64,000 bases of DNA. Source: an uncultured Bacteroidia bacterium (lineage in GTDB: Bacteria; Bacteroidota; Bacteroidia; Bacteroidales; Prolixibacteraceae). A model generated the notes under the pieces. That model had not been told where the DNA came from and made no database searches. It saw only the letters and a list, made by a program, of their open reading frames with translations. The stretch covers positions 186,001 to 250,000 of the forward strand of contig CAIUAN010000038.1 of the NCBI GenBank assembly GCA_903897145.1, read 5' to 3'. Each line of letters begins with the position of its first letter. Positions within the stretch are counted from its first letter, which is position 1. Both the position numbers and the translations under genes were made by a program. Below, piece after piece: positions 1 through 64,000 of the stretch.

Positions 1-667
1 GTAAGAAGCGTGCTACATTGATAGAATTAGCAGATGTTATGGTGATTTTATTTTTCAATATCTCATCCATAAAGGCCGACTTAACCAATGCTTGACAATC
101 ATCGAAAGTGCCCTCTACCTCAAGAGCGGTGATATTCTGGCCTAAGGTAGTAAACTGCATCTCTTGTATCTCACTAACTTTTCCCTTTGGATAAAGGACA
201 TGTACTTTTATCCCAGGCACTCCTAAGAAACCATTTGCCACCGCACTTCCAGTATCACCAGAAGTTGCTACAAGAACATGCACAATTTTTTTCTCTTTAC
301 CTAAAAAATGAGAAAGTACGCGGGCCATAAAACGTGCACCTACATCCTTAAAGGCTGCCGTTGGACCATGAAAAAGTTCCAAAGAATAAATGTCCTTGCT
401 AACACTTACCAACGGAGTATCAAACGTCAAGGTATTAAACACAATCTTCTGAAGGGTATATTCAGGAATATCTTCACCAAAGAAATGTTTCGCTACCTCA
501 AAAGAGATTTCTTGAAAATTCATACCCTCTATCTCTTTAAAGAACGAGGCTGGCATAGGGACAATACGTTCAGGCATGAATAATCCACGATCGGCAGCTA
601 ATCCCTGAGTAACCGCCAAATCAAGCGTAACATCTGATGTATTATGGTTAGTACTATAATATTTCAT
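1..667 (-). CDS. thrC: Threonine synthase, partial (C-terminus beyond left edge)
   Basis: Translating the minus strand from the ATG at 665-667 gives an open frame to the window edge, beginning MKYYSTNHNTSDVTLDLAV and continuing through a typical N-terminal threonine synthase domain. The PLP-lysine region is visible as HGPTAAFKDVGARFM, followed by the glycine-rich ATSGDTGSAVANGF phosphate-binding segment. The enzyme converts O-phosphohomoserine to threonine using PLP. It is the third gene of the operon thrA - apgM-like - thrC, 87 bases after the preceding stop, so threonine synthesis is complete here if the middle gene supplies homoserine kinase. About 222 residues are visible; the family is usually about 430 residues, so roughly half is missing because the window ends, not because the gene is broken. 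Confidence 0.95.
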   Translation of the reverse strand, partial: MKYYSTNHNTSDVTLDLAVTQGLAADRGLFMPERIVPMPASFFKEIEGMNFQEISFEVAKHFFGEDIPEYTLQKIVFNTLTFDTPLVSVSKDIYSLELFHGPTAAFKDVGARFMARVLSHFLGKEKKIVHVLVATSGDTGSAVANGFLGVPGIKVHVLYPKGKVSEIQEMQFTTLGQNITALEVEGTFDDCQALVKSAFMDEILKNKITITSANSINVARFL

Positions 668-754
668 GGTCAATAATTTCGTATTCTCATGTTTTTACTC
701 GTATAGTTCTGGTCTTTTAAAACAGAAGGTCAAAAACAAAAGAGTTGAATTAAT

Positions 755-1966
755 TTAATTAGCTTTTAATAATTCCAGCATAAATTGATGGCTTTCTAAG
801 ATGCCATAACCTCCTTTACTTGCAGCAATCTCATCATATTGAGTGACGCCATCTGGTTCAATTCCAGGGTACCAGATCAAAAATGGAACGGCATCACGAG
901 TATGTGTTTTCAACTTCCAAGGCGTTGGATGATCCGGCAATATAGCAATTGCAACGGGCTCATCCATTCGTGATATTTGATCCACAAGATATTTTACAAC
1001 GCGATGGTCGAGGTATTCGATGGTTCTTAATTTAAGATCATAATCACCCTCATGACCGGCTTCATCGCTGGCTTCAATATGCAAATAAACGAAATCTTTA
1101 GTCTTTAGCTGTTCGAAAGCAGCCATTGCTTTCCCTTCGTAGTTCGTATCGTATAATCCTGTTGCACCCTCCACCTTAATCACTTCAAGTCCAGCATAAA
1201 CGCCAATTCCTTGAATTAAATCTACTGCGGAGATAACGGCTCCGCTTTGGATCCCAAACATCTGCTTCAAAGTCTTCATTGAAGGTTTATAGCCAGGCGA
1301 CCAAGGCCAGATGGCATTAGCTGGATCTTTACCCTCGCTTTTACGTTTAATATTGACCGGATGATTTTCTAATAGTTCTCTTGATTGAAGGATTAATTCA
1401 GCTAAAAGCTGGGCTGTTTCATCTCCTGTGCTATTTGTAGAGGTAGGTAATAAGTCATTTACCACTCCTCCAACATAATCATGAGGTGGAGCGCACTTAA
1501 GTGATTTATTACCCCCTTTGATAACGAGCAGATGTCGATAAGAAACGCCAGTATAAAAGTGGACCTTCTCATTGCCAAACGCAACGTTAAGTGCCTGAAT
1601 AAGCTCATCTGCTTCGGCTGTGGAGATATGACCAGATGAATGATTTTTTATCTTCTCGTCAGAAATACAGATTAGATTACAACGCAGACCTAAGTCACCT
1701 TCTTCAAGATTAACCCCTATGCTAGCTGCTTCGATGACACCTCTGCCTTCAAAAACAGCCTCCACGTCGTAACCCAAGACCGCAAGATTTGCCACTTCAC
1801 TCCCTGGATGCAATCGCTCAGGTATCGTCTTTAAAAGTCCAGAACGACCTTCTGCAGCCAATTGATCAATATGAGGAATATGAGCCGCCATCAAAGGGGT
1901 CAACCCATTATGCTCTAGCTCAGGCTGATCTGACATGCCATCACCTAAGATAACTATATATTTCAT
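755..1966 (-). CDS. ApgM-type alkaline-phosphatase-superfamily protein, proposed homoserine kinase
   Basis: The 403-residue product belongs to the archaeal-type cofactor-independent phosphoglycerate mutase family (ApgM). The N-terminal metal-binding segment is YIVILGDGMSDQP, and further metal-ligand regions are HIEASDEAGHEGD (about residues 295-307) and LPDHPTPW (about 344-351). It lies 17 bases after thrA and before thrC, in the slot normally taken by thrB. A family of exactly this kind in threonine operons has been named a proposed homoserine kinase because of that clustering (TIGR02535), and I recall genetic support from Bacteroides. The sequence shows the ApgM fold and the operon position; the homoserine kinase role is inference from context. 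A true glycolytic phosphoglycerate mutase is the alternative but fits the neighbours poorly. Confidence 0.85.
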   Translation of the reverse strand: MKYIVILGDGMSDQPELEHNGLTPLMAAHIPHIDQLAAEGRSGLLKTIPERLHPGSEVANLAVLGYDVEAVFEGRGVIEAASIGVNLEEGDLGLRCNLICISDEKIKNHSSGHISTAEADELIQALNVAFGNEKVHFYTGVSYRHLLVIKGGNKSLKCAPPHDYVGGVVNDLLPTSTNSTGDETAQLLAELILQSRELLENHPVNIKRKSEGKDPANAIWPWSPGYKPSMKTLKQMFGIQSGAVISAVDLIQGIGVYAGLEVIKVEGATGLYDTNYEGKAMAAFEQLKTKDFVYLHIEASDEAGHEGDYDLKLRTIEYLDHRVVKYLVDQISRMDEPVAIAILPDHPTPWKLKTHTRDAVPFLIWYPGIEPDGVTQYDEIAASKGGYGILESHQFMLELLKAN

Positions 1967-1983
1967 TATAAGATTCTTAACTT

Positions 1984-4407
1984 TTAAATATTTGACACTT
2001 TGATTAGGTCAGCGAAGACCCCCGCAGCAGTTACAGCAGCTCCAGCGCCATATCCCTTAATCAACATAGGATATTCATTGTAACGCTCACTAGTCAGTAA
2101 TAAGATATTATTACTTCCTTCCAAGTCGTAAAAAGGATGACCTGGATCCACTACAACTAATGTTACTGAAGCTTTACCTTCATTCATCACCCCAACAAAG
2201 CGCCATTTTTGCTTCTTCTGTTCTAGAACAACTCTTTGCATTTCAAATACTTCATCCATTTCGCCAATCGTATTCCAGAATTCATCCATTGATGAGGTAA
2301 AATACTTATCTGGGATAAAGGCATTATTTTTAACATCCCCTTGTTCTAAAACATAACCTGACTCACGAGCCAGAATTACCAACTTTCGAATAACATCGAT
2401 TCCACTTAAATCTATTCGAGGGTCTGGTTCGGCATAGCCCATTTCCATAGCCATCTTAACCGCCTTGCTAAATGGAATTTCTGCACTTAAGGTATTGAAA
2501 ATATAATTTAATGTTCCAGATAATACAGCTTCAATGCGAACAATCCGATCGCCTGAGCGCATTAGATCATTGATGGTTGAGATCAGCGGCAGTCCTGCAC
2601 CTACATTGGTCTCAAACAAAAACTTAACCCCATGCTTAGCAGCCATCTCTTTTAATTCGCGATAACGGCTATATTCTGACGAAGCAGCCACTTTGTTAGC
2701 AGCGACAACTGAGATGTAATTTTCAAGTGCGTAGAGGTAGTAATTAGCCACCTTATCATCCGCTGTACAATCAACAAAAACAGAATTAAACAAATTCATC
2801 TCGACCATTGTCTCAGTAAATTGTTTCAGATCTGATTTGATTTCTGATTGTCCAATACTATTTTTCAACTCTTTAACATCGATACCTTCCCGGTCAAAGA
2901 TCATCTTGCGAGAGTTGGCAACCCCAGAAAGTTTCAGGTTAAGACGGTGATCTTTCAATAGTTTTTTCTGTTGACGGCCAATTTGATCAAGCAAATCGCG
3001 ACCAACGGTACCAATACCGACTAAGAATATATTTAGTTCGACAAATGGAGAGAGGAAAAAAGCTTCATGAACAACGTTCAGTGTTTTCTTTAGATCTGAA
3101 TTCTTAACGACCCAAGAGATATTTAATTCAGATGCTCCCTGTGCAATTGCAACAACATTGATTCCATTATTACCCAAGGTATGAAAAAGTTTTCCTGCAA
3201 TACCAGCTGAATGCTTCATATTTTCGCCCACAATGGCCAAGATAGAGAGTTCATTTTCGCAAGCCAGTTTACTAATCATACCTGAAGCTATCTCTGGTTT
3301 AAATTCACTTGAAATAGCCTCATTTGCAATAGCCTCATATTTTGAATCAATTGCAAAACTGATCGAATTTTCTGAAGATGCTTGAGAAATCAAAATGACG
3401 TTGATCTCCTTATGTGCTAAAGCTCCAAATAAGCGCATTGAAATACCTGTTACGCCAACCATTCCCAATCCTTGAATTGTGAAAAGAGAAATTCCTGTAA
3501 TAGAGGAGATTCCTTTTATTGGATGATCTTTCCCCAGTAATTCAGATTGACTAATTAGTGTCCCTTCGCCTGATGGATTTAAGGTGTTTTTTATGTGAAT
3601 TGGAATATTTTTCTGATAAACAGGAAGAATCGTGGGTGGATAGATCACCTTAGCCCCAAAATGCGACAATTCCATGGCTTCAGAATAGGTTAATGTTGGA
3701 ATGGTATAGGCCTTACTGATCACACGAGGATCAGCTGTCATAAAACCATCGACATCCGTCCAGATTTCCAATTGAGATGCGTGGACACCTGCTGCAAACA
3801 AAGCAGCAGTATAGTCAGATCCTCCTCTACCAAGAGTTGTTTGAGAACCATCGGTACCAGACGAGATAAATCCCGGAGCAACAGCAAATTGCTTTATATC
3901 TGAGCAACCTTTTGAAATCAGTTGGTAAGTAAGATTAAAGTCAACATTTGCTCTGCCAAAATTTAGATCTGTCTTAATATAAAGACAACTATCCAAAAGA
4001 GGTACGCCAAGGTATCGACTAATCAATAGCGATGACAATCGCTCACCAAAGCCCAGGATTTGATCTGAGATTTTAAGAGAAAAGTCTTTATGGATTAAAA
4101 GAGTACTTATTACATTCTCAAGCTTTTCAAAAAGCGGACGAAGTTCATCACTCGCATGGCCTGCTGATGAGTCAGAATAGAGTTCGCCAATCACCTCCAG
4201 GTGCCTATTCCAAATAGCCTTCAACTCGGCAGCGGGATCTAACCCTTTGGAGGCATTGTGCGCTAAGGCAACAAGCATATCAGTCACTCCACCCAGAGCA
4301 GAAACAACCACAATTATTTTTTCTTGTTGAGAAAGGACGATCTCTCCAATTCTTTTGATATTATCAGCCGAACCAACTGAGGTCCCTCCAAATTTTAATA
4401 TTTTCAT
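1984..4407 (-). CDS. thrA: Bifunctional aspartokinase / homoserine dehydrogenase
   Basis: The 807-residue protein catalyses the first and third steps of the aspartate-to-threonine pathway. The N-terminal aspartokinase domain (about residues 1-290) starts with MKILKFGGTSVGSADN, with the second substrate region TTLGRGGSDYTAALFA. Two ACT regulatory modules follow (about 305-460), containing GMVGVTGISMRLFGAL and the matching ASELNISWVV segment, which suggests threonine feedback control as in ThrA of enteric bacteria. The homoserine dehydrogenase domain (about 465-807) opens with the NAD(P)-binding FLVGIGTVGRDLLDQI and contains VAANKVAAS and the catalytic-region MGYAEPDPRIDLSG. Length is normal for the fusion. 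It is the first gene of the operon; no threonine-rich leader peptide or attenuator is visible in the 113 bases upstream. Confidence 0.97.
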   Translation of the reverse strand: MKILKFGGTSVGSADNIKRIGEIVLSQQEKIIVVVSALGGVTDMLVALAHNASKGLDPAAELKAIWNRHLEVIGELYSDSSAGHASDELRPLFEKLENVISTLLIHKDFSLKISDQILGFGERLSSLLISRYLGVPLLDSCLYIKTDLNFGRANVDFNLTYQLISKGCSDIKQFAVAPGFISSGTDGSQTTLGRGGSDYTAALFAAGVHASQLEIWTDVDGFMTADPRVISKAYTIPTLTYSEAMELSHFGAKVIYPPTILPVYQKNIPIHIKNTLNPSGEGTLISQSELLGKDHPIKGISSITGISLFTIQGLGMVGVTGISMRLFGALAHKEINVILISQASSENSISFAIDSKYEAIANEAISSEFKPEIASGMISKLACENELSILAIVGENMKHSAGIAGKLFHTLGNNGINVVAIAQGASELNISWVVKNSDLKKTLNVVHEAFFLSPFVELNIFLVGIGTVGRDLLDQIGRQQKKLLKDHRLNLKLSGVANSRKMIFDREGIDVKELKNSIGQSEIKSDLKQFTETMVEMNLFNSVFVDCTADDKVANYYLYALENYISVVAANKVAASSEYSRYRELKEMAAKHGVKFLFETNVGAGLPLISTINDLMRSGDRIVRIEAVLSGTLNYIFNTLSAEIPFSKAVKMAMEMGYAEPDPRIDLSGIDVIRKLVILARESGYVLEQGDVKNNAFIPDKYFTSSMDEFWNTIGEMDEVFEMQRVVLEQKKQKWRFVGVMNEGKASVTLVVVDPGHPFYDLEGSNNILLLTSERYNEYPMLIKGYGAGAAVTAAGVFADLIKVSNI

Positions 4408-4520
4408 TCAAAAATTATTAAGTAAAAATAGTCAACCCATACAACTGGTGACCTTTTTTGCTCTAGCAATCTATTCCAAAAGGGAATAACTAGTATTTAA
4501 TGTTTAGCAGTCACAAAAGT

Positions 4521-4560
4521 CAAAAAAAAATCTGAACCCTAAAATTTCTGGTTCAGATTT
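4521..4560 (-). terminator. Intrinsic terminator of recA
   Basis: Perfect 11-bp stem (AAATCTGAACC at 4528-4538 with GGTTCAGATTT at 4550-4560) and an 11-base loop. On the minus strand it is followed by an uninterrupted run of nine T (4521-4530 on plus is A-rich). It lies 20 bases after the recA stop, so it should end the bcp-recA transcript before thrA. Confidence 0.9.
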
Positions 4561-4580
4561 CTATTTCTTTTAACCATAAA

Positions 4581-5603
4581 TTATTTATCCAGTGAAGGCG
4601 TATAGCTAGCAATAATCTTTGCTTCAAGCTCATCTAGCAATTCAGGATTATCTTTTAATAATGATTTAACACCTTCACGACCCTGACCAAGTTTTGTTTC
4701 GCCGTAGCTAAACCAAGAACCAGCCTTTTTAATAATTTCAATCTCAACGCCAAGGTCAATTATCTCACCAATTTTTGAGATTCCTTCACCATAAAGAATG
4801 TCAAATTCAGCTTTACGGAATGGTGGAGCGACTTTATTTTTCACAACTTTAACTCGGGTGTGATTTCCTTGAACATCGTCACCATCTTTAAGCTGGCCAA
4901 TCCTGCGAATATCCAAACGAACTGAAGCATAAAACTTCAGCGCATTACCACCAGTTGTTGTCTCTGGATTTCCGAACATTACGCCAATCTTATCACGCAA
5001 CTGGTTAATAAATATCACACAAGTCTTTGTCTTGCTAATACTTCCGGTCAGCTTGCGCAGTGCTTGCGACATAAGTCTAGCTTGAAGACCCATTTTCGAG
5101 TCACCCATCTCGCCTTCGATCTCAGCTTTAGGCGTCAAGGCAGCCACAGAGTCAATAACAATAATGTCAATGGCTCCTGAGCGAATAAGACTATCGGCGA
5201 TTTCCAGGGCTTGCTCACCGTTATCAGGTTGAGATATCAAGAGTTCATTAATGTTAACACCTAATTTCTGAGCATAAGTTGGATCAAAAGCATGTTCTGC
5301 ATCAATAAATGCAGCAATACCGCCAACTTTTTGCGCTTCGGCAATGGCATGAATGGCAAGGGTAGTCTTTCCTGATGACTCAGGACCAAAGATTTCAATT
5401 ACGCGACCTTTCGGGTAACCACCTATTCCCATGGCCAAATCTAAGGCAATAGAACCCGAATGTATAGCCTGTACATCGTCAACTGGTTGATCACCCATTC
5501 TCATAATTGAGCCTTTGCCATAGCTCTTCTCAATCTTCTCCATTGTAAGCTGGAGGGCTTTCAACTTCTCATTATTGACTTTTTGCGTATCTTCCTTTGC
5601 CAT
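4581..5603 (-). CDS. recA: Recombinase RecA
   Basis: This 340-residue RecA is full length. Walker A is GPESSGKT at residues 73-80, Walker B is the [12 protein letters not shown] region, and the L2 DNA-binding loop contains [22 protein letters not shown]. The protein forms ATP-dependent filaments on single-stranded DNA for homologous recombination and repair. The C-terminal tail is short and carries few acidic residues compared with E. coli RecA. The gene follows bcp by 14 bases and shares its transcript; no LexA-type operator was seen near it, so SOS induction is not evident from the sequence. Confidence 0.98.
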
Positions 5604-5617
5604 GATTTTATAGTTGT

Positions 5618-6085
5618 TTATTTTATTAATAACTCTTTAGATATCTGATCTGTATGCTCTTTTGTGTCAACTTTTTTAAACACTTTTTGAATAAAGCCAT
5701 TTTCATCTATGACAAAGGTTGTCCGAATAACACCCATATATGTCTTGCCATAATTCATTTTTTCACCCCAAACGCCATACGCTTGCAGCACAACTTTATC
5801 GGTATCGGCAATAAGGTTAAATTTCAACCCATACTTCGAAGCAAATTTAGCATGAGAAGCTTCGCTATCTGGACTAACACCAATAATTTCAAAACCTTTT
5901 GAAATCCAAAACTCATAATTATCACTTAAATTACATGATTCAGCAGTACATCCAGGTGTATCATCCTTAGGATAAAAATAGAGTATTACCTTTTTCCCTT
6001 TAAACATCTTAAGATTTATCGGCTCTCCTTGTTGGTTAATGCCAGCAAAATCAGGTGCCACTGCACCCTCTGATAATTGACTCAT
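5618..6085 (-). CDS. bcp: Thioredoxin-dependent thiol peroxidase (BCP/PrxQ family)
   Basis: A 155-residue atypical 2-Cys peroxiredoxin that reduces hydroperoxides using thioredoxin. The active site reads [14 protein letters not shown], giving peroxidatic Cys46 and candidate resolving Cys51, the PrxQ arrangement with four residues between them. The conserved Arg is in [12 protein letters not shown]. No signal peptide, so cytoplasmic. It is the first gene of a bcp-recA transcript with a recognisable promoter at 6223-6254. Pairing of an oxidative-defence enzyme with recA is plausible functionally, though co-transcription may be incidental. Confidence 0.95.
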
Positions 6086-6222
6086 GTTTTCTGTTTTTAG
6101 AATAATATATTTATTAGCACAATCTTCAAATCAAATAAACTTATTTTAAGCGCGAAAAGTTCTATTATTTAGAAAGATAAAGCAGTTTCTTGGAAATTCA
6201 GGCTCACCTTCTCATTATTATA

Positions 6223-6254
6223 CAAATATATGAATTTAAAGAAAATGGATTCAA
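6223..6254 (-). promoter_or_regulatory. Bacteroidota-type promoter for bcp-recA
   Basis: On the minus strand a -33 TTG (6252-6254) is followed after 21 bases by TATATTTG (6223-6230), matching the TTG-N17-23-TAnnTTTG pattern used by the primary sigma factor in this phylum. Predicted start of transcription is near 6217, leaving an untranslated leader of about 130 bases. Confidence 0.6.
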
Positions 6255-6301
6255 CTAAGAAAGCATTAAACTGAGAAAAATTATGAAAAGTTTATAACAA
6301 T

Positions 6302-6326
6302 GATCTAAAATGTATAATTTTAGATC
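6302..6326. repeat. Perfect 10-bp inverted repeat upstream of TPR/SPOR gene
   Basis: GATCTAAAAT at 6302-6311 and ATTTTAGATC at 6317-6326 are perfect reverse complements separated by five bases. The repeat overlaps a 7/8 match to a -7 element (TAATTTTA, 6315-6322) and ends 34 bases before the start codon at 6361. It could be an operator or a hairpin in the 5' leader. No T-run follows it, so it is not a terminator. The rest of the 275-base gap (6086-6360) holds the bcp promoter. Confidence 0.5.
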
Positions 6327-6360
6327 CTAATTAGCAGACGTAACACTGATAAAAAGCACA

Positions 6361-7665
6361 ATGCGCAAAAAAGCAAACTTCATCTTCATTGCAATCTTAT
6401 TTTTTCTGTGTTTCAACTCTCTGAAAGCACAGGAAACATCTGTAAATGAAAAACTTGCTATTGAATATTTCAAGCAAAAGGAATATGAAAAAGCCCTTCC
6501 CTTATTTATTGAACTGATCAATAAATCGCCTGATAATGCGATGTTAAACTACTATTATGGCATTACGCTTTTAAAGAATAATCATTTTAAAACGGCGGCC
6601 AAGGAGGCTTTATTGAATGCTGTTGTTGACAATACCCCTTCCAATACAAACTTCTACCTCGGTAATTATTTTCATGCCTTAGGAAGTTGGACAGAGGCAA
6701 TGGATTTCTACAAACGTTACAAAGGGAGTAAACAAGAATCTAAAGAGTTGGAATACGATAAATATGTAGCCCTATGCTCTCAACAGATTAACCCATTCAA
6801 AGTAGATCAAGGGGATGACAAAACGGTATTTACTGATTCAATTAAAGCGCCGGTCAAACAACCGAACGAAAAAACGTTTCCGATTCCTGATTCATTAAAA
6901 TCTGAATGGTTTAATTTCGAGATTAATAGTCAACTGACTTATCATGGCATCTACGATTTTCAAAGTGAGGCAGCTAAAATTCTTTTCACAAAGGCATGGC
7001 TTGTCACAAGCAAAAACGATTCAATTGTTCGAAATACCGATTCTCTAAGGAAGGCACACGAAGAGACGACTAGCGTAACCGCCCGTATAGCATTGGTTCA
7101 ACGCATTGTAGATGCTGAGCAGCAATCGTATCAATTGCTTCATGATCGTGAGAAGTTCTTTGAGCAAGCTAGAGTTAAAGAGTCGGGATATTGGGAAAAG
7201 ACCGGTAATGAGTTGATGGTACAATTTGCAAGCCAAATTGCTCAAAGAGAAAAAGCTAGGGCAGAGCAAATATTAAACAGCCAGAAAAATAAAGAAAAAG
7301 AGCTTGAAAAAACAGCGAAAGTTCAGTCTTCCACGCCACTTGAAGAGTCGAATAAAACAGAGACATCGATTCAAAATGCGATAGCTGTTAAGGAAGTCAT
7401 TCAATTTAAAGTTCAAATTGGCTCGTTCCTCCATGGAAAACTAACACCAGCATTCAAAGTCAAATATACTAAACTAGCCAAGTTTAGAAAGATTGAGAAA
7501 TTTACCGATGCTAAGAAATATCAAATTTACACCATTGGAAATTTCGCTGCCTACAAAGACGCCGTTTTATTAAAAAATCAACTTGTCATGGAGGGATTAA
7601 AAACCGCCGTAATCGTGGCATTTAAAAATGGCGAACAAGTTCCATTAAAATCAGTTGTTAAATAG
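6361..7665 (+). CDS. Secreted TPR and SPOR domain protein
   Basis: The 434-residue product starts with a signal peptide (hydrophobic core FIFIAILFFLCF, likely cleavage after LKAQ). Residues about 28-130 form tetratricopeptide-like helices (AIEYFKQKEYEKALPLFIELI, then NYYYGITLLKNNHFKTAAK). A charged, probably coiled-coil middle (about 230-320) leads to a C-terminal SPOR domain (about 345-430) recognised by QFKVQIGSFLHGK and YKDAVLLKNQLVMEGLKTAVIVAF. SPOR domains bind denuded peptidoglycan glycans, so a periplasmic, cell-wall-associated role is likely. The exact function is unknown. clpS follows after 25 bases, and the two may share a transcript. Confidence 0.85.
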   Translation: MRKKANFIFIAILFFLCFNSLKAQETSVNEKLAIEYFKQKEYEKALPLFIELINKSPDNAMLNYYYGITLLKNNHFKTAAKEALLNAVVDNTPSNTNFYLGNYFHALGSWTEAMDFYKRYKGSKQESKELEYDKYVALCSQQINPFKVDQGDDKTVFTDSIKAPVKQPNEKTFPIPDSLKSEWFNFEINSQLTYHGIYDFQSEAAKILFTKAWLVTSKNDSIVRNTDSLRKAHEETTSVTARIALVQRIVDAEQQSYQLLHDREKFFEQARVKESGYWEKTGNELMVQFASQIAQREKARAEQILNSQKNKEKELEKTAKVQSSTPLEESNKTETSIQNAIAVKEVIQFKVQIGSFLHGKLTPAFKVKYTKLAKFRKIEKFTDAKKYQIYTIGNFAAYKDAVLLKNQLVMEGLKTAVIVAFKNGEQVPLKSVVK

Positions 7666-7690
7666 TCGTTAAATAAAAAGAAGATTTTTT

Positions 7691-7966
7691 ATGGGCATTG
7701 AAAAGCAAAAAAACAGAACTTCACCAACAGATATTGACAAAGAGAACCTATGCACGTTGATTTTGCACAACGATGACTATCACACATTTGACTATGTCAT
7801 AGAATCATTGATGGAGATCTGCGAACTAGATGCAATTCAAGCTACCCAGTGCACCTATCTAATTCACTACAAAGGGAAATGCGATGTTAAGAGAGGGTCG
7901 AAATCAGTTCTATTACCCATGCGTAGAGCACTAGCAAAAAGGGATCTAAAAGCGATCATAAGCTAG
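7691..7966 (+). CDS. clpS: ATP-dependent Clp protease adaptor ClpS
   Basis: This 91-residue protein matches ClpS, the N-degron adaptor that delivers substrates with destabilising N-terminal residues to ClpAP-type proteases. The hallmark LILHNDDYHTFDYVIESL, with the NDDYHT N-degron-binding loop, is at about residues 24-41, and HYKGKCDVKRG forms the later conserved segment. A disordered Lys/Thr-rich N-terminus is usual. No clpA is in the window. Confidence 0.93.
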   Translation: MGIEKQKNRTSPTDIDKENLCTLILHNDDYHTFDYVIESLMEICELDAIQATQCTYLIHYKGKCDVKRGSKSVLLPMRRALAKRDLKAIIS

Positions 7967-7990
7967 AAAAAGCAATTATGAAGAGACTAA

Positions 7991-8644
7991 TTATCGCTTA
8001 AATTTTTTTGTCAGGAAGATTCTAAACTTAACAAGTTTATTTAATATTGGAGCATAGTTGATCTGATCAAGTTTTGGGAAAAGGGCATTCGTTTCGCGAA
8101 TATACTGAAGATATTGCTCCCCAAAATGGTTGATCAAATGCTTCTCCTCACGTGCGACAATGTATCTATAAAATGGAGTTGCAGTAATTAAAAATGCTGG
8201 TCCAACCAACCAGTTCTGCAGCATGAAAACTTGAGCAATTGCTACTGCAGCTATAGACGCATACATCGGGTGTCTAACCCATTTAAAGACACCATCCGTA
8301 ATTAATTTCTGACCCTCGTGCACTTCAACATTTGCCGACCAGGAAGGGCCTAATTCGGTATGCGCCTTAAAGAAGAGCCAAAATCCAAAGCAGTAAAGGG
8401 CGAAGACTGGAAAACTGAACCATTTAGGTAGATTATAATCAAACCACGAAAACCATGTAGAGAAGATATAAATAAGGGGTAAAATCTGATAACCCAGTAA
8501 GACAAATATTGAATACTGACGTTCGTGTTCATTGAAATAACTCCAATAATTATTTACGATAAATCTGCGGATAAAGGCCACCAGCAGAATTAACTGAAAA
8601 ACCATGCCGCAAAGGAAAAATATTTCAAGGTATACGCGATCCAT
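7991..8644 (-). CDS. Integral membrane methyltransferase of the ICMT/PEMT family
   Basis: A 217-residue protein with about five hydrophobic segments. The C-terminal half has the isoprenylcysteine carboxyl methyltransferase / phospholipid methyltransferase signature: DGVFKWVRHPMYAS (RHPMY at residues 124-128) binds S-adenosylmethionine, and REEKHLINHFGEQYLQY carries the second conserved acidic/basic motif. The substrate in bacteria is usually unknown; lipid or quinone-type substrates are possible. It is the last gene of a minus-strand run after the helicase and VF530 genes and is convergent with clpS (24 bases between stops). Confidence 0.8.
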   Translation of the reverse strand: MDRVYLEIFFLCGMVFQLILLVAFIRRFIVNNYWSYFNEHERQYSIFVLLGYQILPLIYIFSTWFSWFDYNLPKWFSFPVFALYCFGFWLFFKAHTELGPSWSANVEVHEGQKLITDGVFKWVRHPMYASIAAVAIAQVFMLQNWLVGPAFLITATPFYRYIVAREEKHLINHFGEQYLQYIRETNALFPKLDQINYAPILNKLVKFRIFLTKKFKR

Positions 8645-8705
8645 TCACTTAGTTTAAATTTGAAATCAATCTTCTAAACCTGCAATCAAAATAAGTTATT
8701 TTTTT

Positions 8706-8927
8706 TCAATGTTTAAAAGTCTCCAGATAAAGATCCTCAACTTTCTGACGAGCCCATTGTGTTTTGCGCAAAAACTTCAACGTCGAGCCAACACTAGGAT
8801 CATTAGCAAAGCAGTTGATTCGAATCCGGTGAGATAGCTCATCCCATCCGAAATGTTCTACCAGCTCTTTCACAATTTTCTCTAGTGTGATCCCATGCAG
8901 CGGATTATTTAGTTGCTCAAGTGACAT
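8706..8927 (-). CDS. VF530 family (DUF2132) small protein
   Basis: The 73-residue product matches the VF530/DUF2132 family: it opens with [21 protein letters not shown], then [27 protein letters not shown]. Members are small helical proteins proposed to bind DNA from their structure; the role is unknown. It sits 16 bases after the DEAD-box helicase stop and is probably cotranscribed with it. Confidence 0.88.
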
Positions 8928-8943
8928 AGATCAATCAAAAAAT

Positions 8944-10293
8944 TTAGAATTTAAACTTAGGAGGCTTGACTACAGCTACTGGTTGCTTTTTCTTAACTCC
9001 AAACTTAGGATTACGCTGACCAGGTCCACCTAGATTAATCTTTTTATTCTTAACCTTTTTCTCATGGTATGCACCTTGTGATTCTTTAATTGCACTACCA
9101 GAGGAGTAATAAGTCTTATCAAATAAATTAGTTGGATTCTCCTCTTCAGTTAAAAAATTAGAGATTATTAAGTCCTCAGGCAATTGCTGTTCAGGAACCT
9201 CCCAGTTCATCATTGCCTCAGCCTCATGAAGTGCCTCGAGCTCCTTTGGAGTAACAAAAGATAGCGCTGCTCCTTCCTTGTCAGCTCTACCAGTTCGACC
9301 AATACGATTGATGTAATCGCCTGGTGTCTCAGCCATTTCAAAATTTATAACATGTGAGATATTGCTGATATCTAATCCGCGCGCAACAAGATCAGTGGTT
9401 ACAAGAATCCTGTAGATACCATCTTCAAAATATTTAAGTGCATTAATTCGAAAATTCTGTGACTTATTCGAATGAAGCACTCCTACCTTTCCATCAAATT
9501 TCGACTGAATCAGTTCAAACAAACGATCTGCTGTTTTCTTTGTATTTACAAAGACTAAAACCCGATTGAAATCTTGATCTTCTGAAAGAAGCAATTCCAA
9601 TAAATTCACTTTAGTCTGATAGTTAGGAACCTTGTATATCCATTGTGAGATCTTTGCCACTGGAGTGCCATGAGGCTCTACTTCAATGCGGATAGTATTC
9701 GAAAAGAAATCAGTGATTAATCGATCAACATCTTCTGTAAGTGTAGCACTAAACATTAAGTTTTGACGTTTAGGCGCTATGATTTCCATCAGACTGATAA
9801 GTTGAGGTCTAAAGCCAAGGTTAAGCATCTCATCAACTTCATCGATCACCAGTTTTTGTATCGATTTAAGCCGAAGTAATCCGGTCATTGCAAGGTCAAC
9901 CAAGCGCCCAGGTGTGGCAACTAAGACATCAAGACCTTCATACAACTGTTCCTTTTGATTATTGATATTTATCCCGCCATAAACCCCTACAACCCTTACC
10001 GACATATAAGTTGTTAGTTTAGCTATTTCCTCCACCACCTGAAGGACTAATTCGCGCGTTGGAACTAGAATTAATATTCGAGGATCCTTTTGCTTAGAAA
10101 AAGTATACTGTCTTAAGATAGGAAGCAGATAAGCCAAAGTCTTGCCTGTTCCTGTTTGTGCAATACCAATAACATCCTTACCCGACATAACCACCGGAAA
10201 TGCCTTTTGCTGAATCGGCGTTGGGTTTGTAAACTCCAAATCTGCCAAGGCCTTTAACAAGGCACCATTTAAATTTAATTCTTCAAAAACCAC
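8944..10293 (-). CDS. DEAD-box ATP-dependent RNA helicase (RhlE-like)
   Basis: A 449-residue helicase with all superfamily II motifs: Q motif (FTNPTPIQQKAF), Walker A AQTGTGKT at residues 45-52, Ia VPTREL, Ib TPGRL, motif II VIDEVDEML, motif III FSATL, motif V TTDLVARGLDI and motif VI INRIGRTGRADKEG. Motif II reads DEVD rather than the canonical DEAD, a conservative change compatible with ATP hydrolysis. The C-terminal tail (about 400-449) is basic, with Lys/Gly-rich segments for non-specific RNA contact. Likely roles are ribosome assembly or RNA turnover. Cold regulation cannot be read from the upstream region. Confidence 0.93.
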   Translation of the reverse strand: MVFEELNLNGALLKALADLEFTNPTPIQQKAFPVVMSGKDVIGIAQTGTGKTLAYLLPILRQYTFSKQKDPRILILVPTRELVLQVVEEIAKLTTYMSVRVVGVYGGININNQKEQLYEGLDVLVATPGRLVDLAMTGLLRLKSIQKLVIDEVDEMLNLGFRPQLISLMEIIAPKRQNLMFSATLTEDVDRLITDFFSNTIRIEVEPHGTPVAKISQWIYKVPNYQTKVNLLELLLSEDQDFNRVLVFVNTKKTADRLFELIQSKFDGKVGVLHSNKSQNFRINALKYFEDGIYRILVTTDLVARGLDISNISHVINFEMAETPGDYINRIGRTGRADKEGAALSFVTPKELEALHEAEAMMNWEVPEQQLPEDLIISNFLTEEENPTNLFDKTYYSSGSAIKESQGAYHEKKVKNKKINLGGPGQRNPKFGVKKKQPVAVVKPPKFKF

Positions 10294-10410
10294 CTAGACT
10301 ATTTTTAGTTGGGACAAAGGTACATCGATTTGAGCAGAAGACGATCATGGTGTTTACACGAAAAGTCGGTGATAAGAAACAGAATGGCTACCAACAATAG
10401 AATGTGCAAT

Positions 10411-10459
10411 AAAATAAGGGTTTTTAGCAAACTTAAAGCTTGCTAAAAACCCTTATTTT
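10411..10459 (-). terminator. Intrinsic terminator after the small basic gene
   Basis: A 20-bp perfect inverted repeat (10411-10430 with 10440-10459, core AAGGGTTTTTAGCAA) and a 9-base loop. Each side ends in TTTT, so it could act on both strands. It lies 76 bases after the stop of the small minus-strand gene at 10536-10643 and before the helicase start, which fits termination of that small transcript. Confidence 0.75.
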
Positions 10460-10535
10460 AAATCACTTAAACCAAATCTATTCAGATGCAAAAAGCATTA
10501 AAACAGAGCAAAAACCAAAAGAGAATGAATTAAGA

Positions 10536-10643
10536 CTATCGTTTAGAATCCCGTTTTGCCTTTTTTTCAGCACGTTTTTCTTTCAGATTTTTCTCCGGTT
10601 CTTTTTTGTTCTTATCCTTGGTTGGGCTTTTCTCTTTACTCAT
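10536..10643 (-). CDS. Small Lys/Arg/Glu-rich protein, 35 residues
   Basis: A short frame from ATG (10641-10643) to TAG (10536-10538) encodes 35 residues beginning MSKEKSPTKDKNKKEPEK and ending LKEKRAEKKAKRDSKR. It is almost entirely charged, with no hydrophobic core, so it is expected to be disordered and possibly nucleic-acid or ribosome associated. I recall very similar tiny proteins with an LKEKRAxKKAKR ending in other Bacteroidota, which supports a real gene, but I cannot search. It sits alone between the helicase start and the lactonase gene and has its own strong terminator. Function unknown. The remainder of the 463-base gap (10294-10756) shows nothing else clear. Confidence 0.6.
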   Translation of the reverse strand: MSKEKSPTKDKNKKEPEKNLKEKRAEKKAKRDSKR

Positions 10644-10756
10644 ATCCGTAATTTTTAAAATGACACTCAACGATTACTCATCAAAAATAATAAATATTGA
10701 GTTAAAATACCATTTTAAAATGCAACTTTGAAATATCCTAAGTAAAAAATTATCAC

Positions 10757-11707
10757 ATGAAGATTTCAAGCTGTTCCAGAGCCTCTCATACAAGCTATTC
10801 AAATAAAGCATCATTAACTCTCGGATTATTTTTAATTTTAATCTTCAGCACCTATTTTGTTGCCGAAGCGAAACCTAAAGTAAAAGCATTATTCGCCAAA
10901 GGATCAATACCTAAAAAACTTGCAGGGGGATTTCAGTTTGCTGAAGGTCCTTCGTGCGATAAAGATGGAAATATTTTCTTCACAGATCAGAATAGAAACA
11001 AAATCTTCAAATGGTCAACGCACAATAAACTCACACTTTTCGGCGAAAACTTCGGAAGAGCAAATGGGACCTACTTCAACAAAGACGGAGCATTAATAAC
11101 CTGTTCAGACGAGAAAAACGAACTCTGGTCGATTACACCAAGTGGCCTTGCTACAGTACTCATTCGCGATTTTGAAGGAAAGAAGCTCAATGGGCCCAAT
11201 GATTTATGGATAGCCCCAAACGGAGGAATCTATCTTACGGATCCTTTTTATAAAAGACCATGGTGGGATCATGAAAAATCGGAACAGCAAGGCGAGTATG
11301 TCTATTACCTAGCGCCCAATGCTAATAGGCTGATTAAGGTTATAGACGACTTGGTCCAACCGAATGGAATCGTTGGAACACCTGATGGTAAATATTTATA
11401 TATTTCTGATATTCGAAGTAAAAAAACATGGAGGTATCAGATAGGATCTGAAGGCCAATTAACCGACAAGCATCTATTCGCAGAAAAAGGGTCAGATGGC
11501 ATGACAATTGACAAAAATGGCAATATTTATTTAACTGGACGCGGAGTTACTGTGCTCAATTCAGATGGCGTAGAGATCGCAAACATTGCAACCCCTGAAA
11601 GTTGGACAACAAACATCTGCTTTGGAGGCAAAGATCGTCGCTTGCTTTTTATTACGGCGGTCAAATCGGTTTATGGCGTAAGGATGAAGGTCAAGGGAGT
11701 GGAATAA
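10757..11707 (+). CDS. SMP-30/gluconolactonase-like secreted beta-propeller protein
   Basis: The 316-residue product has an N-terminal signal (core LTLGLFLILIFSTYFV, cleavage near AEA) preceded by a long polar n-region. The rest is an SMP-30/gluconolaconase/LRE-like six-bladed propeller: FAEGPSCDKDGNIFFTDQN, LNGPNDLWIAPNGGIYLTD, PNGIVGTPDGKYLYISD and MTIDKNGNIYLTG repeat at about 45-residue spacing. Conserved metal-ligand positions are consistent with the Glu in AEGP and the Asn/Asp in GPNDL and DGMTID. Such enzymes hydrolyse sugar lactones such as gluconolactone. Its plus-strand neighbours also handle sugars, which fits periplasmic carbohydrate catabolism. The substrate is not determined. 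Confidence 0.85.
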   Translation: MKISSCSRASHTSYSNKASLTLGLFLILIFSTYFVAEAKPKVKALFAKGSIPKKLAGGFQFAEGPSCDKDGNIFFTDQNRNKIFKWSTHNKLTLFGENFGRANGTYFNKDGALITCSDEKNELWSITPSGLATVLIRDFEGKKLNGPNDLWIAPNGGIYLTDPFYKRPWWDHEKSEQQGEYVYYLAPNANRLIKVIDDLVQPNGIVGTPDGKYLYISDIRSKKTWRYQIGSEGQLTDKHLFAEKGSDGMTIDKNGNIYLTGRGVTVLNSDGVEIANIATPESWTTNICFGGKDRRLLFITAVKSVYGVRMKVKGVE

Positions 11708-11932
11708 ATTAAAATTACGAATGAACGACATATGAAGTACCAAAGGAAATGTTAACCATTAAAAATCAAGTTTTAAAAACACCAGAAAAGCAGAATCAAG
11801 TCATAAAAAACAAGGGTTTTAAAAGTAAAGGTAGACGCATTGAATTCAGACATATTGTAAAATATTTATTATTTTTGTATTTCGTAATTCTAAAAAAGAA
11901 TATCTACAGACATTGAACATACAAAGGCTCAC
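11708..11932. other. AT-rich intergenic region with a weak promoter candidate
   Basis: A 225-base gap before the NagB-LmbE gene. The only recognisable element is TATTTTTG at 11870-11877, matching the -7 TAnnTTTG pattern, without a properly spaced -33 TTG. No hairpin terminator for the lactonase gene was found. Confidence 0.3.
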
Positions 11933-13918
11933 ATGAATCTCTCTAACAAACTTCAAAGTAAAAATCCTATTTTCGACGGCTCGTCGACATTTCTCCCGAC
12001 AAATCTGACTCAAAGGGATATGTTAACAAAATACGAGAAAATTCCCACTTATATTTTCTCGGAGAGCTCAAAGGCAACCATCGCTGTAGCAGCAGAGATC
12101 GCTGAACTCATCAACGAGAAAAATAAAGCAGGCGCTAAATGTGTACTTGGTTTGTGCACAGGATCAACACAAATAGGGATATACGCGGAACTTGTTCGCT
12201 TGCACAAGCAAGAGGGGTTAAGCTTTGCTAATGTGATCACGTTCAATATCGACGAGTATTATTCGATATCGCCAAATGACTTCCAAAGTTACAACCAGTA
12301 CATGAGGAATCATTTATTCAATCATATCGATATTAAACCTGAAAACATACATATACCAGATGGGACTATTATTTTAGAAGAGGTTCACGATTATTGCAGA
12401 GAATACGAAAAAATGATTGCCGATGCTGGAGGTATTGACTTAATGATTCTTGGAATTGGAAGAACTGGGCACATTGGATTCAACGAGCCAGGATCTGGCC
12501 GGAACACACACACACGCATCATCACTCTTGACATTGAGACTCGCCAAGAAGATGCAAACCAATTTCAAGGCATATCTAATGTACCAAGAAGAGCAATAAC
12601 AATAGGAATAGACACTATTCTAAACGCTCGTAAAATAATCCTGAGTGCATTTGGCGAATACAAGGCCAAGGCTATTCAGCAAGCCATCGAAGAAGAGTTA
12701 GATACACTAATTCCAGCTTCCTGCATTCAATTGCATTCTAATGCTAAATTCATCTTAGATAGTTCCGCTTCAACCCACCTAGTGCGGGTTAAAACACCAT
12801 GGCTTTTAGATAGCTTAGACTGGACCGATGAACGTCTTGTGAGGAAAGCAGTATTATGGCTTTGCAAACAGACCAATAAACCGGTCTTAAAACTGACAGT
12901 AAAAGACTATAACGATTATGGTCTAAGCGACTTAAAGGCCACATATACTGAACAATACAAGTTAAACATAAAGATATTTAACGACTTACAGCACACCATT
13001 ACGGGATGGCCAGGTGGTAAACCAGGCGTAGAAGATACATTTAGACCTGAGCGAGCTGAACCAGCTCAAAAGCGGATAGTCATCTTCAGTCCGCATCCCG
13101 ATGATGATGTAATATCCATGGGTGGAACATTACTTCGACTGGTGGAGCAAGGACATGAAGTTCACGTTGCTTATCAGGTATCTGGTAATTTTGCGGTGTC
13201 TGATGAATACGTTACCCGTTTTCTAGATTTTCACCATGAATACATCGAATATTACGATTATAACAACTCAATAGCCAAAGAGCAGGAGCTGAAAGTTCTC
13301 TCATTTATTAAAGATAAAAAAGAGAACATGCTTGATATTCCTGAGCTAAGGAAGGTAAAAGGACTTATAAGAAGAATGGAAGCTAGATCTGCACTGCGGT
13401 ATTTCGGTATTCCAGAACAAAACATACACTTCCTGGATCTTCCATTTTATGAAACAGGCAAGAAAGAGAAGAGTCCTGTGGGAGAAAAGGATGTCAAGAT
13501 TATTATTAATTTCTTAGACCAAATAGAACCTCATCAAATCTTTGCTGCTGGTGATCTTGCAGATCCACATGGAACACATAAAGTGTGCTTAGATGCGATA
13601 CTGATTGCCTTAGAAGAGAGCAAGCAAAAAGAGTGGATGAAAAATTGTTGGCTTTGGCTTTATAGAGGAGCATGGGCAGAATGGGAAGCAGACGAAATTG
13701 AGATGGCGGTGCCCATTAGTCCAGTTGAGTTAAGCAGAAAGCGTGAAGCAATTCTTAGACATCAATCTCAGAAGGAAGGGGCTATGTTTATGGGTGAAGA
13801 TGATCGTGAATTCTGGGAGCGTGCAGAACAGCGAAATAGAGCGACTGCTCAACTTTACGACAAGCTAGGAATGGCTGAATATGAGGCAATGGAAGCATTC
13901 GTAAAGTACTATCCTTGA
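11933..13918 (+). CDS. nagB: Glucosamine-6-phosphate deaminase fused to a LmbE/PIG-L-type deacetylase domain
   Basis: A 661-residue two-domain protein. The NagB domain (about residues 35-280) shows CVLGLCTGSTQIGIYAELV, NIDEYYSISPND and the active-site lid LGIGRTGHIGFNEPGS; it converts glucosamine-6-phosphate to fructose-6-phosphate and ammonia. The C-terminal PIG-L/LmbE domain (about 380-560) carries the zinc motif HPDDD at residues 388-392, the later conserved FLDLPFYETGK, and DPHGTHKVC, which supplies the third metal-binding His. This long architecture is common in Bacteroidota. The second domain may act as an N-acetylglucosamine-type deacetylase upstream of the deaminase, which is inference. 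It overlaps the next gene by four bases. Confidence 0.93.
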   Translation: MNLSNKLQSKNPIFDGSSTFLPTNLTQRDMLTKYEKIPTYIFSESSKATIAVAAEIAELINEKNKAGAKCVLGLCTGSTQIGIYAELVRLHKQEGLSFANVITFNIDEYYSISPNDFQSYNQYMRNHLFNHIDIKPENIHIPDGTIILEEVHDYCREYEKMIADAGGIDLMILGIGRTGHIGFNEPGSGRNTHTRIITLDIETRQEDANQFQGISNVPRRAITIGIDTILNARKIILSAFGEYKAKAIQQAIEEELDTLIPASCIQLHSNAKFILDSSASTHLVRVKTPWLLDSLDWTDERLVRKAVLWLCKQTNKPVLKLTVKDYNDYGLSDLKATYTEQYKLNIKIFNDLQHTITGWPGGKPGVEDTFRPERAEPAQKRIVIFSPHPDDDVISMGGTLLRLVEQGHEVHVAYQVSGNFAVSDEYVTRFLDFHHEYIEYYDYNNSIAKEQELKVLSFIKDKKENMLDIPELRKVKGLIRRMEARSALRYFGIPEQNIHFLDLPFYETGKKEKSPVGEKDVKIIINFLDQIEPHQIFAAGDLADPHGTHKVCLDAILIALEESKQKEWMKNCWLWLYRGAWAEWEADEIEMAVPISPVELSRKREAILRHQSQKEGAMFMGEDDREFWERAEQRNRATAQLYDKLGMAEYEAMEAFVKYYP

Positions 13919-15654
13919 AAATAATAGCTATTCGTGACAGAGATAAAATCGTCAGCCATTTAAGGACGAATCATTGTTTCAATTCAAACAACAAACAAAA
14001 GATTTTTTTGCTTAGAAACTGCTTACTAAGCTTGGGATTACTCATTATATCGATGGTAGTTGCTCCGGCTTACGGGGCTACCAATCCAGTTAAGAAGGAA
14101 TTTCGCGGTGTTTGGATTGCAACAGTTAACAATTTAGACTGGCCCTCAGTACCTGGGCTTTCAGTGGAAGTTCAAAAGAGAGAACTCACCGAATTAATTG
14201 AAAAGATTGAGAAACTAAATCTGAATGCGGTCTTTCTTCAAATCAGACCAACCTCAGATGCTCTATACGAGTCTGATACTGAGCCATGGTCGTATTTCCT
14301 AACCGGAAAACAAGGCAGACCTATGACCCCTGAATTTGACCCATTAGCTTTTGCGATTGAACTTTGTCATTCAAAAAATATTGAGCTACATGCTTGGTTC
14401 AATCCATTTAGAGTTCGAAACTCAAGCCATTTCAAACTCAACCCCTTAAATTTCGCAAGTAAACACCCACTTTACATCAGAGATTACGACCATAAACAGT
14501 TTCTTGATCCAGGAATTCCGCAAGTGCGAAAACACATCATCAGCGTGATTATGGAGGTAGTCCGAAAATACAATATCGATGCAGTACACCTGGATGATTA
14601 TTTTTATCCCTATCCAGCAAATGGGTTAAAATTTCCTGATCTAAAAACTTTTCATCAATATGGCAAAGGATATTACCCTAAAAAACTTAATGATTGGAGA
14701 CGAGAGAACATAAATATTTTCATCTCCGACCTTCACGATAGCATTAAAGCGATAAAGCCTAAATTAAGACTTGGAATTAGTCCTTTTGGAATTTGGAGAA
14801 ATAAGAAAGATGATGCAAATGGCTCGCCTGGCACTAAAGGATTAACCTCGTATGATGATCTCTATGCCGACGTTTACAAATGGCTTTCAAAGGATTGGAT
14901 AGATTATGTTATCCCTCAACTATATTGGGAACAAGGGAATCGTTTTGGCGATTTTGAGACCATGGTAAAATGGTGGAGTTCTCATAGCTTCGGAAAACAA
15001 CTAATTATTGGTCAGGCATTGTATAAGTCTACTGGACCAGCAAATATCTTTTTAAATCCAACCGAGATCAGTGATCAGATAAAAATCCTTAGAAAATCCG
15101 AGCAAGTTGGAGGCTTTGCTCTTTACAGTGCCACTCATTTATCAAAACTTTCGACAACTGCACATGATGAATTAGCAGCTTTATTAATGCCGCCTCCGGT
15201 TGAACAACCAATCGCGACTGTAAGTGCTATTATGAATAATGAAGTTCAATCAGTCTCAAAGGCTAGCCCATTTGAACTTATTAAAGCCAGCAGGCATGCT
15301 ATCTCAGACAGTATAACTAAGCGATTCACCTTACCTGCAAGTCAAGGACTACCTATTCCAGAGCAAATATTTGTAACTAAAATTAAAGAAGGATGGGAAC
15401 TGAACTGGAGTGCAAATAAAGTCACACAGGGCCAGAAATTGAGATACTCAGTACTAATTTTTGAGAAAGTCGATAATGGATACAGGCAAAAAATCTTAAC
15501 TACGACCAAAGAAAATCATTATTCCATAGTTCGAGATTCGATCAACAGACCATCAAAAGCCTATTTCGGGATTTTCACCTCACAGCAATCAGATGGCCGA
15601 AGCGAGATCTCAAAACCCTTTAGAATTCGAGGCAAAAGAGTCATCTTTCATTAA
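13915..15654 (+). CDS. Secreted glycosyl-hydrolase-like 10 family protein (GHL10/DUF187)
   Basis: The 579-residue frame starts with TTG at 13915, which overlaps the preceding TGA (TTGA), a usual coupling arrangement; a second TTG at 14008 would give a shorter and more typical signal peptide (LRNCLLSLGLLIISMVVAPAYGA). The mature domain opens with EFRGVWIATVNNLDWPSVPG and continues with HAWFNPFRVRN, VDAVHLDDYFYPYP-like AVHLDDYFYPYP and PQLYWEQGN, characteristic of the GHL10 (PF02638) TIM-barrel. Such proteins are proposed peptidoglycan or cell-wall glycan hydrolases in the periplasm. The C-terminal about 100 residues resemble a beta-sandwich. Coupling to the NagB-LmbE gene suggests it releases amino sugars from wall or dietary glycans for the cytoplasmic enzyme. 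Confidence 0.87.
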   Translation: MKIIAIRDRDKIVSHLRTNHCFNSNNKQKIFLLRNCLLSLGLLIISMVVAPAYGATNPVKKEFRGVWIATVNNLDWPSVPGLSVEVQKRELTELIEKIEKLNLNAVFLQIRPTSDALYESDTEPWSYFLTGKQGRPMTPEFDPLAFAIELCHSKNIELHAWFNPFRVRNSSHFKLNPLNFASKHPLYIRDYDHKQFLDPGIPQVRKHIISVIMEVVRKYNIDAVHLDDYFYPYPANGLKFPDLKTFHQYGKGYYPKKLNDWRRENINIFISDLHDSIKAIKPKLRLGISPFGIWRNKKDDANGSPGTKGLTSYDDLYADVYKWLSKDWIDYVIPQLYWEQGNRFGDFETMVKWWSSHSFGKQLIIGQALYKSTGPANIFLNPTEISDQIKILRKSEQVGGFALYSATHLSKLSTTAHDELAALLMPPPVEQPIATVSAIMNNEVQSVSKASPFELIKASRHAISDSITKRFTLPASQGLPIPEQIFVTKIKEGWELNWSANKVTQGQKLRYSVLIFEKVDNGYRQKILTTTKENHYSIVRDSINRPSKAYFGIFTSQQSDGRSEISKPFRIRGKRVIFH

Positions 15655-15697
15655 AAAAATGAATCCATCAAATTTAATTTGATGGATTCATTTTTTT
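15653..15697. terminator. Bidirectional intrinsic terminator
   Basis: A long inverted repeat with core TGAATCCATCAAATT, apex near 15675, with A-run on the left and T7 on the right. It lies between two convergent genes (stops at 15654 and 15696) and should end both transcripts. Confidence 0.88.
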
Positions 15698-17816
15698 AAT
15701 GACCTTCTCCATTTTTAAGATTTGGCTTAGTCCGCCAACTTGCATCGGGACCAAAGCGGGTATGTTGAGCTGAATGATTTAGTTTATCATATTCGGGATA
15801 GTGATAGATCATTCGATTCGTAACCAAGAACAAAACACTTGAAAGCACGAGAGCTCCAACAGCTTTCATCCAAAGCTTTTTATAGATAGGCTTATAGTCT
15901 TCCTCTTCTAGAATTTCCACATGATCTTTCTCCTTTGGTAGCAGCAGCACTAAAACAGTTGCAATTATAGCATGAACAAAGATCACCCATTCTGTTAAAA
16001 GCCGACTAGGCCCCCAGCCCGTTAGAGCGCGTTCAAAATTAGCGACCACCATAATCCAGAGTAGGATTAGGAAAATAAGCTGCCCTTTGGCAAGAGAGCT
16101 TTTAGGTATTATTGGCAGTGGCGTTTTGTAATGTCGGACAACAATAATGATAGATGCCAATGTTAAAAGAAGCCAAGTTAGTGTAAACCAATTCTCAGGA
16201 GTCAGACTTACAAAATCGGTCCCTGGCAATTTGCCAAGATAAGGAGCATTCCATAAAGCAGGAGACACCTCGATTTTTCCATCCGGATGCGTGGTGGTTT
16301 GAGTCCATACACTAGGTTTTAAATCTTCACTCCAAACGGTTACATTCTTCACCATATTTAAATAGGTCAAACCCATCAAGATAAGGAGTACTGCGAAGGC
16401 CCTTGTCCAACGATCTTTTTTTAACACGGCAGGTTTCTCCTCATCGTTGTGAATTTTTACTCGAGAAGCAATAAAGGCAAGTGCAACAGCAATAGCTATA
16501 CCATTCACAAACCCGTAACTCTGTTCAAGGAAGCTATGCCAATTTTGACCTTGCCATTTGCTCCATGCAGTGGTGATTGCACTAAACTCAGGTGTATTGG
16601 GAAGAATTCCTGTATAACCAAGAATTCGAGAACTTCCAAAAGAAAGCATCAAATGTTTTACCCATTGCATACCCGCAAAGCCGAGGCCTCCAATAATTCC
16701 ACTTATCAATGAAGCGATCGCCACGGGCTTCAGATTATTTCGCCACATCCAAAGGCTGGTGCCAGTAAAGACACCTATTATTCCCGCCCAGTCGTCTGAG
16801 CGAGGAGGCGTCATACGAATTCCACCATATTCGGCAAAGAAATTTCCGCCAAGAACAGGCAAAGCCAAAAAGGATATCAACCAGCCACCTGCCATATAAA
16901 CGAACAAGGAGGATCCATGCTTAAATTTTCCGTAAAGTGCGAAATATACCGTAACTCCAACTACTAAACCAATCAACCAACCAATATGCTGAGGATAATC
17001 ACCAAACCACTGAGGCCAATTGTTTAGAAAATTAGAAGAATCAAATGCCGGCTTTCCAGTTGCCGGGTTTAAATAGGTTGGATCTCCTTGAGGATAAGTC
17101 AAGGCAGAAGCGAGCTTTGTATCAAGACCAATAGATCGGAGCAAGAGTTGAATTACCCAGCCCATGAATGCTCCAGTAGCTGCAAATAATGGAAGTCGTA
17201 ATCTATCTCGGTCTCCCTTTCGTTGATACAAATCATAGGTACAACATCCTATCAAAGCGAAAAAGGCAGGCAAGTAATAGGCATCAAACCAGTATAGTGG
17301 ATTTTTATGACGAAAGGTATTCGTGTCGAAACCAGCATTAGGCTGCAGCCAGCGAGCAACAGGATCTTCAATTAGATCAAGTACAATATAAGCGCCAACA
17401 ATAAATAGAAATGGTTTAAATATTGCCACCAATCTCTCACGCGAGGCAACGGCTGCAAAAGCAGTCCCTGCTCCACCAAGGGCAGCCCACATAAACCCGA
17501 TCAAAAAAACAGCCAGATAGCCATACCATTGAGTGATGGCATGTCCGCTCTCAGTATAGGATAGCACTTGCATATACGATTGCGAAGCACCAAAGCCCCA
17601 TCCAAGGGCACCAAAGAAGGCAAAATAAGGGATTCGATTACGCCAGTCTTCGCGACCAGACAAAAGTGCGACTGTAATTGCAGCAAGGCATCCAGCAAAC
17701 TCTGCACCATATTCATGACCGAAATTACCTCGAATACCCCAGCCAATAGAAAGTGAAACTGCTATCAAATAAATGGACCCCAGTTTCCAACCCGGATTTA
17801 GTTTAGTAGTAAGCAT
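15696..17816 (-). CDS. Large multi-pass membrane protein of unknown function
   Basis: A 706-residue protein with about 14 hydrophobic segments. I do not assign a function. Visible landmarks are the glycine-rich first segments (SIGWGIRGNFGHEYGAEFAG at about 24-43), several Trp/Gly-rich turns, a mid-protein segment (GGNFFAEYGGIRMTPPRSDD, about 325-344) that weakly echoes the first landmark, and a soluble polar C-terminal tail ending TRFGPDASWRTKPNLKNGEGH. The conserved charged residues inside or next to membrane segments (R, H, E, Y) hint at transport or membrane catalysis. It stands alone between terminators, convergent with the GHL10 gene and downstream of amt. I recall similar unannotated proteins in other Bacteroidota. 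A substrate cannot be proposed. Confidence 0.75.
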   Translation of the reverse strand: MLTTKLNPGWKLGSIYLIAVSLSIGWGIRGNFGHEYGAEFAGCLAAITVALLSGREDWRNRIPYFAFFGALGWGFGASQSYMQVLSYTESGHAITQWYGYLAVFLIGFMWAALGGAGTAFAAVASRERLVAIFKPFLFIVGAYIVLDLIEDPVARWLQPNAGFDTNTFRHKNPLYWFDAYYLPAFFALIGCCTYDLYQRKGDRDRLRLPLFAATGAFMGWVIQLLLRSIGLDTKLASALTYPQGDPTYLNPATGKPAFDSSNFLNNWPQWFGDYPQHIGWLIGLVVGVTVYFALYGKFKHGSSLFVYMAGGWLISFLALPVLGGNFFAEYGGIRMTPPRSDDWAGIIGVFTGTSLWMWRNNLKPVAIASLISGIIGGLGFAGMQWVKHLMLSFGSSRILGYTGILPNTPEFSAITTAWSKWQGQNWHSFLEQSYGFVNGIAIAVALAFIASRVKIHNDEEKPAVLKKDRWTRAFAVLLILMGLTYLNMVKNVTVWSEDLKPSVWTQTTTHPDGKIEVSPALWNAPYLGKLPGTDFVSLTPENWFTLTWLLLTLASIIIVVRHYKTPLPIIPKSSLAKGQLIFLILLWIMVVANFERALTGWGPSRLLTEWVIFVHAIIATVLVLLLPKEKDHVEILEEEDYKPIYKKLWMKAVGALVLSSVLFLVTNRMIYHYPEYDKLNHSAQHTRFGPDASWRTKPNLKNGEGH

Positions 17817-17951
17817 GATGTTAGGAATGATTAGTTTTTCGCTTATTGAGTTAATTTGGGTCCAAAGTAGTAAATTACTAATAAAAAATAATCACGTTCA
17901 TTGAAAAAACCTTTCAAATGCAAGTTTGTTGATCAGACCGTTGTAAATGAA

Positions 17952-17985
17952 AAAAGGGAGCTGAATAAATTCGGCTCCCTTTTCT
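17952..17985 (-). terminator. Intrinsic terminator of amt operon
   Basis: AAAAGGGAGC (17952-17961) pairs with GCTCCCTTTT (17974-17983), extended inward by ATTCG/TGAAT with one G-T wobble. On the minus strand the right side continues in T residues. It is 20 bases after the amt stop. Confidence 0.85.
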
Positions 17986-18004
17986 TGAAATAATATCTAA
18001 TTAA

Positions 18005-19387
18005 CTATTCAGCATCGCTGTAAGCCGTTTCGTGGTGTTGAGTAATATCCAATCCAGCATCTTCTTCTTCTTCGGTGGCGCGGATACCTAAAGTTTTTTC
18101 AACAACTTTAAATAATATAATCGTCATCACACCTGAATAAATCAAGGTTGCTGCAATGGCAATTAATTGTATTCCCAACTGTTTAGAGTTTCCATAGAAA
18201 GTTCCTGAGTAAGCAGATTGGATCAATGGAGAAGCAAATAGACCTGTTGCAATTGCTCCCCAGATTCCACCAATTCCATGAACTCCAAAAGCATCCAATG
18301 AATCATCGTAGCCAAATTTAACTTTAACAACGCTGACCATAAAGAAGCAGAACACAGAAACCAAAAGACCAATGATCAATGCACCTGTAACATCTACAAA
18401 ACCAGCGGCAGGGGTAATTGCGACAAGACCGGCAACAGCACCAGTAGCAATACCAACTACGGTAGGTTTCTTATTGATAAACCAATCAAGCAAGGCCCAT
18501 GATAGAGCAGCTGCTGCAGCAGCAACGTGCGTAGTTAGGAATGCGCTAGCAGCAAGACCATCGGCAGCTAAGCCACTTCCAGCGTTGAATCCGAACCATC
18601 CAAACCATAGTAAAGCAGCGCCAATAACAACATAAGGAATATTGTGTGGCGCAGTAATATGCTGACCAGCTGGTAAGCGACGTTTTCCTAACATAACTGC
18701 AGTAACTAAAGCGGCTATACCAGCATTAATATGAACGACAGTTCCCCCAGCAAAGTCAAGAGCGCCTAATTTAAACAACCATCCGTCAGCTGACCATACC
18801 CAGTGAGCAACTGGATTGTACACAACGATTGCCCAGAGCAATGAAAATACTAAGAATCCGCGAAATTTCATCCGTTCAGCAAACGCACCAATGATCAAGG
18901 CAGGTGTGATTACGGCAAACATACACTGAAATAAAACAAATACTAAGTGAGGAATTCGTTCTGTTTCTTGAGAGATAAAGTATGGACTAACATCGCTAAT
19001 ACCGATACCTTTCAGGAAGGCCCAATCAAATCCACCAATATAAGGGGCCAAGGCACCCGTTGATGAACCAAAGGCATTACTGTAACCAAACACAACCCAC
19101 TCTAAAGTTATAACTGCAGTTAAGATAAAACACTGCATTAACACATTCAGAATATTTTTACTTCTAACCAGACCACCATAAAACAAAGCAAGTCCAGGAA
19201 TTGTCATTAACATTACAAGTGCGGTTGCAACAAGCATCCAAGCCGTATTTCCGGCACTAATAAAAGGGACAGGCTTAGCTGCTACTGGAGCCGCTGCTGC
19301 TGCAGCTGCTTGAGCAAAGGAAAGAACTGGCAAAAGCGCTGATAACCCTAGGGGTAATCCGATATATTTTATAAATTTATTTATCAT
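18005..19387 (-). CDS. amt: Ammonium transporter
   Basis: A 460-residue Amt/Mep/Rh-family channel. An N-terminal cleavable-looking signal (LPLGLSALLPVLSFAQ) with an Ala-rich linker precedes eleven membrane helices. Diagnostic stretches are NTAWMLVATALVMLMTIPGLALFYGGLVR, GAFAERMKFRGF, the pore-region DFAGGTVVHINAGIAALV with conserved His, and AFGVHGIGGIWGAIATGLFA with the twin-His partner. It passes ammonium across the inner membrane. It lies 23 bases after the PII gene, the usual Amt-GlnK pairing in which PII blocks the channel when nitrogen is plentiful. A porin-like gene heads the same run. Confidence 0.96.
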   Translation of the reverse strand: MINKFIKYIGLPLGLSALLPVLSFAQAAAAAAAPVAAKPVPFISAGNTAWMLVATALVMLMTIPGLALFYGGLVRSKNILNVLMQCFILTAVITLEWVVFGYSNAFGSSTGALAPYIGGFDWAFLKGIGISDVSPYFISQETERIPHLVFVLFQCMFAVITPALIIGAFAERMKFRGFLVFSLLWAIVVYNPVAHWVWSADGWLFKLGALDFAGGTVVHINAGIAALVTAVMLGKRRLPAGQHITAPHNIPYVVIGAALLWFGWFGFNAGSGLAADGLAASAFLTTHVAAAAAALSWALLDWFINKKPTVVGIATGAVAGLVAITPAAGFVDVTGALIIGLLVSVFCFFMVSVVKVKFGYDDSLDAFGVHGIGGIWGAIATGLFASPLIQSAYSGTFYGNSKQLGIQLIAIAATLIYSGVMTIILFKVVEKTLGIRATEEEEDAGLDITQHHETAYSDAE

Positions 19388-19410
19388 AGCGTTTAAAATT
19401 AAAATTTGAC

Positions 19411-19758
19411 TTATTTTTTATCGTAAAGAGCATCATCACCTTGATCGCCGGTTCGAATACGAATAGATTGATCGATTTGAGTAACAAATATTCGACCGTC
19501 TCCAGATTCTCCAGTATAGGCAGATTTTAAAATGGCATTAATAGATTTCTCTACATTAATATCTCGCACTACAAAAGAGATGTATACTCTATCAATAGTG
19601 TTCACATCATAAGCCACACCGCGAAATATAAGTCCTTGTTTAGCAGATCCCTGACCTTTTACTTCCCACCAAGAAAGAAAGTCAATATCAGCTTCATGCA
19701 AAGCTTTTCTTACCACTTCAAATTTTGATTTACGAACAATAGCTTCAACTTTTTTCAT
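19411..19758 (-). CDS. PII nitrogen regulatory protein
   Basis: A 115-residue PII signalling protein (GlnB/GlnK family) that senses ATP/ADP and 2-oxoglutarate. The T-loop runs VKGQGSAKQGLIFRGVAYDV and is one residue shorter than that of E. coli GlnB. Tyr50 aligns with the uridylylated Tyr51, while Tyr46 is replaced by Phe45. The C-terminal TGESGDGRIFV and IRIRTGD nucleotide-binding segments are conserved. It is coupled to amt, so GlnK-like control of ammonium import is the likely job. Whether it is uridylylated here is unknown; no glnD is in the window. Confidence 0.93.
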   Translation of the reverse strand: MKKVEAIVRKSKFEVVRKALHEADIDFLSWWEVKGQGSAKQGLIFRGVAYDVNTIDRVYISFVVRDINVEKSINAILKSAYTGESGDGRIFVTQIDQSIRIRTGDQGDDALYDKK

Positions 19759-19784
19759 GACTTTAAGATTTTACGTTTATACTG

Positions 19785-20447
19785 TTACAAAGTAAATCCT
19801 AACACAAAGAATATTTGATCTTTTTCAGGATTTAAAATTACTTTTCCTGTTAAAGGAAGAGAAAATTTATCAGAAATTGCAATTGTTTTAGTGGTAGACA
19901 GACCTATATTAACAATATTAAAGTTTTTGTCACTTGAATATTGCTTATTTCCAGCTCCAACAAATATGCTACAAGTTTTCAAAGCTAAGGCCGTTTCCAC
20001 ATAGATATCGTTATTTACGTTAGCAAAAGCATAGTTACCAACAATACTGAACTTTCCTGAGGTAAATCCAGGAGAAATTTCGAAAAAGTGAGGAGCTTTA
20101 TAAGTAGTATAGTTACCTACACTTCCAGGCTCTGCAGGAAAATAATAGTCGGTCAGTGTTAAACTAAATCCGCTTTTAAAAGCATAGGTCATAAACATAT
20201 CAGCTTCTGTCGCAGTTGTAACACCAGACAATGAATAGCTACCCCATGCACCTAATGTAAAACCACCATCTACATATTTGATTGTTGGCTGAACGACGGG
20301 TGAATTTCCAAAATCACTACCTCTCCAGTTGTAACGGTTGTAAAAATCGGCTCCAGTAGTCCAAGCCCCTTTTGACTCTTGCGCAGATGCGCTAAATGAA
20401 ATGATTGAAAACAATGCAACAATTAATCCTAATGTAACTTTTTTCAT
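19785..20447 (-). CDS. Outer-membrane beta-barrel protein, TorF-like putative porin
   Basis: A 220-residue secreted protein with a clear signal peptide (VALFSIISFSASAQ). The mature part has alternating hydrophobic/aromatic beta strands with Gly/Asn turns and ends with VILNPEKDQIFFVLGFTL, a terminal aromatic-leucine strand suited to BAM-dependent insertion. The segment TGADFYNRYNWRGSDFGNSP resembles the N-terminus of the TorF (Gcw_chp, TIGR02001) porin-like family. It leads the run porin-PII-amt, so it is probably nitrogen regulated and may let ammonium or small solutes through the outer membrane. The substrate is inference. Confidence 0.72.
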   Translation of the reverse strand: MKKVTLGLIVALFSIISFSASAQESKGAWTTGADFYNRYNWRGSDFGNSPVVQPTIKYVDGGFTLGAWGSYSLSGVTTATEADMFMTYAFKSGFSLTLTDYYFPAEPGSVGNYTTYKAPHFFEISPGFTSGKFSIVGNYAFANVNNDIYVETALALKTCSIFVGAGNKQYSSDKNFNIVNIGLSTTKTIAISDKFSLPLTGKVILNPEKDQIFFVLGFTL

Positions 20448-20902
20448 AATGGTTCTTTTTTAATTTAACAATGATTATAATAATTCTAAGTAAAAAACAC
20501 TTCAATAAAATTTTTCTGTAAAAAGTAAAAATTAAAGTAATACCCCCTATTTTTTACATAACTACTTCACAAATTTATGCAAAATCACATACGCACCCCC
20601 TAATTTCTACCTAAATTTATTCGAAATAACATTAATTTAACAATGAAATACCAACTTTAAACAAAAAACAGGTCACAACAAGCTAAAAATAAGCATTTTG
20701 ATATTAAAAACTAAAAAGCATGACATTTTGATATATTTTTAAATATAATTAATCATTATATCAAATTAAACAAAAATAAAAGATCAATTAGATATATCAT
20801 TTTTGCATTTTAAAAACTAGAATAGCAACTTAAAAAACATTCCAATTACAACATTTCAAGTATCAGAATAAACCTTATATTTGGGAAAAGCAGCATTAAC
20901 AA
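20448..20902. other. AT-rich divergent intergenic region with two -7 candidates
   Basis: 455 bases between divergent genes. For the plus-strand phosphatase, TATATTTG at 20876-20883 matches the phylum's -7 element, with only TTTC (20854-20857) at the -33 position. For the minus-strand porin operon, CAAATTTA at 20570-20577 reads TAAATTTG on the minus strand, without a clear -33. No sigma-54 GG-N10-GC element, small ORF or RNA structure was found. The middle (20640-20800) is very AT-rich. Confidence 0.4.
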
Positions 20903-22285
20903 ATGAAAAGCACTAAAAAGCTACAGATATGGGGAGTCGTAGCGATACTAATTCTATTGACTCTCTGGCTAAAGTGGGATAACTGGTTCTACAATCCGAT
21001 AGAACCAACCTACCAAACAAATGGGAATCCTTCACGCATTCTTATTACGTGCTCTGGCGACTTTTTAACCTCACGGGATATTACGTGGCAGTCAGATCCG
21101 GAATCACTGAAGGGAAGCATTCAATACCTTGACTTATCAAAACCATCAGATACCACAATCATGTATGTCGATGGATTAACCATCAAGACAAGCGGAGGCG
21201 CTGCTGCTTACTTTAAAATCAAATTGAAAAATCTAACCCCTGGCAGCACCTATAAGTATAGAGTTTCAAATAAGTCAAACCATTCTGAATGGGCTGAATT
21301 TAAAATTGCACCACTAACCGATCACTCTTATTCATTTATCTACCTGGGGGACGTGCAAGATTCGATCAACGGACAATCTAGCACACTATTTCAAAAAGCA
21401 TTCGACAGTCAAAAAGAAGCCGCATTTATTATGTTCGTGGGAGATATGATCGAACGCCCCCATGATGCTTATTGGGGTGAGTGGTTTAGAGCTGGAGGTG
21501 ATCGCTTTCGAACAACTCCAGTCATAGCAACACCAGGAAATCATGAATATTACAAAGGAATCGTGCAAAAACTTGACGAAAGATGGACGAGCCATTTTTC
21601 TTTTCCAACCAATGGTCCAGAAAATTTTCTTGGCAGAGCCTATTATTGGGATTATCAAAATACAAGATTTATCAGCATTGACACAAATGGCATTCAATCG
21701 ATATCATCGGCATTAGAGCAAAGAAGCTGGTTAAAAAAAGTGCTTGAAACAAACCATCAGAAATGGACAATTGTGTTCATGCATCATCCACTCTACTCGA
21801 CTAGCAGAGGTCGTGACTATTTCTACTTAAGGACTCTTTTTAAATCACTTTTTGACAAATACAGCGTAGACCTAGTCTTGGCCGGACACGATCATGCCTA
21901 TGGAAGGGCATCATCAATACCAAATTCAGAAAATACTGGCAAGCAAGGTCCAATTTACATTGTAGCTCACGCAAGTCCGAAAGTATACGACATTGACTTT
22001 TCGAATAAAATGGATAAACTCGCTTCAAATACAGCTACCTATCAACTGCTCAATGTGTCCAAAGATTCAATTAAACTTTCGGCTTTCACTGCAAAGGGAG
22101 TCTACTTCGATGGATTCAAACTTCAAAAAGATAGCACCGGAGCTAAGAAAGTTACAATCTACACGACGAAATCAGACCCACAATATTTAAGTCCGACAAA
22201 AAGTTACCTTCAGAAAAGCTCAAAAAAAGAGATCGAGAAATACCACCAAGAGATGCAGCAATGGATTTCTAAAAAAAATCCTTAA
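20903..22285 (+). CDS. Purple-acid-phosphatase-like metallophosphoesterase, membrane anchored
   Basis: A 460-residue protein. Residues about 8-25 form an uncleaved N-terminal membrane anchor (LQIWGVVAILILLTLWLKW). A fibronectin-like purple acid phosphatase N-domain follows (about 30-135), then a calcineurin-type phosphoesterase domain with motifs IYLGDVQDS, FVGDMIERPHD, TPGNHEYYKG, VFMHHPLYS and LVLAGHDHAYGR, which supply all the expected metal ligands. It should hydrolyse phosphomonoesters or related substrates in the periplasm, and phosphate scavenging is the usual role. It is transcribed alone, 146 bases before argH; the substrate is unassigned. Confidence 0.9.
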   Translation: MKSTKKLQIWGVVAILILLTLWLKWDNWFYNPIEPTYQTNGNPSRILITCSGDFLTSRDITWQSDPESLKGSIQYLDLSKPSDTTIMYVDGLTIKTSGGAAAYFKIKLKNLTPGSTYKYRVSNKSNHSEWAEFKIAPLTDHSYSFIYLGDVQDSINGQSSTLFQKAFDSQKEAAFIMFVGDMIERPHDAYWGEWFRAGGDRFRTTPVIATPGNHEYYKGIVQKLDERWTSHFSFPTNGPENFLGRAYYWDYQNTRFISIDTNGIQSISSALEQRSWLKKVLETNHQKWTIVFMHHPLYSTSRGRDYFYLRTLFKSLFDKYSVDLVLAGHDHAYGRASSIPNSENTGKQGPIYIVAHASPKVYDIDFSNKMDKLASNTATYQLLNVSKDSIKLSAFTAKGVYFDGFKLQKDSTGAKKVTIYTTKSDPQYLSPTKSYLQKSSKKEIEKYHQEMQQWISKKNP

Positions 22286-22431
22286 TCAGATAATTCAAGA
22301 GTAATTTTAGATCAACACTGCAATTACTTTATTCAAGATAAATCATGCAATTAATCAAAACTTAGAGTATATATTACTCATATTTTCTAGGATTATAATA
22401 ATTTTACATTTCATATTAAATCATCAAAAGA

Positions 22432-23766
22432 ATGAAGCTCTGGGACAAAGGGACTGAAACAAACAAGCTTATTGAAGCGTTTACGATTGGCAAAGACACT
22501 GAAATGGACACATTCCTAGCAGAGTTTGATGTGCTAGGATCTCTTGCGCATATCAAAATGCTTGAATCGATAGGATTACTTACCAAATCGGAACTTACCG
22601 CGCTTCAGTCTGAACTAAAAAACATTTACAACGAGATAAAAGTTGGTAATTTCACAATCGAATCAGGAAGCGAAGATGTGCACTCGCAAATAGAGCTAAT
22701 GCTCACTCGTAAACTTGGTGACACCGGAAAAAAAATTCACAGTGGACGTTCTCGCAATGATCAAGTACTTGTCGATTTAAAATTATTTGCCCGCAATGAG
22801 ATTAAAAACATTACCGGACAAGTTCACGAGCTCTTCGATTTGCTGATCTATCAAAGCGACAAATACCAAAATGTGCTTATGCCAGGCTATACGCATCTTC
22901 AGGTTGCAATGCCCTCATCGTTTGGTCTTTGGTTTGGTGCGTATGCTGAAAGCTTAGTCGACGACTTAATACTGCTTCAATCGGCCTACCAGATTACAGA
23001 TCAAAACCCGCTTGGTTCAGCAGCTGGCTATGGTTCGTCATTCCCCCTAAATCGCCAGATGACAACTGATTTATTAGGATTTAGCAGCTTGAACTACAAT
23101 GTTATATATGCCCAGATGGGAAGAGGTAAAGCTGAGAAAATTATCACATTTGCCTTATCATCTATTGCGGCAACATTATCACGTCTGGCCTATGATGTAT
23201 GTCTATTTATGAGCCAAAATTTCAATTTTGTTGCACTTCCGGATGAACTAACAACTGGATCAAGCATAATGCCACATAAAAAGAATCCAGATGTCTTTGA
23301 ACTACTTCGTTCGCACTGCAATAAACTTCAAGCATTACCCAATCAGATAATCTTGATAACGAACAATTTACCAAGCGGATATTTTAGGGACCTACAATTG
23401 ATCAAGGAATTATTCATCCCTGCATTCGGAGAACTAAATAGCTGTTTATCTATTTGCAGCTTTGCAGTTGCAAACATGAAAATCAATGAAAATATCTTAG
23501 CTGACAAAAAGTATGAAAACATTTATAGCGTGGAGGCTGTTAATGAATTAGTCATCAAAGGGACACCTTTCAGAGAGGCCTACAAGGAAATTGGGGAAGC
23601 AATCAAAAAAGATGAATTTCATCCAACTAAAAACATCTCACATACCCATGAGGGAAGCATCGGAAATCTCTGTCTTCCTCAGATCCGTGAAAAGATGGAA
23701 AAAGTGATTAAATCGTTCAATTTCACGGTAGCTGATAAATCCATTGAAAAGCTGCTGTCGGAATAG
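22432..23766 (+). CDS. argH: Argininosuccinate lyase
   Basis: A 444-residue enzyme that splits argininosuccinate into arginine and fumarate, the last step of arginine synthesis. It shows the fumarase/aspartase superfamily signature GSSIMPHKKNPD with the catalytic Ser loop, the substrate-binding SGRSRNDQV, and YTHLQVAMP. It is on the opposite strand and 25 kb from the rest of the arginine cluster, so it has its own control. No ARG-box-like TGAAT repeat comparable to those near argR was noticed in the 146 bases before it. The first Met matches the usual family start (KLWDKG). Confidence 0.97.
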   Translation: MKLWDKGTETNKLIEAFTIGKDTEMDTFLAEFDVLGSLAHIKMLESIGLLTKSELTALQSELKNIYNEIKVGNFTIESGSEDVHSQIELMLTRKLGDTGKKIHSGRSRNDQVLVDLKLFARNEIKNITGQVHELFDLLIYQSDKYQNVLMPGYTHLQVAMPSSFGLWFGAYAESLVDDLILLQSAYQITDQNPLGSAAGYGSSFPLNRQMTTDLLGFSSLNYNVIYAQMGRGKAEKIITFALSSIAATLSRLAYDVCLFMSQNFNFVALPDELTTGSSIMPHKKNPDVFELLRSHCNKLQALPNQIILITNNLPSGYFRDLQLIKELFIPAFGELNSCLSICSFAVANMKINENILADKKYENIYSVEAVNELVIKGTPFREAYKEIGEAIKKDEFHPTKNISHTHEGSIGNLCLPQIREKMEKVIKSFNFTVADKSIEKLLSE

Positions 23767-24167
23767 GCTAGCTATAGAAAAATGATCAATTTGATTGAAG
23801 TTAAAAGCTTTGTAGGTTTGTTTCGCATCAATATATTCTCTTTTTGCACGTAAACAATTATTTTTTGTTCCAAATTGACATTTAATAATTATTTAATATC
23901 TCCCATTAGAATGCTGATTAACAGCTATTTTGGGCTATAAAACAGTCAAATCAGCAGAGAATGGTAGATTAAATCTAAATTACAGCTAAAAGAAGTAACA
24001 ATATTTGGTGCAAAAATTGTACTTTTGATTTTAGTTTTTAAGAAATAGCCGTAATTTACTTTCATTCTGTTACCGAATACTGCTTTTTAACGAATAATTA
24101 CCAACAAGAAAACAAAAAATACTTCCAATCTGATTACAGGGATGAAGTTTTGCTAATTTTATAACAC
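23767..24167. promoter_or_regulatory. gltB upstream region with -7 element
   Basis: A 401-base gap. TACTTTTG at 24020-24027 fits the -7 TAnnTTTG element, but no TTG lies at the right distance upstream; the predicted leader would be about 135 bases. A 7-bp inverted repeat (GCTGATT at 23913-23919 with AATCAGC at 23949-23955) sits about 65 bases before that element and could be an operator. No terminator for argH was identified. Confidence 0.35.
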
Positions 24168-27100
24168 ATGGAATCAAGTAGTTTCCCCAAAGCCCAAGGG
24201 CTGTATGACCCTAAAAATGAACATGATGCCTGCGGAATTGGCTTCGTAGCACACATTAAAGGTCATAAATCGCACGATATTATCGAAAGAGGACTTACCG
24301 TATTGGTAAATATGGACCATCGTGGTGCCACCAGCTCAGATAACAAGACGGGTGATGGCGCAGGAATTTTAATGCAATTACCTCATGACTTCTACCTCAA
24401 TTTAAAAATTGCGGTTCCAGAAGCAGGGAAATATGGCACAGGGCTTGTATTTCTTCCTGAAGATAAAAAGGAAGCTGCTCATTGTGAAGAAATTCTGAAT
24501 CAATTTGTAGCCGCTGAAGGACTTGAGTTAATCTCATGGCGTGATGTGCCTGTTGATAGCAGTGTAATTGGAGAAATAGCAAAACGATCAGAACCATTCA
24601 TTCGTCAGATATTTGTTAAAGGAGATTACGAACAAGATATTCTTGAGCGGAAACTCTTCTTAGCAAGAAAACAAGCTGAGCGAAGTATAAGAGAATCAAA
24701 TCTTACTCAAAAAGATGCTTTTTGTCTTCCTAGTTTTTCTAGCAAGACATTGATATACAAAGGGATGTTTACGCCAGATCAATTAAGAGACTATTTCAAA
24801 GATCTCACCAATCCGGCTATGACAAGTGCTATTGCATTGGTCCATTCTCGTTTCAGCACAAATACATTTCCAACTTGGAGTCTGGCACAACCATTTAGAA
24901 TGATTGCACACAATGGTGAAATTAACACCATTAAGGGAAATCGTCAATGGATGCATGCCAGAGAGTCGCTTCTTGAAAGTGATCTTTTTGGAAGTGAAAT
25001 TGAAAAAATATTTCCAATTATTGAACCAGGAAAATCTGATTCTGCCTCATTTGACAATACATTGGAGTTCCTTCACTTAGCAGGCAGAAGCATGCCTCAC
25101 TCGATTTGTATGATGATTCCAGAGTCATTTAACGAGAAGAATCCAATTCCGGAGGATTTGAAAGCTTTTTACGAATATCACTCTACCATAATGGAACCTT
25201 GGGATGGTCCAGCTTCTATGGTATTCTCTGATGGAAGATACATCGGTGGAACATTGGATAGAAGTGGATTACGTCCATCTCGCTATGTGATTACCAAAAA
25301 TGATTTGATCGTAATGGGATCAGAAGTTGGGGTTCAGGTATTCAAAGCGGACGAGATTAAAGAGAAGGGTCGTCTAAGACCAGGAAAACTGCTTCTAGTT
25401 GATACTGAACGAGGAATAATTATTCCAGACCAAGAAGTCAAAGCCGAATTAAGCCAACGGAATCCTTATGGTGACTGGCTTAAAGAGAACAGATTAGAGC
25501 TTGAGAAAATCTCAGTGCGTCAACGTGTACCTTCCAATATAGGTGATCTTTTTGGCCCTTACTCAAAGGCATTTGGATACAGCAAAGAGGAGATGATGAT
25601 TGTCATCAAAGAGATGGCAGAAACGGCTCAAGAACCTACAAGTTCGATGGGTAATGATACTCCACTTGCCGTTTTATCCGACAAGCCAAAACGTTTCTTC
25701 AGCTATTTCAGACAACTTTTTGCGCAGGTTACCAACCCACCTATTGATCCAATCAGAGAAGGCTTGGTGATGTCGTTAACTCATTACATTGGCTCGGTAA
25801 GTAGTAACATACTAGAGGAGACACCAAACCATTGTAGCCTAATCAAATTTGATAGTCCAATCATTACCAATACTGATCTTGGAAAGATTAAAGATCTAAA
25901 GCACGAATCGTTTACTCATGCGATTATCCCTATGCTTTTCCCAGTTAATGGTGGAGCGGCAGGGTTTAAAAAAGCTTTTGATGCGATGTTGGTAGAGGCT
26001 GAAAAAGCAGTAGACGAAAATAAAAACTTCATCATTCTGAGCGATCGCAACGTAGATGAAAATATGGCTCCAATACCATCTTTATTATCAGTTGCGGCAG
26101 TGCATCATCATCTCATCAAGAGTAAGAAAAGAATGCAGATTGGCATTATCGTGGAGAGCGGTGAACCACGAGAAATCATGCATTTTGCATTGTTATTTGG
26201 TTATGGCGCAAGCGTTGTCAATCCATATCTCGCCTTTGCTGCTATTGACTACTTGGTCAATGAAGAGGAGATAAAATTACCGTACGCGGAAGCTCGGAAA
26301 AACTACATTAAATCGATTGACAAAGGCTTGCTAAAAGTGATCTCGAAGATGGGTATCTCTACTTTACAATCTTACCATGGAGCAGAGCTATTTGAGGCAG
26401 TAGGAGTCAGTGATGAACTTATTGATAATTACTTTAAAGGAACACCATCGCGTATTGGTGGGGTAAGCTACGAAGAGATCTTTAAAGAAGCGATGATCTT
26501 CCATGATGACGCTTATAAAAATCCAACCAAGAAAGTTTCATTTTCAACGGTTGGAGAATATCACTATAGAAATCAAGGTGAGTTCCATGCTTGGAATCCA
26601 CAAAGTGTTGGATTACTGCAATGGGCGACTAAGTCTGATGATTATCAGACCTATAAAAAATTCAGCAAACTAGTTGATGAGCAAAATTCGCAACCTGCAT
26701 TTATTCGTGGCATCTTAAAATGGAAGCATAATCCAATTCCAATTGAGGAAGTTGAGCCTGCTGAAAACATTATGAAACGGTTTGTAACCGGGGCTATGTC
26801 ATACGGATCAATTTCAAAAGAGGCTCACGAGGCTATTGCGGTGGCAATGAATATTATTGGAGGTCGCAGCAATACGGGTGAGGGTGGAGAAGATGCAGGT
26901 CGATTTGGAACAGATCGTAATTCAAAAATCAAACAGATTGCATCGGGTCGTTTTGGGGTTACTAATAACTACTTAATCAATGCACAAGAACTTCAGATAA
27001 AAATTGCTCAAGGTGCAAAACCTGGAGAGGGAGGCCAGCTTCCGGGCTTTAAGATCAATAAAATCATTGCTAAATTAAGACATTCTACACCAGGAATTAC

Positions 27101-28685
27101 ATTAATATCTCCGCCACCTCACCATGATATATATTCTATTGAGGATTTGGCCCAATTGATTTTTGACTTAAAAAATGTCAATCCAGATGCGAAAGTTTCG
27201 GTTAAACTTGTAGCTGAATCGGGTGTTGGAACTATTGCGGCGGGTGTAGCGAAGGGATTCTCAGATATTATAATTGTGAGTGGATGTGAAGGAGGAACTG
27301 GAGCATCGCCTGCAAGTTCAATCAAGCACGCTGGGTTACCCGCGGAATTTGGTATAGCTGAAACGCAGCAGACATTGGTAATGAATAATCTCCGTGGGCG
27401 TGTTAAACTCCAGGTAGATGGGCAATTAAAAACAGGACGTGATGTGGTAATCATGGGTATGTTAGGAGCTGAAGAGTTTGGCTTTGCAACGGGTGCCTTG
27501 ATCTCACTGGGTTGTATTATGATGCGCAAATGCCATCTTAATACCTGTCCTGCAGGAATTGCAACTCAAAATAAAAATCTAAGAAAACGTTTCTTGGGCC
27601 GATCACAATTTGTGATTAACTATTTCACTTTTATCTCACAAGAGATTCGCGAGTATATGGCTGAGATCGGGGTAAGAAATTTTGATGATCTAGTGGGTCG
27701 TGTTGATCTTCTTGAGCAAAATCAGGAAGTTAAGAATTGGAAGATGAAGAATGTAGACTTATCTAAATTCCTAAACCTCCCAAAAGAAGCTAGCATCTAC
27801 CCTATCCGTAACACACATCCAAATACGAAAAACTTAGATGATGTAATTGACAAGACCTTAATTAAAGAGGCTAACAAGGCGATTAAAAGCGGCGAAAAAG
27901 TTTGGTTGTCACATAGCATACACAATGCCATGCGTACTGTTGGAGCGATGTTATCAGGTCAGATCTCAAAAAGATATGGTGAAGAAGGGTTGCCGAAAGA
28001 CACCATCAACTGTACTTTTACTGGTACAGCAGGACAAAGCTTTGGCGCATTCTTAGTGAAGGGAGTATCCTTCAAACTTGAAGGCGATTCAAACGATTAC
28101 CTTGGAAAAGGTCTTTCAGGGGGTCGTATTGTTGTGGTACCTCCAACTGGGTCAACTTTTGAACCAGAAAAGAATATCATCGTAGGAAATACTACATTAT
28201 ATGGAGCCACTAGTGGTGATGTATATATTCAAGGAGTAGCTGGCGAACGTTTCTGTGTTAGAAATTCAGGTGCAAGAGCAGTTGTTGAAGGATCAGGGGA
28301 CCACTGTTGTGAGTATATGACAGGTGGACGTACGGTTGTCTTAGGAACAACTGGTCGTAACTTTGCAGCAGGAATGAGTGGAGGTATTGCTTATGTCCTT
28401 GATGAAGTAGGTGATTTTGAATACTACTGTAACACGGGACTAGTAGAACTTGGTCCAGTAGAAGACAAAGCAGATATTTCGGAATTGCAAGAATTAATTG
28501 GAAAACATCTATTATATACCCAAAGTCCATTAGCGAACAAGGTATTGACAAACTGGGAAGAATTCTTACCAAAGTTTGTAAAAGTGATTCCATTAGAGTA
28601 CAAAAAAGTGTTAAACGAAATGAAGTTAAAAGAGGTAAAGCGTAAGTTAGAGCTTGCAGAAGATGCACCTGACAGAAGAGAGTAG
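24168..28685 (+). CDS. gltB: Glutamate synthase, large subunit
   Basis: A 1505-residue GOGAT alpha subunit. A 21-residue propeptide ends before Cys22 (EHDACGIGFVAH), the N-terminal nucleophile of the glutaminase domain (about 22-430). The central and FMN-binding synthase domains follow (ITLISPPPHHDIYSIEDL, GCEGGTGASPASS), then the 3Fe-4S cluster loop CIMMRKCHLNTCPAG, and the C-terminal beta-helix domain (about 1250-1505). It makes two glutamates from glutamine and 2-oxoglutarate. With gltD 50 bases downstream and the amt/PII set nearby, it forms the ammonium-assimilation centre of the window and supplies glutamate for the arginine and proline genes. Confidence 0.98.
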   Translation: MESSSFPKAQGLYDPKNEHDACGIGFVAHIKGHKSHDIIERGLTVLVNMDHRGATSSDNKTGDGAGILMQLPHDFYLNLKIAVPEAGKYGTGLVFLPEDKKEAAHCEEILNQFVAAEGLELISWRDVPVDSSVIGEIAKRSEPFIRQIFVKGDYEQDILERKLFLARKQAERSIRESNLTQKDAFCLPSFSSKTLIYKGMFTPDQLRDYFKDLTNPAMTSAIALVHSRFSTNTFPTWSLAQPFRMIAHNGEINTIKGNRQWMHARESLLESDLFGSEIEKIFPIIEPGKSDSASFDNTLEFLHLAGRSMPHSICMMIPESFNEKNPIPEDLKAFYEYHSTIMEPWDGPASMVFSDGRYIGGTLDRSGLRPSRYVITKNDLIVMGSEVGVQVFKADEIKEKGRLRPGKLLLVDTERGIIIPDQEVKAELSQRNPYGDWLKENRLELEKISVRQRVPSNIGDLFGPYSKAFGYSKEEMMIVIKEMAETAQEPTSSMGNDTPLAVLSDKPKRFFSYFRQLFAQVTNPPIDPIREGLVMSLTHYIGSVSSNILEETPNHCSLIKFDSPIITNTDLGKIKDLKHESFTHAIIPMLFPVNGGAAGFKKAFDAMLVEAEKAVDENKNFIILSDRNVDENMAPIPSLLSVAAVHHHLIKSKKRMQIGIIVESGEPREIMHFALLFGYGASVVNPYLAFAAIDYLVNEEEIKLPYAEARKNYIKSIDKGLLKVISKMGISTLQSYHGAELFEAVGVSDELIDNYFKGTPSRIGGVSYEEIFKEAMIFHDDAYKNPTKKVSFSTVGEYHYRNQGEFHAWNPQSVGLLQWATKSDDYQTYKKFSKLVDEQNSQPAFIRGILKWKHNPIPIEEVEPAENIMKRFVTGAMSYGSISKEAHEAIAVAMNIIGGRSNTGEGGEDAGRFGTDRNSKIKQIASGRFGVTNNYLINAQELQIKIAQGAKPGEGGQLPGFKINKIIAKLRHSTPGITLISPPPHHDIYSIEDLAQLIFDLKNVNPDAKVSVKLVAESGVGTIAAGVAKGFSDIIIVSGCEGGTGASPASSIKHAGLPAEFGIAETQQTLVMNNLRGRVKLQVDGQLKTGRDVVIMGMLGAEEFGFATGALISLGCIMMRKCHLNTCPAGIATQNKNLRKRFLGRSQFVINYFTFISQEIREYMAEIGVRNFDDLVGRVDLLEQNQEVKNWKMKNVDLSKFLNLPKEASIYPIRNTHPNTKNLDDVIDKTLIKEANKAIKSGEKVWLSHSIHNAMRTVGAMLSGQISKRYGEEGLPKDTINCTFTGTAGQSFGAFLVKGVSFKLEGDSNDYLGKGLSGGRIVVVPPTGSTFEPEKNIIVGNTTLYGATSGDVYIQGVAGERFCVRNSGARAVVEGSGDHCCEYMTGGRTVVLGTTGRNFAAGMSGGIAYVLDEVGDFEYYCNTGLVELGPVEDKADISELQELIGKHLLYTQSPLANKVLTNWEEFLPKFVKVIPLEYKKVLNEMKLKEVKRKLELAEDAPDRRE

Positions 28686-28735
28686 ATCACGACTTCAAAA
28701 AACGTTTAACACAATCAACGATTAAAGAAAAGAAA

Positions 28736-30151
28736 ATGGGAAATGTAAAAGGTTTTATCGAAATAGAGCGCAAAGAGGGTGGATATCGGCCAATTAACGA
28801 GCGCATCTTTGACTATGGCGAAGTAGAGCAAACACTAAATGAGAACGATCGAAAAGATCAAGCCTCACGTTGTATGGACTGTGGCATACCTTTTTGCCAT
28901 AACTCATGTCCAGTAGAGAGTAATATTCCAGAATGGCAAGACGCAGTCTACCGAGGTAAATGGGACGAAGCTTATGATTTACTGCATGCAACGAATAGTT
29001 TTCCTGAGTTTACAGGTCGTGTTTGTCCGGCACCATGCGAAAAATCATGCGTATTAGCAATTCACGACGAAGCGGTTACTATCCGTGAGAACGAATGTTC
29101 AATCGTTGAGAAAGCATTTGATCTAGGTCATGTGGTGGAAGAGATTCCAACACACCGGACAGGAAAGAAAATTGCGATTATTGGCTCTGGACCTGCAGGT
29201 CTATCTACCGCAGATTTATTGAATAAAGATGGTCATTCAGTGACAGTTTTCGAACAAGATGATAAAGTGGGTGGACTATTACGTTATGGTATACCAGACT
29301 TCAAACTAAGTAAAACCGTTATTGACCGAAGAATTAATCTATTTGAAAAAGAGGGCATTACATTTAAAGTCAACACAAAGGTTGGAGTGGATATTTCAGC
29401 TGAATCGATACTAAAAGACTTTGATGCAGTTTGTCTTGCCTGTGGTGCGATGGAACCACGTGATCTACCTGCTGAAGGTCGCGAATTGAATGGCATTCAT
29501 TTTGCTATGGAGTTCCTTCGTCAACAAAACAAGTTTGTAAGTGGTGAAGAGATTCCTGACAATGAAAGATTATCTGCAAAAGACAAAAAGATATTAGTTA
29601 TAGGTGGTGGTGATACTGGATCTGACTGTGTGGGAACCTCAATTCGTCAAAAAGCGACTTCCGTAACGCAGATTGAGATTTTATCTAAGCCACCATTGAA
29701 AAGAAACGATGACAACCCTTGGCCATATTGGCCTACAACATTAAGAACCTCAAGTTCACATCTTGAAGGCTGCGAAAGAAGATGGAATTTAGCCACAAAA
29801 CGCTTTGTAGGTAAGAATGGCGTCGTAACAGGTGTTGAACTAGTAACGGTTGAATGGGTCAAAGAAAATGGCCGTATGGTTATGAAAGAGGTCCCTGGAA
29901 CACTTGAACTTATCGAAGCCGATTTAGTTTTATTATCTATGGGATTTTTAGCACCAATACATCAAGGTTTACTTGATAGCTTAGGTGTCGAGTATGATGA
30001 AAGAGGAAATGTTAAATCATACAACAATGCAACTAATTTAGATAAGGTATTTGTTGGAGGCGATGCTACTCGTGGAGCTAGTCTTGTTGTTTGGGCGATC
30101 CGCTCGGGCCGCGATGCCGCCAAAAGAATTCATAAATATGTGATGGGATAA
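28736..30151 (+). CDS. gltD: Glutamate synthase, small subunit
   Basis: A 471-residue flavoprotein that passes electrons from NAD(P)H to GltB. The N-terminal ferredoxin-like part carries Cys clusters CMDCGIPFCHNSCP and CPAPCEKSC for 4Fe-4S centres. FAD binding is shown by IIGSGPAGLSTADLLNKDGH and the NADPH domain by VIGGGDTGSDCVGT; the C-terminal FVGGDATRGASLVVWAI completes the FAD site. Length is normal. It is cotranscribed with gltB and followed by a strong terminator. Confidence 0.98.
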   Translation: MGNVKGFIEIERKEGGYRPINERIFDYGEVEQTLNENDRKDQASRCMDCGIPFCHNSCPVESNIPEWQDAVYRGKWDEAYDLLHATNSFPEFTGRVCPAPCEKSCVLAIHDEAVTIRENECSIVEKAFDLGHVVEEIPTHRTGKKIAIIGSGPAGLSTADLLNKDGHSVTVFEQDDKVGGLLRYGIPDFKLSKTVIDRRINLFEKEGITFKVNTKVGVDISAESILKDFDAVCLACGAMEPRDLPAEGRELNGIHFAMEFLRQQNKFVSGEEIPDNERLSAKDKKILVIGGGDTGSDCVGTSIRQKATSVTQIEILSKPPLKRNDDNPWPYWPTTLRTSSSHLEGCERRWNLATKRFVGKNGVVTGVELVTVEWVKENGRMVMKEVPGTLELIEADLVLLSMGFLAPIHQGLLDSLGVEYDERGNVKSYNNATNLDKVFVGGDATRGASLVVWAIRSGRDAAKRIHKYVMG

Positions 30152-30170
30152 TCCTACAGCTTTTATACAT

Positions 30171-30206
30171 AAAAAAAAGACCAGTTAAACAACTGGTCTT
30201 TTTTTT
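30171..30206. terminator. Bidirectional intrinsic terminator
   Basis: A8-GACCAGTT (30171-30186) and AACTGGTC-T8 (30191-30206) form a 16-bp perfect stem with a four-base loop. It lies between the gltD stop and the convergent nitroreductase stop and can serve both. Confidence 0.92.
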
Positions 30207-30211
30207 ATGAC

Positions 30212-30841
30212 TTAGATATTAATGAAAAAATCTTCTTTCTTAGTTCTAACCTTTTTCATATGCTGATATTGATCTTCAGAAGAACGGTAACCAACAGCTA
30301 AGACTACTTTTGATTTCAATCCTAATTTTTCAAGACCTAAAACTTTATCAAAATCTGGACCACTAAAACCTTCCATTGGACAGGTATCAATACCCAATAC
30401 TGCTGCAGAGACCAGACCATAACCAAGAGCAATATAAGCCTGTTTACTAACCCAAGTCTCTATTTGTTCAGCACTCATCTTCTGCAATGATCCTTTCATC
30501 ATACCGCTAAAATCACCAAGAGCTTCAGCAGGAATACCTCTAGTTTCAGAAATCAAGGAAATATATTGATCCACGGCTTCAGCGTTTATCTCAGTATTAG
30601 CTGCAAATACAAGTAATGCACACGAATCCGTAATTTGAGATTGACCCCAAGCTAAGCCACGTAGTTCCTGACGAATTTCTGGATTCTCAACCACGATTAC
30701 TTTATAAGGTTGCAGACCATAAGATGAAGCTGATAGACGAATAGCTTCTAAAAGCGTATCCATATCTTCTGCTGAAACTTTTTTTGCTGCGTCGAATGCT
30801 TTCGTTGCATAACGACTATTTAAACTTGAAATTAATTCCAT
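30212..30841 (-). CDS. Nitroreductase-family NAD(P)H-dependent oxidoreductase
   Basis: A 209-residue FMN-dependent NfsB-like enzyme. The N-terminal SLNSRYATKAFDAAKK and ASSYGLQPYKVIVVENPEIR match the flavin-phosphate-binding start of the family, and the central MEGFSGPDFDKVLGLEKLGLKSKVVLAVGYR is the typical C-terminal dimer/FMN segment. It reduces quinones or nitro compounds with NAD(P)H; the physiological substrate is not known. It is monocistronic, ending at the shared terminator. Confidence 0.9.
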   Translation of the reverse strand: MELISSLNSRYATKAFDAAKKVSAEDMDTLLEAIRLSASSYGLQPYKVIVVENPEIRQELRGLAWGQSQITDSCALLVFAANTEINAEAVDQYISLISETRGIPAEALGDFSGMMKGSLQKMSAEQIETWVSKQAYIALGYGLVSAAVLGIDTCPMEGFSGPDFDKVLGLEKLGLKSKVVLAVGYRSSEDQYQHMKKVRTKKEDFFINI

Positions 30842-30954
30842 TTTCTTAATGATTAAAGTAAATAATTATAAAGATTACAATTATAACCGAGATTAGTTCA
30901 AACTAGGACATTAATTTAAGGTTAATTAAATTCTACAAGACCGAAAATAGAAAC

Positions 30955-31821
30955 CTATTTGGGTCGAATTACAAAAATGCCGCTACAGTTTTTTGAATCA
31001 TTCAAGTAACCAATTAGGGGCTTAGGGGTTATTGAAACAGATCCCAATAGGGAGGAAGCATTTAAAAGTCGAAGCGTACCATCTTGTTTATAAGCTATTC
31101 CTAAGTGAGAAACATCGAGTCCAGCAATTTTTGTTGTTAATGCGATAAGGTCTCCATCTAAGATCTCCGCCAGATGAGACGACACTTGCGCTTTTGGGAT
31201 ATAAAAGAATTTTGTAGTCGACAATTTCTTCTCGACGGCCATTATTGGGTTAATTAGGGCAGGGTTGGCAGAAATCTGAGCATAAAAATTAGGATGAGAA
31301 CTCATGAAACTAACATTCATAGGATGGATAACACCACCGATCTTGCCTGTTATATCTTCAACAACACCTTTTTCTTGATTATCGATTATCCATTCACTAA
31401 AGTAATGCAAACGACTTTCATACCCTTTTACAACACCATGTCTATATCTTACTCGTTCTAATTGATTTAAATAATTAGAAAAACTAGGATTTGTTTTTTT
31501 TATAGTTAAGGCGAGCGCTAAGCAACTTTCGACAAATGTAGTACAATCAAATTCGCGAAGATTGATGATTAATTGCTCTGAATTGCTATGATCCAATGTT
31601 TTGTCAGCATATGGAGTACCTTTAAAATCAAGCGCAATCTCAAGCATCAAGGCACCAGTGGACAGGTTACGATGAGTTGCGAATTTATGCAGTTTTTCAA
31701 GAAAAATAGCTTGGTCTTTTTCAGTGACAACAACTTTAGGGCTGGCCAGTAGTGCTGGTGCAAAAGAGATCAGAAAAATAAAGCACAGAGATAAAGTAAA
31801 GAAACGAATCTTCATAAACAC
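30955..31821 (-). CDS. Secreted DUF1460 (NlpC/P60-like amidase) protein
   Basis: A 288-residue protein with a signal peptide (FTLSLCFIFLISFAPALLA). It matches DUF1460 (PF07313), a papain-like fold related to NlpC/P60: REFDCTTFVESCLALALT contains the nucleophile Cys, and GLDVSHLGIAYKQDGTLRLLNAS contains the catalytic His. A Bacteroides homologue has been described as an N-acetylmuramoyl-L-alanine amidase-like enzyme, so periplasmic cleavage of peptidoglycan fragments is likely. It lies five bases after hisIE on the same strand, at the tail of the his operon, though its role is unrelated to histidine. Confidence 0.85.
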   Translation of the reverse strand: MFMKIRFFTLSLCFIFLISFAPALLASPKVVVTEKDQAIFLEKLHKFATHRNLSTGALMLEIALDFKGTPYADKTLDHSNSEQLIINLREFDCTTFVESCLALALTIKKTNPSFSNYLNQLERVRYRHGVVKGYESRLHYFSEWIIDNQEKGVVEDITGKIGGVIHPMNVSFMSSHPNFYAQISANPALINPIMAVEKKLSTTKFFYIPKAQVSSHLAEILDGDLIALTTKIAGLDVSHLGIAYKQDGTLRLLNASSLLGSVSITPKPLIGYLNDSKNCSGIFVIRPK

Positions 31822-31826
31822 AAAAA

Positions 31827-32426
31827 TTACTTATGTCTTTTCTTAAGTTCTCGGGCTAGATCTTCAATTCGATATCCTTTGTGTGAAAGCAATACAATCA
31901 AGTGATAAACAAGGTCAGAAGCTTCATAAAGCAAGCGCTCATCATTATTTGCCATCGCCTCAATAACCGTCTCAACGGCCTCTTCTCCAACTTTCTGAGC
32001 CATGCGGGAAATACCATCTTCAAACAATGATGTGGTATAAGATCCTTTCGGCATATCAACTTTCCGTTTATCAATAAAATCTTGTAAGTGTTTTAAGAAT
32101 AAAATATCCTCGCCTACATTATCTTCACCCCAGCAGGTGCCAGTGCCATTATGACAAGCTGGGCCAACAGGGTTAACTTTAATCAAAAGGGTATCTTGAT
32201 CGCAATCGGCCTGAATTGAGACAACATTAAAGAAATTACCAGACTCCTCCCCTTTGGTCCATAGTCTATTTTTTGTGCGGCTATAAAACGTAACAAGCTT
32301 AGAAGAAGCTGTCTTTTGATAGGCTTCTTCATTCATAAATCCGAGCATTAAAACTTTGCCGGTGGTGTCATCCTGAATAATTGCAGGAAGAAGATCTCCA
32401 GTTAATTTTTTAAAATTTAATTCCAT
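31827..32426 (-). CDS. hisI: Phosphoribosyl-AMP cyclohydrolase / phosphoribosyl-ATP pyrophosphatase
   Basis: The HisIE fusion performs the second and third steps of histidine synthesis. I choose the ATG at 32424-32426, giving 199 residues that begin MELNFKKLTGDLLPAIIQ; an upstream ATG at 32456 would add ten non-homologous residues. The cyclohydrolase domain has the zinc cysteines in SIQADCDQDTLLIKV and GPACHNGTGTCW. The HisE-like pyrophosphohydrolase domain (about 105-199) has QKVGEEAVETVIEAM and ASDLVYHLIVLL. It is the last histidine gene of the operon, downstream of hisF. Confidence 0.96.
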   Translation of the reverse strand: MELNFKKLTGDLLPAIIQDDTTGKVLMLGFMNEEAYQKTASSKLVTFYSRTKNRLWTKGEESGNFFNVVSIQADCDQDTLLIKVNPVGPACHNGTGTCWGEDNVGEDILFLKHLQDFIDKRKVDMPKGSYTTSLFEDGISRMAQKVGEEAVETVIEAMANNDERLLYEASDLVYHLIVLLSHKGYRIEDLARELKKRHK

Positions 32427-32506
32427 AGTGCTTTCTTGAGCGATAAATATTGTCAAAATCGAAGTGCCATTAAAGCACTTGAAGAAATGCTTTAATTGTA
32501 ATTTTA

Positions 32507-33259
32507 CTATCTTATTACGATATCTTTTGTGCGAAGGTAATGCTTTAGATCAGGAATGGCAATTTCGTGAAAATGAAATATGCTAGCTGCAAGTCCAGCA
32601 TCAGCCTTTCCAAGGGTGAACACATCAGCAAAATGTTCCATACTACCAGCCCCACCAGAAGCAATAAGCGGAATAGTCAGGATTTCTGAAAGTTTAGCCA
32701 GCTCTTTATTGGCAAAACCATTTTTAGTCCCATCATGATTCATCGAGGTGAAAAGTATCTCTCCTGCGCCCCGATCTTCTGCCTCTTTAGCCCAAGAATA
32801 CAACTCTTTATCTGTAGGTATTCGGCCACCATTTACGGTAACTGTCCAATGGTTATTTGCTTCACGTGCATCAATGGCCACCACAACAAACTGGCTTCCA
32901 AAGTTTCGCACAAGATCGTCTATCAGATTTGGATTTCGAACAGCTGAGGAGTTAATAGATATTTTATCTGCCCCAGCAGCCAAAAGGGCTTCGGCATCTC
33001 TTATTTCACTTATTCCTCCACCAACAGTGAATGGGATGTCTAAATTCTGTGCGATCCGTTTGACTAATTCAACAAATGTTTTACGACCCTCATGAGTGGC
33101 TGTTATATCTAAAAACACTAATTCATCGGCACCTTGTTCTGCATAAAGTTTACCTAGTTCAACAGGATCCCCAACATTTACAATGTTGACAAAATTAACC
33201 CCTTTAACCGTCTGTCCATCTCGGATATCAAGACAAGGTATGATTCGTTTTGCTAGCAT
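32507..33259 (-). CDS. hisF: Imidazole glycerol phosphate synthase, cyclase subunit
   Basis: The HisF subunit, with HisH, makes imidazole glycerol phosphate and AICAR. I set the start at the ATG 33257-33259 ([15 protein letters not shown]), giving 250 residues of normal length; the longer frame from 33310 adds 17 unrelated residues inside hisA. The beta/alpha barrel shows the catalytic Asp in [21 protein letters not shown], and [20 protein letters not shown], the second catalytic Asp being in AIDAR. It starts one base from the end of hisA, so translation is probably coupled. Confidence 0.97.
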
Positions 33260-33260
33260 A

Positions 33261-33986
33261 TTATCGTGAAATAAATTGAGTGATCTGGGCCATGGTGATC
33301 CGACCTTCATAGATTGCTTTTCCAGTAATCACAGCTGGAATTCCAGCATCCTGCAACTCGAGAATATCGGCCATTGAGCTAACACCTCCACTAGCAATTA
33401 AATAGGTACCTGGAATAGCCGCTAGAATTTTAGTATACAAATCTGTTGCGGCCCCTTGTAACATGCCATCTCTGCTGATATCTGTACTTATTATCTTCGT
33501 AATACCTTGACTATGCCAGGTATTGATAAACGAGAAGATATCTGTTTCAGTTTGTTCTTGCCATCCAGTAACAGCAATCATCTCATCTTTTGCATCTGCT
33601 CCCAAAATAATCTTGTCTGCACCATAATTCTGTATCCATCGGAGGAAGATATCGGGTGATTTTACTGCAATACTACCACCAGTAACCATTGCAGCTCCTG
33701 ATTCAAAAGCTATTTTTAAATCTTCATCCGATTTTAATCCGCCTCCAAAATCAACAATTAATCCAGTCTGGTTTGCGATCCGGCTTAAGACTGCCTGATT
33801 CACAATATGGTGAGCTTTAGCACCATCTAAATCAACTAGGTGAAGTCTTTTCAAACCAGCATCTTCAAACATCTTTGCAACCTCTAAAGGGTCCGAATTA
33901 TAAATGGTCTTCTGATTATAATCTCCTTGACTTAATCGGACACATTTCCCATCAATAATATCTATTGCAGGTATGATTTCAATCAT
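33261..33986 (-). CDS. hisA: ProFAR isomerase (HisA)
   Basis: A 241-residue (beta/alpha)8 barrel that isomerises phosphoribosyl-formimino-AICAR-phosphate. The N-terminal [20 protein letters not shown] includes the catalytic Asp8 region, [15 protein letters not shown] the first phosphate site, and [15 protein letters not shown] the second catalytic Asp. It lies nine bases after hisH and one base before hisF in the his operon. Confidence 0.97.
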
Positions 33987-33994
33987 TATGTATA

Positions 33995-34600
33995 TTAAAA
34001 CTTGAGATTTATAAAGTTAGACAAGAGTTTTGATCCTGCGGATCCACTTTTCTCAGGATGAAACTGAGTCGCATAAAAATTATCGCGTTGCAAGGCAGCG
34101 CTAAAAGGGTTCAGATAAGTGCATGTTGCAGCAGTATCTGCTCCTGTCGTGGCATAATAAGAATGAACAAAATAGAAATAATCAGCTTCACTCAGACCCT
34201 CGAAAAGAGGTGTTTTCAATTCACTTAAGGAATTCCAGCCCATGTGGGGTATTTTATAATGAGAATGATCCCCCATTAGCGGGATAAATTTCTTAACCTT
34301 TTCGGGGAAGATCCCTAAGCAGGTTGTATCGCCCTCTTCAGAGTGTGTGCACATTAATTGAAGTCCAAGGCAAACACCCAGAACAGGTTGTTTTAGATCA
34401 CAGATCAAGGAATCTAAATTATGTTGTTTCAAAAATCGCATTGTTGTAGCAGCCTCGCCAACACCAGGGAAAATAACCCGATCAGCGTTTCGAATTTCGT
34501 CTTGATCATCGGTAATAGTGGCAGAGATGCCAATGCGCTGAAGCGCAAAGTCGACCGACCGAATATTACCAGCATTGTATTTTATAACAACAATCTTCAT
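33995..34600 (-). CDS. hisH: Imidazole glycerol phosphate synthase, glutaminase subunit
   Basis: A 201-residue class I glutamine amidotransferase that feeds ammonia to HisF. The nucleophile Cys is in QPVLGVCLGLQLM, and the His/Glu pair is in FYATQFHPEKSGSAG. The N-terminal VIKYNAGNIRSVDFALQRIG is the normal start. It is 25 bases downstream of the TlpA-like gene, which separates it and purU from hisB. Confidence 0.97.
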   Translation of the reverse strand: MKIVVIKYNAGNIRSVDFALQRIGISATITDDQDEIRNADRVIFPGVGEAATTMRFLKQHNLDSLICDLKQPVLGVCLGLQLMCTHSEEGDTTCLGIFPEKVKKFIPLMGDHSHYKIPHMGWNSLSELKTPLFEGLSEADYFYFVHSYYATTGADTAATCTYLNPFSAALQRDNFYATQFHPEKSGSAGSKLLSNFINLKF

Positions 34601-34625
34601 TAGAGATTTAAACTATAAATAAAAC

Positions 34626-35192
34626 TTATTCTTTTAATAACAATCCGATCACACGCACCATTTCTTTAAACTCATTCTCTTTAAATAAACGTGTCATAAA
34701 TACGATTTTACCTTTTTTATCGATAATAACATTTCGGGTGACACCCGCCTTTTTATCGGCAAACAGACTAAACACCTCCGCATTTTGATCCACGGCCAAT
34801 GGATAGGAGATATCAAGATCTTTTTGATATTGCTTAACCTTATCTAATGGCTCATCGCGGTCAACACCAAACAATAAAAACTTCGAATTACGTTTGTATG
34901 CATCCCAGATATCCTTTTGTATAAATGGAATCTCCTTCCGGCAAACACCGCACCAACTCGCAGTAAACTGAAGCATCACAACTTTACCCTTCCACGATTT
35001 AGATGACACCTTTTTCCCATTTAGCAATTGAAGGGTAAAATCGGGTAAGGCATCTCCAATTTTAGCTTTAAACTCATACTGATCAGGAATCTCTTGCTTC
35101 GGAACATGGTTGTATTTTTGAGCAAAAGAAGTTGAAAAAAGCAACGTTCCAATCAAAGTAATTATCCAAGAAATCCTATTAAAAGTTCTCAT
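34626..35192 (-). CDS. TlpA-like thioredoxin-fold protein, exported
   Basis: With the ATG at 35190-35192 the product is 188 residues and begins with a signal peptide (MRTFNRISWIITLIGTLLF, cleavage near SFAQ); the longer frame from 35270 adds 26 residues that lie inside purU. The mature AhpC/TSA-thioredoxin domain has the redox motif WCGVC in LQFTASWCGVCRKEIPF. It resembles periplasmic disulfide reductases of the TlpA/ResA group, and the partner is unknown. Its position between purU and hisH in the his operon is odd, because it has no evident histidine role. Confidence 0.87.
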   Translation of the reverse strand: MRTFNRISWIITLIGTLLFSTSFAQKYNHVPKQEIPDQYEFKAKIGDALPDFTLQLLNGKKVSSKSWKGKVVMLQFTASWCGVCRKEIPFIQKDIWDAYKRNSKFLLFGVDRDEPLDKVKQYQKDLDISYPLAVDQNAEVFSLFADKKAGVTRNVIIDKKGKIVFMTRLFKENEFKEMVRVIGLLLKE

Positions 35193-35199
35193 GATGTAT

Positions 35200-36084
35200 T
35201 TAATTAAATACCACAGTTCTATTATTATAGACAAGTATTTTACGTTGAAGATGCTTATAAACGGCCTCACTCAACACTATTTTTTCTAGATCACGCCCCT
35301 TACGCACCAAACTATCAACGGTATCGATATGGGAAATTCGTACCACATCTTGGACGATAATTGGTCCGGCGTCAAGATCTGCAGTGACGTAATGACTCGT
35401 AGCACCAATAATTTTAACTCCGCGTGCATGAGCCGCATGATACGGTTTTGCACCTGCAAAAGCTGGTAAAAAGGAGTGATGAATATTGATAATTCGATTT
35501 GGATAATAAGAAATAAATTGATCAGATAGCACTTGCATATAACGGGCAAGAACGACGAAATCGATATCGTATTTTTTCAATAATTGCAATTCGGCCTTTT
35601 CCTGTTCAGCTTTATTCTCCTTGTTTTTCTCAATAAAATGAAAATCAATACCAAATCGCGAAGCAACAGGCCTCAAACTTTCATGATTACTAATTATCAC
35701 AGGAATTTCAGTCTCCCAATCACCCGCAATATATCGTGAAAGAATGTCAAAAAGGCAATGAGATAAGCTTGAGACAAAGAGCGCCATACGCGGTTTTTTA
35801 TCTGAAAAATGAAGCGAGAATTTAATCTCAAATTTGCGCGCAATAAGTGTCTCAAAATAATCAGAGATCTTATCGCGTGGAATAGCAAATTTATCTAGTT
35901 CCCACTCCACCCGCATATAAAAAAGACCCTCTTCATGGTCGACATGCTGATCTAAGTAAATAATATTACCTCTATTTTCATTGAGGAATTCAGTAACCGC
36001 AGCTAATATTCCTTGCTTATCCATGCAATGAATAAGAAAAATAGCAGTATTTCGAGGGTTCGTTTCTTTACGTATTGATTGCAT
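35200..36084 (-). CDS. purU: Formyltetrahydrofolate deformylase
   Basis: A 294-residue PurU that hydrolyses 10-formyl-THF to formate and THF. An N-terminal ACT domain (about 12-95; IFLIHCMDKQGILAAVTEFL) precedes the formyltransferase fold with VVLARYMQVLS, the catalytic NIHHSFLPAFAGAKPYHAA and IIGATSHYVTADLDAGPII, the last carrying the conserved Asp. It is 27 bases downstream of hisB and seven bases before the TlpA-like gene, so it is embedded in the his operon. A link through formyl-folate demand of the AICAR branch is possible but unproven. Confidence 0.95.
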   Translation of the reverse strand: MQSIRKETNPRNTAIFLIHCMDKQGILAAVTEFLNENRGNIIYLDQHVDHEEGLFYMRVEWELDKFAIPRDKISDYFETLIARKFEIKFSLHFSDKKPRMALFVSSLSHCLFDILSRYIAGDWETEIPVIISNHESLRPVASRFGIDFHFIEKNKENKAEQEKAELQLLKKYDIDFVVLARYMQVLSDQFISYYPNRIINIHHSFLPAFAGAKPYHAAHARGVKIIGATSHYVTADLDAGPIIVQDVVRISHIDTVDSLVRKGRDLEKIVLSEAVYKHLQRKILVYNNRTVVFN

Positions 36085-36110
36085 ACTTGATTACATTAGT
36101 ATATTAGAAT

Positions 36111-37235
36111 CTAAAGAACACCCTTCGTACTTGGCAGAGATTGCACAAAAGGATCTTTTCGAATAGCCATTTTAAGAGCTCTTGCAAAGGCTTTAAATAT
36201 TGATTCAATCTTATGATGTTCGTTTGAACCCTCTGCCTTAATGTTTAAGTTAGAAAGCGATGCATCAGAAAGTGATTTAAAGAAGTGAAAAAACATTTCT
36301 GTTGGCATATCGCCAACTTTTTCGCGGCTAAATTCAGCTTCCCAAACAATCCAGGGTCTTCCGCCAAAATCAACTGCCACCTGAGACAGACAATCATCCA
36401 TTGGCAGGCAATAACCATAACGTTCAATGCCCCGTTTATCACCAAGCGCTTTGCGAATAGCCTCACCTAAAGCGATTCCAGTATCTTCAATCGTATGGTG
36501 CTCATCAACGGCCAAATCACCTTTCACATTAATTGTTAGGTCACAACCAGAATGGCGACCTATTTGATCGAGCATATGATCGAAGAAAGCTAGACCAGTA
36601 TTAATTTTACATTTTCCTGTACCATCTAAATGAAGCTCGACATAAATATCGGTCTCAGCAGTTTTACGGCTTACCGTGGCAGAACGCTCGCCAATAGCTA
36701 AGAAATTATAGATCGCATCCCATTGATCTGTGATTAAGGCGCATGAATCTTGCAAACCTTCAGCGACGATCTTGTCCGATTGATCAACTGGCGCAAAGTA
36801 GATCCCTTTAGAACCTAAATTTTTTGCCAGAACAATATCTGTCAATCGATCACCAATAACAAATGAACCAGCTAAATCATACAAATCACTAAAATATTCG
36901 GTCAGCATCCCTGTCCCTGGTTTGCGATTGATTGAATTTGCCTCGGGCCTTGTTGGATCAATATGGATATTCGAAAATACAACACTCTCATTTTCGAAAG
37001 CCTTAATCATCATATTTTGTGCAGGCCAAAAAGTATCTTCAGGGAACGAAGCAGTGCCAAGTCCATCTTGATTGGTAACAATGACTAATTCAAAGCCAAG
37101 ATTTTTCTGGATATGATATAGATTTCGAAATACACCAGGAATAAACTCAAGTTTATCCAACGCGTCAACCTGCATATCACTTTTAGGTTCAACAATTAGC
37201 GTACCATCACGATCTATAAAAAGAATTTTTTTCAT
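36111..37235 (-). CDS. hisB: Histidinol-phosphatase / imidazoleglycerol-phosphate dehydratase
   Basis: A 374-residue bifunctional enzyme for steps 6 and 8. The N-terminal HAD phosphatase (about 1-165) has FIDRDGTL with nucleophile Asp8 and [14 protein letters not shown], plus a Cys-free zinc loop region; the C-terminal dehydratase (about 185-374) shows the metal motifs [15 protein letters not shown] and [16 protein letters not shown]. Length matches the E. coli-type fusion. hisC ends 142 bases upstream, a gap with no clear promoter or terminator. Confidence 0.97.
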
Positions 37236-37377
37236 ACTACCTATTTAAGTAATCCTATACTATTTTATTGCTAATAAGATCCCTATTCTAAAGTTAAGGA
37301 ATTGAATTCAAACAACTAATGAATTAATCTATATTATTATTGACAATCTTATTGATCTGCAAAAAACTATTTTAATC

Positions 37378-38415
37378 CTATATTAATTGATCTAACGCTT
37401 CCATTAAGGTTGCATTTTCTTCAGGTGATCCTATACTAATTCGCAAGCATCCTTCACAAAGTGAAATAGAGGAACGATCGCGAACTATGATCTGTTGATC
37501 TACCAAAAACTGATAGATCCCGCGCGGATCGTGCATCTGAACAAGTAAAAAATTAGCATCTGAGGGATAAACCTTTACCACAAATGGGTATGATTGAAGG
37601 TTCGTAATCATTTTCGCTCTTTCCTTAAGAATACTATCAACCCACTGATTTTTATTAGCTTCATTGGCCAATAATTCTAGGGCTTTTTGCTGAGTCAGAA
37701 TATTAATATTATATGGATATTTTATACGACTTAATACATCAATAATCTCAGGTGAAGCGAAAGCTATCCCTAAACGTAAGCCCGCCATTCCCCAGGCTTT
37801 AGAAAATGTCTGAAGGATAACTAGATTAGGATATTTAACAAGCAATGGAAGCAAACTTTTTTCAGGACAGAAATCGATGTAAGCCTCATCCAAAACCACT
37901 ATTCCTTTAAACTCTTCAATAATTTTCAATAAACCAGAGTTATCTAATGCATTCCCAGATGGATTATTGGGAGAACAGAGGAAAATCAGTTTTGTCTTTG
38001 GAGTAACTGCCTTTAAGACTGCTGCAGCATCGAGTTCAAAATCAGCACTTAAAGAGACATGAGCCACGGATATATTATTCGTATCAGCAGCCACTCTATA
38101 CATACCATAGGTAGGATTAATGGAGACTACCTGATCAAGGCCAGGCTCACAAAATGCTCTAAAAAGCAAATCGATAGGTTCATCGCTTCCATTACCCAGG
38201 AAAATATGCTCGACTGAAATATTTTTTAACGCACTAATTCGGTTTTTAAGTTCTCTTTGATGTGGATCAGGATAACGATTCCAAGGTGAGTTAAATGGGT
38301 TTTCATTGGCATCTAGAAACGCAGCAGCCTCTCCTGAGAATTCATCTCGAGCACTTGAATATGGTTTTAAATTGCGAATATTATCTCGCAGTAATTTAGT
38401 AAGATCTAAGCTCAT
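37378..38415 (-). CDS. hisC: Histidinol-phosphate aminotransferase
   Basis: A 345-residue class I PLP aminotransferase that converts imidazole acetol phosphate to histidinol phosphate. The PLP Lys is in LQTFSKAWGMAGLRLGIA, LCSPNNPSGN and VLDEAYIDF are the cofactor-contacting segments, and LRISIGSPEEN is the substrate-carboxylate Arg region. It follows hisD by 26 bases. Confidence 0.96.
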   Translation of the reverse strand: MSLDLTKLLRDNIRNLKPYSSARDEFSGEAAAFLDANENPFNSPWNRYPDPHQRELKNRISALKNISVEHIFLGNGSDEPIDLLFRAFCEPGLDQVVSINPTYGMYRVAADTNNISVAHVSLSADFELDAAAVLKAVTPKTKLIFLCSPNNPSGNALDNSGLLKIIEEFKGIVVLDEAYIDFCPEKSLLPLLVKYPNLVILQTFSKAWGMAGLRLGIAFASPEIIDVLSRIKYPYNINILTQQKALELLANEANKNQWVDSILKERAKMITNLQSYPFVVKVYPSDANFLLVQMHDPRGIYQFLVDQQIIVRDRSSISLCEGCLRISIGSPEENATLMEALDQLI

Positions 38416-38441
38416 AGTTTAATGTTTCGATAAATGAAAAA

Positions 38442-39737
38442 CTATTTATCGCCCTTTTTAATGGACTTGATTCGCAATGATACAGCATTTTTATGTGCAA
38501 AAAGTTGCTCTGCCTGAGCCATCTCTTCAATAACTGGACCAAGATTCAGCATGCCTTCTTTGGTGATCTCTTGAAAAGTAATTTTCTTTGAGAAGCTATC
38601 TAAACCAACACCGCTCATCGATTTAGCCCAGCCGTTAGTTGGCAAAATATGGTTCGTACCAGAGGCGTAGTCACCAGCACTCTCTGGGGTATAATTTCCG
38701 ATAAACACAGAACCTGCATTGGTTATTCGTTCTGCAAGTGCTCCAGCATCCTTCGTAGAGATTATCAAATGTTCTGGTGCATAATAGTTTATAAATCCAA
38801 GCATCTCTTCCGTGTCATTTACAAGAACAGCGCGACTATTATCAAGAGCTTTGGCGGCAATATCGGCCCTGGGAAGAGCTTTTAGCTGCTTGCCCATCAC
38901 TTTGACAACCTCTTTGATTAACTGCTCATTGGTTGTAATCAATATAACCTGACTATCAGGTCCATGTTCGGCTTGAGACAATAAATCGGCAGCGATAAAT
39001 TCAGGATTTGCAGTTTCATCAGCCATAACAGCGACCTCAGAAGGGCCTGCAGGCATATCAATTGCACAATCAGACATAGCCACAAATTGCTTTGCAGCAG
39101 TGACCCATGAATTACCAGGCCCAAAAATCTTATCGACCTTCGGAATCGATTCTGTACCATATGCCATGGCACCAACAGCTTGCATTCCACCAATCTTATA
39201 GATCTCTGTGATGTGACACACAGATGCGGCAAAAAGTATAGCTGGATGTATTTTCCCCGAACGATCAGGCGGAGAACAAAGAACCACATTGTTGCAACCC
39301 GCAATCATAGCTGGGATACCCAACATCAAGACTGTTGAAAATAAAGGAGCCGTTCCACCTGGAATATAAAGTCCAACCCGATCGATTGGCACTGATTTCT
39401 GCCAACATTTCACCCCTGGCATAGTCTCAACCACATGACGAGTTAGTTTCTGTGCCATGTGAAACGTATCAATATTTTGCGCCGCTACCTGAATAGCTCT
39501 TTTCAATTCAGGGGCAAGACTATCCACAGCCTCTTTAATCTCTTCATCTGAAACCTTAAAGTTGGCGACATCAACATGGTCAAATTGAAGGGTGAATTTT
39601 CGTACTGCTTGATCGCCATCCTCACGGATTTTCAACATGACCTTGCGTACCGTTTCAATTTTATCTAAGAAATCTGCCGTAGGCCTTTCAGTTATAGCTG
39701 GCCACGACTTTAAAAGAGGAAATCGGTAGATCTGCAT
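38442..39737 (-). CDS. hisD: Histidinol dehydrogenase
   Basis: A 431-residue zinc enzyme for the last two oxidations to histidine. Conserved segments include VGLYIPGGTAPLFSTVLM, KIFGPGNSWVTAAKQFV, LLSQAEHGPDSQVIL with the Gln/His metal ligands, and YAPEHLII. The length is typical. It is the second gene of the operon, 11 bases after hisG. Confidence 0.98.
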   Translation of the reverse strand: MQIYRFPLLKSWPAITERPTADFLDKIETVRKVMLKIREDGDQAVRKFTLQFDHVDVANFKVSDEEIKEAVDSLAPELKRAIQVAAQNIDTFHMAQKLTRHVVETMPGVKCWQKSVPIDRVGLYIPGGTAPLFSTVLMLGIPAMIAGCNNVVLCSPPDRSGKIHPAILFAASVCHITEIYKIGGMQAVGAMAYGTESIPKVDKIFGPGNSWVTAAKQFVAMSDCAIDMPAGPSEVAVMADETANPEFIAADLLSQAEHGPDSQVILITTNEQLIKEVVKVMGKQLKALPRADIAAKALDNSRAVLVNDTEEMLGFINYYAPEHLIISTKDAGALAERITNAGSVFIGNYTPESAGDYASGTNHILPTNGWAKSMSGVGLDSFSKKITFQEITKEGMLNLGPVIEEMAQAEQLFAHKNAVSLRIKSIKKGDK

Positions 39738-39748
39738 AGTGCTAAAAT

Positions 39749-40609
39749 TTACAAAATCATTTTTTCGATAGGCAAAACTAAAATTCCTTCAGCGCCACTT
39801 CTTTTCAAGTTGCCAATTACAACCCAAAACTCACTCTCATTGATCACAGAATGTAAAGAGCTCCAGCCGCTTCGTGCCAAAGGCATAATCGTAGGGGAGG
39901 TCATCCCAGGAAGAACTTTAATAATTTGTTCCAATTTATCATTCGGGGCATTTAGCATAATATACTTCTTGCCTCTCCCCTTTTCAACAGATTCGATACG
40001 GAAAATTAGCTCGTCGAGAATTGCCTGTTTTTCTTTAGATAGATTAGGAGTTGCTACTAATACAGCCTCAGACTCCATCACGGTATAAACCTCTTTTAAT
40101 CGATTGCTTACCAACGTACTTCCAGAGCTTACGATATCAAAGATAGCATCAGCAAGACCGATCCCTGGTGCTATCTCTACAGATCCAGCAATAAAATGGA
40201 TGTTTGCGGTGATCTTATGCTCTTCAAGAAAAGTTTTTAATATTCGGGGATAAGAGGTAGCTATTTTCTTTCCAGAAAACCATTCTAATCCTTGATAATC
40301 AACATCTTTTGGAATTGCCAAGGAGAGTCTGCATTTACTAAATCCTAAATGCTTCACCGTCTCAACGAGCTGACCTTGTTCCATCACCTCATTTTTACCG
40401 ACAATACCGATATCGGCCACTCCATCTGACACACATTGAGGAATATCATCGTCGCGCAAGAATAGCGCTTCCAGCGGAAAATTCTTAGCAGCAGAGATTA
40501 ACCTACGGCTACTTGAAACTAGTTTAATACCTGTTTCTGACAACAGCGACATTGAATCTTCATTCAATCGACCTTTAGTCTGTATTGCAACTCTTAATAT
40601 TGAATCCAT
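39749..40609 (-). CDS. hisG: ATP phosphoribosyltransferase, long form
   Basis: A 286-residue HisG catalysing the first committed step. The catalytic part shows AIQTKGRLNEDSMSLL, VADIGIVGKNEV and the PRPP loop DAIFDIVSSGSTLVSNRL; the extra C-terminal domain (about 215-286, containing KVLPGMTSPTIMPLA) is the feedback-inhibition domain of the long, HisZ-independent form. It is the first structural gene behind the attenuator at 40621-40743, so histidine should act on both enzyme and transcription. Confidence 0.97.
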   Translation of the reverse strand: MDSILRVAIQTKGRLNEDSMSLLSETGIKLVSSSRRLISAAKNFPLEALFLRDDDIPQCVSDGVADIGIVGKNEVMEQGQLVETVKHLGFSKCRLSLAIPKDVDYQGLEWFSGKKIATSYPRILKTFLEEHKITANIHFIAGSVEIAPGIGLADAIFDIVSSGSTLVSNRLKEVYTVMESEAVLVATPNLSKEKQAILDELIFRIESVEKGRGKKYIMLNAPNDKLEQIIKVLPGMTSPTIMPLARSGWSSLHSVINESEFWVVIGNLKRSGAEGILVLPIEKMIL

Positions 40610-40620
40610 GGTAATAAATT

Positions 40621-40653
40621 AAAAAAGGCTCACCTGAATAAAAAGGTAAGCCT
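40621..40653 (-). terminator. his attenuator terminator (segments 3:4)
   Basis: On the minus strand GGCTTACC (within 40643-40651) pairs with GGTGAGCC (40627-40634), 8 bp with one G-T wobble, followed at once by TTTTTT (40621-40626). It lies only 12 bases before the hisG start. This hairpin is exclusive with the pairing of segment 3 to segment 2 (40692-40700), as in classical amino-acid attenuators. Confidence 0.85.
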
Positions 40654-40710
40654 GTGTTTTTTGTCTTTTGATTATGGACGCATCACCGCAAGCTCACCTT
40701 AAGGTAAGTG
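40643..40710 (-). promoter_or_regulatory. his attenuator alternative hairpins (segments 1:2 and 2:3)
   Basis: Segment 1 (CTTACCTT, 40701-40708) pairs with segment 2 (AAGGTGAGC, 40692-40700). The hairpin extends through CATCAC of the His codons to GTGATG just past segment 2. Segment 2 also pairs over 9 bp with segment 3 (GCTTACCTT, 40643-40651), which would stop the 3:4 terminator. A ribosome stalled on the His codons would cover segment 1 and free 2 to pair with 3, permitting hisG transcription. Confidence 0.8.
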
Positions 40711-40743
40711 ATGATGGCCGTTATGAATAATGAGTACTTGCAT
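40699..40743 (-). CDS. hisL: Histidine-operon leader peptide
   Basis: A 14-codon frame encodes MQVLIIHNGHHHLP and then TAA. Four of 14 codons are His (CAT, CAT, CAT, CAC), three in a row. It starts 134 bases before hisG on the same strand and ends inside the first hairpin of the attenuator. A -7-like element TAAGTTTG (40760-40767 on the minus strand) lies just upstream, without a well-spaced -33. No Shine-Dalgarno sequence is visible, as usual in this phylum. The role follows the His-codon stalling principle known for enteric hisL; the symbol is used by analogy. Confidence 0.85.
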   Translation of the reverse strand: MQVLIIHNGHHHLP

Positions 40744-40841
40744 ATCGTATATTATCTTGCAAACTTAGTTAAAAAACAGATTAGTTCTACTAAACAAAGG
40801 GATGAAATGTTAAATAAAAATTAAACTTACCCTTCTAACAT

Positions 40842-41906
40842 CTAAAATTGCAATCCCTCAAGCAAACGAATATAAGTTTTTATCCCATTCTGTATTTCTG
40901 AGATTAAGATATACTCATTCGCAGTATGTGAACGGGCAGAGTCACCTGGTCCCATTTTTATAGATGGGTAAGGGATCACAGCCTGGTCAGATGTGGTTGG
41001 AGAGCCATAGATTTCCAACCCTAATTCGATACCCCTTTTTACCAAAGGATGCTCTGGATTAATGCCTGAAGAGTTTAAACGGAAAGAGCGAGGTGTAACT
41101 TCAGCCTCAATCAGGTTAACGATCACCTTATAAACCTGATCGTTTGAATAAAACTCATTCGTGCGCACATCTAATACAAATCGACATGAATCGGGGACCA
41201 CATTGTGTTGATGACCAGCCTCAATTTGCGTAACTGTCATTTTCACAGGTCCTAATAGCTCAGACTCGAGAGGGAACTTATAATTTTCAAGGATTTGAAT
41301 ATCCCGAATCGCCTTATAGATTGCATTGTCACCTTCATTTCGTGCAGCATGACCAGCCTTACCTTTCGCTTCACAATCTAATACGATCAAACCCTTTTCT
41401 GCTACTGCAATATTCATTTGTGTTGGCTCACCAACAATAGCTAAGTCTATCTTACCAAGTTGATCTAGAACCGAGGCAACGCCAAATTCGCCTGAAATCT
41501 CCTCTTCCGCACTCACACAAAAAATCAAGTTAAAGGGCAAGGAGGTCGAATCATGAAAATAACGAAAAGCGCCTAACAACGATACCACAGAAGCTCCTGC
41601 ATCATTGCTACCTAAACCCGTCAATCGATCACCCTCAACCGTAGCCTTAAATGGGTCGTAGGTCCACCCATGATTGGAACGAACCGTATCCATGTGAGAA
41701 TTGAATAAAATCACAGGTTTTGATTCTACCCAATACTTACTTCGAATCCATATATTATGTCTACTTCTAGTCGGCGCTAAACCCCAAGAAGTTAGTTTTT
41801 GTTCGATATAATCAGCAACATCTTTCTCTTCCCGACTTAAAGAGGGAGTTTCGATCATTGCTTTTAAAAGCTCAACGCTATCTGATATAATTTGTTCTGT
41901 CTGCAT
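40842..41906 (-). CDS. argE: N-acylornithine/N-acylcitrulline deacylase (ArgE-like, M20 family)
   Basis: A 354-residue M20-family zinc hydrolase. Metal-ligand motifs are LFNSHMDTVRSNHGW, GLGSNDAGASVVSLLG, CVSAEEEISGEFG and VGEPTQM, and MGPGDSARSHTANEYI gives the C-terminal ligand. Because the transcarbamylase two genes upstream is of the N-acylornithine type, the substrate here should be N-acetyl- or N-succinyl-citrulline, not acetylornithine. The stop is near the end of the arginine/proline cluster; its frame follows argB by two bases. No terminator was recognised between it and the his promoter region (40744-40841). Confidence 0.92.
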   Translation of the reverse strand: MQTEQIISDSVELLKAMIETPSLSREEKDVADYIEQKLTSWGLAPTRSRHNIWIRSKYWVESKPVILFNSHMDTVRSNHGWTYDPFKATVEGDRLTGLGSNDAGASVVSLLGAFRYFHDSTSLPFNLIFCVSAEEEISGEFGVASVLDQLGKIDLAIVGEPTQMNIAVAEKGLIVLDCEAKGKAGHAARNEGDNAIYKAIRDIQILENYKFPLESELLGPVKMTVTQIEAGHQHNVVPDSCRFVLDVRTNEFYSNDQVYKVIVNLIEAEVTPRSFRLNSSGINPEHPLVKRGIELGLEIYGSPTTSDQAVIPYPSIKMGPGDSARSHTANEYILISEIQNGIKTYIRLLEGLQF

Positions 41907-41908
41907 GG

Positions 41909-42685
41909 TTAAAGCACTAATCTAGTTCCTCTTAATCCGCCAGAGATACCCTGAGCATTTGTTATCACAACAGCCGTAACCCCTTGACGAAGGGCATTAA
42001 ATCCACTCTCTACTTTTGGGATCATCCCACCAGATATCACCCCTTGTTCCTTTAGCTCTTCAAAGAGCACCGGATCTATCTCCGGAATAACTGATTTGTC
42101 ATCGGTTGGATCGAGTAAAACGCCTGGCTTCTCAAAACAAAAGATCAAGCGCAGCTCATACTTTCCGCATAATGTTTTAGCTAATTCAGAAGCGATGGTA
42201 TCTGCATTAGTATTTAGCAGCGATCCTTTTCCGTCGTGAGTAATTGGAGCGACTACTGGAACGGCACCCATCCCAATTAATTCAGATATTGCCTGTGCAT
42301 TAACCCAGTTGACATCTCCAACAAATCCATAATCAATAGCACCAACAGGACGTTTAACCGCCCTAATAATATCTAGATCAGCACCTGTTAAACCAATGGC
42401 ATTATTACCATGTGCCTGCAAGCCTGCTACAATAGTTTTGTTCACAAGGCCAGCATAAACCATCGTGGCTACCTTTAGTGTTTCCTCATCGGTAATCCGA
42501 CGTCCATCAACGATTTTAGTCTCAATACCAAGCTTTTCAGCTAATGCAGTCGCACTGCGGCCTCCTCCATGAACAAGAATTTTACCTCCAGCAATACGAG
42601 AGAAATCCTTTAATAAGGCACTTAAAGAGCCTGGCTCTTCAACAATCTGCCCACCTACTTTTATGATTATCAAATGTTCTCTCAT
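41909..42685 (-). CDS. argB: N-acylglutamate kinase
   Basis: A 258-residue amino-acid kinase fold enzyme that phosphorylates N-acetyl- (or N-succinyl-) glutamate. IIIKVGGQIVEEPG is the ATP-binding start, KILVHGGGRSATALAEKLG the substrate loop, and LLNTNADTIASELA the nucleotide region. The GGGRSA variant (usually GGGP) occurs in this phylum and may reflect the acyl group handled. Its start overlaps the argF' stop by four bases (ATGA). Confidence 0.95.
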   Translation of the reverse strand: MREHLIIIKVGGQIVEEPGSLSALLKDFSRIAGGKILVHGGGRSATALAEKLGIETKIVDGRRITDEETLKVATMVYAGLVNKTIVAGLQAHGNNAIGLTGADLDIIRAVKRPVGAIDYGFVGDVNWVNAQAISELIGMGAVPVVAPITHDGKGSLLNTNADTIASELAKTLCGKYELRLIFCFEKPGVLLDPTDDKSVIPEIDPVLFEELKEQGVISGGMIPKVESGFNALRQGVTAVVITNAQGISGGLRGTRLVL

Positions 42686-43632
42686 AGCAATCCTTCCAAT
42701 ATAAGTTTCAATATTGTCTGGGCCGAATATACGCGATTTTCTGCTTCTTCGACAACAATTGACGAAGAACTATCAAGAACTTCATCCGTAACAATCATAT
42801 TCCGACGAACTGGAAGGCAATGCATAAATTTAGCCTTGTTGGTTAGGGCCATTTTTTGCGCAGTGACTGTCCAATTTAAGTCTTTGGATAAGATCTCTCC
42901 ATATTTTGTATAAGACGACCAGTTTTTAGCATAGATAAAATCAGCACCTTCGAACGCCTTATCTTGATTGTACTCTACTTCAATATCTCCCATAAAAAAA
43001 GGATCCAACTCGTAACCAGAAGGATGAGTAACTACCAAATCATAATCGGTGTGGCGCATCCATTCCACAAATGAGTTCGGAACGGCTTGAGGCAATGCCC
43101 TTGGATGAGGTGCCCAAGATAAGACAACCTTAGGACGAGCTATTTTTTTATGTTCTTCGATAGTCAAATGATCAGCAAAACTTTGCAAGGGATGGCGGGT
43201 AGCTGCCTCCATGCTCACAACCGGAACGCCAGAATATTGAATAAATTGATTAATAATTTTCTCGGCATAATCAGCTTCGCGATCTTCTAAATCAGCGAAA
43301 GCTCGAACACCGATAATATCGCAGAAACGACCAATAACAGGTATTGCTTCGCGCAAATGTTCTGCTTTATCGCCATCCATGATCACGCCAAGTTCACTCT
43401 CCATGCGCCATCCATCCTGATTGACATTTAAAACCATGGTATTCATCCCCAAATTCATTGCTGCCTTTTGCGTGCTAAGTCGAGTACGCAGACTTGCATT
43501 AAAAAAGATCAGAACGATGGTTTTATTCTTACCAAGATGTTGATGTCCAAAAGGATTATTTTTAATCTCTCGGGCCATTTTAATTGCCTCTGTTAAAGAT
43601 GGAAGGTCATAAACCGAAGTAAAATGTCGCAT
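42682..43632 (-). CDS. argF': N-acylornithine transcarbamylase (ArgF')
   Basis: A 316-residue transcarbamylase of the Bacteroidota acetyl/succinyl-ornithine type. The carbamoyl-phosphate loop reads FNASLRTRLSTQ instead of STRTR, and the ornithine-OTCase SMG loop is absent; MEAATRHPLQSFADHLTI and FMHCLPVRRNMIV are present. At the position that separates succinyl- (Pro90) from acetyl-specific (Glu92) enzymes this protein has Ala90 (MDGDKAEHL). Published swaps at that residue suggest that small non-acidic residues accept succinylornithine. It makes N-acylcitrulline from carbamoyl phosphate supplied by the divergent carAB. It is followed directly by argB. Confidence 0.93.
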   Translation of the reverse strand: MRHFTSVYDLPSLTEAIKMAREIKNNPFGHQHLGKNKTIVLIFFNASLRTRLSTQKAAMNLGMNTMVLNVNQDGWRMESELGVIMDGDKAEHLREAIPVIGRFCDIIGVRAFADLEDREADYAEKIINQFIQYSGVPVVSMEAATRHPLQSFADHLTIEEHKKIARPKVVLSWAPHPRALPQAVPNSFVEWMRHTDYDLVVTHPSGYELDPFFMGDIEVEYNQDKAFEGADFIYAKNWSSYTKYGEILSKDLNWTVTAQKMALTNKAKFMHCLPVRRNMIVTDEVLDSSSSIVVEEAENRVYSAQTILKLILEGLL

Positions 43633-43671
43633 AATAAACTGTAATGATATATAATCTTAAATGTTATACTC

Positions 43672-44919
43672 TTATGAACGAACCTGTCCGTCTCCCTCAA
43701 CTAGCCATTTATAACTCGTTAACTCTTCAAGTGCCATAGGACCTCTCGCATGCAATTTCTGTGTACTTATTCCAATCTCAGCGCCAAGACCGAATTGAGA
43801 ACCATCGGTAAATGCTGTACTTGCATTCACAAATACGGCTGCGGCATCCACAATTTTCAGAAAGCGATCACAATTTTCTTTATTTTCAGAGACAATAGCC
43901 TCACTATGTTTGGAGCTATATTTAGCAATATGAGTCATCGCTTCCTCAAATGTAGAGACTGTTTTAATCGACATTTTATAAGATAAAAACTCAGTCCCAA
44001 ACGATTCATCCGTAGCTTGATTTAACAGCCTTTCAGGATAAATACCATCAAGGGCATCGTATGAAGCCTTATCTGCAAAGATCTCCACTTCACTCTCCAA
44101 TAACAAATCAGTGATTTGTTTTAAATGAGCCAACCTAGAGCGGTGAATAATCAAACAATCAAGCGCATTACAGACACTAACACGTCGCACCTTGGCATTA
44201 TTTATGATCTGAACACCTTTTGAAAGATCTCCAAACTCATCAAAATAAGTATGACAAATTCCAGCACCAGTCTCAATAACTGGAATCGTGGCATGCTCTC
44301 TAACATAATCGATCAACCCCTGACTTCCACGAGGTATAATTAAATCGACATAACCTCTAGCATGCAATAATTCAGTTGTCGCTTCTCGGCCAGCAGGAAG
44401 CAAAGCCAAGATATCTGGATTTATATGATTTACAGTTAGTATATTATGAATAATGCTTACAATTGCTTCATTTGAATGAAAAGCATCGCTACCACCTTTT
44501 AGAATGCATGCATTACCTGATTTCAGACAAAGCGAGAAAACATCAAAAGAGACATTTGGTCTTGCTTCGTAGATGATTCCAATAACCCCAAATGGAACAC
44601 TAACTTTTGATATTTTTAGTCCATTAGGACGTTCCACATCAAAAAGAGTCCGACCTAATGGAGAGGGCAAGAAAGCCACGTTACGAATGTCGTCTGCGAT
44701 ATTTTTGATCCGTTCGGCCGTGAGTTTAAGGCGATCGTATTTGGGATCTGAATCCTCCATACGAATTAAATCCTTCTGATTCTCACGAAGGATAAAGGCC
44801 GTACTTTTCTCGGCAGCATCAGCGATTTTCAAGAGAATCTCGTTGATCTTATTAACGCTTAGCAGGTTTAGTTCTCTGCTTGCGTTTAAGGTATTTTCAA
44901 ATTGCTGATGAAAATTCAT
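43672..44919 (-). CDS. proA: Glutamate-5-semialdehyde dehydrogenase
   Basis: A 415-residue gamma-glutamyl phosphate reductase, the second enzyme of proline synthesis. [20 protein letters not shown] and [18 protein letters not shown] are the NADPH regions, and [16 protein letters not shown] includes the catalytic Cys. It follows proB by six bases and precedes argF' by 39, tying proline and arginine synthesis in one run. Confidence 0.97.
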
Positions 44920-44925
44920 AATATC

Positions 44926-46011
44926 TCAAATCAAATATAAATAGTCGTAATGGATAAAAGGTTTCGAAACCTTGCCTCCCATCTCTTTCGATACCTCATC
45001 AGAGGAAAATGATGCTTTTCCTAAACCTACTAAATTTCCTTTGGCGTCTTTTACGCGCACAATATCTCCCTCTTTAAAGAATCCAGAAACAGATACAATA
45101 CCAATTAACAAAACGCTTACGGCATGATCGGAAAGCAACCGTTCAAGAGCACCATTATTAATAACCACCTCCCCTTTTGCAAAATCATCAGAGTGCGCAA
45201 GCCATTTTTTCACACCAGTCGATTTCTTCTTAGATGGTATAAAATGGGTATGTGGTATGGCATCTTTAGACGTTAGAAGATCCACTAAGATATGATCCTT
45301 CATACCATTGGCAATATGAACAGAAACACCCTGACTTGCTAGCTTAGAAGCGATATGAAACTTAGTCAACATTCCACCTCTGCCGAAATTAGACTTCTTA
45401 CCAGAAACAGCCTCAATATTCATGGTCTCGCCATGATTAATTGTTGCGACAAGTTTACTTTCTGGATTCTCAGGTGATCCGGTATAAACACCATTGACAT
45501 TGGTTAAGATCACTAAGGCCTCCATATCCATCATGGAAGCAATTAGACCAGAAAGCTCATCGTTATCGGTAAACATCAGTTCGGTCACTGAAATCGTATC
45601 GTTTTCATTAACCACTGGGACCACTCCATTATCAAGCAGGGTGGTCATGCAGTTTCGCATATTTAAATAATGTAGACGATCGCTGAAATTCTCTTTAGTC
45701 GTTAATACCTGCGCGCAGGTAATGTCATTTGAACGAAATAGATCAGCATATTGATTGATTAATTTCACCTGACCCACAGCCGACCATAGCTGACGACTTG
45801 ATACTGGATCGAGCTTGCGCTTTAATTCAACTTCTGCGCGTCCAGCAGCTACGGCTCCTGAAGTGACTAGAATAACTTGCAAACCTAATTTACGCAATTC
45901 AGTTATCTGATCGACAATATGAGCCATCCGCGACACATTAAGCATCCCTTGGTCATTTGTCAGCACATTACTGCCAACTTTTACAACTATCTTATTATAC
46001 AACAGGGACAT
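44926..46011 (-). CDS. proB: Glutamate 5-kinase
   Basis: The product begins MSLLYNKIVVKVGSNVLT when started at the ATG 46009-46011 (361 residues); a longer frame from 46077 adds 22 Cys-rich residues that do not belong. The N-terminal amino-acid kinase domain has VILVTSGAVAAGRAEV and PVVNENDTISVTELMFTDND, and the C-terminal PUA domain (about 275-361) completes the usual ProB form. It makes gamma-glutamyl phosphate for ProA. Confidence 0.96.
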   Translation of the reverse strand: MSLLYNKIVVKVGSNVLTNDQGMLNVSRMAHIVDQITELRKLGLQVILVTSGAVAAGRAEVELKRKLDPVSSRQLWSAVGQVKLINQYADLFRSNDITCAQVLTTKENFSDRLHYLNMRNCMTTLLDNGVVPVVNENDTISVTELMFTDNDELSGLIASMMDMEALVILTNVNGVYTGSPENPESKLVATINHGETMNIEAVSGKKSNFGRGGMLTKFHIASKLASQGVSVHIANGMKDHILVDLLTSKDAIPHTHFIPSKKKSTGVKKWLAHSDDFAKGEVVINNGALERLLSDHAVSVLLIGIVSVSGFFKEGDIVRVKDAKGNLVGLGKASFSSDEVSKEMGGKVSKPFIHYDYLYLI

Positions 46012-46092
46012 ATCAGCGTTACAATTACAACGAGTGCATGTTAAAAGATAAAAAACAGGTGACTGAATCAGTCTCAACCCTTCAATTTGAAA

Positions 46093-46136
46093 GAATTAGC
46101 TTTTCATGATCTAATTAAACCATAAAAAGCTAATTC
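46093..46136. repeat. 12-bp inverted repeat between proC and proB
   Basis: GAATTAGCTTTT (46093-46104) and AAAAGCTAATTC (46125-46136) are perfect complements with a 20-base loop. On the minus strand there is no good T-run after it, so it is more likely an RNA-processing or stability hairpin than a terminator. The whole 189-base gap (46012-46200) is otherwise featureless. Confidence 0.55.
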
Positions 46137-46200
46137 AGTTAGCAGTGACAGCCGTTGTAAAAATAAGCTTAATCTACCAATTTTACTGCCTAAATCCGTA

Positions 46201-47004
46201 CTATTTTGAAGAATTAATTTTGTTATATGAGGTCAGAATACCTTTAATAATTGAGGCAGAGAATCCTCTATGCTCCATCTCATTCAATCCTGAGATTGTA
46301 ATTCCCTTGGGTGTTGTCACCTTATCGATCTCTTCCTCAGGATGGTTGCCGGTTTGAATAACCAATTCAGCAGCTCCTTTTACCGTTTGAGCCACAATTT
46401 TTTGAGCTATCTCAGGTGTAAATCCTATTTCAACACCACCTTGAATGGCAGCACGAATAAAGCGAAGGGCGAAAGCAATATTACAAGCACCTAAAACGGT
46501 CGCAGAAGCCATTAAATCTTCATTGATCAGAATAACTTCACCTAAACATTCAAAAAGTTCAGTAACTAAATCAATCTGAGCTGGAGTGCAAGCTGGAGCA
46601 GCAATCAAAGTCATGGACTCTTGAAGAGCGACTGCGGTATTGGGCATAACTCGCAATGGGATAACGAACGAGGGAAGGTGTTCACTCATCTGTGCAACAC
46701 TTATTCCGGTCATCAAGGAAGCCACTAATTGACCCTCCTTAAGACTTGACTTAATCTCGGTGAAAATCTCAACTGCCTGATAGGGCTTTACAGCCACGAT
46801 AACGATATCTGCCTTTGAGACTGCGTGTTTATTATCTTTAACAATGGTAACACCCTTAGCAGATAAATCGTCTAATAACTCAACTCGTCTGCGTGAAACA
46901 GTCAATTGAGAGGCAGGAATACCCGATTTTAGAAAACCATCGGCAACCGAACGACCAAGATTTCCTCCTCCAACGATTGCAATATTTAATTTCTTAATTT
47001 CCAT
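46201..47004 (-). CDS. proC: Pyrroline-5-carboxylate reductase
   Basis: A 267-residue ProC. The Rossmann segment IAIVGGGNLGRSVADGFL and the C-terminal ASATVLGACNIAFALRFIRA and VTTPKGITISGLNEME are diagnostic. It completes proline synthesis from the ProB/ProA product. It follows argD by 32 bases on the same strand. Confidence 0.96.
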   Translation of the reverse strand: MEIKKLNIAIVGGGNLGRSVADGFLKSGIPASQLTVSRRRVELLDDLSAKGVTIVKDNKHAVSKADIVIVAVKPYQAVEIFTEIKSSLKEGQLVASLMTGISVAQMSEHLPSFVIPLRVMPNTAVALQESMTLIAAPACTPAQIDLVTELFECLGEVILINEDLMASATVLGACNIAFALRFIRAAIQGGVEIGFTPEIAQKIVAQTVKGAAELVIQTGNHPEEEIDKVTTPKGITISGLNEMEHRGFSASIIKGILTSYNKINSSK

Positions 47005-47036
47005 ATAAAATTCTTAACCTATTTAGATGCTGCAAT

Positions 47037-48167
47037 TTACAAATTATTTAGCGTTTTTATTAAAGCATCCACAAAATGATCACACTGAACCTTCGTCAAT
47101 GTTAAAGGAGGGAGGATTCTAATCACATGAGATCCAGTGACACCTGTGAAAATTTTCTGATCGAAAAGCAGCTGTTTCCGCAATACTGCGATGGGAAAAT
47201 CAAATTCAATTCCAATCATTAAACCTTTACCTCTCACATCTTTAATTTGAGGAATCTTAGATAATCGTTCAAATAAATACCCACCCACCTCGAAAGCGTT
47301 TTCAACGAGATGTTCATTTTTCAATACATCAAGAACAGCTATTCCGGCAGCGCAAGCTAAATAATTACCGCCAAATGTTGTTCCTAGCATTCCAGACCAA
47401 GGTTTTAAATCGGGTGCGATTAGGATACCGCCAATTGGAAAGCCGTTTCCCATCCCTTTAGCGACAGAAATTATATCCGCTTTTATATCGGCATGTTGGT
47501 GAGCAAAGAATTTGCCGCTTCTCCCATATCCCGATTGTATCTCATCTAAAATAAGTACAGCTCCATATTTTTTACAAAGCTGTGAAGCCGATTGCAAGAA
47601 TTTCGGATCTGGAACAATACAACCACCTACGCCTTGAATACCCTCTATGATTACAGCAGCCACATCACCTTTTTTCAAGGCTGACTCAAGTTGAGCTGCA
47701 TCATTAAGAGGCAAAATTGTTCGAACCACCGTATCGTTCAATGGTGAGATTATTTTAGGATTATCAGTGATAGCTACTGCAGCAGAAGTCCGACCATGAA
47801 ATGCATTTTCAAATGCTATGATTCTCCCCTTGCCGGTGTGAAAAGAGGCCAACTTCAACGCGTTTTCATTCGCTTCAGCGCCTGAATTACATAAAAATAA
47901 AGAGTAATCAGAATAGCCTGATAAGTCACCTAGTTTTTGAGCCAACTCCTCTTGCATTGGATTCTGCACTGAGTTGGAATAAAAGCCAATATGACGGAGC
48001 TGATTCGCAAGTTTTGCAACATAATGAGGATGTGAATGGCCGATCGAAATAACAGCATGACCTCCATATAAATCGAGGTAATCCACACCATTCTCATCGG
48101 TTATATAGCATCCATTGGCCGAGACCGGATTTATATCAAAAAGCGGATAGACATCAAATAGTTTCAT
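47037..48167 (-). CDS. argD: Acylornithine aminotransferase
   Basis: A 376-residue class III PLP aminotransferase converting N-acylglutamate semialdehyde to N-acylornithine. Key segments are LCNSGAEANENALKLA, AFENAFHGRTSAAVAI, LILDEIQSGYGRSGKFFA with the PLP Asp, and ISVAKGMGNGFPIGG with the Schiff-base Lys. It lies between argC and proC in the cluster; use of acetyl or succinyl substrate is not visible from sequence. Confidence 0.94.
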   Translation of the reverse strand: MKLFDVYPLFDINPVSANGCYITDENGVDYLDLYGGHAVISIGHSHPHYVAKLANQLRHIGFYSNSVQNPMQEELAQKLGDLSGYSDYSLFLCNSGAEANENALKLASFHTGKGRIIAFENAFHGRTSAAVAITDNPKIISPLNDTVVRTILPLNDAAQLESALKKGDVAAVIIEGIQGVGGCIVPDPKFLQSASQLCKKYGAVLILDEIQSGYGRSGKFFAHQHADIKADIISVAKGMGNGFPIGGILIAPDLKPWSGMLGTTFGGNYLACAAGIAVLDVLKNEHLVENAFEVGGYLFERLSKIPQIKDVRGKGLMIGIEFDFPIAVLRKQLLFDQKIFTGVTGSHVIRILPPLTLTKVQCDHFVDALIKTLNNL

Positions 48168-48226
48168 GGTATATTATTTATCATCAATACCCTTTAGAAG
48201 AGCATAAATTGTAGAAATTCAGTTTA

Positions 48227-49195
48227 TTAAAATCCAATTGCCTTAAGACTTAATCCGCACCGTTCGTCAAAACCAAACATGAGGTTCATGTTTTGAACAG
48301 CCTGACCAGATGCACCTTTAAGCAAATTATCAATGCATGATAGAATCATCAATTTATCACCATGTTTCTCTAAGTAAACCAAGCCTTTATTTGTGTTCAC
48401 AACTTGCTTTAGATCAGGATTTTCAGTGGTAACATTTACAAACGGATGAGTCGCATAAAAAGAGGTATAAAGTTTCATGGCTTCAGCTATCGTCCCTTCA
48501 AATTTTGTATAAGCCATCACAAAAATTCCTCGGGTGTGATTTCCACGAACAGGAATAAAGTTCAAAGCCTTTTTGAAGTTAGGCTGAGCTTGCAACAGAC
48601 TCTCTCCTATCTCGCCCAGATGCTGGTGTTCAAAAGCTTTATAGACTGATAAGTTATTATCTCTCCAGCTAAAGTGAGAAGTTTTAGTGGGCGCCTGACC
48701 TGCTCCCGTTGAGCCTGTAATCGCATTCACATGAATCTCGTCGATTAACAACCCATCAGAAGCCAATGGAAGAAGGGCTAACTGAATCGCTGTCGCAAAA
48801 CAGCCTGGATTAGCAACTCTTTTAGATTGAACTATTTGTGATCGATTAAGTTCTGGTAAGCCATAAACAAAATCGTTACCAGCCCGTTTTAACCTAAAGT
48901 CATGACTTAGGTCTATAATTTTTAAATTATCAGGGATAGAAACGCTATTTAAATATTCAATTGATTTTCCATGACCAGAGCACAAAAACAACACATCAAT
49001 CTTAGTGAGATCAACATCGGAAAATGCAAGATCAGTATCTCCAAGAAGGTCGGTATGCACCGATGAGATTAGCGCCCCATTGTTACTTCCGCTCTGGATA
49101 TATTTTAGTTCAGCAAATGGATGAACCAATAAAATTCGAATGAGCTCACCTGCTGTGTAGCCGGCACCGCCAATAATTCCAACGCTGATTTTCAT
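48227..49195 (-). CDS. argC: N-acylglutamyl-phosphate reductase
   Basis: A 322-residue NADPH reductase. The start VGIIGGAGYTAGELIRILLV binds NADP, and VANPGCFATAIQLALLPLA carries the catalytic Cys. HTRGIFVMAY contains the conserved His region. Length is typical of the short bacterial ArgC. It is 11 bases downstream of argG and 59 before argD. Confidence 0.96.
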   Translation of the reverse strand: MKISVGIIGGAGYTAGELIRILLVHPFAELKYIQSGSNNGALISSVHTDLLGDTDLAFSDVDLTKIDVLFLCSGHGKSIEYLNSVSIPDNLKIIDLSHDFRLKRAGNDFVYGLPELNRSQIVQSKRVANPGCFATAIQLALLPLASDGLLIDEIHVNAITGSTGAGQAPTKTSHFSWRDNNLSVYKAFEHQHLGEIGESLLQAQPNFKKALNFIPVRGNHTRGIFVMAYTKFEGTIAEAMKLYTSFYATHPFVNVTTENPDLKQVVNTNKGLVYLEKHGDKLMILSCIDNLLKGASGQAVQNMNLMFGFDERCGLSLKAIGF

Positions 49196-49206
49196 AAGTT
49201 CATTTC

Positions 49207-50397
49207 TTATTTTTTATTTACTGCGTGATAAATTTTCAACTGATTACCTAAGATTTTGGTAAACCCTTTGGCATCATCAGCCGTCCACCCTTTATTCATC
49301 TCTCCATATTGACCAAACTCTGACTTCATCAAATCATGATCTGACTCAATTCCAATCAATTGGAAATGGTATGGACGTAAAGCAATACTTACTTTTCCAG
49401 TGACATTTTCTTGAGTATTTTCAAGAAATTTCTCAATATCGCGCATCACAGGCTCGAGGTACATCGCTTCATGCAAAAACATACCATACCAGTTACCTAG
49501 CTGCTCTTTCCAATATTGTTGCCATTTGGTGAGCGTATGTTTCTCTAACATCTGGTGAGCCTTGATAATCAACATTGGCGCAGCAGCCTCGAAGCCCACA
49601 CGACCTTTAATCCCAATTATAGTATCACCGATATGCATATCGCGGCCGATTGCCCAAGCAGAGCCGAGTTTTTCAACTTCATTAATCGCATCAACGCTAT
49701 TTTTAAATTTCTTTCCATTGACACCAATGAGTTCTCCCTTTAAGAAATCAACAGAAATAATCTCTTCGCCTTCTTTCTGCAAGTGTGTTGGATAGGCCTC
49801 TTCCGGGAGTGTCTGTTCGCTATGCAAAGTCTCTTTGCCGCCAATACTTGTTCCCCAAAGACCTTTATTGACAGAGTAAGCCATTTTTTCAAAATTATCA
49901 ACTACACCATGCTTCCGCAGATAATCGATCTCCGCATCACGTGACAACTCTAAGTCACGAGTAGGTGTTAATATTTTGATCTCTGGTGCCAGAACATCAA
50001 AGGCCAAATCAAATCGTATTTGATCATTTCCTGCACCCGTGCTTCCGTGTGCCACATGAGTAGCACCAATACTTTTCGCGTAATTGATTACGGCAAGAGC
50101 TTGAAAGATACGTTCTGAACTAACAGATATTGGATATGTATTATTTCGCAACACATTTCCATACACCATATATCGAATCCCTTTTTGGTAATACTCATCG
50201 GTTACGTCAAGCAATTTATGTGATTTAACACCTAATGAATAGGCCTTTTTCTCAATTACAGCTAGCTCTTCTTTCGAAAATCCCCCTGTATTTGCAATGG
50301 CGCTATGCACTTCCATCCCTTTTTCGACTGACAAATAAATTGCACAAAACGAAGTATCCAACCCTCCGCTAAATGCCAGAACTACCTTTTCTTTCAT
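49207..50397 (-). CDS. argG: Argininosuccinate synthase
   Basis: A 396-residue ArgG that joins citrulline and aspartate using ATP. The N-terminal P-loop KVVLAFSGGLDTSFC binds ATP; GSTGAGNDQIRFDLAF and NKGLWGTSIGGKE are substrate regions. It is third in the cluster, 51 bases after the GNAT gene. argH, which handles its product, is elsewhere in the window. Confidence 0.97.
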   Translation of the reverse strand: MKEKVVLAFSGGLDTSFCAIYLSVEKGMEVHSAIANTGGFSKEELAVIEKKAYSLGVKSHKLLDVTDEYYQKGIRYMVYGNVLRNNTYPISVSSERIFQALAVINYAKSIGATHVAHGSTGAGNDQIRFDLAFDVLAPEIKILTPTRDLELSRDAEIDYLRKHGVVDNFEKMAYSVNKGLWGTSIGGKETLHSEQTLPEEAYPTHLQKEGEEIISVDFLKGELIGVNGKKFKNSVDAINEVEKLGSAWAIGRDMHIGDTIIGIKGRVGFEAAAPMLIIKAHQMLEKHTLTKWQQYWKEQLGNWYGMFLHEAMYLEPVMRDIEKFLENTQENVTGKVSIALRPYHFQLIGIESDHDLMKSEFGQYGEMNKGWTADDAKGFTKILGNQLKIYHAVNKK

Positions 50398-50448
50398 GGA
50401 AATATACTTTTGATAATTTAATTTAATACGATAAAAAAACGTTTGTGA

Positions 50449-51138
50449 TCAATGACCTAGGATAATAATTTTCTTCCAGTCGATATCAGAGAATGAAAAT
50501 TTCTCTGTTTTACGCTTCTCCAACCAATCTTTATAGATTTTAAAAGGGGTCTTTGGCTTTTGTTTTTTGTTCTCCCAAGCAGGGTCATAAATCATACCAG
50601 TGCACAAACATTTTGATTTTCCCATCCTCAACAAGATATCGTAGTTGACGCAACTTTGACACCCTTTCCAGAATTGCTCATCATCGGTAAGCTCAGAGAA
50701 CGTTACCGGACGATAACCCAGTTCTGAATTGATTTTCATGACCGCCAATCCTGTCGTTAGTCCGAATAGTTTGGCACTTGGAAATTTAGAACGTGACAAT
50801 TCAAAAGCTCTTAGTTTTATGCTACGAGCCAATCCGTGTCCACGGTAATCCCAATGAACAATAAGTCCAGAATTAGCCACATAACGACCATCATTCCATG
50901 TTTCGATGTAGCAGAAGCCAGCAAATTTATCACCATCAATCGCAATAATTGCCTTGCCTTCTGAAATTTTAGAAGCGATATATTCATGTGAACGCCGAGC
51001 GATGCCCGTTCCGCGTTCAAGTGAAGCCTTTTCAATCGTATCATTAATCTCATCAACGAAACGCAAATGCTCCTCTCCAGCTACCAAGACCTGTATGTCA
51101 GATTTTGGCTCAACTAAATCTTTTTTCTTAAAAATCAT
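50449..51138 (-). CDS. GNAT acyltransferase with Cys-rich tail, candidate N-acylglutamate synthase
   Basis: A 229-residue protein. The GNAT acyl-CoA fold spans about residues 15-150; the CoA-binding motif is YRGHGLAR (98-105, RxxGxA pattern). The C-terminal part has Cys160, Cys163, Cys177 and Cys179 in CxxC and CxC pairs, a likely metal site. It lies between argR and argG, 20 bases from argR. The cluster has no argA or argJ, so this is the natural candidate for the first step, making N-acetyl- or N-succinylglutamate. I recall that a Bacteroides gene in this position has been proposed as N-succinylglutamate synthase on genetic grounds. The fold is seen; the role is inference. Confidence 0.8.
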   Translation of the reverse strand: MIFKKKDLVEPKSDIQVLVAGEEHLRFVDEINDTIEKASLERGTGIARRSHEYIASKISEGKAIIAIDGDKFAGFCYIETWNDGRYVANSGLIVHWDYRGHGLARSIKLRAFELSRSKFPSAKLFGLTTGLAVMKINSELGYRPVTFSELTDDEQFWKGCQSCVNYDILLRMGKSKCLCTGMIYDPAWENKKQKPKTPFKIYKDWLEKRKTEKFSFSDIDWKKIIILGH

Positions 51139-51158
51139 AGCGTTATATTATACGAAGC

Positions 51159-51644
51159 TTAAATTTTACTCTCTAATTTGGGCATAATTGATTTCAGAAT
51201 TTGAATTACATCGCTTCTGCCAATGCCTTCTCTCATAATAAGCAAGATGGTGTCATCGCCAGCCACTGTGCCCAATATCTCATAAGGATTCACCTTATCT
51301 ATCAAGATGGCAACGCTATTAGCATACCCAGGCAATGTCTTTACAACGCCAAGGTTCGATGAAAATTCGATACCAATGACGCCATCCGCCATATATTCTC
51401 GCTGCAAGGCGACCATAGACTGGGACGTATTCCCCTGATCAGCAGACGAAAGGCGGTAGACATAACCACCGAGGTCGTCGGTCACCTTGTTTATGTGTAT
51501 AGCCTTTAAATCACGTGACAAAGTAGCCTGAGTAACCTCACAGCCTAAATCATGTAAACGGTTCTGTAAATCGTCCTGACTGCTAATTACCTCTTCCGAA
51601 ATAATTTTTTTAATTAACAGCATTCTTTGAGTTCTATTTTTCAT
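51159..51644 (-). CDS. argR: Arginine repressor
   Basis: A 161-residue ArgR/AhrC. The N-terminal winged helix (about 1-75) has ISSQDDLQNRLHDLGCEVTQATLSRDLKAI, and the C-terminal oligomerisation/arginine-binding domain has GTVAGDDTILLIMREG with the paired Asp that bind L-arginine. It is the first gene of the arg/pro cluster and is preceded by TGAAT repeats, so it should repress itself and the divergent carAB. Confidence 0.96.
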   Translation of the reverse strand: MKNRTQRMLLIKKIISEEVISSQDDLQNRLHDLGCEVTQATLSRDLKAIHINKVTDDLGGYVYRLSSADQGNTSQSMVALQREYMADGVIGIEFSSNLGVVKTLPGYANSVAILIDKVNPYEILGTVAGDDTILLIMREGIGRSDVIQILKSIMPKLESKI

Positions 51645-51658
51645 AGAAAAATCAGATC

Positions 51659-51780
51659 AATGAATATTTATTCTATTAAAGAGCACAAAAATATACACTA
51701 TTTATGTATAAATCAAGAAAAAATGAATATTTATTAAAAAATAATATTATTAATGAATTTTTTATGAATATTTATAAATT
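51659..51780. promoter_or_regulatory. ARG-box-like operator cluster
   Basis: TGAAT-containing elements occur at 51659-51675 (AATGAATATTTATTCTA, near palindrome), 51721-51738, 51752-51760 and 51763-51780. They resemble ARG boxes (TGAAT-N4-ATTCA). The first is just downstream of the predicted argR start site and the second just upstream of its -33; the last lies before the carA -33. Binding by ArgR is inferred from resemblance and location. Confidence 0.65.
51686..51716 (-). promoter_or_regulatory. Promoter of the argR cluster
   Basis: On the minus strand TTG (51714-51716), 20 bases, then TATTTTTG (51686-51693), matching TTG-N17-23-TAnnTTTG. Predicted start of transcription is near 51680, inside or next to the first ARG-box-like element. 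Confidence 0.6.
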
Positions 51781-51793
51781 TTCATAGATTACG

Positions 51794-51824
51794 TTGTGAT
51801 TTTCGCAGAAATAAATTACATTTG
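51794..51824 (+). promoter_or_regulatory. Promoter of carAB
   Basis: TTG at 51794-51796, 20 bases, then TACATTTG at 51817-51824, a full match to the phylum pattern. Predicted start near 51831, giving a leader of about 138 bases that contains the leader ORF and terminator. Confidence 0.65.
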
Positions 51825-51853
51825 CAGCTGTGCGACATCAACTAAGAATATCG

Positions 51854-51901
51854 ATGAAGAAGACGCCGAAAAATGCGTTTTTACTACTGACTAAAAGGTA
51901 G
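51854..51901 (+). CDS. Putative carAB leader peptide
   Basis: ATG at 51854 opens a 15-codon frame, MKKTPKNAFLLLTKR, ending with an AGG Arg codon and TAG. The frame spans the left arm and loop of the terminator hairpin just before carA, and the Arg and stop codons fall in its loop and right arm. A ribosome pausing there would block the hairpin. The single Arg codon makes the sensing idea tentative; a chance ORF is possible. Confidence 0.5.
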   Translation: MKKTPKNAFLLLTKR

Positions 51902-51919
51902 TGAAAACGCATTTTTTTT
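51866..51919 (+). terminator. Premature terminator in the carAB leader
   Basis: AAATGCGTTTTTACTAC pairs with GTAGTGAAAACGCATTT (about 17 bp, one G-T wobble) around a short loop near 51888-51898, and is followed by an eight-T run (51912-51919). It sits 50 bases upstream of the carA start and downstream of the carA promoter, so it must be bypassed for carAB expression. This is the layout of a transcription attenuator. Confidence 0.8.
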
Positions 51920-51968
51920 GAGAATTAAAGTTTCGAATTTATGTTAACCCGAGAAAAATAAGCTTGTA

Positions 51969-53048
51969 ATGCGAAAAGTAAAACTGATTCTTGAGGATGG
52001 AACAGTATTAGAAGGGAAATCATTTGGCTACGAAAAATCGGTTGCCGGCGAGGTTGTTTTTTACACCGCCATGACTGGATATCCAGAGAGCCTTACTGAT
52101 CCATCATATACTGGACAAATACTCGTCTCAACCTATCCGTTAATCGGAAACTATGGCGTACCCAAAGATTTAATCGAAGATGGGATACACAAACATTTTG
52201 AATCGAACAAGATTCATATTACAGGGTTAATTATCTCAGACTACTCGGTTGGATTCAGTCATTGGAATGCGATGATGAGCTTAGGAGACTGGTTAAAATC
52301 GCAAGAAATACCAGGTCTTTACGACATAGATACTCGATTACTAACCAAGATACTTCGCGAGAAGGGTTCTTTACTGGGTAAGATAGAGTTTGAATCTGAA
52401 GAGATTGAATTCTTCGATCCCAACCTTTCTAATCTAGTCGCCATAGCAAGTACCGATCAAGTTATAACCTATGGCAATGGAGCTTATAAAATTGTGATGG
52501 TCGACTGCGGCGTAAAGAACAACATCATCCGCTGCCTAATCAAAAGAAACACAACGGTGATCAGAGTACCTTGGGACTATGATTTCACCACATTAGAATA
52601 CGATGGTTTATTTCTCACTAATGGACCGGGTGATCCAGCCATGTGCGACATCACCGTTAAGCATATTAAGGTTGCCATAGCTCAAGAAAAACCAATCATG
52701 GGAATCTGCTTGGGCAATCAGCTTCTCGGACTTGCTGCAGGAGCAGAGACCTACAAACTTAAATACGGACATCGGAGTCACAACCAACCGGTGCTTCTGA
52801 ATGGCACAAACAGGTGTTTCATAACCTCGCAAAATCATGGGTTTGCCATAGCTACGGAAACATTGCCAAGCGAATGGGAATCTTTATTTGTCAATGTAAA
52901 TGACAATACCAACGAAGGCATTCGACATAAAACGAAACCTTTCTTCTCTACTCAATTTCACCCTGAGGCCTCATCTGGACCAGTGGACACAGAATTTTTG
53001 TTTGATGATTTTATTGAAAGTGTAAAAAAAAATAAGTCAGGTAAATGA
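51969..53048 (+). CDS. carA: Carbamoyl-phosphate synthase, small (glutaminase) subunit
   Basis: A 359-residue CarA. The N-terminal domain starts VKLILEDGTVLEGKSFGY; the class I glutaminase domain has IMGICLGNQLLGLAAGA with the nucleophile Cys and STQFHPEASSGP with the catalytic His/Glu. It releases ammonia from glutamine for CarB. It overlaps carB by four bases (ATGA). Carbamoyl phosphate serves both argF' in the divergent cluster and pyrimidine synthesis. Confidence 0.98.
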   Translation: MRKVKLILEDGTVLEGKSFGYEKSVAGEVVFYTAMTGYPESLTDPSYTGQILVSTYPLIGNYGVPKDLIEDGIHKHFESNKIHITGLIISDYSVGFSHWNAMMSLGDWLKSQEIPGLYDIDTRLLTKILREKGSLLGKIEFESEEIEFFDPNLSNLVAIASTDQVITYGNGAYKIVMVDCGVKNNIIRCLIKRNTTVIRVPWDYDFTTLEYDGLFLTNGPGDPAMCDITVKHIKVAIAQEKPIMGICLGNQLLGLAAGAETYKLKYGHRSHNQPVLLNGTNRCFITSQNHGFAIATETLPSEWESLFVNVNDNTNEGIRHKTKPFFSTQFHPEASSGPVDTEFLFDDFIESVKKNKSGK

Positions 53049-56000
53049 TCAACTCAGCTATTAAAAAAGTAATCGTTTTAGGCTCGGGGGCCTTGAAAAT
53101 TGGAGAAGCAGGAGAATTTGACTACTCTGGATCGCAAGCGCTTAAAGCCCTTAAAGAAGAAGGCGTATACACCGTTCTGATCAATCCCAATATTGCAACC
53201 ATCCAAACATCTGAAGAGATAGCCGACAAAATCTATTTTCTTCCCGTTACGGCAACTTGGGTTGAGAAAGTTATCGAAAAAGAGAAACCAGACGGTATTC
53301 TGCTAGCTTTTGGTGGACAGACAGCCCTAAATTGCGGCGTTGATCTTTTCAGACAAGGCATCTTAGAAAAACACAACATCCAAGTTGTTGGGACGCCAGT
53401 ACAATCAATTATAAATACCGAAGACCGACAGATATTTGCCGATATCTTGCGCGAGATCGATGTCTTAACGCCTAAGAGTGTAGCCTGCGACACGATCGAA
53501 AAAGCACGCGAAGCGGCTAAAAAACTAGGATTTCCATTAATCATTAGAGCTGCTTATACCTTAGGAGGATTAGGCTCTGGTTTCTGTTCGAATGAAGAAG
53601 AGCTAAATAAACTAGCTGAAAACGCATTTAGTTATTCTCCTCAAATCCTTGTTGAAGAATCTATTAAAGGATGGAAAGAGGTAGAATACGAAGTTGTAAG
53701 AGATAAATACGACAATTGTATTACGGTTTGTAACATGGAAAATTTTGATCCTCTAGGAATTCATACTGGAGAATCAATTGTTGTCGCGCCATCGCAAACG
53801 CTATCAAATGACGAATACCACAAACTTAGAACGCTCTCCATTAAGATCATTCGCAAGATTGGTGTCGTTGGAGAGTGTAATGTTCAGTTTGCCCTTGATC
53901 CAAACTCTGAAGACTATCGGGTAATAGAGGTCAACGCACGTCTTTCGCGCTCATCAGCTTTAGCCTCAAAAGCAACTGGTTATCCGCTTGCCTTTGTGGC
54001 CGCAAAACTTGGATTAGGTTATGGTCTGCACGAATTAAAAAATTCGGTTACAAAAGTTACCACAGCATGTTTTGAGCCTGCCTTAGACTACGTCGTAGTT
54101 AAGATACCACGTTGGGATCTGAATAAATTCGAAGGTGTTTCAAAAACACTAGGATCAAGTATGAAGTCTGTAGGCGAAATTATGGCCATCGGACGATCTT
54201 TTGAGGAAGCCATTCAAAAAGGGATTAGAATGGTCGGAGGAGGCATGCATGGATTTGAGGGAAACCGTAGCGAAATGGAGATCACCGATATCGAAGGTGA
54301 ATTAAAAAATCCGACCGATCGTCGAATTTTTGCCATCGCAGAAGCCTTTCAAAATGGTTACTCAGTTGATAAAATCTGGGAGATCACTCGCATTGACAAG
54401 TGGTTTCTTCAGAAACTTAGCAACATCCATGATCTAAAAAATAGATTAATCGAATTCAATACCCTTGCGGAACTTCCTGTCGATCTTTTATTGCTCGCTA
54501 AAAAGCAAGGATATTCTGATTTTCAAATTGCCCGTCTGGTGATGAAAAATCCAGACAGTCAAATTCATAGCGACTTACTTAAGGTTAGAGCACACCGTAA
54601 AAGCTTAGGGATTACACCTGTAATCAAACAGATAGATACTTTAGCTGGTGAATATCCAGCACTTACAAACTACCTCTACGTCACCTACAATGGAACCGAA
54701 CATGACGTTGAGTTTCAACACGACCAAAAATCAGTTATCGTGCTCGGGTCGGGAGCTTATCGCATTGGGTCATCGGTTGAATTCGACTGGTGCTCTGTGA
54801 ATGCAGTCAACACAATACGAAAGGAAGGTTTTAGATCAATCATGATAAATTACAATCCTGAAACCGTATCTACCGATTATGACACCTGCGACAGATTATA
54901 TTTCGATGAACTAACACTTGAGCGAGTGCTAGATATTTGTGATCTTGAACAACCGCTTGGCACCGTACTTTCGATGGGTGGACAGATTCCGAATAACTTG
55001 GCGATGAGACTTCATAAACAAGGTATTCCGATCCTGGGAACAACAGCTGAAAAGATTGACAATGCGGAAGATCGTAATAAATTCTCCGCAATGCTTGACA
55101 GACTAGATGTAGATCAGCCACGTTGGAGCCAATTAACCACCATTGAAGACATCAATCGATTTGTTGATGAGGTTGGATTTCCTGTCTTGATACGTCCATC
55201 TTATGTGCTCTCTGGAGCTGCGATGAATGTCGTTTCAAATAAAGATCAACTGCACCATTTCCTGACCTTAGCAGCGCATGTTTCGAAAGAGCATCCAGTT
55301 GTAGTCTCTGAGTTTATCGAGAATGCGAAGGAGATCGAAGTTGATGCCGTAGCAAAAAATGGTGAGATTGTGGCTTACGCTATTTCTGAACACGTTGAAT
55401 TTGCCGGTGTTCACTCAGGCGATGCAACCATTGTTTTCCCTCCACAGAAACTGTATATCGAAACCATTCGAAGGATTAAAAAGATTTCTCGCAAGATCGC
55501 TTTAGCACTAGAAATCACGGGGCCATTCAATATTCAATATCTTGCAAAAGATAACGACATCAAAGTGATCGAATGTAACCTTCGGGCTTCGCGTTCATTC
55601 CCATTTGTGTCTAAGGTATTGCGTACCAATCTAATCGAGATTGCTACAAAAGCAATGCTAGATGTTCCGTTTGAGAAGCCAGACAAATCGCTTTTCGAAC
55701 TAGATTATGTTGGAGTAAAAGCTCCTCAGTTCTCGTTCCACAGATTACTAAATGCTGATCCAGTAACGGGTGTCGATATGGCCTCAACGGGCGAGGTTGC
55801 TTGTATTGGAGAGAACTTCTATGAAGCATTACTAAAATCAATGCTCTCTGTGGGTTATCGAATTCCAAAGAAAACAATTCTAATATCTTCTGGACCAACA
55901 AAAGGTAAAGTAGAGCTACTTGATAGTGCTCGAATGCTTAAAGAGAGAGACTTTACCATTTATGCGACTGGAGGAACTCACAACTTCTTCAAAGAGAATG

Positions 56001-56275
56001 GAATTGAAACTGAACAGGTTTGCTGGCCGGATGAAGACAATGCGGATATCAACACCTTAGATCTGATAAAAAACAGAAAAGTCGAAATGGTGATTAATAT
56101 CCCAAAAGACCACACGACACGGGAGATTTCAAATGGATACAATATCCGAAGAAATGCAATTGATTTTAACATCCCACTGATCACCAATGCACGAGTTGCG
56201 AGTGCTTTTATCTATGCAATCTGCAAGCTAGATCTTGAAAACATAGCCATTAAAGCATGGAATGAATACAAGTAG
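53045..56275 (+). CDS. carB: Carbamoyl-phosphate synthase, large subunit
   Basis: A 1076-residue CarB with two ATP-grasp halves. The first (about 1-550) begins VIVLGSGALKIGEAGEFDYSG; the second (about 555-935) begins VIVLGSGAYRIGSSVEFDW. The oligomerisation domain lies between them, and a C-terminal MGS-like allosteric domain (about 945-1076; ILISSGPTKGKVELLDSA, TGGTHNFF) completes it. Length and order are normal. Confidence 0.98.
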   Translation: MINSAIKKVIVLGSGALKIGEAGEFDYSGSQALKALKEEGVYTVLINPNIATIQTSEEIADKIYFLPVTATWVEKVIEKEKPDGILLAFGGQTALNCGVDLFRQGILEKHNIQVVGTPVQSIINTEDRQIFADILREIDVLTPKSVACDTIEKAREAAKKLGFPLIIRAAYTLGGLGSGFCSNEEELNKLAENAFSYSPQILVEESIKGWKEVEYEVVRDKYDNCITVCNMENFDPLGIHTGESIVVAPSQTLSNDEYHKLRTLSIKIIRKIGVVGECNVQFALDPNSEDYRVIEVNARLSRSSALASKATGYPLAFVAAKLGLGYGLHELKNSVTKVTTACFEPALDYVVVKIPRWDLNKFEGVSKTLGSSMKSVGEIMAIGRSFEEAIQKGIRMVGGGMHGFEGNRSEMEITDIEGELKNPTDRRIFAIAEAFQNGYSVDKIWEITRIDKWFLQKLSNIHDLKNRLIEFNTLAELPVDLLLLAKKQGYSDFQIARLVMKNPDSQIHSDLLKVRAHRKSLGITPVIKQIDTLAGEYPALTNYLYVTYNGTEHDVEFQHDQKSVIVLGSGAYRIGSSVEFDWCSVNAVNTIRKEGFRSIMINYNPETVSTDYDTCDRLYFDELTLERVLDICDLEQPLGTVLSMGGQIPNNLAMRLHKQGIPILGTTAEKIDNAEDRNKFSAMLDRLDVDQPRWSQLTTIEDINRFVDEVGFPVLIRPSYVLSGAAMNVVSNKDQLHHFLTLAAHVSKEHPVVVSEFIENAKEIEVDAVAKNGEIVAYAISEHVEFAGVHSGDATIVFPPQKLYIETIRRIKKISRKIALALEITGPFNIQYLAKDNDIKVIECNLRASRSFPFVSKVLRTNLIEIATKAMLDVPFEKPDKSLFELDYVGVKAPQFSFHRLLNADPVTGVDMASTGEVACIGENFYEALLKSMLSVGYRIPKKTILISSGPTKGKVELLDSARMLKERDFTIYATGGTHNFFKENGIETEQVCWPDEDNADINTLDLIKNRKVEMVINIPKDHTTREISNGYNIRRNAIDFNIPLITNARVASAFIYAICKLDLENIAIKAWNEYK

Positions 56276-56336
56276 TATTTATTCCATGCGAAGATAGATG
56301 TGGCGCAGGTCTGATATTTTGATTAAACATTCCTAA

Positions 56337-57779
56337 ATGAAGATACTTCTCACCGGAGCTACCGGTTACATCGCCCAGCGTCTTCTGCCTGTCCTGCTTG
56401 AAAATGGTCATCAAGTGGTATGCTGCGTTCGCGACATTTCCAGATTTAACCATGAACGGTATACGAATGCCAATCTGAGTATTATAGAAGTTAACTTTCT
56501 TGATCAAAAAACGCTAAGTCGAATTCCTAAAGACATTGATGCAGCCTATTATTTGATTCATTCAATGTCGACCAGCGTAGGCGATTTTGCTGAATTAGAG
56601 GATGTCTCGGCTCGTAATTTCAGATCGCAGATCGAGCAGACCAATGCAGAACAAGTGATCTACTTGAGTGGAATTACGAACAACAGCCAGCTCTCAAAAC
56701 ATCTAACTTCCAGAAAAAATGTTGAAGAAATTTTACAATCTTCAAAATATGCTTTAACAACTCTTAAAGCTGGCATTATCATTGGTTCTGGAAGTGCTTC
56801 TTTTGAAATCATTCGCGATCTGGTAGAGAAACTTCCTTTAATCATTGGTCCAAGGTGGCTTAATACTCGCTCGCAACCCATTGCGATACGAAATGTTCTT
56901 CAATACATGTTAGGGGTTCTTCATAACGAGCCCACTTACAACAAGAGTTATGATATCGGCGGAGTAAAAATATTGACTTACAAAGAGTTGCTTCTGCGAT
57001 TTGCAAAAGTCCGTGGTTTGAAGCGAATCATCTGGGTACTCCCGGTGATGACTCCTCGCCTTTCATCTTATTGGCTTTATTTTGTCACATCAACAACCTA
57101 TTCGCTAGCTAGCAATTTAGTGAAGAGTATGAAAGTTGAAGTAATCTGCGAAAAAAATAACTTAAACGACCTTATTGGTGGGATTCAACTTATTGGCTAC
57201 AGCAAAGCGATTCAATTAGCCTTTGGTAAGATCGAGCAAAACCAAGTTGTATCAAGTTGGAAAGATGCACTTACAAGTTCTGTACTTTTAAATGGGATCA
57301 GCCAGCATATTCAAGTGCCAAAATTTGGTTGTTTCACCGACCGACGAAAATATAAAATAAAAACCTCCCCTGAGCAGGTGATGCAAAATATCTGGTCTAT
57401 TGGTGGCACCAGAGGTTGGTATCATGCCAATTGGCTTTGGGAGATCAGAGGTGCCATGGACCGACTAACGGGTGGTGTTGGGCTGCGTCGTGGAAGAAAA
57501 AACCCGTCCGAGATTTCAGCGGGTGAATCACTCGACTTTTGGCGTGTCTTATTAGCCAACAAAGCAGAACAGCGGCTTTTACTCTATGCTGAAATGAAAC
57601 TTCCTGGAGAAGCCTGGCTTGAATTTAAAATTGTCAACAATGATGAAGTTATTCAAACGGCCATATTCAGACCTCTTGGAATCTGGGGACGGATTTATTG
57701 GTTTTCAGTCCTTCCATTTCATGGGTATATTTTCAAAGGGATGATTAAAGCTATTTCAACAAAGACCTATAACCATTAA
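56337..57779 (+). CDS. NAD(P)-binding SDR protein with DUF2867 domain
   Basis: A 480-residue protein. The N-terminal Rossmann fold (about 1-230) shows ILLTGATGYIAQRLLPVLLENGHQVVCCVRD and a YLIHSMS segment of extended/atypical SDRs. The C-terminal part (about 330-475; WSIGGTRGWYHANWLWEIRG, LRRGRKNPSEI, LDFWRVL) matches DUF2867. Two hydrophobic stretches are possible near 240-260 and the C-terminus. Substrate and role are unknown. TspO follows after 14 bases, suggesting a shared membrane or tetrapyrrole/light-related context, which is only a guess. Confidence 0.85.
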   Translation: MKILLTGATGYIAQRLLPVLLENGHQVVCCVRDISRFNHERYTNANLSIIEVNFLDQKTLSRIPKDIDAAYYLIHSMSTSVGDFAELEDVSARNFRSQIEQTNAEQVIYLSGITNNSQLSKHLTSRKNVEEILQSSKYALTTLKAGIIIGSGSASFEIIRDLVEKLPLIIGPRWLNTRSQPIAIRNVLQYMLGVLHNEPTYNKSYDIGGVKILTYKELLLRFAKVRGLKRIIWVLPVMTPRLSSYWLYFVTSTTYSLASNLVKSMKVEVICEKNNLNDLIGGIQLIGYSKAIQLAFGKIEQNQVVSSWKDALTSSVLLNGISQHIQVPKFGCFTDRRKYKIKTSPEQVMQNIWSIGGTRGWYHANWLWEIRGAMDRLTGGVGLRRGRKNPSEISAGESLDFWRVLLANKAEQRLLLYAEMKLPGEAWLEFKIVNNDEVIQTAIFRPLGIWGRIYWFSVLPFHGYIFKGMIKAISTKTYNH

Positions 57780-57793
57780 CACCATTTTGGAAG

Positions 57794-58273
57794 ATGAGAA
57801 GTGGATTTATTATTGGCTTAAGATTATTTGGGTGCTTGCTCGTGCCACTGGCCGTTGGGGGAATCTCAGGCTATGCCACAGCTTCAAGCATTCATGGTTG
57901 GTACGAACATCTCATAAAACCATCGTTCAATCCACCCAATAATCTTTTCGGACCTGTCTGGACTCTTCTCTACACTTTAATGGGCGTCTCCTTATTTATA
58001 ATCCTGAACTCCCCAAAAAGCGATGCTAGGACACAAGCGGTAAAAATATTTGCGATTCAGCTCATCTTGAATTTCTTTTGGAGTTTTTTATTCTTTAAAT
58101 TCAACCTTCTTGGCATAGCACTTATTGAGATCATCTTGATGTTATTGAGTATTGGCACTATGATTAAATATTTCAGTAGAGTCAACAAACTTGCAGCGTA
58201 CCTCCAAATTCCATATCTCCTTTGGGTAAGCTTTGCTACGATGCTCAATGGTGCCATTTGGATGCTTAATTAA
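57794..58273 (+). CDS. tspO: TspO/MBR family membrane protein
   Basis: A 159-residue protein with five membrane helices and the Trp/Pro-rich family pattern: GGISGYATASSIHGWYEHL, IKPSFNPPNNLFGPVWTLLYTLMGVSLFII, QLILNFFWSFLFF and LLWVSFATMLNGAIWMLN. TspO proteins bind porphyrins and sterol-like ligands and influence tetrapyrrole handling or stress responses. The gene lies directly after the DUF2867 gene on the same strand. Confidence 0.93.
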   Translation: MRSGFIIGLRLFGCLLVPLAVGGISGYATASSIHGWYEHLIKPSFNPPNNLFGPVWTLLYTLMGVSLFIILNSPKSDARTQAVKIFAIQLILNFFWSFLFFKFNLLGIALIEIILMLLSIGTMIKYFSRVNKLAAYLQIPYLLWVSFATMLNGAIWMLN

Positions 58274-58324
58274 GCAAAATACACAGGCTATTTTCAGGCC
58301 AAAAACGAATAACGCTAATAAATC

Positions 58325-59311
58325 ATGTTTCTCGAACAGGCTCAAGATGGAAAAAATGATGTCGGACGTTGGCTCGCCTTGTTAGTTATTATATCAGTTG
58401 CCATTACCATAATCGGTACAATACCTGTTCAGATACTGGTCTACTTGCAAACAGCAGCTTCTCCCGATTTAATTCCAAATCTTGAAAACCCACTCGACCT
58501 TTCAGTTTTTGACATCTCTGCTCCTATCCAACTATTATTTCTAATCATACCCTATTTGATGGGTATTTTATCTTTAGCACTTTTGATAAAACCCATTCAC
58601 GAAAGACGGGCGATCACCCTTATTTCTGGTAGCATCCCTTTTCGTTGGTCTCACTTCTTTTGGGGTGGGAAAATCTGGCTTCTGCTTGTTTTTATTTACA
58701 CATTAATCATTAGCTCAATTGATAAGCATTCGATTAATATCGATATTGATTCCATTTCGCTCTTAAAAATTTGTCTTGTTATGATACTCTTAGTCCCAAT
58801 CAAGACTGGATTAGAAGAGATTTTATTTCGCGGATATCTAATGCAAGGTATTCACCAATTTATTCGTTATAAATGGTTAAATTTGGTAATCACTGCATTA
58901 ATTTTTGCAGGAGCTCAGGTTTATTTGTCAGAAAACAAGGATAATGAAGCAATCTTAGTCTTTATTCAATATTTGCTATTTGGCATCCTACTTTCACTTT
59001 GTGCTATTTTAGACGATGGTCTTGAAATGGCATGGGGGGTCAATAGCATAAACACAATTTTTATTGGTATTTTATCTTTAAGCGAGCGCAATTCAGATTC
59101 AATTCGGCTTAGCCAATTACATTTTAGCAATAAGAGTTATGGTATTGTGGCCTTATTAATCAACCTTGCTTTATTTATGTATAGTGCGAACAAAAAATTT
59201 AAATGGATTGGTTGGAGTACCTTGTTCGCAAGAAGTGAGCGAGTAGTTAAAGTGTCTGAACTAGATTCAGATTATCTGTATGATGAGTATTCAGAGGAAG
59301 ATCAAGCATAA
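58325..59311 (+). CDS. CPBP-family membrane protein with degenerate protease motifs
   Basis: A 328-residue multi-pass protein of the CPBP (CAAX protease and bacteriocin-processing) fold. Motif 1 is kept (EEILFR, residues 164-169). Motif 2, normally FxxxH, reads FAGAQ (194-198). Motif 3, normally HxxxN, reads NSINT (240-244). Both predicted metal-ligand His are therefore absent, so it is probably not an active peptidase. N-terminal helices (about 15-40, 67-90) and a short cytoplasmic tail with acidic residues flank the core. It lies 20 bases before an ABC ATPase, so an accessory role in the exporter is possible. Confidence 0.8.
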   Translation: MFLEQAQDGKNDVGRWLALLVIISVAITIIGTIPVQILVYLQTAASPDLIPNLENPLDLSVFDISAPIQLLFLIIPYLMGILSLALLIKPIHERRAITLISGSIPFRWSHFFWGGKIWLLLVFIYTLIISSIDKHSINIDIDSISLLKICLVMILLVPIKTGLEEILFRGYLMQGIHQFIRYKWLNLVITALIFAGAQVYLSENKDNEAILVFIQYLLFGILLSLCAILDDGLEMAWGVNSINTIFIGILSLSERNSDSIRLSQLHFSNKSYGIVALLINLALFMYSANKKFKWIGWSTLFARSERVVKVSELDSDYLYDEYSEEDQA

Positions 59312-59331
59312 ATTTTAAACCCTTAAACGTT

Positions 59332-60249
59332 ATGGTATTATTTTCAGCTATTGATGTTTCCAAGACCTATGCTAGCCAGCAGGCCTTAACAAATGTCTCC
59401 ATCTCTGTTGAACAAGGAACTATTTTTGGCTTATTGGGGCCTAACGGAGCAGGCAAGACAACACTCATTCGAATCATCAATCAGATCACTGCACCCGATA
59501 GTGGCTCTGTTTATTTCGAAGGTCGACCATTAAAGTCAACTGATATCAGTCAGATTGGGTACTTACCTGAAGAGAGAGGACTTTATAAGAAGATGAAAGT
59601 TGGTGAACAGGCTCTTTATCTAGGGCAATTAAAAGGTCTTTCGCGCCACGATGCCATGAAAGAGTTAAAGATGTGGTTTGAAAAATTCGAGATTACACCT
59701 TGGTGGGATAAGAAAGTGATGGAGCTCTCGAAAGGGATGCAACAAAAGGTTCAATTTATATGCACAGTCTTACACAAACCACAATTACTGATCTTTGATG
59801 AGCCCTTCAGCGGCTTCGATCCAATCAATGCAGATCTTATAACTCAAGAGATTCTGCGACTAAAAAACGAAGGAGCAACGATTATTTTCTCAACTCACAA
59901 TATGGAATCAGTAGAGCAACTTTGCGACCATATTGCGTTAATAGACAAATCTAAAAAAATTCTTGACGGACCTACAACGCAAATCCGAGAAAACTTCAAA
60001 ACCAATACCTTCGACATCACCTACCGAGGTTCTCTTAACGTTGACGAAGCTTATTTTGCTGCGAAATACAAAATCCTAAGCCACGAGCAAAATGGCCACG
60101 GAAATAAATTACATGTTCAAAATCTCCACGATGGCACTTCGCAGGATCTTATAAAAGATTTGGTAAATCAGGTAGAAATCATCTCATTTAATGAGGTCAT
60201 TCCAAGTATGAACGAAGTATTTATTAAGGTAGTCAAACAAAACATATAA
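59332..60249 (+). CDS. ABC transporter ATP-binding protein (NatA-like)
   Basis: A 305-residue ATPase. Walker A is GPNGAGKTT (about 36-44), the signature is LSKGMQQKVQ, Walker B is LLIFDEPFSGFDP and the switch His is in STHNMESVEQ. The C-terminal about 80 residues form the extra domain of DrrA/NatA-type exporters. It pairs with the ABC-2 permease 12 bases downstream. The substrate is unknown; Na+ export by analogy with NatAB is only one option. Confidence 0.95.
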   Translation: MVLFSAIDVSKTYASQQALTNVSISVEQGTIFGLLGPNGAGKTTLIRIINQITAPDSGSVYFEGRPLKSTDISQIGYLPEERGLYKKMKVGEQALYLGQLKGLSRHDAMKELKMWFEKFEITPWWDKKVMELSKGMQQKVQFICTVLHKPQLLIFDEPFSGFDPINADLITQEILRLKNEGATIIFSTHNMESVEQLCDHIALIDKSKKILDGPTTQIRENFKTNTFDITYRGSLNVDEAYFAAKYKILSHEQNGHGNKLHVQNLHDGTSQDLIKDLVNQVEIISFNEVIPSMNEVFIKVVKQNI

Positions 60250-60261
60250 AATAACAAAGAG

Positions 60262-61602
60262 ATGAATAAGATACTATTGATTCTCAAAAGGGAATATACA
60301 ACGAGGGTACAAAAGAAATCATTTATCATTCTAACCCTATTAATGCCTATTATCTTGTCGGCGATCCTATTTCTTCCGGCCTATTTTATGTCGATGAATG
60401 ATGAACAGCAGCACACCATTGCGGTTTACGATGGATCTTCAATCTTTTTGGGTCGACTTGAAAGCACCAATCTTGCTGCCTATAAGTTTATCCCCAAAGA
60501 TGAATATTTAGCACTTAAGAAAGATATTAAGCAATCCTCCTATTATGCTTTATTGATTATTGAACCGAATTTCTTAACAACAAACGCTGTTCAAATAGCT
60601 TCAGGAAACAACATCCCTTACGATCTTAAATCTCAGATTCAGGACAAAATTAAAAGCATCGTTGAAAAGGACAAAATGGCTGAGGTTGTCCGACAAACGG
60701 CAATTCCCGATCTTGAAAAGAAAATTGAATTGACTAAAACACATATTAGACTTGACACAATTAAAGTTGGTTCTAATGGTGATTCTCAGAAAAGTTCGAC
60801 CGAAATAGGGATGGTCCTGGGATACATTTTTGGCTTTATGATCTACATATTTATATTCCTCTATGGCACGATGGTTATGCAAGGGGTTATGGAGGAGAAG
60901 CAAAGTCGAATCGTTGAAGTTATTATCTCCAGCGTTAAGCCTTTTCAATTGATGATGGGCAAAATCATTGGTATTGCTTTAGTTGGATTGACTCAATTTG
61001 CCTTATGGGTTATTTTGAGTATGGCTATTTTCGGATTTTCGAAAAATTTCTATCCCGATCATTCGAAGAAACAGCAGATACAAAACATAATGGAACAGAA
61101 GCAAGATATCATACAACAAGACTCTTCCGAGGCTCAACTTGATAAAATGCAAGAAATAATTGGGATGACTGACACCGTAAATTTCCCGCTAATTATTGGG
61201 TGTTTTATCTTCTTTTTTATCGGTGGATACCTCTTATATAGTTCAATGTTTGCAGCCGTTGGATCTGCCATTGATGCGCAGGAGGATGCACAACAGTTTA
61301 TGCTCCCGATTTCTTTACCAATAATACTATCAATTATGGTCATGATGAGTGCCCTTAAAAATCCAGAAGGATCGATGGCATTTTGGTTTAGCATGATTCC
61401 ATTCACCTCTCCCATTGTTATGATGTCGCGAATACCTTTTGGAGTGCCAGCTTGGCAATTACTCTTGTCGATGGCATTACTGGTGATCACATTTGTTGGC
61501 ATGGTCTGGGTAACTGCCCGTATCTATCGCACAGGAATACTCATGTATGGAAAGAAACCATCCTGGAGAGAGATTGGAAAATGGCTCACTTATAAATCGT
61601 AG
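60262..61602 (+). CDS. ABC-2 type permease (NatB-like)
   Basis: A 446-residue permease. A first membrane helix (ILTLLMPIILSAILFLPAYF, about 24-43) is followed by a large periplasmic domain (about 45-180), then five to six helices including FGFMIYIFIFLYGTMVMQGVMEEKQSRIVEVIIS, a motif typical of ABC-2 exporters of the NatB/YhaP group. A second polar insertion lies at about 265-300. It forms the membrane part of the exporter with the preceding ATPase. Confidence 0.93.
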   Translation: MNKILLILKREYTTRVQKKSFIILTLLMPIILSAILFLPAYFMSMNDEQQHTIAVYDGSSIFLGRLESTNLAAYKFIPKDEYLALKKDIKQSSYYALLIIEPNFLTTNAVQIASGNNIPYDLKSQIQDKIKSIVEKDKMAEVVRQTAIPDLEKKIELTKTHIRLDTIKVGSNGDSQKSSTEIGMVLGYIFGFMIYIFIFLYGTMVMQGVMEEKQSRIVEVIISSVKPFQLMMGKIIGIALVGLTQFALWVILSMAIFGFSKNFYPDHSKKQQIQNIMEQKQDIIQQDSSEAQLDKMQEIIGMTDTVNFPLIIGCFIFFFIGGYLLYSSMFAAVGSAIDAQEDAQQFMLPISLPIILSIMVMMSALKNPEGSMAFWFSMIPFTSPIVMMSRIPFGVPAWQLLLSMALLVITFVGMVWVTARIYRTGILMYGKKPSWREIGKWLTYKS

Positions 61603-61680
61603 ATTTAGCATTGGAAAAATTTCTTAAACATAAGTTATGTAGCTTTACATGCTTAAATTTCATAATCTAGAAAGTCTACT

Positions 61681-62961
61681 GTGGTTATAGTATTAGTTGG
61701 AGTATTTATTCTTGGGTATCTTTTGATAACCATGGAACATACCGTAAAGGTCAATAAGTCGGCAATAGCCTTGCTAACCGGAGGCCTTGGCTGGACCATC
61801 TACAACCTATTTTCGCCCGACCAAATGACAATTAATCATCAGCTGTCGGAGCATCTTGGATCCATCGCTGAAATTCTATTGTTCCTTTTAGGAGCCATGA
61901 CCATCGTCGAACTCATTGATGCGCACAATGGATTTGAAATTATAACCTCAAGGATTCAACAGACAAATAAGCGGAAACTTAGTTGGACTATCGGATTGAT
62001 CACATTTTTTCTTTCTGCGGTATTAGACAATTTAACCACTACGATCGTCGTAATTTCGATGCTAAAAAAATTGATCTCAGACAAAAATGATCGACTTGTA
62101 TTTGCTTCAATTGTCGTGATAGCTGCCAATGCTGGCGGAGCTTGGACTCCCATGGGAGATGTGACCACAACGATGCTTTGGATCGGTGGTCAGGTAACGA
62201 CCTTGCCGATAATCCTTAAGCTTTTTCTTCCCAGTATTGTTTGTCTGATAGTACCATTACTAGGACTATCGTTTCAGCTAAATGGAAAAATAGAGAAGCC
62301 TCACAAAGTCGAATTAACAGACGAATACCAGGTCACTTCAAGACAACAGTCTGTCGTATTTTTAACTGGCATTACTGCCTTGATAATGGTGCCTCTATTT
62401 AAATATGTAACACACTTACCACCATACATGGGCATCCTAATTGGATTAGGCATACTTTGGATTATCACAGAACTTATGCATTCTAAAAAAGAGAACAAAG
62501 TTCGGCATTCTTATTCTGTGGCTCAGGCCTTACGCAAGATCGATACCGCAACCCTTTTATTCTTTTTTGGAATCCTAATGAGTGTTGCATTTTTACAGTC
62601 CGCAGGCATTTTAGATCACTTATCAGCATGGATCAATGAGAAGACTACAAATCTTACTGCACAGGTTTTATCCTTAGGTTTTTTATCTTCCATCATAGAC
62701 AATGTACCTTTAGTTTCAGCAACGCAAGCGATGTTTAGTCTAGAACTATTTCCAACTGATTCGTATTTCTGGGAATTTTTAGCCTATAGTGCTGGAACAG
62801 GTGGCAGCATCTTAATTTTTGGATCAGCGGCTGGGGTAGCAGCGATGGGAATGGAAAAAATAAGTTTCGGGTGGTACTTGAAAAAAATAACAGTATTTGC
62901 TTTACTCGGATTCCTCTCAGGAGCATATGTTTACATCATTCAAAATCATTTCCTAAGTTAG
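61681..62961 (+). CDS. nhaD: Na+/H+ antiporter NhaD-like
   Basis: A 426-residue ion transporter of the NhaD branch of the IT superfamily, starting with GTG at 61681. About 12 helices. Characteristic segments are LLFLLGAMTIVELIDAHNGFEII, FLSAVLDNLTTTIVVISML, VVIAANAGGAWTPMGDVTTTMLWI and SSIIDNVPLVSATQAM with intramembrane Asp/Asn/Thr, and SAGTGGSILIFGSAAGVAAMG. It exchanges Na+ (or Li+) for protons, common in marine or salt-exposed Bacteroidota. It precedes the Ppx gene by 19 bases. The GTG start is the first plausible one; no ATG lies before the first helix. Confidence 0.9.
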   Translation: MVIVLVGVFILGYLLITMEHTVKVNKSAIALLTGGLGWTIYNLFSPDQMTINHQLSEHLGSIAEILLFLLGAMTIVELIDAHNGFEIITSRIQQTNKRKLSWTIGLITFFLSAVLDNLTTTIVVISMLKKLISDKNDRLVFASIVVIAANAGGAWTPMGDVTTTMLWIGGQVTTLPIILKLFLPSIVCLIVPLLGLSFQLNGKIEKPHKVELTDEYQVTSRQQSVVFLTGITALIMVPLFKYVTHLPPYMGILIGLGILWIITELMHSKKENKVRHSYSVAQALRKIDTATLLFFFGILMSVAFLQSAGILDHLSAWINEKTTNLTAQVLSLGFLSSIIDNVPLVSATQAMFSLELFPTDSYFWEFLAYSAGTGGSILIFGSAAGVAAMGMEKISFGWYLKKITVFALLGFLSGAYVYIIQNHFLS

Positions 62962-62980
62962 ACATGCAAATCCGATTAGT

Positions 62981-63904
62981 ATGAGTAGATATGCCGTAAT
63001 CGATTTAGGAACCAACACTTGTAATTTACTTGTTGCGAACTCTTCTAGTTCGGCTTCATTTGAAGTATTGTACGACTGTAAACTTCCTGTTAAATTAGGA
63101 AGAGGGGGAATTCATAAAGAGGTTTTGCTATCAGATGCGATAGAAAGAGGATTGGAAGCGCTCCGCAAACATGCCAGTACAATTGACCAATTTAAAGTTG
63201 ACAAGGTTAAAATCATTGGTACCTCAGCCTTACGCGGAGCCACCAATAGCAATGATTTTTGCAATTTGGTTCAAAAAGAGCTAGGTTGGAGTATTGAGGT
63301 TATCTCAGGGGAATTGGAAGCAGAACTAATCTTTCGGGGCGTTGATCTATCGTTACCTGCCAATTTAGGCCCTTGTCTAATCATAGATATTGGAGGCGGC
63401 AGCATTGAATTTATAGTTGCACAAAATCATACTATTCATTGGAAGAAAAGCTTTAACACAGGGATTGCCCGAGTCATTGAAGCAATTGAAATCTCTGATC
63501 CAATCACCCTCGCTCAGATCGAGAAAATTGAAAAATGGTTTACCCCTTCACTCCTAGAAATAAATGAAGTCTGTCAGCGTTTTCAATTAAATACGGCTGT
63601 AGGTTGCTCTGGGGCATTCGATACATTTATGGATATATATGAGCAGGAGGTGCCAGACCAAAAAATGCGTAAAGCTTCAGAATTACCAATTTTTGAGTTA
63701 AAAAAGATTCATCAAAAACTAATAGAATTAAGTAGTGAGAAGCGAGGCTCATTAATTGGTATGGAACCTTTACGTGTTGAGATGATTGTAATTGCCTCTG
63801 TTTTCACTAATTTTATGGTCAATAAATTGAATATCGAACACCTAATTCATACACCGTATTCCCTGAAAGAAGGGGTAATGGATCAACTAATCTCAGAGGA
63901 ATAA
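62981..63904 (+). CDS. Ppx/GppA-family phosphatase
   Basis: A 307-residue actin-like ATPase-fold enzyme with YAVIDLGTNTCNLLVA (phosphate 1 loop) and LIIDIGGGSIEFIVA (phosphate 2 loop), plus GTSALRGATNS. Only the core Ppx/GppA domain is present, without the C-terminal HD domain of long Ppx proteins. It acts on polyphosphate and/or pppGpp; the sequence does not decide which. A response-regulator gene starts nine bases after its stop. Confidence 0.92.
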   Translation: MSRYAVIDLGTNTCNLLVANSSSSASFEVLYDCKLPVKLGRGGIHKEVLLSDAIERGLEALRKHASTIDQFKVDKVKIIGTSALRGATNSNDFCNLVQKELGWSIEVISGELEAELIFRGVDLSLPANLGPCLIIDIGGGSIEFIVAQNHTIHWKKSFNTGIARVIEAIEISDPITLAQIEKIEKWFTPSLLEINEVCQRFQLNTAVGCSGAFDTFMDIYEQEVPDQKMRKASELPIFELKKIHQKLIELSSEKRGSLIGMEPLRVEMIVIASVFTNFMVNKLNIEHLIHTPYSLKEGVMDQLISEE

Positions 63905-63913
63905 TTATTTCGT

Positions 63914-64000
63914 ATGGTAAAAATATTAGTCATAGATGATGAACGAAGCATTCGAAACACCCTAAAAGATATTTTAGATTTTGAAGGATATGGTGTAGAA
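63914..64000 (+). CDS. Response regulator, 5' end only
   Basis: ATG at 63914 opens a frame to the window edge. The visible 29 residues (MVKILVIDDERSIRNTLKDI onward) form the first strand and helix of a receiver domain with the acidic pair DD. The pattern ILVIDDERSIRNTLKDIL resembles sigma-54-dependent NtrC-type regulators of Bacteroidota, but the output domain is outside the window. Confidence 0.85.
   Translation, partial: MVKILVIDDERSIRNTLKDILDFEGYGVE

Follow-up and report, generated by a model that had tools for sequence, protein, structure and literature searches.

A putative histidine-codon attenuator before hisG in an uncultured member of the Prolixibacteraceae, and similar leaders across the Bacteroidota

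In the histidine operon leader of E. coli and Salmonella, modelled in Rfam as His_leader (RF00514), a His-rich peptide is encoded before hisG, and alternating RNA segments, a terminator and the his genes follow downstream. In Firmicutes, his attenuators have been described in which a leader with His codons stands before his or hisZ/hisS genes and is accompanied by alternative hairpins (PMC9413887, PMC2965389). As of 2010, leader peptide systems had, to the knowledge of the authors who then added one from Firmicutes, been shown only in Proteobacteria and Actinobacteria (PMC2965389), and in 2022 his attenuators were placed in Proteobacteria and some Firmicutes (PMC9413887); the main text of neither paper contains a word beginning with "bacteroid". 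Of two further papers, one deals with his genes in this superphylum and brings up attenuation once, with regard to E. coli and Salmonella (PMC8305728), and the other restricts amino acid attenuators to the four Rfam motifs then available (PMC3766115). Rfam does hold a leader-peptide family from the same phylum, though for another amino acid and operon, namely Bacteroid-trp (RF01692), the "Bacteroidete tryptophan peptide leader RNA" (PMC2864571), so that this kind of attenuator was already known among Bacteroidota. A description of a his attenuator from the phylum was not found in the literature searched; the surveys Vitreschak 2004 and Lopatovskaya 2010 (the latter cited by PMC4833913) could list some cases, and priority is therefore not claimed.

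The window analysed here is a stretch of 64,000 nucleotides from an uncultured Bacteroidia bacterium of the Prolixibacteraceae (assembly GCA_903897145.1, contig CAIUAN010000038.1, positions 186,001 to 250,000). On its minus strand, at 40743-40699, an ORF encodes the leader peptide MQVLIIHNGHHHLP followed by the stop codon TAA (ATG CAA GTA CTC ATT ATT CAT AAC GGC CAT CAT CAC TTA CCT TAA); such a His-rich leader is conserved in relatives. As a preliminary description of this DNA had reported, four of its 14 residues are His. They are encoded by codons 7 and 10-12, the triplet being located at 40716-40708. Like the leader of E. coli and Salmonella, it is followed by alternating segments and a terminator and has hisG and further his genes downstream, yet it differs in its length of 14 residues with four His and in finding no match with the Rfam model. 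As for the Firmicutes attenuators, the likeness lies in the His codons of the leader, in the alternative hairpins and in an occurrence outside Proteobacteria, and the difference is one of phylum.

Four segments make up the element, all on the minus strand. Segment 1 (40703-40719) holds the His triplet and has segment 2 as its partner in the fold; segment 2 (40677-40698, with its core GGTGAGC at 40692-40698) may, according to the fold and the pairing test, be the partner of either 1 or 3; segment 3, AGGCTTACCT (40644-40653), is by the pairing tests and the terminator scan the partner of either 2 or 4; and segment 4, AGGTGAGCCT with its T run (40621-40635), forms with segment 3 the terminator recovered by the scan. 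The core of segment 2 is alternatively complementary to GCTTACC in segment 3. The motifs from which the arrangement was originally read, CTTACC, GGTGAGC, GCTTACC and GGTGAGCC, do occur in the order claimed for them, the last running into six T. The overlap of the leader with segment 1 likewise stands, whereas the extent given to segment 1 needs amending: it is longer than first noted because CATCATC, which is part of the His codons, pairs in the fold with GGTGATG, 3' of GGTGAGC.

The terminator stem of segments 3 and 4 (40653-40626) comprises 10 pairs, 5 of them G-C, with a loop of 8 and a T tail reaching 40621. It is the one terminator found in a scan of 40500-40900, against 0.2 in shuffles, and a search for its exact pattern returned a single occurrence in the 2.8-Mb assembly. 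Folding of the minus strand from 40760 to 40610, a check that had been proposed at the outset, yielded -33.2 kcal/mol (z -3.0), a value that none of 200 shuffles equalled. This predicted fold is the terminating form. It combines helix 1:2 (40719-40703 paired with 40698-40677) and helix 3:4 (40653-40644 paired with 40635-40626), the two that the preliminary description had called compatible.

Only 11 nt separate the T run from the ATG of hisG, which starts at 40609. This gene (39749-40609, minus strand) encodes an ATP phosphoribosyltransferase of the long form with HisG_C (Pfam PF01634, 4.3e-52; PF08029, 2.7e-27) and is the head of a his cluster. From ORFs and Pfam domains, hisD, hisC, hisB, two other genes, hisH, hisA, hisF and hisI/E follow it on the same strand (31827-39737), the gene names of the cluster being assigned from the domains. 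Incidentally, the two genes between hisB and hisH (34626-36084) are not his-like in appearance; by eye, one resembles a formyltetrahydrofolate deformylase and the other a thioredoxin.

On the strength of its sequence and of modelled pairing, the element in all likelihood controls the his operon by ribosome-mediated transcription attenuation, and the leader with its switchable terminator would very probably let the his genes, presumably transcribed together as one cluster, be read only when histidine is short. Transcription would start roughly 10-15 nt before the leader ATG. With His-tRNA charged, the ribosome would reach the stop codon, which sits in the loop of helix 1:2, so that a ribosome at this point would cover segment 2, and the 3:4 terminator would form before hisG. 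With charged His-tRNA in short supply, the ribosome would stall on the three consecutive His codons and cover segment 1; segment 2, thereby left free, would pair with segment 3 ahead of the synthesis of segment 4, and the polymerase would read on into hisG. Were no ribosome loaded, 1:2 would pair first and 3:4 would terminate. The geometry of ribosome-mediated attenuation which the preliminary description saw in this DNA is supported by both the anatomy and the comparisons below, and it is from these that I infer the mechanism. An attenuator of this sort would provide a testable model of histidine control in a large phylum.

The predicted pairing was also modelled with a ribosome on the leader. 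When the ribosome is treated as a mask and segment 4 as still unmade, 2:3 forms with a probability of 1.00 for an A site at His codon 10, 1.00 at codon 11 and 0.85 at codon 12; with the ribosome at the stop codon, 2:3 is at 0.00 and 3:4 at 1.00. In the full-length equilibrium, the same three positions give 0.29, 0.45 and 0.00 for 2:3 and 0.71, 0.55 and 1.00 for 3:4, so equilibrium folding reproduces the switch only in part. Since the terminator prevails over 2:3 in these full-length foldings on the His codons, the switch would depend on timing, that is, on the order of synthesis; in attenuators in general, the order in which the RNA is synthesised is assumed to matter. Likewise, in a ribosome-free RNA reaching through segment 3 only, 2:3 stands at 0.99 versus 0.01 for 1:2, a preference which implies that default termination would need 1:2 to have formed first.

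A scan for HisG in genome contigs yielded 77 loci, the nearest being from uncultured Bacteroidia and Prolixibacteraceae assemblies, of which 75 were used (L074 and L075 have no upstream DNA). Short ORFs in which some stretch of 8 residues includes 3 or more His were counted as His-rich leaders. They stand before hisG in 50 of these 75 named relatives; by comparison, 26 of 750 shuffles have one, as do 99 of 2404 stretches taken from elsewhere in these loci. Of the 25 loci without one, 22 come from records titled Prevotella, Prevotellaceae or Xylanibacter (L033, L036, L043, L045, L048, L050-L054, L056, L058, L060-L065, L068, L069, L072 and L077), a lineage in which the leader has apparently been lost or is absent. 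The pairing test was run on 49 leaders, namely 48 together with that of the window, L070 having been set aside because it contains a run of N, and L071 because its GTG-start ORF was put down to chance; pairing of segment 2 with segment 3 beats shuffles at p<=0.05 in 41 of the 49.

Recurrence of this kind bears on a rival explanation. A peptidase-type ORF (40842-41906) lies upstream of the leader on the same strand as hisG, and a hairpin between two same-strand genes could be a plain terminator of the first, the His codons being a matter of chance and the hisG promoter lying downstream. I consider this highly improbable: the leader and the 2:3 pairing recur in relatives where the sequence 5' of the leader differs, and do so across families, a promoter-like motif precedes the leader, and the mere 11 nt from the T run to the hisG ATG leave no room for a promoter in between. 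The motif in question, TAAGTTTGC, is located just upstream of the leader (40759-40767, minus strand) and presumably belongs to the Bacteroidota -7 type. Matches to this type number 11 in the window versus 16.7 expected by chance, so the one before the leader is uninformative when taken alone; its weight comes solely from recurrence, since 47 of 49 leaders have a TA-N2-3-TTG motif no more than 45 nt upstream of their start, as against 152 of 980 shuffles. A sigma-70-type promoter scan found none. A Bacteroidota promoter pattern in two parts has two matches elsewhere in the window, and its upstream half is unmatched here.

Three alignments were compared: A1, with the 16 closest loci; A2, with 27 of the 49 leaders; and A3, with 16 loci of the CCCGTTTGA stem type. 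Rows which appear shifted by at least one base in one segment (L038 in A2; L188, L123 and L155 in A3) enter the counts as computed. Helix 1:2 is paired in 91% of cells over the 16 relatives of A1, with no change on both sides, and A3 shows no both-sided change in it either. Helices 2:3 and 3:4 are kept among the 16 closest loci, and are too conserved there for covariation to be testable. In A2, helix 3:4 is 98.5% paired over 27 sequences, both bases have changed in 4 of its pairs, and its covariation score is attained by 0 of 500 shuffles; the corresponding values in A3 are 94.4%, 3 pairs and 0 of 500. Both a conserved His-rich leader and a covarying 3:4 stem, on which the preliminary description had made its reading depend, are thus found in relatives. 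As to the other result that was to refute it, a hisG transcription start downstream of 40699, the promoter-like motif suggests a start upstream of the leader instead.

As for the antiterminator, the 2:3 core (7 pairs) is 98.4% paired over the 27 sequences of A2, its variation being mostly G-U exchange, and the whole helix (8 pairs) is 93.1% paired, with 13 of 500 shuffles reaching the covariation score; in A3, 2:3 is 92.9% paired, and again 13 of 500 shuffles reach the score. Column 88 of A3 belongs to segment 3; column 33 is its partner from segment 2, and column 100 that from segment 4. Column 88 is U in 11 sequences, with A or G as the segment 2 partner and A as the segment 4 partner, and C in L150 and L200, where both partners are G; in L188, L123 and L155 it is also C, with one or both partners mismatched as aligned. 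The sequences therefore lend moderate covariation support to a 2:3 antiterminator, and the proposal that 2:3 and 3:4 exclude each other holds with comparative support of that degree.

The T run after segment 4 is conserved in A1 and A2. This is what intrinsic terminators require, and it speaks against the leader acting more on hisG translation than on transcription, with the hairpin hiding the hisG start region. Hairpin and T run do end close enough to the hisG ATG, at 11 nt, to suggest such a role; segment 4, however, does not overlap the start codon, and I regard a translational effect of this kind as very unlikely. Conservation in A1 and A2 falls mostly on the His codons of the leader ORF and on the complementary stretches, which is at odds with a riboswitch or T-box-like RNA that would sense histidine or tRNA directly and to which the ORF would be incidental. 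A strong structure with a terminator would suit such an RNA as well, but at gathering thresholds the window has no Rfam match (0, His_leader and Bacteroid-trp included), and the idea deserves next to no credence.

With the Rfam threshold relaxed to E=10, the region 40560-40800 gives 7 matches, among which His_leader and Bacteroid-trp are absent. All but one are taken as chance, including a CRISPR-DR6 match at 40561-40591 that lies within hisG. The other is Thr_leader (RF00506), which aligns to the window over its whole length at 23.8 bits (E 0.014; gathering 55); its codons and operon are different, and the alignment probably reflects a similar leader-plus-terminator form.

Beyond the close relatives, a covariance model built from A2, R1, was run on 296 genomes. 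It hits 51 of them at E<=0.001, and hisG is found in 252. When 29 R1 matches in other genomes (L091-L119) were inspected by eye, 21 showed a His-rich leader before an ORF beginning like HisG, two (L114 and L117) had Trp-rich leaders before trp-like genes, and 6 had neither a His-rich nor a Trp-rich leader. The Trp leader L117 scores 43.1 bits against RF01692 (gathering 49), and the same Rfam model gave no match up to E 0.1 with the his leaders of L016, L055, L091 and L104.

A sample of the phylum was drawn from among the matches listed and comprises 86 hisG upstreams. They come from 27 families, and most genera contribute a single one (g7 contributes three, g17 two). Families in which HisG scores lower are too thinly represented, f18 by one genome and f13, f14 and f16 by none. 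His-rich leaders with an ATG start are present in 64 of the 86 (shuffles, 22 of 860; opposite strand, 1 of 86), and leader and terminator together in 52 (shuffles, 2 of 860; opposite strand, 0 of 86), a few of which resemble chance matches. When 2:3 pairing is tested in these 52, 28 pass at p<=0.05 and 14 at p<=0.01; the other 24 miss p<=0.05. After terminator-free leaders had appeared in f24, f3 and f22, 20 further upstreams were picked from these families. If any start codon is allowed and 4 or more His in 8 residues are required, 83 of the 106 upstreams have a leader, compared with 6 of 530 shuffles and with 0 of 106 on the opposite strand. Several families of 1-3 sampled genomes, e.g. f15, f29 and f18, show no leader. 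Three stem types recur, namely GGCTTACC, CCCGTTTGA and CCCCGGC, and the layout is constant across families while the stems vary.

Judged by sequence, then, the arrangement of his leader and terminator is widespread in Bacteroidota. That the locus belongs to this phylum and not to an enteric bacterium, as first emphasised, is true; the surprise is smaller than was thought, given this wide distribution and the presence in Rfam of a Trp leader of the phylum, RF01692. An RNA family could be built from the conserved leaders, which could also help in annotating short ORFs.

A different picture emerges in f24, a family sampled in nine genera (L164, L168, L171, L175, L178, L180, L182, L186, L194 and L206-L220). 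Of 24 hisG upstreams, 23 have a leader that reaches 4 His in 8 residues, in many cases with a GTG start, and the remaining one has 3 His. A hairpin before a T run at a score of at least 10 is found in 0 of 23, whereas all upstreams of f4 (7), f6 (8) and f35 (5) have one, as do 10 of the 11 from f17; a loose hairpin-plus-T-run test picks out 5 of the 23, with low scores and each spanning the leader stop codon. The spacer between leader and hisG is C-rich and G-poor in f24, with a mean C minus G of 0.195 and 91% of the 23 reaching 0.15, whereas in a control of 73 nt upstream of 80 other ORFs from six f24 genomes the value is 0.035 and 7.5% reach 0.15; the rank-test p of 6e-12 is overstated, because some of the 80 controls are intra-operon and the spacers are mutually related. 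Rho was found in all seven genomes searched, i.e. the six f24 genomes and that of the window.

Taken together, these sequence features are possibly those of Rho-dependent his attenuation in f24; alternatively, the f24 leader may work through a translational device. A still broader reading is that much of the Bacteroidota has His leader-peptide control in common, while the device through which it acts has been swapped: several families would rely on an intrinsic terminator whose stems are peculiar to the family, and f24 on Rho-dependent, ribosome-controlled termination. I put this forward tentatively, thinking it somewhat more likely to prove wrong than right. Terminator-free families would allow a direct test of one signal wired to different termination devices. 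Leaders lacking a terminator occur in f10 and f22 as well, a terminator being present in 3 of 5 upstreams of f10 and, weakly, in 1 of 3 of f22.

Two side observations concern these terminator-free families. The f24 genomes G108, G187, G227, G282, G191 and G203 each have a second protein with the Rho RNA-binding domain, in an open frame of about 400 aa, and the window's genome has one protein with this domain. In f3 (L121, L133, L135, L139 and L221-L223), a His-rich leader is present in 7 of 7 upstreams and a terminator in 0 of 7; some of them have a short hairpin over the leader end, of the ATCGCC/GGCGAT type in L133.

Leaders for other amino acids were looked for in the same genome. Within the window, a thrA-type gene (1984-4407) has no Thr/Ile-rich leader in the 400 nt upstream. 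Elsewhere, ilvD and trpE were identified by Pfam. On contig C29 (L084:1493-1612), a leader MTKNKSIWLWWGNTFLC (WLWW) with a hairpin lies 170 nt before trpE; R1 matches it at 25.4 bits (E 0.015), the Rfam model Bacteroid-trp does not reach E 0.1 on it, and its sequence makes it a candidate tryptophan attenuator. On contig C18 (L081:1501-1633), a leader MKNILSHNLLLVVILILVYPG (LLLVVILILV) is followed by a terminator-like hairpin 20 nt before ilvD; R1 matches this leader at 33 bits (E 2.1e-4), and by its sequence it is a candidate for a branched-chain amino acid attenuator.
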